Positions 1 to 36,046 of a stretch of 36,046 nt of DNA are shown one piece after another. Under the pieces are notes generated by a model. It did no database searches, was not told the DNA's origin, and was given only the letters and a program-made list of their open reading frames with translations. The stretch is taken from the NCBI GenBank assembly GCA_003550425.1, contig PUKE01000239.1, forward strand, positions 1 through 36,046, read 5' to 3'. The stretch is from Nitriliruptoria bacterium. GTDB taxonomy: Bacteria; Actinomycetota; Nitriliruptoria; Euzebyales; Egibacteraceae. The position numbers and the translations under genes were made by a program. Each line of letters begins with the position of its first letter. Position 1 is the first letter of the stretch.

Positions 1-1235
1 CCGAGCGCCTCGGCGACGAGCTCGGAGTCCTCCATGCAGCGCAGCGCGTCGTCGAGGTTGCGCGGCAGCGACTGGATGCCCGCGGCGCGACGCTCCACCT
101 CGGTGAGCTCGAAGATGTTGTCGGTGGACTCCGGTGGCAGCTCGTAGCCCTTCTCGATGCCGCGCAGCCCCGCCGCGATCATGACCGAGAAGGCGAGGTA
201 GGGGTTGCAGGCCGGGTCGGGCGCGCGGAACTCCAGCCGCGCCGAGGCGGGCTTGTCAGGCTTGTACTGCGGCACCCGCACCAGCGCCGAGCGGTTGTAG
301 CGGCCCCACGAGATGAACACCGGCGCCTCGAAGGGAGCGGGCGGCTCGTAGGCGACCAGCCGCTTGTAGGAGTTCACCCACTGGCAGCACACCGCGGCGA
401 TCTCGCGCGCGTGGACGAGCAGCCCGGCGGTGAACTGCTTGGCGACGTCGGACATGCGGTAGCGGTCGCGGTCGTCGTAGAAGGCGTTGGTGTCGCCCTC
501 GAACAGCGACAGGTGGGTGTGCATGCCGCTGCCGGGCTGATCCGCGAGGGGCTTGGGCATGAAGGTCGCGTAGACGCCCCGGTGCATGGCCGTCTCCTTG
601 ACCACCAGGCGGTAGGTCATGAGGTTGTCGGCCATCGTCAGCGCGTCGGCGTAGCGCAGGTCGATCTCGTGCTGGCTCGGGGCGATCTCGTGGTGGGAGT
701 ACTCGACGCTGATGCCCATCTGCTCGAGCGTCTGGATCACGCGGCGACGGAAGTCGCTCTGCACGTCCAGCGGGGTCAGGTCGAAGTAGCTGCCGCGGTC
801 CAGCGGCGTGGGGTCGTCGGGGCCCCGGAACAGGAAGAACTCCATCTCGGGGTGGACATAGAAGGTGAAGCCGAGCTCCGCGGCACGCGCGAGGTTGCGG
901 CGCAGCACGTGCCGCGGGTCGGCGGCGAAGGGCTGGCCCTCGGGCGTGCGGATGTCGCAGAACATCCGCGCCACCCCGGCGTCCTCCGGCCGCCAGGGCA
1001 GGACCTGGAAGGTGGAGGCGTCGGGGACCGCGAGCATGTCGGACTCCTGCACGCGCGCGAAGCCCTCCACCGCCGAGCCGTCGAAGCCGATGCCCTCGTT
1101 GAACGCCTGCTCCAGCTCGGAGCTGGTGATCGCCACGGACTTGAGCATCCCGAGGACGTCGGTGAACCACAGCCGCACGAAGCGGATGTCGCGCTCCTCG
1201 ACGGTGCGCAGCACGTACTCCTGCTGGCGGTCCAT
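1..1235 (-). CDS. glnA: Glutamine synthetase, type I (GlnA2-like), 3' end outside window
   Basis: Reverse-strand ATG at 1235 reads MDRQQEYVLRTVEERDIRFVRLWFTDVLGMLKSVAI...GIGFDGSAVEGFARVQESDM..., with HPEMEFFLF, SGMHTHLSL and NPYLAFSVMIAAGL downstream. Open to the window edge, so absent from the ORF track. Confidence 0.95.
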   Translation of the reverse strand, partial: MDRQQEYVLRTVEERDIRFVRLWFTDVLGMLKSVAITSSELEQAFNEGIGFDGSAVEGFARVQESDMLAVPDASTFQVLPWRPEDAGVARMFCDIRTPEGQPFAADPRHVLRRNLARAAELGFTFYVHPEMEFFLFRGPDDPTPLDRGSYFDLTPLDVQSDFRRRVIQTLEQMGISVEYSHHEIAPSQHEIDLRYADALTMADNLMTYRLVVKETAMHRGVYATFMPKPLADQPGSGMHTHLSLFEGDTNAFYDDRDRYRMSDVAKQFTAGLLVHAREIAAVCCQWVNSYKRLVAYEPPAPFEAPVFISWGRYNRSALVRVPQYKPDKPASARLEFRAPDPACNPYLAFSVMIAAGLRGIEKGYELPPESTDNIFELTEVERRAAGIQSLPRNLDDALRCMEDSELVAEAL

Positions 1236-1280
1236 GCCTGCCTCCGGTGCGCCGCGGTGACCCGTGTGCAGGGAGATCCT

Positions 1281-1312
1281 AGTGGGCCGCGCCGACCACG
1301 GCGCGGCCCACT
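1281..1312 (-). terminator. Perfect 14-bp hairpin (AGTGGGCCGCGCCG-ACCA-CGGCGCGGCCCACT) between amt and glnA
   Basis: Direct reading; lies 20 nt downstream of the amt stop on the minus strand; no T-tract. Confidence 0.7.
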
Positions 1313-1331
1313 CGGCAGGCGGCGTCGCGCG

Positions 1332-2699
<1,368 letters not shown>

Positions 2700-2846
2700 C
2701 GAGCATCCTCCGCGTCGCAGCGTCGAGACCGACGGCGCGCCCCCGGCGCCCGCCGAGGCCTCTCCCGGTGGGGTCGGCCGCCCCGACCCGGCCACGTCCC
2801 AGCGACGCGACCCGTTCCGGGGCGAGGCGAACGGTAGGAAGGGGGC

Positions 2847-2884
2847 GTGTCCCCTCGGTCACCGACACGTTTCGAGCCGGTGAA
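2847..2884 (-). promoter_or_regulatory. Putative GlnR-type box: TTCAC-n6-GAAAC-n6-GTGAC-n6-GACAC (minus strand)
   Basis: Four half-sites with exact 11-bp spacing, resembling the actinobacterial gTnAC-n6-GaAAC consensus; candidate -10 TACCGT (plus ACGGTA 2831-2836) just downstream towards amt. Confidence 0.6.
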
Positions 2885-3039
2885 ACCTGCGGCTGCGGTC
2901 CACCGCCGACGCCGGCGCGATGCTCCCGGACGCCCTCGGGGCGCCCATGGGGGCGCCCACGGCAGGCCCGGCCCGCGCGTGCGACAGTTCCGCTCGCCGG
3001 GCGCGAGCGACCCGCCCAGCCGCGACCCTCGAGGAGCCC

Positions 3040-4695
3040 ATGCGATTGGCGCTGGCACAGCTGCACCCCCACGTCGGCGACCTCGACGGCAACGTCGAGC
3101 GCATCGCGCAGGCCTATGCGCAGGGCTGCGAGCGCGGCGCCGACCTGGTCTGCGCCCCCGAGCTGGCCGTGACCGGCTATCCCCCGGAGGACCTGCTGCG
3201 CAAGCCCGCGTTCACCGCCGCCAGCGAGGCGGCGGTGCACGACCTCGCGGCCCGCACCGGGGCGACGGCGCTCGTGGTCGGCTTCGTCGAGCCGGTCGGG
3301 GGCGCCGACGTGCGCACCCGCCCCGTCGCCGCGCTGCCGGGGCTGCCGCCCCTGGCCAACGCCGCCGCGGTGCTGCGCGAGGGCCGGGTGGAGCGGGTCT
3401 ACCGCAAGCAGCTCCTGCCCAACTACGGGGTCTTCGACGAGGCCCGCTACTTCCGCGCCGGCGTCGAGCCGGTGGTCGTGGACGTCGCGGGGGTGCCCGT
3501 CGGCGTGACGGTCTGCGAGGACCTGTGGGACGCCGCGGGGCCCGTGGCGGCCGCGCAGCAGGCGGGCGCGGCGCTGGTGGTCAACCTCAACGCGAGCCCC
3601 TACCACCGTGGCAAGCGCGCCGAGCGCGAGGCCTGGGCGCGCCACCACGCCGCCCGCGGCACGGCCATCGCCTACCTGAACGCCGTGGGGGGCCAGGACG
3701 AGGTCGTGTTCGACGGCGACTCGTTCGTGATGGATGCCGCGGGGCGCGTGCCCGCCCGCGGCGCGCAGCTGGCCACCGACCTCGTGGTGGCCGACGTGGA
3801 CGCGGGCGGCACGGTGGACCCAGCCGCGCCGCCCGCGCCGCGCCTGGAGCCGCTGGCCGAGACCTGGGCGGCGCTGGTCCGCGGCACCGGCGACTACGCG
3901 CGCAAGAACGGGTTCCCCGGCGCCCTCGTGGGCGTGTCCGGGGGGATCGACTCCGCGCTGACCGCGGCGATCGCGGTCGACGCGCTCGGCGCCGACGCCG
4001 TCACCTGCGTGGGCATGCCCTCCCCCATCTCCTCCGCGCACTCGCGGCGGGACGCGCGTGAGCTCGCCACCAACCTCGGCACGGGATGGTGGGAGCTGCC
4101 CATCGCGGCGCCGCTCTCAGCCTTCGAGCAGGTCCTGGCTCCCGCCTGGGAGGGTCACGACGCCGCGCTCGCGCACGAGAACCTGCAGTCGCGGATCCGC
4201 GGCACCCTGCTCATGAGCCTGTCCAACGCGCGCGGCGACCTGCTGCTGGCCACCGGCAACAAGAGCGAGTACGCGGTGGGCTACGCGACCCTGTATGGGG
4301 ACATGGCCGGCGGCTTCGCGGTGCTCAAGGACGTGCCCAAGCTGCTGGTCTATGAGCTCGCGCGCTATGCCAACGACGCCGCGGGCCGCGAGCGCATCCC
4401 AGAGTCCACCCTGACCAAGCCGCCGTCGGCCGAGCTGCGCCCCGACCAGCGCGACACCGACTCGCTGCCCGACTACGCCGAGCTGGACCCCATCCTCGAG
4501 GCCTACGTCGAGCAGGACCGCACCGTGGAGGAGATCGCCGCGGAGGGCTTCGACCCGCACGTGGTGGCGCGCATCTCGCGCTTGGTCGACCGCGCGGAGT
4601 ACAAGCGGCGACAGGCCGCGCCAGGGGTCAAGATCACGCCGCGAGCGTTCGGCAAGGACCGGCGCCTGCCGATCACGCAGGCCTGGACGCGCTGA
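3040..4695 (+). CDS. nadE: Glutamine-dependent NAD+ synthetase
   Basis: ATG 3040: MRLALAQLHPHVGDLDGNV...; nitrilase-like amidase half (APELAVTGYPPEDLL, VCEDLW) then NAD synthase half (VGVSGGIDSALTAAIAVDALG, LLATGNKSEYAVGYATLYGDMAGGFAVLKDVPK). Confidence 0.96.
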   Translation: MRLALAQLHPHVGDLDGNVERIAQAYAQGCERGADLVCAPELAVTGYPPEDLLRKPAFTAASEAAVHDLAARTGATALVVGFVEPVGGADVRTRPVAALPGLPPLANAAAVLREGRVERVYRKQLLPNYGVFDEARYFRAGVEPVVVDVAGVPVGVTVCEDLWDAAGPVAAAQQAGAALVVNLNASPYHRGKRAEREAWARHHAARGTAIAYLNAVGGQDEVVFDGDSFVMDAAGRVPARGAQLATDLVVADVDAGGTVDPAAPPAPRLEPLAETWAALVRGTGDYARKNGFPGALVGVSGGIDSALTAAIAVDALGADAVTCVGMPSPISSAHSRRDARELATNLGTGWWELPIAAPLSAFEQVLAPAWEGHDAALAHENLQSRIRGTLLMSLSNARGDLLLATGNKSEYAVGYATLYGDMAGGFAVLKDVPKLLVYELARYANDAAGRERIPESTLTKPPSAELRPDQRDTDSLPDYAELDPILEAYVEQDRTVEEIAAEGFDPHVVARISRLVDRAEYKRRQAAPGVKITPRAFGKDRRLPITQAWTR

Positions 4696-5833
4696 CCGCC
4701 GACGAGTGGCGCCGACCGGCGCCGCGCCGCAGCAGGCCGCTCAGCGGCTGGGGCGCGCCGAAGCGGTAGCCCTGGGCGAGCTCGACGCCCAGGTGGCGCA
4801 CGGCGCGCTCGTCCTCGTCGCGCTCCACCCCCTCGACCACGGTGCTGGAGCCCAGCCCGGCGGCGAAGTCCCGCAGGACCGCCACCAGCGAGGCGGCTGC
4901 CGTGTCGGCGGTGAGGTCGCGCATCAGCCCCCGGTCGAGCTTGAGGACGTCGGGACGCATCCGCAGCACGTGGCGCATGGAGGCGAAGCCGGCGCCGACG
5001 TCGTCCACCGCCAGGCGCAGGCCCTTGGCCCGCAGGGGCGCGAGCACCGCGTTGAGCTGGGCATAGTCCTCGACGGCATCGTGCTCGGTGAGCTCGACGA
5101 TGACGCGCTCGACGGGGACCTCGTGCAGCAGCGGGGTGACGGCGCCGCTGGCCAGCACCGGGGCGGACAGGTTGAGCGACAGGAACCAGTCCGAGGGCAG
5201 CGCGGCGAGGCCCTCGAGCCCGACCGCGGCCGCGCGCACCTCCAGGGGCGTGCGCAGCCCCGCGGCGCTCGCCGCCCGCAGCCAGCGCGCCGGGGATGGC
5301 GACGACCCGGCGGCAGACTCGGTCGGGAACCTGGCCAGGGCCTCGACGCCCACGACGTGGCCGCCCGGGAGCGACACGATCGGCTGGAAGTGCGCGCCGA
5401 GCCGTCCGGGCTCGAGCACGGAGGCGATCCGGTCGTGCGTCAGCCCGGAGGCGTTGCTGCGCTCGCCGAGCCTGCCGAGCCGCTGCCCGAGCAGGCGCGC
5501 GGCCAGCGCGAGGGCCTCCTCCTGGTCGGCTCGCTCGTCGACGGCGAGCACGCCCAGGGAGCGCTCGCCGTCGGTGACGGGCTGCGTCCGCTGGCCGGCG
5601 CGGGCCCCTGGCTCGTCGCCGAGATGGAGCGTCACGGTGACGCACAGCTGCTCGGCGACCGTCTCCAGGATCCGTGCCACCTCGGGGTCGTGGGCAGCGG
5701 GTCGTCCAGCGGACTCGTGGACCAGCGCGGCAGCACCGGGGACGGCCTGGATGACCGCGCCCTCGAGCGGGGGGGTCGAGAGCACGCGGCCGGCGCGGCG
5801 TCGGCCATCGCGCGCGGGGGTGGGGAAGGTCAT
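4673..5833 (-). CDS. EAL-domain protein (putative c-di-GMP phosphodiesterase) with N-terminal GAF-like region, no GGDEF
   Basis: VEALARFPTES, IVELTEHDAVEDY, LAVDDVGAGFASMRHV, LKLDRGLM, VVEGVE, AQGYRFGAPQPL. Overlaps the nadE 3' end by 23 nt (convergent). Confidence 0.9.
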   Translation of the reverse strand: MTFPTPARDGRRRAGRVLSTPPLEGAVIQAVPGAAALVHESAGRPAAHDPEVARILETVAEQLCVTVTLHLGDEPGARAGQRTQPVTDGERSLGVLAVDERADQEEALALAARLLGQRLGRLGERSNASGLTHDRIASVLEPGRLGAHFQPIVSLPGGHVVGVEALARFPTESAAGSSPSPARWLRAASAAGLRTPLEVRAAAVGLEGLAALPSDWFLSLNLSAPVLASGAVTPLLHEVPVERVIVELTEHDAVEDYAQLNAVLAPLRAKGLRLAVDDVGAGFASMRHVLRMRPDVLKLDRGLMRDLTADTAAASLVAVLRDFAAGLGSSTVVEGVERDEDERAVRHLGVELAQGYRFGAPQPLSGLLRRGAGRRHSSAVSASRPA

Positions 5834-5911
5834 CGTGTCTCCGAGGCGTGCCTCGGTGGCCGGTCACGTCATCGGGGTCGGGGCCGGGTGCCTTGGAACG
5901 TCACGCGCGAA

Positions 5912-5940
5912 GTTCAACGCATGGCGCCAACCCTTGTCAA
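5912..5940 (-). promoter_or_regulatory. Putative promoter of the EAL gene: TTGACA-17-TTGAAC
   Basis: Minus strand TTGACAAGGGTTGGCGCCATGCGTTGAAC; -35 is a consensus match, -10 is weak. Confidence 0.35.
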
Positions 5941-5945
5941 TTCCG

Positions 5946-6386
5946 CTATGCGTTGCACGCATGACTGAGCGTGAGCGTCACGGGCCCGTCAGCGGTGAGC
6001 CGGATCTGCATGTGGGCCCCGAAGACCCCGCGTGCGCACGGGACCGTCAGCGCGTCGCAGTAGGCCTCGTAGAGCCGCTCCCCCTCCGCCGGGTCAGCGG
6101 CGGCCACGAAGGAGGGACGGCGTCCCTTGCGCGCGTCCCCGTAGAGCGTGAACTGGCTGATGGCCAGCACCGCGCCGCCGACCTCCTCGCAGGAGCGGTT
6201 CATGCGACCGTCCTCGTCGGCGAAGACGCGCACCTGCTCGGTCTTGGCCGCGAGCCAGGTGGCGTCGGCCTCGCAGGACTCGCGCCCCACGCCGACGAGC
6301 GCCACCAGCCCCAGGCCGATCGCCCCGACCTGCTCGCCATCCACCGACACGCTCGCGTCCTGGACGCGCTGGAGGACCACCTGCAT
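5946..6386 (-). CDS. dtd: D-aminoacyl-tRNA deacylase
   Basis: ATG 6386: MQVVLQRVQDASVSVDGEQVGAIGLGLVALVGVG...LAISQFTLYGD...GVFGAHMQIRLTADGPVTLTL. Confidence 0.95.
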   Translation of the reverse strand: MQVVLQRVQDASVSVDGEQVGAIGLGLVALVGVGRESCEADATWLAAKTEQVRVFADEDGRMNRSCEEVGGAVLAISQFTLYGDARKGRRPSFVAAADPAEGERLYEAYCDALTVPCARGVFGAHMQIRLTADGPVTLTLSHACNA

Positions 6387-6466
6387 CGTGCTGCGCCTTC
6401 CGACGGGGCCACGCCCGGCAGGCTCGCGGTCCGACCGGCTGACCGGGCACCATGGCCGGCAAGCCT

Positions 6467-6552
6467 GCCCGCACCAGGACGCGGGCGCCACCGATCGCCC
6501 GCACCCGAGCGCGGGCGCCACCGATCGCCCGCACCAGGACGCGGGCGCCACC
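6467..6552. repeat. 30-bp tandem repeat, about 2.9 copies (GCCCGCACCAGGACGCGGGCGCCACCGATC)
   Basis: Direct alignment of 6467-6496, 6497-6526 and 6527-6552; only a few mismatches in copy 2. Confidence 0.9.
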
Positions 6553-6585
6553 ACGGAGCCGTCGTCGCGAGGAGCAGGACGCCCC

Positions 6586-7404
6586 ATGAGCACAGCGCCC
6601 GACCCTCCGGCCCGCGCGGTGCGGATCTCGGACCTCGCTCGCTGGAGGGAGGCAGGACAGCGCTTCGCGATGCTGACCGCCTACGACGCGCCGACCGCGA
6701 GGCTGCTGGAGGCGGCGGGCATCCCCGTGCTGCTGGTCGGCGACTCGGTGGCCGATGCGGTGCTGGGGCGCTCGGGGACCGTCGGGGTCACCCTCGAGGA
6801 GATGGTGCACCACACCGCGGCGGTCGCACGAGGCACCGAGCGGGCGCTGGTGGTGGCCGACCTCCCGTTCGGCTCGTATCAGGTGACCGTCGAGGACGGC
6901 ATGCGCGCGGCGCTGCGGCTCGTCGGGCAGGGCGGGGCGCATGCGGTCAAGGCCGAGGGGGCGCAGGTGGAGCTGTGCGCGCGGCTGGTGCGAGCCGGCG
7001 TGCCGTTCATGGGCCATGTCGGGCTGACGCCACAGGCGGTGCATCAGCTCGGCGGCTACCGCGTGCAGGGCCGCGACGCGCAGGCGGCACAGCGCCTGCA
7101 GCGGGAGGCCCAGGAGCTGGCCGAGGCCGGGGCCTTCGCCGTGGTGTTGGAGGCGGTGCCGGCCGCGCTGGCCGCCGAGATCACCGCCGCGCTGCCGGTG
7201 CCCACGATCGGGATCGGCGCGGGGGCGGGCTGCGACGCCCAGGTGCTGGTCACCCACGACCTGCTCGGCCTCGGGTCGGGTCCCGCGCCGCGATTCGTCA
7301 AGGCCTACGCCGACCTCGCAGGGGTCATCACCGACGCGGCGACGCGCTTTCGCGAGGACGTGGCGCGCGGGGAGTTCCCCGACGCGGAGCACGCCTACGA
7401 CTAG
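6586..7404 (+). CDS. panB: 3-methyl-2-oxobutanoate (ketopantoate) hydroxymethyltransferase
   Basis: ATG 6586 after AGGAG; LTAYDAPTARLLEAAGIPVLLVGDS, VADLPFGSY, VKAEG, MGHVGLTPQ, TIGIGAGAGCDAQVLVTHDLLGL. Confidence 0.95.
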   Translation: MSTAPDPPARAVRISDLARWREAGQRFAMLTAYDAPTARLLEAAGIPVLLVGDSVADAVLGRSGTVGVTLEEMVHHTAAVARGTERALVVADLPFGSYQVTVEDGMRAALRLVGQGGAHAVKAEGAQVELCARLVRAGVPFMGHVGLTPQAVHQLGGYRVQGRDAQAAQRLQREAQELAEAGAFAVVLEAVPAALAAEITAALPVPTIGIGAGAGCDAQVLVTHDLLGLGSGPAPRFVKAYADLAGVITDAATRFREDVARGEFPDAEHAYD

Positions 7405-7429
7405 GCTGCGGCGGCTCGTCGCAGGTCGG

Positions 7430-8017
7430 TCAGGCGAGTGAGCCGTCCGACCCCGAGGGCGGCGTCGGCTCGGCCCGCGTGCGCGTGTACTCGCCGCCCT
7501 CGACGGCGCGCGCGAGCACGAACAGGTAGTCCGACAGCCGGTTGAGGTAGCGCAGCACCGCGTCCTCGGGCAGCAGCCCGTTGCGGTCCATGGCCACCAC
7601 GGCGCGCTCGGCGCGCCGGGCGATCGTGCGCCCGAGGTCGATCGCGGCGCCGGCTGGTCGCTGCCCGGGGACGACGAACTCCTGCGGCAGTGGGTGCTCG
7701 GCGGTCAGGGCGTCGATGCGTGCCTCGAGGCGCTCGATCATCGCCTCGGTCACGCGGGAGACCTCGTCCACCAGGCGGTCCCAGTGGTCAGCGCGGGTGG
7801 CGAGCTGGGCGCCCACGATGAACAGCTCGCGCTGGACCTGCAGGACGGCGTCGTGCCAGCGGGGCGCGTCCACGAGGTGGGCCCGCGCGAGGCCGAGCGC
7901 GCTGATCGCCTCATCGGTGGTGCCGTAGGCGTCGGTGCGCGCGTCGTCCTTGTCGACGCGTCCGCCGAACAGCAGGCCCGTCGTGCCGTCGTCGCCCCGT
8001 CGGGTGTAGACCTTCAC
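7430..8017 (-). CDS. Cob(I)yrinic acid a,c-diamide / cob(I)alamin adenosyltransferase, PduO type
   Basis: GTG start; KVYTRRGDDGTTGLLFGGRVDKDDARTDAYGTTDEAISALGLARAH...; FVVPGQRPAGAAIDLGRTIARRAERAVVAM, YLNRLSDYLFVLAR. Confidence 0.94.
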   Translation of the reverse strand: MKVYTRRGDDGTTGLLFGGRVDKDDARTDAYGTTDEAISALGLARAHLVDAPRWHDAVLQVQRELFIVGAQLATRADHWDRLVDEVSRVTEAMIERLEARIDALTAEHPLPQEFVVPGQRPAGAAIDLGRTIARRAERAVVAMDRNGLLPEDAVLRYLNRLSDYLFVLARAVEGGEYTRTRAEPTPPSGSDGSLA

Positions 8018-8178
8018 GCTCCCGCTCTCCTCGCGCCTGGACCGGCTGCTGCGCCGTTGCCGAGCGCGGATTGTAGGGTCCGCGCCGACCGTTGCTCGTT
8101 GCCCTCGAGCACGGCCGCGGAGTATCGTCAGGCCCTGTCCGCTCGCGCCCGCGGGCCCCTTGCGACCACGGAGTGTCG

Positions 8179-8415
8179 GTGACCAGCTCGCCCAGGCAGG
8201 AGTTCAGGGTCCTCGACCGCATCCGACACGGCTATCAGGGAGCGGTCCTCTACGACGTCCAGCTGCAGCGGGTGGCCACCGGCGAGCTGCTGTGGTCGCG
8301 CACCTTCTCGTCGGCCGACGAGGCGCGCGTCTTCCTGGACGCGATCGACGAGGACCTGCGTGATCTGGACCTCACCAGCTTCCGGCGCAAGTACGGGGTG
8401 CCGTCCGGGGTCTGA
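8179..8415 (+). CDS. Small hypothetical protein, 78 aa
   Basis: GTG 8179: (V)TSSPRQEFRVLDRIRHGYQGAVLYDVQLQRVATGELLWSRTFSSADEARVFLDAIDEDLRDLDLTSFRRKYGVPSGV; candidate promoter TTGCCC-18-TATCGT upstream. Confidence 0.7.
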   Translation: MTSSPRQEFRVLDRIRHGYQGAVLYDVQLQRVATGELLWSRTFSSADEARVFLDAIDEDLRDLDLTSFRRKYGVPSGV

Positions 8416-8442
8416 TCGTCGCCTGGTCCGAGCCGCTCGTCG

Positions 8443-9777
8443 TCAGCCCACCAGGTCCGGCAGCACGGCGGTGGCGATCCCGAAGTAGATGAGCAGGCCG
8501 GTGGCGTCGACGAGCGTGGTGATGAGCGGTGCGCTGACCACGGCCGGGTCGATGCCGATCCGCTTGGCGACCATGGGCAGGAAGGCGCCGGCGAGCGTCG
8601 CCCAGACGCAGATCAGCAGCAGCGTCGAGGAGATGACGAGCCCGAACTGCGCGTCCTGGTACAGCGACACGGGCACGAAGGCCACCAGGGCGAGCATCAG
8701 GCCGAGCATCGCGCCCGCGGCCAGCTCCTTGCCGACCACGCGGGGCAGGTCGCGGAAGCGGACCTCCCCGACCGCCATGGCGCGGATGACCACGGTGGCC
8801 GCCTGCGATCCGGAGTTGCCACCGGTGTCGATCAGCAGGGGGATGAACAGGCCGAGGGTGACGACCGCCTCGAGGGTCTCCTCGAACTGGTCGAGGACGG
8901 TGACGGTCAGCGTGGCCGCGATGCCCAGCACCAGCAGCCAGGGGGCGCGCTTGCGCGCCAGGGCGAAGGGCCCGACCGCGAGGTAGGGACGCCCGAGCGG
9001 CTCGGCACCACCACCGCGGACGATGTCCTCGGTGCCCTCCTCCTCGAGGACCTCCATCGCGTCGTCGACGGTGATGATGCCCACCAGCCGGTCCTCGTGG
9101 TCGACGACCGGCAGCGCGATCAGGTCGGCCTCCTGGATCAGCCGGGCGGCCTGCTCGCGGTCCTCGTCGACGCGCACGCTGTGCACGTCGGGGGTCATGA
9201 TGTCGGCCAGGCGGGTGCCGCCCGCGTTGAGCACGAGGTCGCGGAGGCTGACGACGCCGAGCAGCCCGCGCTGGTCGTCGGTGACCGGCAGGAGGTAGAC
9301 CGTCTCGGCGTCGGCCCCGAGCCGTCGGATCTTGGCGAGGGCGTCGGCGACGGTCATCGAGGCGCGCAGGTTGACGTACTCCGGGGTCATCAGCCGTCCG
9401 GCCGAGTCCTCCGGGTAGCCCAGCAGCACCGCGGTCATGTGGCGCTCCTGGGGGCTCAAGCCCGCCTGGAGGCGGCGCGCGACCGTCGCGGGCACCTCGT
9501 CGAGCAGCTGGGCCCGGTCGTCGGGGCTCATCTCCTCGACGAGGTGCTGCACCTGATGGTCGCGCAGCCCCTCGAGCAGCTCCTGCTGCAGCCCCGGGTC
9601 GAGCGCCTCGAAGACCTCGAGCGCGCGCCCCTTGTCGAGCAGGCGGAAGGGCACGGCCCGCTCGGCCGGCGACAGGCGGGCGAGCTCGTCGGCGATGTCG
9701 AGCGTGCCGGTCTCCTCGAGCCATGAGCGCAGCTCGTCGAGGTCCTGGCTGCGGGTCAACTCTTCCAGCGAGCTCAT
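8443..9777 (-). CDS. mgtE: Magnesium transporter MgtE (N domain, CBS pair, TM domain)
   Basis: MSSLEELTRSQDLDELRSWLEE...LLEEMSPDDRA-type N domain, DSAGRLMTPEYVNLRASMTVADAL (CBS), LIDTGGNSGSQAATVVIRAMAVGEV. Confidence 0.96.
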   Translation of the reverse strand: MSSLEELTRSQDLDELRSWLEETGTLDIADELARLSPAERAVPFRLLDKGRALEVFEALDPGLQQELLEGLRDHQVQHLVEEMSPDDRAQLLDEVPATVARRLQAGLSPQERHMTAVLLGYPEDSAGRLMTPEYVNLRASMTVADALAKIRRLGADAETVYLLPVTDDQRGLLGVVSLRDLVLNAGGTRLADIMTPDVHSVRVDEDREQAARLIQEADLIALPVVDHEDRLVGIITVDDAMEVLEEEGTEDIVRGGGAEPLGRPYLAVGPFALARKRAPWLLVLGIAATLTVTVLDQFEETLEAVVTLGLFIPLLIDTGGNSGSQAATVVIRAMAVGEVRFRDLPRVVGKELAAGAMLGLMLALVAFVPVSLYQDAQFGLVISSTLLLICVWATLAGAFLPMVAKRIGIDPAVVSAPLITTLVDATGLLIYFGIATAVLPDLVG

Positions 9778-9912
9778 GGGCACCGGCTCCGCGGGCGGCG
9801 ACCGTCGGACGCGCTCATGCTAGGCCCACGCCGCTCCCACGCAGCGCCGGCAACGACGACCGAGCGGTCAGGAGCCGTCATGTCGCCTCGGGGGCTGACC
9901 GCCGCCACGCGG

Positions 9913-10044
9913 TCACTCGCAGCACTTGCCGACCCAGCCGCAGCCGTCGCAGCGGCCGTGCGCGCCCTCGGGTCGCAGCACCGCGGAGAAGCAGGCGGGG
10001 CACAGCTCGCCCGCCTGGTTGCCACACGCTGGGGTGTCCGCCAT
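9913..10044 (-). CDS. 43-aa Cys-rich (zinc-ribbon-like) microprotein
   Basis: ATG 10044: MADTPACGNQAGELCPACFSAVLRPEGAHGRCDGCGWVGKCCE*; Shine-Dalgarno GAGGAG 5-7 nt upstream (cgcagaGGAGacgacgATG). Below the length cutoff of the ORF track. Confidence 0.55.
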   Translation of the reverse strand: MADTPACGNQAGELCPACFSAVLRPEGAHGRCDGCGWVGKCCE

Positions 10045-10157
10045 CGTCGTCTCCTCTGCGTCGCCTGGGCACCTCGAGCCGAGGGGTGGTCCGCCGGGGA
10101 GGATAGGCAGGGTGGCGTCGGCTGCCGCGCAGGCGCGGACGCGCCCGCCCCGCGCCG

Positions 10158-10209
10158 CCGCAGGCGGGAGGGGCCGGGCGCCTGATGGCGCCCGGCCCCT
10201 CCCGCCTGC
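10158..10209 (-). terminator. 23-bp perfect-stem hairpin, 6-nt loop, downstream of the rpf-like gene
   Basis: 10158-10180 is the reverse complement of 10187-10209 (core CAGGCGGGAGGGGCCGGGCGC / GCGCCCGGCCCCTCCCGCCTG); 22 nt after the stop codon; no T-tract. Confidence 0.85.
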
Positions 10210-10230
10210 GATCGATCGGCCCGCGAGGCG

Positions 10231-10977
10231 CTAGCGCAGGCCCAGCGCGCGGGAGCACGCGGGCCAGGCGCCCCAGCCCTGGCTGGCCAGCACGTTCTCG
10301 GCGATGGCGATCTGCTGGGCGCGCGAGGCCTGGTGGGCGTTCGGCGCGTACTGCTGACCGCCGTGCGCCGCCCAGGTCTGCGGGTGGAACTGCAGGCCGC
10401 CGTAGTAGCCGTTGCCGGTGTTGATCGACCAGTCGCCGTTCGACTCGCACTGGGCCAGACGGTCCCAGGTGCTGCCGGCGACCGCACCACTGGGCTCCGG
10501 CTCGGGTGCCGGCTCCGGCTCGGGCTCGGGCTCGGGCGCCGGCTCAGGCTCCGGCTCAGGCTCCGGCTCAGGCTCCGGCTCCGGCTCCGGCTCCGGCTCG
10601 GGCTCGGGCTCCGGCTCGGGCTCGGGCTCGGGCTCGGGCGCCGGCCGGGGCTCTGCCTGTGGCTGTGCCGCCGCGACCTGCCGCTGGTCCTCGGGCGGGA
10701 TGAGGAGCACCTGACCCGGCAGGATCAGGTTGGGGTCGTCGAGCTTGGAGTTGACGTCGAAGAGGAGCTCCCACGTGGTGTCGAAGCTCTCCGCGATGGC
10801 GCTGAGCGTGTCGCCGCGCTCGACGGTGTGCTCCTCGGCGTCCTCGAGCTCCAGGTCCTCGGCGAAGGCGGGCGCGCCGACCAGCGCGCCGGCCAGGACG
10901 ACCCCGGCGATGGCCATCGGGGCGGCCTGGACGTGACGCTGACGTCCACGCGCCCCCTGCCGGTGAGGCAAGTCCAT
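10231..10977 (-). CDS. Secreted LysM + Rpf-type transglycosylase-like protein with (EP)n linker
   Basis: Signal-like segment, Lys[46 protein letters not shown], proline/glutamate linker, Rpf domain [38 protein letters not shown]. Confidence 0.93.
10494..10646. repeat. Hexanucleotide-type low-complexity tract (ggctcS) encoding (EP)n
   Basis: Direct reading; imperfect 6-bp period inside the rpf-like gene. Confidence 0.9.
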
Positions 10978-11122
10978 GCTGGCTCCGTTCGTCGTTGGGA
11001 GACGGGCCGCGCTGCTCGTCGCTCGCCGCTGCGGGCCCGTCGCGGTGCGGACCCCTCATGGATCCCGCTACCGTGAGACGGCGTCACGCTACGCGGCCCC
11101 CCGCAGCCCGCCGCGGGGCCGG

Positions 11123-11142
11123 CCCTGCCCGTGCGGGCAGGG
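11123..11142. promoter_or_regulatory. Perfect inverted repeat CCCTGCCC-GTGC-GGGCAGGG in a divergent intergenic region
   Basis: Direct reading; lies between the divergent rpf-like gene and ABA4-like gene. Confidence 0.5.
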
Positions 11143-11175
11143 ATCAGCCGATCGGACAGGGCGAGGAGCCAGGCG

Positions 11176-11619
11176 ATGCGACCCTCCCTCGCGCGGCTCT
11201 ATCAGGTGGTCACGAGCAGCACCGCGCCGGTCTGGCTCGCGCTCATCCTCGCCCCTCGCTCGCGCCTGGCGCGGCGGCTGGCCGCCGTCGCGCCCGCCCT
11301 CGCCGCGGGCCTCGGCGCGGTCTACGGCGGACTGCTGGTGGCCTCCAGCCGAGATGGCGAGCGCGTCGACTTTCGCAGTGCTGACAGCGTTCGCGCCGGA
11401 CTCGCCAGTGGCCCGGGGTTCGTGGCCGGCTGGACGCACATGGTGGCGCTCGACCTCGTCGCCGGGCGCTGGATCTGGGAGACGGGGCTCACCGAGGGAC
11501 GCTCCACGCGCGTCGCGCTGCTGCTCACCTGGTTCACCGGGCCGCTCGGCGTGCTGTGGTTCGCCGCGCAGCGACGCCTGCGGCCGCGCCCATCGACATC
11601 GGCGCGGCCGACTGGCTGA
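11176..11619 (+). CDS. ABA4-like (DUF4281) membrane protein
   Basis: MRPSLARLYQVVTSSTAPVWLALILAPRSRLARR...GFVAGWTHMVALDLVAGRWIWETGL...LLLTWFTGPLGVLWF. Confidence 0.75.
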   Translation: MRPSLARLYQVVTSSTAPVWLALILAPRSRLARRLAAVAPALAAGLGAVYGGLLVASSRDGERVDFRSADSVRAGLASGPGFVAGWTHMVALDLVAGRWIWETGLTEGRSTRVALLLTWFTGPLGVLWFAAQRRLRPRPSTSARPTG

Positions 11620-11628
11620 TCGGCCAAG

Positions 11629-13203
11629 TCAGGAACCTCGTCCCTCTGGCTCCACGGTGACGCTGACGCGGTGCCAACCGGTCGCCCCATCGGGGCGCGG
11701 GTCGCTGCGCTCGCCGGTCTGCGGCTCGCCGTCGCCGCCGATGACCCGCGCCTCGAGGGTGTGCGAGCCGGGCTCCGCGGGCCACCGCAGGTGCCATTGG
11801 CGCCATGACGCTGGGCCCAGGGCCTGACCCAACTGCGCCTCCTGCCAGTCGCCGCCGTCGATGCGGACCTCGACTGCATCGACGCCCTCCACGGGCGCCC
11901 AGGCGACGCCGGCGATCGCCTGCTCCCCGGCAGCGAGCGACTGCCCCGCTCGCGGGACGTCGATGCGCGCCGATCGTCGGATCGGGGCCTCCTTGGCCCA
12001 GCCGCGCGGCACCCAGTAGGCGTCGTAGTCCCAGGTGGTCAGCTCGATCTCGGCCAGCCACTTCGTGGCAGACACGTACCCGTAGAGGCCCGCGACCACG
12101 AGCCGGGCCGGGAAGCCGTGCCGCGCCGGCAGCGCCTCGCCGTTCATGCCGATCGCCACCAGCGCCTCGCGGCCGTCCAGCGCGGCCAGCGGGAAGCCGG
12201 CGTCCCAGCCGTCGGTCGCCCGCCCCACGACCTGCTCGGCGCCCGGCAGCGGTCCGGCGCGCTCCAGCAGGTCCGCGAGGGGCACCCCGGTCCAGCGGGC
12301 GGTGCCCACGAGGTCGCCGCCGACCTCGTTGGACACGCAGGCCAGCGTCACGTCGGCCTCGCGCTGCGGCATCGCGAGCAGCTGCTCGTAGGTGATCGTC
12401 AAGGGCTGCTCCACCAGGCCGTGGATCCGCAGGACCCAGCCGTCGGCGTCCACGCGGGGCACGGTCACGGCCGTGTCGATGCGATAGAAGTCGTCGTTGG
12501 GGGTGAGGACCGGCGACAGGCCGTCCAGGCCACCGCGCACCTCGCGCGGCACGGGCCCGGCGGCGCGCGCTGGCTCGGGCAGCGCCACGTCCTGCGGCTC
12601 CAGCGCCAGCACGCGGCGCGCCCCCAGCCAGCGGCCCCCGGCGGTGGCGAGCACCGCCACCGCACCGAGGGCGGCCATGCCCTGCAGGAGCCGACGACGC
12701 TCCGCCGCCTGCCCGGGATCGGCGGGCGCGGCCCGGGAGGGCACCGCTCGGGGCACCACCGCGGAGCCGAGCGCGACGAGCCGCAGCAGCGCACCGGTGA
12801 CCAGTCCCGCGGGGATGACTGGCAGCGCGGCGAGCTGCTCGCCGGTGCTCAACGCCGGCCCGGCGCCAAGCGCAGCCGCCGAGGCGACCAGGGCCGAGGC
12901 CAGCCCCCAGCGCCCGCGAGCGAGGGCCCCCAGCCCACCGCCGAGGGCCAGCACCACCACGATGACCGCGGTCACCGTCAGCGGGCGCGCCGCAGCCCCG
13001 AGGGCGTCGATCGTGGCCGTGGCCAGACCGCCGGGCGCCAGCACGATGAGGGTCTCGGCGAGCGCCTCCACCGGCGAGCGCACGCCCAGCGCGCCGGCGG
13101 CCAGCTCCGAGGTGCCCAGACCGGCCGCGGTCGCCCCTGCCCCCAGCAGCGCCGCCGTCGGCGCCGGTGGAGGTCCCCTGTGCTCCAGATCCACGGGGCT
13201 CAC
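11629..13203 (-). CDS. Membrane-anchored molybdopterin-dependent oxidoreductase, sulfite oxidase family
   Basis: N-terminal TM segments; SPVLTPNDDFYRIDTAVTVPRVDADGWVLRIHGLVEQPLTITYEQLLAMPQ, VTLACVSNEVGGDLVGTARWTGVPL, HGFPARLVVAGLYGYVSATKWL. Probable GTG start at 13203; the open frame extends to 13272. Confidence 0.9.
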   Translation of the reverse strand: MSPVDLEHRGPPPAPTAALLGAGATAAGLGTSELAAGALGVRSPVEALAETLIVLAPGGLATATIDALGAAARPLTVTAVIVVVLALGGGLGALARGRWGLASALVASAAALGAGPALSTGEQLAALPVIPAGLVTGALLRLVALGSAVVPRAVPSRAAPADPGQAAERRRLLQGMAALGAVAVLATAGGRWLGARRVLALEPQDVALPEPARAAGPVPREVRGGLDGLSPVLTPNDDFYRIDTAVTVPRVDADGWVLRIHGLVEQPLTITYEQLLAMPQREADVTLACVSNEVGGDLVGTARWTGVPLADLLERAGPLPGAEQVVGRATDGWDAGFPLAALDGREALVAIGMNGEALPARHGFPARLVVAGLYGYVSATKWLAEIELTTWDYDAYWVPRGWAKEAPIRRSARIDVPRAGQSLAAGEQAIAGVAWAPVEGVDAVEVRIDGGDWQEAQLGQALGPASWRQWHLRWPAEPGSHTLEARVIGGDGEPQTGERSDPRPDGATGWHRVSVTVEPEGRGS

Positions 13204-13293
13204 CCTACCCCGCAGGACCAGCCTCACCCGCAGCGCCCGATCGCCATCGGCCTGCCCCGCAGCCGCAGGCACTAGGCGCGCTGACCGGCGCCC

Positions 13294-13301
13294 TGTACGA
13301 T
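13294..13301 (+). promoter_or_regulatory. Putative extended -10 (TGTACGAT) for ppk1
   Basis: TACGAT 13296-13301, 12 nt upstream of the ATG, implying a very short leader. Confidence 0.3.
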
Positions 13302-13313
13302 GCGGTGTCCATC

Positions 13314-15476
13314 ATGTCCGACGCCATGACGCACCACCAGGCCCAGACGGGCGCCCGGGGCACCGCCACCGGGAGGACGAGCCTGCGCCCGGTGCCCGAC
13401 CTCGACGATCCCGCGCTGTACGTCAACCGCGAGCTGTCATGGCTCGAGTTCAACCGGCGGGTCCTGGCCCAGGCCACCGACTCGACGGTCCCGCTCCTCG
13501 AGCGCTTGCGCTTCGTGGCGATCTTCGCGAGCAACCTCGACGAGTTCTTCATGGTGCGCGTGGCCGGGCTGAAGCAGCGGCATGAGGCCGGCTCGACCCG
13601 GCAGGCCATCGATGGCATGACGCCCGGCGAGCAGCTCGAGGCGATCTCGCGCCGCCTGCGGCCCCTGGTGACCACCGCCACCGAGGTCTTGCACGACCAG
13701 CTGCTGCCGCTGCTGGCGCGCGAGGGGATCGCGGTGCGCTCGGCCTCGGACCTCGACGCGGCCGAGGACGCGGCGCTCACGCGCGAGTTCGACGAGGAGA
13801 TCTTCCCGGTGCTCACCCCCTTGGCGGTGGACCCCGGGCACCCCTTCCCCTACATCTCGAACCTGTCGCTGTCGCTCGCGGTCACGATCCGCAACCCCGA
13901 CACGGGGCAGCGGCGCTTCGCACGCGTGAAGGTGCCGAGCGTCCTGCCCCGCTTCGTGGCGCTGCCCGACGGCTGCTCCTTCGTGCCGCTCGAGGAGGTC
14001 ATCGAGTCGCGACTCGACCGGCTCTTCCCCGGCATGGAGGTCCTCGAGGCCCACGCCTTCCGCGTGACGCGCAACAGCGACATGGATCTCGAGGAGGAGG
14101 AGGCCGAGGACCTCCTGATGGCCGTCGAGGAGACGCTGCGTCGGCGCCGCTTCGGCGCGGTGGTGCGGCTGGAGGTCGCCTCCTCCATGCCCCAGCGCGT
14201 GCGTCGCACCCTGGCCGACGAGCTGGACGTCACCGACGACGACGTGTACCGGTCCGAGGGGCTGCTGGGCCTCCACGACCTGTCCGAGCTGGCGGACCTG
14301 GACCGACCCGACCTGAAGTGGGAGCCCTTCGAGCCGGCCACCCCGCCGGTGTTCGCCAACGCCGAGCGCAACGAGGACATGTTCGCGGCGATCCGCCACG
14401 GCGACGTCCTCGTGCATCACCCCTACGACAGCTTCGAGGGGTCGGTGCAGCGGTTCATCACCGCCGCCGCCGACGACCCCGACGTGCTGGCCATCAAGCA
14501 GACCCTGTACCGCACCTCGGGGGACTCGCCGGTGGTGCATGCCCTCATCCGCGCCGCCGAGGCCGGCAAGGGGGTCGTGGCGCTCATCGAGCTCAAGGCG
14601 CGCTTCGACGAGGAGGCCAACATCAACTGGGCGCGCCGGCTGGAGCGCACCGGCGTCCACGTGGTGTACGGCCTCGTCGGGCTCAAGACCCACACCAAGA
14701 CCTCGCTGGTGGTGCGCCGCGATCCCGACGGGATCCGCCGCTACGCCCACATCGGCACCGGCAACTACAACCCGAAGACCGCCAAGCTCTACACCGACCT
14801 CGGCCTGTTCACCTGCGACGGCGAGATCGGGGCGGACCTCACCGACCTGTTCAACGTGCTGACCGGCTACGCCCGGCGCGTGGGCTATCGCGAGCTGATG
14901 GTCGCGCCGACGACGCTGCGCGAGGGCATCCGCGAGCGGATCCAGCGCGAGATCGATGCGGAGGCCAGCGGGGAGCGTCGCGGGCTGATCCGGCTCAAGG
15001 TGAACAGCCTCATCGATCGCGAGCTCATCCAGGACCTGTACCGCGCGTCCGCGGCCGGGGTGCGCTGCGAGCTGCTCGTGCGCGGCATCTGCGGGCTCCG
15101 CCCCGAGGTCCCCGACGTGAGCGACCGCATCCGGGTCATCTCGGTGGTGGGGCGCCTGCTCGAGCACAGCCGCATCTGGCAGTTCGGGCCCGAGGAGGTC
15201 TGGATCGGCTCGGCCGACTGGATGGAGCGCAACCTGGACCGGCGGGTCGAGGCGATGACCCCCGTCAAGGACCCGGGGCTGCGCGACGAGCTGATCTGGG
15301 TGCTCGACCTCATGCTGGCCGACAACGTCCAGGCCTGGCGCCTGGCCGCCGACGGCTCCTGGGCGCAGCGCTTCCCCGGCGACGGCGAGGCGCCCATCGA
15401 CAGCCAGCACCTGCTCATGGCGCGTGCCCGCGCCTTGGCCGAGGGCCGCCCCGACCCGGCTGACGGCCTGCCGTAG
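13314..15476 (+). CDS. ppk1: Polyphosphate kinase 1
   Basis: YVNRELSWLEFNRRVLAQA, FVAIFASNLDEFFMVRVAGL, DVLVHHPYDSF, AIKQTLYRTSGDSPVVHALIRAAEAGKGVVALIELKARFDEEANI, HIGTGNYN, IGSADWMERNLDRRVEAMTPV. Confidence 0.97.
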   Translation: MSDAMTHHQAQTGARGTATGRTSLRPVPDLDDPALYVNRELSWLEFNRRVLAQATDSTVPLLERLRFVAIFASNLDEFFMVRVAGLKQRHEAGSTRQAIDGMTPGEQLEAISRRLRPLVTTATEVLHDQLLPLLAREGIAVRSASDLDAAEDAALTREFDEEIFPVLTPLAVDPGHPFPYISNLSLSLAVTIRNPDTGQRRFARVKVPSVLPRFVALPDGCSFVPLEEVIESRLDRLFPGMEVLEAHAFRVTRNSDMDLEEEEAEDLLMAVEETLRRRRFGAVVRLEVASSMPQRVRRTLADELDVTDDDVYRSEGLLGLHDLSELADLDRPDLKWEPFEPATPPVFANAERNEDMFAAIRHGDVLVHHPYDSFEGSVQRFITAAADDPDVLAIKQTLYRTSGDSPVVHALIRAAEAGKGVVALIELKARFDEEANINWARRLERTGVHVVYGLVGLKTHTKTSLVVRRDPDGIRRYAHIGTGNYNPKTAKLYTDLGLFTCDGEIGADLTDLFNVLTGYARRVGYRELMVAPTTLREGIRERIQREIDAEASGERRGLIRLKVNSLIDRELIQDLYRASAAGVRCELLVRGICGLRPEVPDVSDRIRVISVVGRLLEHSRIWQFGPEEVWIGSADWMERNLDRRVEAMTPVKDPGLRDELIWVLDLMLADNVQAWRLAADGSWAQRFPGDGEAPIDSQHLLMARARALAEGRPDPADGLP

Positions 15477-15493
15477 CCCCCGGACGCCCGAGC

Positions 15494-15565
15494 GCCAGCC
15501 GGGCTCCCCGGCGATCGGCCGGCCGGGCTCCCGGGTGATCGGTCCGCCAGGCTCCCGGGCGATCG
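15494..15565. repeat. 24-bp tandem repeat, 3 copies (consensus GCCNGCCGGGCTCCCGGGCGATCG)
   Basis: 15494-15517, 15518-15541 and 15542-15565 align with a few substitutions. Confidence 0.85.
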
Positions 15566-15663
15566 CGCCGCCGCGGGCCGCACGGATCTGAGGCAGCCCC
15601 CAGCGAAGGTGAGGCAGGCCGAGGCGCCTGGGCGTGGGGATCCGACGGCCCGCCGGGTACGGT

Positions 15664-15699
15664 CGGGGGCTGGCGTGCAGCCGTGTGGCTGCGCCCCCG
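15664..15699 (+). promoter_or_regulatory. Leader hairpin with 6-nt bulge (CGGGGGC..GCAGCC-GTGT-GGCTGC-GCCCCCG)
   Basis: Direct reading; follows a TACGGT -10-like hexamer (15658-15663), upstream of the ABC exporter genes. Confidence 0.4.
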
Positions 15700-15758
15700 A
15701 TGATCGGTCTCCCCGGCGCCCCTCGCGGTCGCGCCGGCTCGACGGCAGGAGCAGGCAG

Positions 15759-17627
15759 GTGGCCACCACGCTCGTGCGCCCGCACCGACGCGGGATGCTG
15801 CGGCGCGGGTTCGCGCTGCTGGGTCGTGCGGTGCGGACCCAGCCCAAGGACTTCGCGATCGCCGTCAGCGGGGCGATCCTGTTCGCGATGGGCATCCTCG
15901 CCCAGGCGATCGTGCTCGGCTGGGTGACCGACGACGTCGTGGTGCCCACGATCGGCACCGGCGAGGTCTCCCCGCTGCTGCTGGCCGCCGCGTTCGGCGT
16001 CCTGCTCGGCGTCGGCGTCGCCAAGTCGCTGGGCATCATCCTCCGTCGCGTGTGGGCCTACCGTCTCCAGCTGGGGATGCAGGCCCGGTACCGGGCGGCG
16101 GTGGGCACCCAGTACCAGCGCCTGTCGCTGGCGTGGCACCGACGGCGCCGCACCGGCCGCCTGCTCGCCCACGCCAACGCCGACGCCGAGATGATGTTCT
16201 GGCCCCTGGCGCCGCTGCCGTTCGCGGTCGGCGTCAGCGTGCTGCTGCTGGCCTCGCTGGGGGTGCTCGCGCTCACCGACTGGGCCCTGGCGCTCGTGGG
16301 CGCGCTGCTGATCCCCGCCATCCTCGCCACCAACCTCATCTACAACCGGGTGGCCGAGCAGCCCGCGGTGACGGTGCAGCAGCGCCGTGGCGACACCTCG
16401 GCGGCCGCGCACGAGGCCATCGACGGCGCCCTGGTGGTCAAGACCCTGGGCCGCGAGGACGCCGAGAGCGAGCGCTTCGCCCATGAGAGCGAGCGACTGC
16501 GGGGCGCGCTGGTGCGCCTGGGCCACATCCGCGCGGTGTTCACCCCCACCATGGAGACCCTCCCCCAGATCGGGGTCCTCGCGATCCTGTCGGTCGGGGC
16601 GTGGCGCGTGGCGCAGGGCGCGATCAGCACCGGCGACGTCGTGACGTTCAGCTACCTGCTGACGCTCATCGCGTTCCCGATCCGCGTGCTCGGGTTCGTG
16701 CTCGAGGAGCTGCCGACCGCCGTGGCGGGCGCCGACCGCGTCGACGGCGTGCTGGCGGCCGACGAGCACCTGCCGGGCGGCAACACGCCGCTGCCGGCCG
16801 CGAGCGGCCCGGCGCCGGTGACCGGCGAGTCGGTGACGTTCCGCTACGACGACGCCGCGGACGCGCCGACCCTCGAGGCGCTCGACCTCGCCGTGCGGTC
16901 GGGCACGGTCGTGGCGGTGGTCGGGCCCACCGGGTCGGGCAAGTCCTCCCTGGTGGCGCTGCTGGCCCGGCTGTACGACCCCGACGAGGGTCGGCTGCGC
17001 CTCGACGGCGTCCCGCTGGACCACGCCGACCCGCGGGGGCTGCGCCAGTCGCTCGCCGTGGCGTTCCAGGACGCGTTCCTGTTCGACGACACCGTCCGCG
17101 AGAACATCACGCTGGGCGAGTCGCTGTCGGACGAGGAGGTCATCGAGGCCGCGCGCATCGCCCAGGCCCACGACTTCATCCAGTCCCTGCCGCAGGGCTA
17201 CGACACCGTCGTCGGCGAGCGCGGGACCTCCCTGTCGGGCGGGCAGCGCCAGCGGATCGCGCTGGCACGGGCGCTGGTGCGCAAGCCCCGGCTGCTCGTG
17301 CTCGACGACGCCACCTCGAGCGTCGACCCGACGGTCGAGGCGCGGATCCTCGCCAACCTGCGGTCGGCCTCGCTGCCCTCCACCGTCATCACCGTGGCGG
17401 CCAGGGCGGCCACCATCGCCGTCGCCGACGAGATCCTCTACCTCGAGCACGGCCGGCTCGTCGCCCGCGGCACCCATGACGACCTGCTCGCGGTGCCCGG
17501 CTACCGCCGGATCGTGACCGCGGCCTCGGCGGGCGGCCGGCCCGACGACGACCCCGGCGAGGGCGAGCCCGCCGACGCCGACGACCCAGCCCAGCCCGAC
17601 GGGACGACCAGGAGGTGGCACCGGTGA
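15759..17627 (+). CDS. ABC exporter subunit A (TMD-NBD), degenerate Walker B and H-loop
   Basis: GTG 15759 after AGGAG. GPTGSGKSS, LSGGQRQRIALARAL, RLLVLDDATSSVD, VITVAARAATI. Confidence 0.92.
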   Translation: MATTLVRPHRRGMLRRGFALLGRAVRTQPKDFAIAVSGAILFAMGILAQAIVLGWVTDDVVVPTIGTGEVSPLLLAAAFGVLLGVGVAKSLGIILRRVWAYRLQLGMQARYRAAVGTQYQRLSLAWHRRRRTGRLLAHANADAEMMFWPLAPLPFAVGVSVLLLASLGVLALTDWALALVGALLIPAILATNLIYNRVAEQPAVTVQQRRGDTSAAAHEAIDGALVVKTLGREDAESERFAHESERLRGALVRLGHIRAVFTPTMETLPQIGVLAILSVGAWRVAQGAISTGDVVTFSYLLTLIAFPIRVLGFVLEELPTAVAGADRVDGVLAADEHLPGGNTPLPAASGPAPVTGESVTFRYDDAADAPTLEALDLAVRSGTVVAVVGPTGSGKSSLVALLARLYDPDEGRLRLDGVPLDHADPRGLRQSLAVAFQDAFLFDDTVRENITLGESLSDEEVIEAARIAQAHDFIQSLPQGYDTVVGERGTSLSGGQRQRIALARALVRKPRLLVLDDATSSVDPTVEARILANLRSASLPSTVITVAARAATIAVADEILYLEHGRLVARGTHDDLLAVPGYRRIVTAASAGGRPDDDPGEGEPADADDPAQPDGTTRRWHR

Positions 17628-19444
17628 GCGAGGACAGCGCGCTGATCGCCGGGCTCGACCGCGGCGAGCAGCGCGGCGCCTGGCGGACCCTCGTGCGTGG
17701 CCTGCGCCAGGTGCCGCAGGTGCGCCGCGGCCTGGCCCTGACCCTGCTGCTCGGCGTCGGGGCCACGGCCGGCCGGCTGGTGGCCCCCGTCGCGGTCCAG
17801 CACGTAGTCGACGAGGGGCTGCTCGCCCCCGAGGGCCCGACGCTGGCCAACGTCGGCTGGCCGCTGGCGGGGGCGGCCCTGGCCGTGCTCGCCGCGGGCC
17901 TGTGCGGCTTCGGGATGTTCCGACGGCTGATCACCGTGAGCGAGCGCGCGCTCTACGACCTGCGCGTGCGAGCGTTCCGGCGGCTCCACGACCTGTCGAT
18001 CCTCCACCAGGCCGAGGAGCAGCGCGGCTCGCTGGTGTCGCGCGTCACCGGCGACGTGGACCGCATCAGCCGCTTCCTGCAGGCCGGCGGCGTGGTCCTG
18101 CTCATCAACGGCGGCCAGCTCGTCCTGGCCCTGCTCGTCATGGCCTGGTACTCGGTCACGCTGACGCTGATCGTCCTCGCGGTGTTCGTGCCGCTCGTGT
18201 TCCTGCTGCGGTGGGGGCTGCCCTACGTCATCGCGGCCCACCGCGACGAGCGTCGCGCCATGGGCGCGCTGATGGCCCGCATCAGCGAGTCGGTCGGCGG
18301 CGCCGACGTGGTGCGCGCCTACGGCATCGAGGACCGCACCGACGCGCGCGTGAGCGAGGCGGTGCAGCACCACTACGAGGCCGGGTTCCGCGCCGGCAAG
18401 CGCGCCTCGCTGCTGTTCTCCACCGGCGAGTCGTTCGCGGCCGCCGCCTCCGGCGCGGTCGTCGTCGTGGGCGTGCTCATGGGCGTGGGCGGCGCCATCA
18501 CCATCGGCGAGCTGCTCGCCTTCCTGTTCCTCGTGTCGCTGTTCGTGGCACCGGTGCAGGTCGCCACCGAGGTGCTCGGCGAGGCCCAGAAGGCGATCGC
18601 GGGGTGGGACCGCGTGCTCAACCTGCTCGAGGCCGAGCCCGACGTGGTCGATCCCGCCGCAGGCGACCCCGACCCGGCGCCGACCCTGCCCGAGGGCGGC
18701 CTGGAGCTCGCCGTGGAGGACGTCGGCTTCACCTACCCCGACGGCACCCGCGCGCTCGACGCCGTCACGGTCACGCTGCCGCCCGGTCGGCAGGTCGCCG
18801 TGGTCGGCGAGACCGGCTCGGGCAAGACGACCTTCGCCAAGCTGGCGTGCCGCCTCATGGACCCCACCGACGGCCGGGTGCTGCTGGGCGGGGTGGACCT
18901 GCGTCACATCCCCTTCGCCGAGCTGCGCCATCGGGTGGCCATGGTCCCCCAGGAGGGCTTCCTGTTCGACGACACCGTGGCCGGCAACATCCAGCGCGGC
19001 CACCGGGACGCCACGGAGGCCGACGTCCGCCACGCGGTGGAGGCGCTGGCCCTCGAGGACTGGGTCGACGGCCTGCCCGAGGGGCTCGACACCCCCGTCG
19101 GCGAGCGGGGCAGCGCCCTGTCGGCGGGCGAGCGGCAGATCATCGCCCTGGCCCGGGCCTTCGTGGCCGATCCCGACGTGCTCGTGCTCGACGAGGCCAC
19201 CTCCTCGGTCGACCCGGGCACCGAGGCGCGGCTGCAGGAGGCCATGACCCGCCTGTTCCGCGGTCGCAGCGTCATGATCATCGCCCACCGGCTGTCCACC
19301 GCCCAGGCGGCCGACGAGGTCTGGGTGTTCGACCAGGCGCGGCTGGTCCAGCAGGGACCGCACGAGGTGCTCGCGCAGCAGCCGGGCCGCTACCGTGAGC
19401 TGGTGGACAGCTGGCGCGGCGTCCGCGTGACCGCGGGCGGCTGA
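17624..19444 (+). CDS. ABC exporter subunit B (TMD-NBD), intact Walker B/H-loop, degenerate signature
   Basis: GTG 17624 overlaps the subunit A stop (GTGA). GETGSGKTT, LSAGERQIIALARAF, VLVLDEATSSVD, VMIIAHRLST. Confidence 0.93.
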   Translation: MSEDSALIAGLDRGEQRGAWRTLVRGLRQVPQVRRGLALTLLLGVGATAGRLVAPVAVQHVVDEGLLAPEGPTLANVGWPLAGAALAVLAAGLCGFGMFRRLITVSERALYDLRVRAFRRLHDLSILHQAEEQRGSLVSRVTGDVDRISRFLQAGGVVLLINGGQLVLALLVMAWYSVTLTLIVLAVFVPLVFLLRWGLPYVIAAHRDERRAMGALMARISESVGGADVVRAYGIEDRTDARVSEAVQHHYEAGFRAGKRASLLFSTGESFAAAASGAVVVVGVLMGVGGAITIGELLAFLFLVSLFVAPVQVATEVLGEAQKAIAGWDRVLNLLEAEPDVVDPAAGDPDPAPTLPEGGLELAVEDVGFTYPDGTRALDAVTVTLPPGRQVAVVGETGSGKTTFAKLACRLMDPTDGRVLLGGVDLRHIPFAELRHRVAMVPQEGFLFDDTVAGNIQRGHRDATEADVRHAVEALALEDWVDGLPEGLDTPVGERGSALSAGERQIIALARAFVADPDVLVLDEATSSVDPGTEARLQEAMTRLFRGRSVMIIAHRLSTAQAADEVWVFDQARLVQQGPHEVLAQQPGRYRELVDSWRGVRVTAGG

Positions 19445-19475
19445 CGCGGGCACGCGCGACCACAGGAGGGCTGCG

Positions 19476-21068
19476 ATGCGCGCCGACGACTGGACCCTGC
19501 CCTACCCGTCCACGCGCCAGCCGGCGTGCGGCGACGACGTGGTGGCCACCTCCCAGCCCTTGGCGGTCGCCGCGGGCCTCGCGCAGCTCGAGGCGGGCGG
19601 CAACGCCGTGGACGCGGCCCTGGCCGCCGCGCTGGCCCTGACCGTCGTCGAGCCGACCAGCAACGGCATCGGCGGCGACCTGTTCGCGATCGTGGCCGAG
19701 CCCGACGGGACCGTGCGCGGCCTGAACGCCTCGGGACGCGCCCCCCGCGGCCTCGACGTCGAGCGCCTGCGAGGCGAGGCGGAGATGCCCCGCCTCGGCT
19801 GGGATGCCGTCACCGTGCCGGGCGCGCCCTCGGGGTGGGCGGCGCTGGCCGCGGACGGCGCCACGCGGTCCCTGACCGAGCTCGCCCGCCCCGCCGTGCG
19901 GCTCGCGCGAGAGGGGTTCCCGGTGTCGCCGGTGACCGCCGCCGCCTGGGCGCGCGCGGAGCGCCGCTTCGCCGACTGGCCCGCGTTCGCCGACACCTTC
20001 CTGCCCGGCGGGCGCGCGCCCCGCCCCGGCCAGCGCATCGCGCTGCCCGACCACGCCGCCACGCTCGAGCGCCTGGCCGAGTCGGAGGGCGAGGCGCTGT
20101 ACCGAGGTGCCCTGGGCGAGCGGCTGGTGGCCCACGCGCGCGACACCGGTGGCGCGCTGCGCGAGGACGACCTCGCCTCCCACCAGCCCGAGTGGGTGGC
20201 CACCCTGACCCGCGACGTCGGGGGCCTCCGGGTGCACGAGCTGCCGCCGAACGGCCAGGGCGTGGCCGCGCTCATCGCCCTGGGCATCCTCGAGCGCACC
20301 GACGTCGCCGAGCGCGACCCCGACGACCCGCTGGCGCTGCACTGGCAGATCGAGGCCACCAAGCACGCGCTGGCCGACGCCCGCCGCGAGGTCGCCGACC
20401 CTGACCGGATGCGCCTGCAGCCCAGGGCCCTGCTGGCCCGCGAGCGCCTCGACGCGCGCGCCGCCGCGCTCGCCCACGATCGCGCCGGCGACCCTGGGCA
20501 CGGCCGACCGGCCGTCGGCGGCACGGTGTTCCTCGTCGCCGCGGACCGCGAGGGCCGCGCGGTGAGCCTCATCCAGTCCAACTACGAGGGCTTCGGGTCG
20601 GGCGTGGTGGTGCCCGGCACCGGCATCGCCCTGCACAACCGTGGCGCCGGCTTCTCCACCGACCCCGCGCATCCGGGCGTGGTCACCCCCGGGGCACGGC
20701 CGTTCCACACCATCATCCCGGCGATGGCCACCGACCAGGCCGGCGTGCCGCGCTCGGCGTTCGGCGTGATGGGCGGGCCGATGCAGGCCCAGGGGCACGT
20801 GCAGATGGCCTGCCGCTCGATCCTGGCCGGGCAGGGACCGCAGGCCGCGATCGACGCGCCTCGCTGGCGGGTCGACGCCGGCCGCCGCGTCGCCCTCGAG
20901 CCCGGCATGCCCAGCGCGATCCGCCGCGACCTGGCGCGACGCGGGCACGACGTGGTCATCGACGCGCCGGAGGGCTTCGGCGGCGCGCAGGCTGCGGTGG
21001 CGCTCGCGCAGGGCGGCTGGGCCGCCGCCTCCGATCCGCGCAAGGACGGTCACGCGGCGGCGCGCTGA
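19476..21068 (+). CDS. Gamma-glutamyltransferase family protein
   Basis: VVATSQPLAVAAGLAQLEAGGNAVDAALAAALALTVVEPTSNGIGGDLFAIV, PPNGQGVAALIALGIL, GGTVFLVAADREGRAVSLIQSNYEGFGSGVVVPGTGIALHNRGAGF, FGVMGGPMQAQGHVQ. Confidence 0.93.
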   Translation: MRADDWTLPYPSTRQPACGDDVVATSQPLAVAAGLAQLEAGGNAVDAALAAALALTVVEPTSNGIGGDLFAIVAEPDGTVRGLNASGRAPRGLDVERLRGEAEMPRLGWDAVTVPGAPSGWAALAADGATRSLTELARPAVRLAREGFPVSPVTAAAWARAERRFADWPAFADTFLPGGRAPRPGQRIALPDHAATLERLAESEGEALYRGALGERLVAHARDTGGALREDDLASHQPEWVATLTRDVGGLRVHELPPNGQGVAALIALGILERTDVAERDPDDPLALHWQIEATKHALADARREVADPDRMRLQPRALLARERLDARAAALAHDRAGDPGHGRPAVGGTVFLVAADREGRAVSLIQSNYEGFGSGVVVPGTGIALHNRGAGFSTDPAHPGVVTPGARPFHTIIPAMATDQAGVPRSAFGVMGGPMQAQGHVQMACRSILAGQGPQAAIDAPRWRVDAGRRVALEPGMPSAIRRDLARRGHDVVIDAPEGFGGAQAAVALAQGGWAAASDPRKDGHAAAR

Positions 21069-21085
21069 CCCGTGCCCGGCCCGGG

Positions 21086-22801
21086 CTAGGACGCGGGGTC
21101 ATCGGGTGCGCGCAGCCCCACCGCGCGCAGGTCGAGGCGGCCCAGCGGATGGGGTCGGACCCCCTCCAGGGTCGGGTGGTGGACCGTGGGCCGTGCCTCG
21201 TCGAGCAGGGGCAGCAGCACGGCCTGCTCGTGGGCCAGGTCCTCGGCCTGCGCGAGCCGCTGCTGGCGCACCAGCGGGTTGGTGGTGGCGCGCGCCTCCT
21301 CGAGCGCCGCGTCGAGCCCCTCGTCCTCCAGGCCCGTGAGGCTCCAGCGTCCCTCGCGGTGCAGCAGCGGCCAGAGCACGTCCAGGCCGGTGAGGTGCTC
21401 GGGCGCCCAGCCGACCCGGAACAGGTCGCCCTGCCCGGCGCGCACCGCGTCCCAATACGCCTCGTAGGGGCGGCGCTCGACCTCCAGGGCCAGGCCGGCC
21501 TCGGCGAGGTCGGCCTCCAGGCGAGCGATCAGCGGCTCGTGGACGGGATCGTCGTCGATCAGGAGGGTGAGCGAGTCCAGGTCGGCCTCGGCCAGCGCCG
21601 CGCGCGCCGAGAACGGCGCATAGGCGCAGTGGTCGCAGCGGCCCTCCCCACCGGCGGGCAGGCCGTCGAGCAGCAGGCCGTCGGCAGGGGCGAGCCCCTG
21701 GTCGGGCAGCGCGTCCACGAGCGCCTGCCGGTCGATCGCCGAGCTCACCGCGCGACGCACCTCGGCGTCCTCGAGCGCGCCGTCGACGCGCACCCCGAGG
21801 GCCGTCAGCGCGGGGCCGTGGCCCAGGTCGACGCCACCGGGCTCCCCGACGCCGAGCTCGCCGTAGCGGGCTCGTGCCGCGGTCAGCGCAGCGCGGGGCA
21901 CGGGCGCGACGTGGAGTCGCTCCTGCTGGAACGCGACGTAGGCGTCCTGGGTCGACAGGCGCTGGAAGCGGATGCCCTCGACCGACTGGTGCTGGCGTGG
22001 CGCGGGGTCCCGCGGTGCCCGCACCGAGATGGTCGGTCCGCCCACGTCCTCCCCGTCGAGCACGAACGGGCCGTTGCCGATCGGGCGGGTGCGCTCGCGC
22101 TGCGGGTCGTCCTCCCAGCGCGACGCTGGCAGCGGCGCGAGGCTCGGATGGGACACGAGCAGGTCGAGCTGGCCATGGGGTCGGTCCAGCACCACCTCGA
22201 GGGTGTGGTCGTCGAGCGCGCGCACACCCTCCAGCGACGCGCGGCGGCCCTCGGCCACGGCCTCGTGCCCGGTCACGTCGGCGAGGAGGAAGCCGGCGCG
22301 ACCCTCGCGAGCCGCGCGGTCCCAGGCGAAGGCCACGTCCTGCGCGGTCACCGGGAGCGTCTCGTCCTCCTCGTCGCCAGGCACGGTGAACCGCGCCTCC
22401 GGGTCGAGCGAGAACCGCCAGCGCGTGGCGTCGTCCTCGGCGGTCCAGTCGAGCGCCAGCGCCGGCTGCGCGCGCCCCTCGGGCCCGACGCGGGTCAGCG
22501 GGGTGAACAGCGCGGAGGCGATCAGCAGCTCGTCGCGGGTGGTGGCGTCCCCCGGCACCACGTGCTCGACGTCCTCCACGGCCCAGCGGACCGGTGGCTC
22601 GTCGAGATCAGGGTCGCCGAGGTCGGGGGGCTCGGCGGGCTCCTCGGGCGCCACGGGTGGTGGCGGCCCCGAGGCCGGGCCCTCGTCAGGCGGCGCGTCA
22701 CCCTCGGGCTGGCAGGCGATCAGCAGGGCCGCGACACCGACGCCGAGCAGTGCCCATCGCGCGCGCCCGCGCGTGGCCGCTGGCGGGATGGCCGCGCTCA
22801 G
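21086..22801 (-). CDS. ABC-transporter solute-binding lipoprotein, family 5 (peptide/nickel type)
   Basis: Lipobox ALLIAC; ELLIASALFTPLTRVGPEGRAQPALALDWTAEDDATRWRFSLDPEARF...VTAQDVAFAWDRA; IGNGPFVL; VRRAVSSAIDRQALVDAL. The 5' end is uncertain: the best candidate is CTG at 22801, overlapping the secG stop. Confidence 0.82.
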   Translation of the reverse strand: MSAAIPPAATRGRARWALLGVGVAALLIACQPEGDAPPDEGPASGPPPPVAPEEPAEPPDLGDPDLDEPPVRWAVEDVEHVVPGDATTRDELLIASALFTPLTRVGPEGRAQPALALDWTAEDDATRWRFSLDPEARFTVPGDEEDETLPVTAQDVAFAWDRAAREGRAGFLLADVTGHEAVAEGRRASLEGVRALDDHTLEVVLDRPHGQLDLLVSHPSLAPLPASRWEDDPQRERTRPIGNGPFVLDGEDVGGPTISVRAPRDPAPRQHQSVEGIRFQRLSTQDAYVAFQQERLHVAPVPRAALTAARARYGELGVGEPGGVDLGHGPALTALGVRVDGALEDAEVRRAVSSAIDRQALVDALPDQGLAPADGLLLDGLPAGGEGRCDHCAYAPFSARAALAEADLDSLTLLIDDDPVHEPLIARLEADLAEAGLALEVERRPYEAYWDAVRAGQGDLFRVGWAPEHLTGLDVLWPLLHREGRWSLTGLEDEGLDAALEEARATTNPLVRQQRLAQAEDLAHEQAVLLPLLDEARPTVHHPTLEGVRPHPLGRLDLRAVGLRAPDDPAS

Positions 22802-23028
22802 ACCAGCCGCAGCGAGAGCGTGACCGTGGTGACCGCGAAGAGCACGCCGATGACCAGGGTGATCCGGTCGATGTTGCGCTCGACGGTCGTGGAGCCCGAG
22901 AACGATGACATCGCGCCGCCGCCGAAGACGTCGGACAGCCCGCCGCCACGCCCCGACTTGACCAGGATCAGGCCGATCATGATGAGCGAGACGAGCACGT
23001 GCAGCACGACGGTGGCGGCGGTGAGCAC
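22798..23028 (-). CDS. secG: Preprotein translocase subunit SecG
   Basis: GTG start after GGAGGA; LTAATVVLHVLVSLIMIGLILVKSGRGGGLSDVFGGGAMSSFSGSTTVERNIDRITLVIGVLFAVTTVTLSLRLV. Confidence 0.93.
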   Translation of the reverse strand: MLTAATVVLHVLVSLIMIGLILVKSGRGGGLSDVFGGGAMSSFSGSTTVERNIDRITLVIGVLFAVTTVTLSLRLV

Positions 23029-23154
23029 ACGTCCTCCAGCAGCGTTGACGCAGATGGATCATGAGGCGGGCGGGCCACAGCCTAGCACCGGCCGCCCTCC
23101 CCGGGCCGTCCCCTCGGTCCCCCCTGGGTGGTCCCCTCGGTGCGGGGGCCGTGG

Positions 23155-24705
23155 TCAGCCGTCCGAGCTGAGCACGAACACCCCGACCTCGGCCCCGGTG
23201 TCGCCGCGGGTGGACACCAGCGCGCGTGCCTCGCTGACCTCGCCGGGAGGGCCGAGCTCCCATGGCTCACGCTCCCCGTCGCGCCAGGCGAGGCGGTCGG
23301 CGGGCGGCTCCTGGCGAGCGCCCTGCTCCATCTCCGCGCGGGTCTCGACCCGCGCGCCGGCGCTGGTGCCCGTCGGCGCGGGCACGTCCTCCCGTGATGC
23401 CCCGAGGGTCTCGGCCGGCGCTCCCGTGCCCGACAGCCATGAGGCGTCGGCTGCCGCCGCGCCCGTCGGCGCGTCGTCGACGTCCGCGACCTCCTCCTGC
23501 GCGGCCGCGTCCTCGCTGACGGGCTCCTCGCTGACGGGCTCCTCGCTGACGGGCTCCTTGGGAGCGAGCGCGCGGAAGGTCTGCAGGGCCGGTGCCTCCG
23601 CGGTCGCCGCGGGCGGACCGGACAGGTAGAGCAGGGCGAGCTCGTCGGTCGCGAGGTCCGAGGCGATCCACGAGGGCAGCCCGACGGTGGCGACCGCCGC
23701 CAGGCCGAGCACGGCGCCCACGACGCCACCCTCGACCGTGCGACGCAGCCGACTGGGCGCGGGACGACGCTCGATGAGGCGCTCGATGCGCGCGGTCACG
23801 AGGCCGGCCTGACGGCCGCTGCGGCGCCCGGAGCGAGGGGACCGCGACGACGCCATCGCGCAGGCCGCCCGCGGCGCGGGCCTCGCCTGCGCGCCGTAGA
23901 CCTTGAGGATGCCCGAGGCGAGCGCGGCGGGGCGCCCGGTGACGGCGCTGGCGGCCTCGTCGGCGCCCTCCTCCTGCTCGCGGCGCAGCCACCCGGCGGC
24001 CAGGTGCAGCGGCACCAGGAACCAGCCGAGGTCGCGCGCCAGGCCCGCGACCAGTCCGACCACGTTGTCGCGGCGAGCCACATGGGCGAGCTCGTGGGCC
24101 AGCAGGCCCTCCTGCTCGGCGGCGTCGAGCCTGGCCAGCAGGTCGGGATCGACCACGATCACGGGGTCGCGCAGGCCGCCGGTGAAGGCCCCACCGGGGC
24201 AGCCGCGCTGCAGCAGCAGCCGTGGCGGGGCGACGCCAAGGCCACGCGCCAGGTCGGCCACCGTCCGCGTGCGCGGGTCGTCGGCGGCCGCGGGCCGGGC
24301 CGGGGCCAGGATCCGGCGCCACGTGAGGAGCCCGAGCAGGCGGCGGGCGACGAGCACCGCGGCGACCAGGCCCCACAGGAGCAGCAGGATGTCCACGCTG
24401 GCCGCGCCGGTCAGGGACCGGTACTCGCCGACGTACTCGAGGACGGGACCGCCCTCGAGGCCGGCGGTCGCGACGCGGAGCTGGGGCAGGAAGGCCTCGC
24501 CGACGGAGGCGGCGCCCGCCACGACCGCGGTCAGCAGCGGGGCGAGGACGAGGGCCCGCCGGGCCCGAGGGGAGCGGATCGCGCCCAGGCCGACGAGGGT
24601 CGCCGTGAGGGCGACCGCCGCCAGGGAGCCCAGCAGCGCTCGCATCGCGAACGACTCGGTCGCGAAGGTGAGCGAGAGGCCGCTGGGCAGCGCGCCGAGA
24701 TCCAT
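23155..24705 (-). CDS. M56 (BlaR1/MecR1-like) membrane metallopeptidase
   Basis: Multiple TM segments; GLRDPVIVVDPDLLARLDAAEQEGLLAHELAHVARRDNVVGLVAGLARDLGWFLVPLHLA (HEXXH). C-terminal tail lacks recognisable PBP motifs. Confidence 0.85.
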   Translation of the reverse strand: MDLGALPSGLSLTFATESFAMRALLGSLAAVALTATLVGLGAIRSPRARRALVLAPLLTAVVAGAASVGEAFLPQLRVATAGLEGGPVLEYVGEYRSLTGAASVDILLLLWGLVAAVLVARRLLGLLTWRRILAPARPAAADDPRTRTVADLARGLGVAPPRLLLQRGCPGGAFTGGLRDPVIVVDPDLLARLDAAEQEGLLAHELAHVARRDNVVGLVAGLARDLGWFLVPLHLAAGWLRREQEEGADEAASAVTGRPAALASGILKVYGAQARPAPRAACAMASSRSPRSGRRSGRQAGLVTARIERLIERRPAPSRLRRTVEGGVVGAVLGLAAVATVGLPSWIASDLATDELALLYLSGPPAATAEAPALQTFRALAPKEPVSEEPVSEEPVSEDAAAQEEVADVDDAPTGAAAADASWLSGTGAPAETLGASREDVPAPTGTSAGARVETRAEMEQGARQEPPADRLAWRDGEREPWELGPPGEVSEARALVSTRGDTGAEVGVFVLSSDG

Positions 24706-24717
24706 GACCGCCCTCGG

Positions 24718-25122
24718 CTACTGCTCCCGTGCGCGGGACTGGTCGATGCGCTGGCGCAGGGCCGCCATCGCCTCGGGCTCGCTGCCGTCGTCCATCACGT
24801 CGACGAAGTAGCGCATCGCCGGCGCCGGGAAGGCGTCGACCAGCCAGTCCACCACCGAGGTGACGGTGCTGCGCGCGTACTCCTCGCGGGTGACCACGGG
24901 GCGGTAGCGATGGGCGAGACCCGAGGTGTCACGCTCGAGCAGGCCCTTGCTGGCCAGCCGCGTCATCGTGGTCATGACCGTGGTGTAGGCGATGTCGCGG
25001 TCGGCGGCGAGCTCGGCGTGGACCGCGCGGACGGTCGTGTCCTCCAGCCGCCACACCACCTCCATGACATCGGTCTCCAGCGGGCCGAGGAGCCCGCTCA
25101 GCTCGGGGGTCTGGTTGCCCAT
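24718..25122 (-). CDS. BlaI/MecI/CopY-family transcriptional repressor
   Basis: LSGLLGPLETDVMEVVWRLEDTTVRAVHAELAADRDIAYTTVMTTMTRLASKGLLERDTSGLAHRYRPVVTREEY. Confidence 0.93.
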   Translation of the reverse strand: MGNQTPELSGLLGPLETDVMEVVWRLEDTTVRAVHAELAADRDIAYTTVMTTMTRLASKGLLERDTSGLAHRYRPVVTREEYARSTVTSVVDWLVDAFPAPAMRYFVDVMDDGSEPEAMAALRQRIDQSRAREQ

Positions 25123-25176
25123 GGCTCGCCTCCGACTGCGTCTCGCCGTGCTCGTGCTGCGTCTGGCTCGACGAGG

Positions 25177-25191
25177 ATCGTACACCGTGCG
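25177..25191 (-). promoter_or_regulatory. Putative blaI promoter -10 (TGTACGAT on minus) overlapped by imperfect palindrome CGTAC-ACC-GTGCG
   Basis: Dyad 25179-25191 with one mismatched pair; about 57 bp upstream of the blaI start. Confidence 0.35.
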
Positions 25192-25207
25192 CTGGGCGCT
25201 GAACATG

Positions 25208-25244
25208 GTCGTCGGCGAGGCCGGCGCACGGCCCCGCCGACGAC
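25208..25244 (-). terminator. Hairpin GTCGTCGGCG-a-GGCCG-GCGCA-CGGCC-c-CGCCGACGAC after tpiA
   Basis: 10-bp outer and 5-bp inner stem; starts 9 nt after the tpiA stop. Confidence 0.8.
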
Positions 25245-25252
25245 CCGGCGGC

Positions 25253-26029
<777 letters not shown>

Positions 26030-26067
26030 GGCGTCCTCCTGTGGGTCGGGCTCGAGCGGTCAGGTGG

Positions 26068-26093
26068 GGTGGGCGGCCGGGCGGCCGCCCACC
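26068..26093 (-). terminator. Perfect 11-bp hairpin GGTGGGCGGCC-GGGC-GGCCGCCCACC between pgk and tpiA
   Basis: 11 nt downstream of the pgk stop. Confidence 0.7.
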
Positions 26094-26103
26094 GCGGGCG
26101 GGG

Positions 26104-27306
26104 TCAGCGCCGCAGCGCCGCGATGCCGGGCAGGTCGATGCCCTCCAGGAACTCCAGGGAGGCACCGCCGCCGGTCGAGATGTGCGACAGCTGGTCGGCC
26201 AGGCCGAGGCCGCGCACCGCGGCCGCGCTGTCGCCGCCACCGATGACGGTGAAGCCGTCGCTGCGCCCCACGGCCCGGGCCACGCCCTCGGTGCCCTTGG
26301 CGAAGGGCTCCCACTCGAACACGCCCATGGGGCCGTTCCACAGCACGCTGGCAGCGTCCGACAGGGCGCTCGCGTAGCGCTCCACGGTCTCGGGCCCGAT
26401 GTCGAGCCCCATCATCTCCGCGGGCACGCCGTCGGCGGGCACGGTGCGGTGCGCCGCGTCGGGGGCGAAGTCCTCCGCTGCGGTGACGTCGACGGGCAGC
26501 AGCAGCTCGACGCCGCGCTGCTCGGCGTCGGCCAGCAGCGAGCGGCAGGTCTCGAGCTGGTCGTCCTCGGTCTTGCTCGCGCCAACGTCGCCGCCGCGGG
26601 CGGCGATGAAGGTGTAGGCCATCGCCCCGCCGATCAGCAGGCGGTCCACGCGCGTGAGCAGGTTCTGGATGACCCCGAGCTTGTCGGAGACCTTGGCCCC
26701 GCCGAGGATCGCGACGAAGGGCCGGGCCGGGTCGTGGAGCAGGCCGCCCAGCGCCTTCACCTCGGCCTCGAGCAGGCGGCCCACGGCGACCTGGTCCACG
26801 CGGGCGGGCACGCCGGTCACGCTCGCGTGCGCCCGGTGAGCGGCGCCGAACGCGTCGTCGACGTAGACGTCGGCGAAGGCGGCGAGCGCCGCGGCGAGGT
26901 CCTCGTCGCCCTTCTCCTCGCCCGGCTCGAAGCGCAGGTTCTCCAGCAGGGCCACGTCGCCGTCGCCGAGCGCGTCCACGGCGGCGCGCGCGTCCTCGCC
27001 GACCACGTCGCGGGCGGCGCGCACGGGGGTGCCGAGCGCCTCGCCGAGCGCGCGCGCCACGGGCTCGAGGCGCAGGCCCTCCGTGACCTTGCCCTTCGGG
27101 CGGCCGAGGTGCGAGCACAGCACGACGCGCGCGCCCGCGTCGCGCAGCTCGCGGATGGTCGGCAGCGACGCCTCGATGCGCAGGGCATCGGCGACCTGGG
27201 GCGGGTCGTCGTCGGTGAGCGGGACGTTCAGGTCGCAGCGGACCAGCACGCGCTGGCCGGCGACGTCGAGGTCATCGAGGGTGGGCAGGCCGAGGTCCTC
27301 TGCCAT
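26104..27306 (-). CDS. pgk: Phosphoglycerate kinase
   Basis: [109 protein letters not shown]. Confidence 0.98.
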
Positions 27307-27398
27307 GGCGCCTCCTGGGGTCGTCGAGGGCTGGGGTTCCAGGGCCCCGCGCGCGGCGAGGCCGTCGCGGACGGGCCCACGAGGGGCGCCGACCGCGA

Positions 27399-27423
27399 GG
27401 GCCCGCGCTCGCCGCGCGGGCCC
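27399..27423 (-). terminator. Perfect 10-bp hairpin GGGCCCGCGC-TCGCC-GCGCGGGCCC between gap and pgk
   Basis: About 31 nt downstream of the gap stop. Confidence 0.65.
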
Positions 27424-27453
27424 GGGGCGCGCGGGGCGCGCCCGGCGCACTCG

Positions 27454-28455
27454 CTAGAGGTGCGCGCCCATCAGCAGCGCGAGGTCGACGCAGCGGTCGG
27501 CGTAGCCGGCCTCGTTGTCGTACCAGCCGAGGATCTTGACCGAGCGGCCCTTGGTCATGGTCTCGCTGCTGTCGAACACCAGGCTGTGGGGGTTGCCGAT
27601 GATGTCGACGCTGACCAGGGGGTCCTCGGTGTACTCGACGACGCCGCTCATGCCCTGGGCGGCGGTGCGGAACGCCTCGTTGACCTCCTCGGCGGTGACC
27701 TCGCGCGAGACGATCGCGTTGAGGTCGGTGAGGGAGCCATCGATCACCGGGACGCGCATCGCGAGCCCGTCGAGCTTGCCGTCCAGGTGCGGCAGCACCA
27801 GGCCCACGGCGCGCGCCGCACCGGTCGAGGTGGGCACGATCGACTGCGCGGCAGCGCGCGCACGGCGCAGGTCCTTGTGGGGCGCGTCCTGCAGTCGCTG
27901 GTCCGCGGTGTAGGCGTGGATGGTGGTCATGAAGCCCTGCTCGAGCCCGAAGGCGTCGTCGAGGACCTTGGCCATCGGCGCCACGCAGTTGGTGGTGCAG
28001 CTGGCGTTGGAGACGATGTCGTGGCGCGCGGGGTCGTAGTCGCTGTCGTTGACGCCCATCACGAAGGTCTGGTCGACGCCCTTGCCCGGCGCCGAGATGA
28101 TGACCTTCTTGGCGCCGGCCTCGAGGTGCGCGGCGGCCTTGTCGCGCTGGGTGAACAGGCCGGTCGACTCGATCACGACGTCGGCGCCGAGCTGCTTCCA
28201 CGGCAGGCTCGCCGGGTCCTTCTCGGCGGTGACGGGGATCTCGGCGTCCCCGACCTTGAGGCCCTTGTCGGTGACCTCGACGGGCACGTCGAGGCGGCCG
28301 TGCACGCTGTCGTAGCGCAGGAGATGGGCGAGCGTGCCGGCGTCGGTGATGTCGTTGATGCCGACGATCTGCAGGTCGGCGTCCTTGACGAGCGCCGCGC
28401 GGAGCACGGTGCGGCCGATGCGTCCGAAGCCGTTGATGCCGATGCGAGTGGTCAT
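27454..28455 (-). CDS. gap: Glyceraldehyde-3-phosphate dehydrogenase, type I
   Basis: MTTRIGINGFGRIGRTVLRAAL, VIISAPGKGVDQTFVMGVN, IVSNASCTTNCVAPMAKVL, GWYDNEAGYADR. Confidence 0.98.
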   Translation of the reverse strand: MTTRIGINGFGRIGRTVLRAALVKDADLQIVGINDITDAGTLAHLLRYDSVHGRLDVPVEVTDKGLKVGDAEIPVTAEKDPASLPWKQLGADVVIESTGLFTQRDKAAAHLEAGAKKVIISAPGKGVDQTFVMGVNDSDYDPARHDIVSNASCTTNCVAPMAKVLDDAFGLEQGFMTTIHAYTADQRLQDAPHKDLRRARAAAQSIVPTSTGAARAVGLVLPHLDGKLDGLAMRVPVIDGSLTDLNAIVSREVTAEEVNEAFRTAAQGMSGVVEYTEDPLVSVDIIGNPHSLVFDSSETMTKGRSVKILGWYDNEAGYADRCVDLALLMGAHL

Positions 28456-28527
28456 GAGGAAGGCCCCCTCTGAACGCGGTGACGGAAGTGCGGTCAGGCC
28501 GGTCGGCGGTGCCGGCCGTGAGCGATC

Positions 28528-29529
28528 CTACCCGGGGGCTGTCCCCTGGCCACGTGCCGATCGGGCCGCGCGCTCGGACCGGGCGACCCCGAGCGCGTCG
28601 GCGAGGACCGCGGCGAGCGCGCCCTCGTCGTGCACCCGCCCCGGGCTGCCGTCCTCGCGGCGTGCCAGCAGATCCGCGCGTCGCACCGTCCGCGCGATCG
28701 GATCGCGGACCTCGGCGCCGAGCGGCTCGGCGGGCGGCGGCGCGGGTGGGCCGTCGTGGACGATGACCGGGTCGAGGACGAGACCGGGCACGTGTGCGCG
28801 CAGCGCAGCCAGGTGCTCGTCGGCGCTCAGGGAGCGCGTCTCGCCGGGCTGGGTGCTGACGTTGAGCACGTGGGCCACGCGCGGCGCGGCGGCGACCGCC
28901 TCGGCCACGGCGGGCACGAGCAGCGTGGCGATCACGCTCGTGAACAGGCTGCCGGGCCCGAGGACCACGAGGTCGGCGTGGGCGAGGGCCTCCAGCGCGG
29001 CCACGCAGGCCGGCGGGGCTGGCGGGTCGAGCCAGACCCGGCCGATGCGCCGGCCCGCCGAGGTGAGCTGGGCCTGGCCCACCAGCACCTCGTCGCCCAC
29101 CTGCCCGCACAGCCGCACGGGGGCCCGGGTGGCCGGGCGGACGCGACCCACGCAGCCGAGCAGCGTCCCGGCCTCGTCGAGGGCGGCGACCACGTCACCG
29201 CCCCGGCGCTCGGCGAGCGCCAGGAGCACGAGGTTGCCCAGCGCGTGTCCCTGCAGGTCGCCGGCGCCGAAGCGGTGGGCGAGGAGGCTGGCGAGGCGCT
29301 CCTCGCGGGCCAGCGCCAGCAGCGCCCGGCGCGCGTCGCCCGGCGGCACGATGCCGTGCTCGCGGCGCAGGCGGCCGCTCGAGCCGCCGTCGTCGGCGGC
29401 GGTGACCACCGCGGTCCGCTCGACCGGCAGGCGGCGCAGCGCGCCCAAGAGGCGGGCGAGGCCGTGACCGCCGCCCACGGCGACCACGTGGGGCCTCGGG
29501 GCGGGCGCCTGCGCGTGACCCGGGCTCAT
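28528..29529 (-). CDS. yvcK: YvcK/CofD-like gluconeogenesis factor
   Basis: VVAVGGGHGLARLLGALRRL, TAADDGGSSGRLRREHGIVPPGDARRALLAL, GHALGNLVLLAL, DLVVLGPGSLFTSVIATLLV. Confidence 0.95.
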   Translation of the reverse strand: MSPGHAQAPAPRPHVVAVGGGHGLARLLGALRRLPVERTAVVTAADDGGSSGRLRREHGIVPPGDARRALLALAREERLASLLAHRFGAGDLQGHALGNLVLLALAERRGGDVVAALDEAGTLLGCVGRVRPATRAPVRLCGQVGDEVLVGQAQLTSAGRRIGRVWLDPPAPPACVAALEALAHADLVVLGPGSLFTSVIATLLVPAVAEAVAAAPRVAHVLNVSTQPGETRSLSADEHLAALRAHVPGLVLDPVIVHDGPPAPPPAEPLGAEVRDPIARTVRRADLLARREDGSPGRVHDEGALAAVLADALGVARSERAARSARGQGTAPG

Positions 29530-29533
29530 CGGC

Positions 29534-30442
29534 TCACTCCTCGAGGCGGTCCCGGTGGTCGACCTGCACGGGCACGCCGAGCGCCCGGATGCGCTGCGCG
29601 ATCTCCTCGCCGAGGACCACCGAGCGGTGCTTGCCCCCGGTGCAGCCGACGGCGACCGTGAGGTAGCGCTTCCCCTCCTGCTGGAAGGCCGGCACCATCA
29701 GGTCGAGCAGGCCGCCGAGGCGCTCGAGGAACGCCACCGCCGTGTCGTCGCCGAGCACGTACTCCCGCACCGGCGCGTCGAGCCCGGTGTGGGGACGCAG
29801 CCGCTCCTCCCAGTGGGGGTTGGGCAGGAAGCGGACGTCGAGCACGAGGTCGGCGTCGCGTGGCGTGCCGTGCTTGAACCCGAAGGTCACCACGTGCGCC
29901 GACAGCCCCTGGTGGTCGCTGGCCGCGAAGACGTCCACGAGGCGATCGCGCAGCTGGTGGACGGTGACGCTGGTGGTGTCGATGACGAGGTCGGCCTCGG
30001 CGCGCAGGTCGCGGAGCAGCTCGCGCTCGCGGGCCACGCCGTCGGCGACGCGGTCGTCGCCGGCCAGGGGATGGGTGCGGCGCGCCTCGGTGAAGCGCGC
30101 GAGCAGCGCCTCGTCGCTGGCGTCCAGGAACAGCACCCGCAACGGGATGTCGCGCCCGCGGAGCTCCTCCAGCGTGGCCCGCAGGTCGCCGAACAGCTGG
30201 CGTCCGCGCACGTCCACCACGAGCGCGATGCGGCCCAGCGCCGCCCCGGGGCGGGCCGCGAGCTCGAACACCCGCCCGATCAGCGTCGGCGGGAGGTTGT
30301 CGATCACGAAGAAGTCGAGGTCCTCCAGCACCTTCGCGGTGGTGGTGCGACCCGCCCCCGACATCCCGGTGATGATCACGAGCTCGGGGGCCTCGGCGGG
30401 GCTGGGCGCCTCGCGCCCGCTGGGAGGGCTCATCGTGGCCAT
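29534..30442 (-). CDS. rapZ: RapZ/YvcJ nucleotide-binding protein
   Basis: LVIITGMSGAGRTTTAKVLEDLDFFVIDNLPPTLI, VTFGFKHGTPRDADLVLDVRFLPNPHW, YLTVAVGCTGGKHRSVVLGEEIA. Alternative start at 30433. Confidence 0.97.
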   Translation of the reverse strand: MATMSPPSGREAPSPAEAPELVIITGMSGAGRTTTAKVLEDLDFFVIDNLPPTLIGRVFELAARPGAALGRIALVVDVRGRQLFGDLRATLEELRGRDIPLRVLFLDASDEALLARFTEARRTHPLAGDDRVADGVARERELLRDLRAEADLVIDTTSVTVHQLRDRLVDVFAASDHQGLSAHVVTFGFKHGTPRDADLVLDVRFLPNPHWEERLRPHTGLDAPVREYVLGDDTAVAFLERLGGLLDLMVPAFQQEGKRYLTVAVGCTGGKHRSVVLGEEIAQRIRALGVPVQVDHRDRLEE

Positions 30443-30469
30443 CCTCGCACGCGCGAGGCCTCGCGGTGG

Positions 30470-32347
30470 TCAGGCCTGGCGCAGGTGGCTGGCGATGGTC
30501 TCGGCCAGCGCCTGGCTGATGCCCTCGACCTCGGTCAGCTCCTCGACCGAGGCGGCGCGCACGCGCTCGAGGGTCCCGAAGTGCGCGAGGAGCGCCTGGC
30601 GTCGGGCGGGGCCCACGCCGGGGACCTCGTCGAAGGCGGACTCGGTCATCCGCTTGCCCCGCACGGTGCGGTGATAGCGGACCGCGAACCGGTGCGCCTC
30701 GTCACGCACGCGCTGGAGCAGGAACAGGGCCTCGCTGCCGCGCGGCAGCAGCACCGGCTCGTCGCGGTCGGGCAGGAAGACCTCCTCGAGCCGCTTGGCG
30801 AGCGCCGCGAGGGACGGGCCGTCCACGCCCAGCTCCTCGAGCGCGGCGGCCGCGGCCCCCAGCTGCCCCTTGCCGCCGTCGATGAGCACCAGGTCGGGCA
30901 TCCGCGCGAACTTGCTCTCGTCGCCCTCGTCCTGCTCCGACAGGAGCCGGCGGAAGCGTCGGGTGATGACCTCGTGCATCATCGCGAAGTCGTCCTGGCC
31001 GGTCACGCCGCGGATCTTGAAGCGCCGGTACTCCGACTTGCGGGGCAGGGCGTCCTCCAGCACGACCATCGAGCCGACGCTGTCGCGACCCTGCAGCGTG
31101 GAGATGTCGTAGGCCTCGATGCGCAGGGGCGCCTCGGGCAGCGCGAGCGCCTCCTGGAGCTCCTTGAGCGACTGGCTGCGCGCGTTGAAGTCCTTGGCGC
31201 GCTTGAGGCGGTGCTGATGGAACGCCTCGACGGCGTTCTCGCGCACGGTCTCGAGGAACGTGCGCTTGTGCCCGCGCTGGGGCACCCGCACGCGCACGGC
31301 CCCGGACTGTCCGCGCGCCTCTCGGCGGATGTCGGTGAGGGCCTGCTCGAGCGTCTCGCGGTCCGGGGGCTCCTCGGGCACCAGGATCTGCCGCGGGAGC
31401 TCCTCGGCGCGCTCGGAGGCCAGCTGCAGCAGGAAGCGTCCGAGCAGCTCGCCGGTGGACAGCGCCTCGACGCGGTCTGCGGTCCAGCCCTTGCGCCCCA
31501 CCACGCGTCCCTTGCGGACGTAGAACGCCTGGAAGGCGGCCTCGAGCTCGTCGGCGTGGAAGTGGACGGCGTCGAAGTCCTCGCGGGAGTCGGCCGCCAT
31601 CTGCTGCTTGGCCAGGGCGGTCTCCACGGCCTGGAGCTGGTCGCGCAGCCGCGCGGCCGCCTCGAAGTTGAGGCGCTCGGCCTCGGCGTGCATCTGGTCG
31701 CGCAGCTCCTCGAGCACCGCGTCGGTGTCGCCCTCCAGGAAGCCGATGAGCCCGTCGACGAGCTCGCGGTGCTCCTCCGGGGTCACCTTGCCGACGCAGG
31801 GCGCCGAGCAGCGACCGATGTGATGCAGCAGGCAGGGACGGCCGGCGCGCTCGCAGCGGTCGTAGACGCCCTGCGAGCAGGTCCGCACCGGGTAGACGCG
31901 CAGCAGCAGGTCGAGCGTCTCGCGGATGGCGTAGGCGTGCGCGTAGGGCCCGAAGTAGCGGGTCCCGTCGCGCTTGGGGTTGCGCCGCACCATCGCGCGG
32001 GGCACGTCCTCGCCGAGGGTGATGGCGAGGTAGGGATAGCTCTTGTCGTCGGTGTAGCGGACGTTGTAGCGCGGGCGATGGCGCTTGATGAGGTTGTACT
32101 CGAGGTGGAGGGCGGCCACCTCGCTGTCGGTCACGATCCACTCGACGTCCCGCGCGACCTCCAGCATCGCCCGGGTGCGCTCGTGCAGCCCGCTCCAGTC
32201 GGCGAAGTAGCTCGACAGCCGGGCCCGCAGGCTCTTGGCCTTGCCGACGTAGATGACGCGGCCGTGACGGTCGCGCCATAGGTAGCAGCCGGGATCGGTG
32301 GGAATGGTCCCGGGGTCGGGCTTGAAGGCGGTCGCAGGGTTGCCCAT
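30470..32347 (-). CDS. uvrC: Excinuclease ABC subunit C
   Basis: PTDPGCYLWRDRHGRVIYVGKAKSLRARLSSYF, RYFGPYAHAYAIRETLDLLLRVYPVRTC, IEAYDISTLQGRDSVGSMVV, LVLIDGGKGQLGAA, C-terminal HhH. Confidence 0.98.
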   Translation of the reverse strand: MGNPATAFKPDPGTIPTDPGCYLWRDRHGRVIYVGKAKSLRARLSSYFADWSGLHERTRAMLEVARDVEWIVTDSEVAALHLEYNLIKRHRPRYNVRYTDDKSYPYLAITLGEDVPRAMVRRNPKRDGTRYFGPYAHAYAIRETLDLLLRVYPVRTCSQGVYDRCERAGRPCLLHHIGRCSAPCVGKVTPEEHRELVDGLIGFLEGDTDAVLEELRDQMHAEAERLNFEAAARLRDQLQAVETALAKQQMAADSREDFDAVHFHADELEAAFQAFYVRKGRVVGRKGWTADRVEALSTGELLGRFLLQLASERAEELPRQILVPEEPPDRETLEQALTDIRREARGQSGAVRVRVPQRGHKRTFLETVRENAVEAFHQHRLKRAKDFNARSQSLKELQEALALPEAPLRIEAYDISTLQGRDSVGSMVVLEDALPRKSEYRRFKIRGVTGQDDFAMMHEVITRRFRRLLSEQDEGDESKFARMPDLVLIDGGKGQLGAAAAALEELGVDGPSLAALAKRLEEVFLPDRDEPVLLPRGSEALFLLQRVRDEAHRFAVRYHRTVRGKRMTESAFDEVPGVGPARRQALLAHFGTLERVRAASVEELTEVEGISQALAETIASHLRQA

Positions 32348-32392
32348 CGCAGGGGCGATTGTGGCACCCGGTCGCGGCTCGGGCGGCGTCGG

Positions 32393-34558
32393 TCAGGACC
32401 GCGGCGCGCGGCCGCGGGAGGAGGCGCGGTCCTCGGGGTGCGCGCCGTTGGACGCGGGCTGGTAGCGCTGGGCCAGCGCAGCCAGCGCCTCGGGCTCGCC
32501 GACGATCGTCACCCGGTCCCCCGTCGTGAGCGCCACGTCACCGTCGGGCACCAGCGTGTGGCCGTTGCGGCGCACCAGCGCGACCAGGGACCCGCGCGGC
32601 AGGCCGAGCTCGCGCAGCGGTCGGCCGGCCAGCTCGGCCGACGGGCCGCGGGCGCCCACCTCGACGGCCAGCACGCGGTGCTGCAGCACCGTCTCCTTGA
32701 GCTCCTGCTCGCTGCGGGCGGCACGCCACGCGGCGGCGAAGCCCTCCTGCTCGGCGTGAGCCGCGATCTGGGCGAGGCCTCGCAGCATCGTGCCGGCGGC
32801 GTCGCGGCCGGCCACGAGGAGGAACAGCCCCTCCAGCGGCTGGTCGACCGCGCCCTGCGGGGGCTGTGCGGGCGACGCGAGGGGCGGCGCGATCCCCCCC
32901 TGGGAGCGCAGCAGCACCAGCCGGGCTCCCTGGCCAGGATCGTCGAGCAGCACCCCGGCCATCGCGACCGGCCCGGCCACGGGCAGGTCGCCCGCGCGGG
33001 CGCGCCGCACGACCTCCTCGGCGTCCAGGCCCTCGGCCGCCTCGAGGTCGGCCGCGGCCGCGGCCAGGGCGTCCTCGAAGGGCTCGGGCCCCGCGCGCTC
33101 CACCACGCGCGCGCGGGCGACGAGCTCGTCGAAGCGGTCCTCGCGGCGCGGCCCCTCCTGCTGGACGATGCCGATCAGCTCGGCGTCCAGGTTGTGGTCC
33201 TGGCGCTGGCCGAGGAGGGCGAACCAGTGGAAGATCGCCCCGTGACGCGCGACGCGATGGCGGGCCCACCAGCGCCACCACAGCAGGCACGCGAGGATCA
33301 TGCCGCCGGTGAACACGAGGTAGAGCCCGCCCATCTGCGCCACCAGCCCGACCGAGGCCACGATCCCGGCGACCTGCGGCCACGGGTACCAGGGGCTGCG
33401 AAAGCGCGGGTCGTAGGCGGGGATGCGGCTCGCGCGCATCACGATCACGGCGAGGTTCAGCAGCCCGTAGACCAGCAGGATGAAGGCGCTGGACAGCGAG
33501 GCGATGGCCTCGATGTCCAGGGCCAGGATCGCGGTGGCCATCACGCCGCCGGTGGCCACGACCGCCAGCGTGGGCGTGCCGAAGCGGCTGACGCGGGCCA
33601 GCCGCGCGCCGAGCAGCCCGTCGCGCGCCATCGCGAACGGGAAGCGCGCGGCCGCCAGGATCCCGGCGTTGCCGGTGGCCGCGAAGCCCGCCAGGGCGAC
33701 CAGGACCGCCACCGCCACGCCCGCCGCGCCGGGCAGGAGCACCTCGGTGACCGAGGCCACGGGCGTGAGGTCGTCGGCCAGGCCCTGCGGCCCCTGCAGG
33801 CCCAGCATGACCGCGGCGCCGACCACGTAGATGACCACCCCGGTCACCACCGACAGCAGCAGCCCGAGCGGGATGGTCCGCCCGGGCGCGCGCACCTCCT
33901 CGGCCACGCTGGCGACCTGCGTGAGGCCGGCGTAGGAGAAGAACACCACCCCGGTGGTCGCGATCAGGCCGCCCAGGCCCTCGGGCAGCAGCGCGCCCCC
34001 GCCACCGCCGTCGGGCGGCGTGGTGGTCCACGCCGCCAGCCCCGCGATGAGGATCCCCGCGAGCCCCACGACCATGACGCCGACGAGCACGACCTGCAGC
34101 CCGGAGGTCTTGCGCAGGCCGACGATGTTGAGGGCCGTGAAGACCCCGGTGAGCACCAGCGCCACCGGCACGACGGCCACGTCGACCACCAGGCCGAGGT
34201 AGGCCGACAGGCCCACGAAGGCGAAGGCCGTCTTGAACAGCAGCGCCGCCCACATGCCGAGGCCGCCGACGGTGCCGACGACCGGTCCCAGCGCCCGGTC
34301 GAGGAAGTAGTAGGGCCCGCCCGCCTTGGGCATGGCGGTGGCCAGCTCGGCGGTGGACAGCGCCGCGGGCAGCACGAGCACCCCGGCCAGCAGGTACGCG
34401 GGCACGATCGCGAGCCCGGCGTCGGCCGCGGCGATGCCCGGCAGCAGCAGGATGCCCGGCGCGAGCATCGCGCCCACGCAGATGGCGTAGACGTCGAGCA
34501 GGCCCAGGCGCGCCTCCAGGCGCGGTCCCTCGGCAGGCGTGCGGGTGGGCTCGGCCAT
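32393..34558 (-). CDS. APC-family amino acid permease fused to EIIA-like and TrkA-C-like domains
   Basis: N-terminal permease (LGLLDVYAICVGAMLAPGILLLPGIAAADAG..., GGPYYFLDRALGP); C-terminal LEGLFLLVAGRDAAGTMLRGLAQIAAHAEQEGF... and LAGRPLRELGLPRGSLVALVRRNGHTLVPDGDVALTTGDRVTIVGEPEALAAL. Confidence 0.88.
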   Translation of the reverse strand: MAEPTRTPAEGPRLEARLGLLDVYAICVGAMLAPGILLLPGIAAADAGLAIVPAYLLAGVLVLPAALSTAELATAMPKAGGPYYFLDRALGPVVGTVGGLGMWAALLFKTAFAFVGLSAYLGLVVDVAVVPVALVLTGVFTALNIVGLRKTSGLQVVLVGVMVVGLAGILIAGLAAWTTTPPDGGGGGALLPEGLGGLIATTGVVFFSYAGLTQVASVAEEVRAPGRTIPLGLLLSVVTGVVIYVVGAAVMLGLQGPQGLADDLTPVASVTEVLLPGAAGVAVAVLVALAGFAATGNAGILAAARFPFAMARDGLLGARLARVSRFGTPTLAVVATGGVMATAILALDIEAIASLSSAFILLVYGLLNLAVIVMRASRIPAYDPRFRSPWYPWPQVAGIVASVGLVAQMGGLYLVFTGGMILACLLWWRWWARHRVARHGAIFHWFALLGQRQDHNLDAELIGIVQQEGPRREDRFDELVARARVVERAGPEPFEDALAAAAADLEAAEGLDAEEVVRRARAGDLPVAGPVAMAGVLLDDPGQGARLVLLRSQGGIAPPLASPAQPPQGAVDQPLEGLFLLVAGRDAAGTMLRGLAQIAAHAEQEGFAAAWRAARSEQELKETVLQHRVLAVEVGARGPSAELAGRPLRELGLPRGSLVALVRRNGHTLVPDGDVALTTGDRVTIVGEPEALAALAQRYQPASNGAHPEDRASSRGRAPRS

Positions 34559-34687
34559 GGGTGGCGGTCTCCCTGGGCTCGGCGGGCGCGCTCGCGCTCG
34601 GCCCCGGCGGCGCGCGCCCGCGCCAGGCTGACGAGCCCGCCAGCCGCGCACAACCCGCGCGGTCGCCACGGGCGCGCCGACGCCCGG

Positions 34688-36046
<1,359 letters not shown>

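Follow-up and report, generated by a model that had tools for sequence, protein, structure and literature searches.

A predicted GlnR operator upstream of amt at the divergent amt/nadE junction of a Nitriliruptoria genome

The closest described systems are the GlnR-dependent promoters of Streptomyces, including that of amtB, and the ald gene of A. mediterranei. The four-site GlnR consensus is gTnAc-n6-GaAAc-n6-GtnAC-n6-GAAAc, with half-sites in the order a-b-a-b (Tiffert et al. 2008, as cited in PMC10704036). The adenine at the fourth position of a half-site is essential for GlnR binding (PMC10704036, PMC3662644), and an AC-n9-AC core with essential adenines has been described as a feature of the bound DNA (PMC3662644). 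Here, we compare these systems with the junction of amt and nadE in one Nitriliruptoria genome, and with the same junction in its relatives.

The amt/nadE junction and its GlnR-like box

The window, i.e., the whole stretch of 36,046 nucleotides that was analysed, contains the following features.

3..1235, minus strand: glnA2-type glutamine synthetase, running off the window (TIGR00653, PF00120)
1332..2699, minus strand: amt, ammonium transporter (TIGR00836, 385 bits, above cut-off; PF00909)
2831..2836, minus strand: predicted amt -10, TACCGT, 10 nt downstream of the box, with TAnnnT at matching spacing in relatives
2847..2884, minus strand: predicted GlnR box, half-sites a1-b1-a2-b2, from sequence match and class conservation
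2884-2880, minus strand: half-site a1, TTCAC
2873-2869, minus strand: half-site b1, GAAAC
2862-2858, minus strand: half-site a2, GTGAC
2851-2847, minus strand: half-site b2, GACAC
2983..2988, plus strand: candidate nadE -10, GACAGT, within the block GTGCGACAGTT, which a two-species alignment shows to be conserved with the sister species
3040..4695, plus strand: nadE, glutamine-dependent NAD+ synthase with CN_hydrolase and NAD_synthase domains (NF010588, 682 bits, above cut-off; PF02540, PF00795)

Read directly from the window, minus-strand positions 2884-2847 are TTCAC-CGGCTC-GAAAC-GTGTCG-GTGAC-CGAGGG-GACAC, which matches 16 of the 18 specified bases of the published four-site consensus. Where a GlnR operator calls for at least two gTnAC/GaAAC half-sites separated by n6 (an 11-bp period), this box has four, and every one of them carries AC, with n9 between successive cores. 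The box lies upstream of amt and on the same strand, 147 bp from the amt start (2699) and 155 bp from the nadE start (3040), and the hexamer TACCGT at 2836-2831 follows it after 10 nt with no separate -35 element, the -35 position being covered by the box itself. These readings agree with the preliminary description, which had reported four 5-mers at six-nucleotide spacing (two matching fully, two with one mismatch each), distances of about 150 bp to both start codons and a -10-like TACCGT towards amt. That description was silent on the glnA2-type glutamine synthetase gene, which lies 96 bp beyond amt on the same strand; as the amt-glnA2 order is also kept in relatives, the two genes are probably co-transcribed.

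The regulator, its predicted sites and their conservation

The genome does encode a GlnR. The protein, on contig C150, scores 103 bits against the Pfam family GlnR_1st (PF21695; cut-off 27), also matches Trans_reg_C (PF00486) above cut-off, and is 55% identical over 218 residues to M. tuberculosis GlnR (query sequence checked against PDB chain 8hih_O), with the C-terminal DNA-binding domain best conserved; the second-best OmpR-type protein of the genome is 35% identical to the same query. GlnR orthologs were found in 42 of 49 class genomes, and the lack of a match in some box-bearing drafts (G033, G036, G045, G046, G048, G050) is perhaps due to draft incompleteness. The gene just downstream of glnR (L001 1000-1500) resembles an mshD-type acetyltransferase, with no Pfam match for the fragment of it that was searched; a glnR-mshD neighbourhood occurs in mycobacteria.

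In order to locate further sites, the whole genome was scanned by pattern search, using both a four-site pattern loosened to fit the box at 2847..2884 and an unfitted canonical three-site pattern. The box was the top match of the four-site scan, whose pattern had been fitted to it, and the three-site scan is therefore the fairer test. With at most one mismatch, the latter returned four matches: the box itself and sites on contigs C69, C321 and C351. The C69 match lies upstream of glnA, and the C321 match upstream of the P-II gene glnK, which is followed by a glnD-like reading frame. At both, NAnnnT stands exactly 10 nt past the fourth half-site (TAGGTT and GACGAT, respectively), as TACCGT does at the amt box. 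The predicted GlnR regulon of this genome includes amt(-glnA2), glnA and glnK-glnD. The C351 match, GTCAC-n6-GACAC-n6-GTCAC (G000:C351:17622-17648 (-), L011), has one mismatch to the three-site pattern and a poor fourth site, lies near a reading frame resembling a membrane metalloprotease, and is possibly a chance match.

Relatives were searched for loci with amt or nadE in 21 family genomes and 49 class genomes. Nearly all class genomes in which nadE and amt adjoin, about 40 genomes, have a box between the two divergent genes, and the 11-bp periodicity is conserved class-wide. The 20 half-site bases are the same in both species of the window's genus, and 9 of 18 spacer bases differ between them. 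Across 23 genera with a recognised amt -10, mean column information is 1.47 bits in the half-sites versus 0.28 in the spacers, and a1, b1 and a2 have A at the fourth position without exception. The consensus in the class tends towards TTTAC/GAAAC/GCAAC for family f1 and towards GAAAC/GAAAC/TCAAC/GAAAC for family f5. At the named Actinomycetota amt loci, a weak box (14/18) was seen in L013 only, and the rest reached at most 13/18.

The spacing from the box to the amt -10 is fixed. Of 43 genomes, 33 have TAnnnT on the amt strand at offset 10 and two have it at offset 11, and it occurs at none of the other offsets among the 69 scanned; the remaining eight have NAnnnT at offset 10, with GACAGT or GAGAGT occupying the amt -10 position in G037-G039. 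Two genomes bear on the same point. In G010, where amt has left the locus, its new site carries a 17/18 box and nadE has none, and in G011, which lacks amt at this locus, the box stays between nadE and glnA2. Because the -10 spacing is fixed, the distance to nadE drifts (see below) and the box follows amt or glnA2 in G010 and G011, we consider it tied to the amt/glnA2 promoter.

Two other accounts of the box fare poorly against this evidence. That it resembles a GlnR site by chance has a negligible probability: with up to three mismatches, the canonical four-site pattern occurs once in the window, at 2847..2884, and never in 100 dinucleotide shuffles, sites with at least 16/18 matches have an analytic expectation of 9e-5 per window (0.008 per genome), the box is kept across the class, and no point in favour of chance was found. 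PhoP and MtrA, OmpR-type regulators of 11-bp repeats, can overlap GlnR sites. Binding by MtrA or by PhoP, alone or in competition with GlnR, is nonetheless very improbable here, as the half-sites obey the GlnR a/b rules class-wide and the further top matches in the genome are glnA and glnK-glnD; the precedent for it is the amtB promoter of S. coelicolor, where PhoP binds between GlnR boxes (PMC10704036).

Very probably, the element is a GlnR operator from which amt is activated and, with it, glnA2, probably by read-through; nadE is probably not under its direct control in this genome. The part of the preliminary description that proposed GlnR control of amt is strongly supported by the presence of glnR, the class-wide box with its periodicity and the fixed -10 distance, and the part that proposed shared control of nadE is not supported as co-activation. 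Two of the outcomes that the description had named as counting against it, a genome lacking glnR and a periodicity lost in relatives, are thereby contradicted. Under nitrogen shortage, two GlnR dimers would bind head to tail on the four half-sites, and amt would be switched on. Bound GlnR would cover the -35 position and contact RNA polymerase at the -10 that starts 10 nt downstream, in class II activation, and transcripts reading through from amt would reach the glnA2-type glutamine synthetase gene. An activator box that ends 10 nt before the -10 and lies over the -35 is the class II arrangement of OmpR/PhoB-type regulators.

The nadE side of the junction

If nadE were regulated from the same box, a conserved distance between the two would be expected, and this distance instead ranges from 9 to 240 bp across relatives. 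A nadE-facing -10 at a fixed place exists only in part of the class and is absent in the window's genus. Among 35 genomes with a box-to-nadE distance of at most 100 bp, 24 have a nadE-facing TAnnnT, mostly TACGGT, on the amt side of the box, and 22 of these 24 have it at offset 20-21, the background being 0.2% per position. None of the eight long-distance genomes has it (Fisher p = 5e-4 versus the short-distance genomes, an optimistic value as the genomes are related), and six of these eight have TAnnnT 39-56 bp before the nadE start; no genome has both types of nadE -10. In class genomes such as G045, G050 and G054 (L136, L174, L148), the amt -10 TAGCGT faces the nadE -10 TACGGT at 5 bp, and the GlnR box falls within the predicted nadE leader.

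In relatives with the nadE-facing -10 on the far side of the box, the nadE transcript would run across the box, and repression by GlnR is therefore predicted rather than co-activation. For most of the class, these sequences are most simply read as a nadE promoter that faces the amt promoter and whose transcripts cross the box, so that GlnR should repress nadE.

The window and its sister species have neither the nadE-facing TAnnnT on the amt side nor a TAnnnT 39-56 bp before nadE. The best candidate for a nadE -10 in the window is, tentatively and from two genomes only, the GACAGT within GTGCGACAGTT, which lies 51 nt before the nadE start and about 100 bp from the box, a position comparable to that of TAGCGT elements in G037-G039 and G042. 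As the amt-side nadE -10 is gone and this candidate promoter is about 100 bp away, nadE is probably uncoupled from the box in this genome.

A second two-domain nadE paralog, 45% identical, is located at G000:C243:55820-57547, and several class members have one. No GlnR box was found upstream of the nadE paralogs. At nadE loci outside the class, a convincing box was absent except at L189 (genome G183, family f27), where nadE and the gene of a GlnII-like glutamine synthetase diverge from an interval with a GlnR-like box (TTCAC-n6-TTCAC-n6-GCAAC-n6-GAAAC, about 67 bp upstream of nadE, with GAGACT 10 nt later), a junction of nadE with a nitrogen gene similar to that of nadE with amt.

The preliminary description had suggested shared nitrogen control of nadE. 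Taken as activation of both amt and nadE by the same bound GlnR, this is improbable: besides its drifting distance, the box of many relatives is separated from the nadE start by 9-30 bp, which is impossible for an upstream activator site, a box is missing from nadE of G010 and from the nadE paralogs, and the nadE promoter predicted beside the box in relatives faces through it. On the other side, the box of this genome does lie halfway between the amt and nadE starts, and six divergent gene pairs are controlled by GlnR in M. smegmatis (PMC3662644). That GlnR activates amt and represses nadE in this genome too is somewhat less doubtful, though still unlikely; the 24 of 35 short-distance relatives with a nadE-facing TAnnnT on the amt side and the roadblock repression of ald by GlnR in A. 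mediterranei (PMC4140684) point to it, and the loss of that -10 in the window and sister species, where the GTGCGACAGTT block is the better promoter candidate, argues against it. For the class as a whole, a reciprocal arrangement has a reasonable, if less than even, chance of being correct. In most members, amt and nadE promoters would then be placed face to face, with -10 elements about 4-5 bp apart, and the box would serve amt as its activator site and lie at the very beginning of the nadE transcript. GlnR would turn amt on and nadE off in one event, and the window's genus would have lost this switch by moving its nadE promoter.

Comparison with described GlnR systems

Among the papers searched, none dealt with GlnR in this actinobacterial class and none linked GlnR to nadE in actinobacteria, and nadE is not among the targets named in the main text of a GlnR review and of two GlnR regulon papers. 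As a prediction from sequence, the present comparison adds a deep actinobacterial class to the range of the canonical regulon (amt-glnA2, glnA, glnK-glnD), with the box grammar unchanged and the -10 spacing fixed, and the class-wide comparison offers a connection of nitrogen status to NAD synthesis that can be tested.

As in the Streptomyces four-site element, the box is built a-b-a-b with n6 spacers, matches 16/18 bases and lies upstream of amt, and within this genome glnA and glnK share its consensus; three boxes are present at amtB of S. coelicolor (PMC5826061) versus two here. The ammonium transporter gene would be under GlnR-type control as in the Streptomyces amtB-glnK-glnD operon, whereas here amt is followed by glnA2, nadE is the divergent neighbour, and glnK-glnD is separate with a box of its own. 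The ald gene of A. mediterranei (PMC4140684) differs in being another target and in that the window's nadE promoter apparently lies outside the box, but the GlnR roadblock at its transcription start is a precedent for the repression that nadE of most relatives is predicted to undergo.
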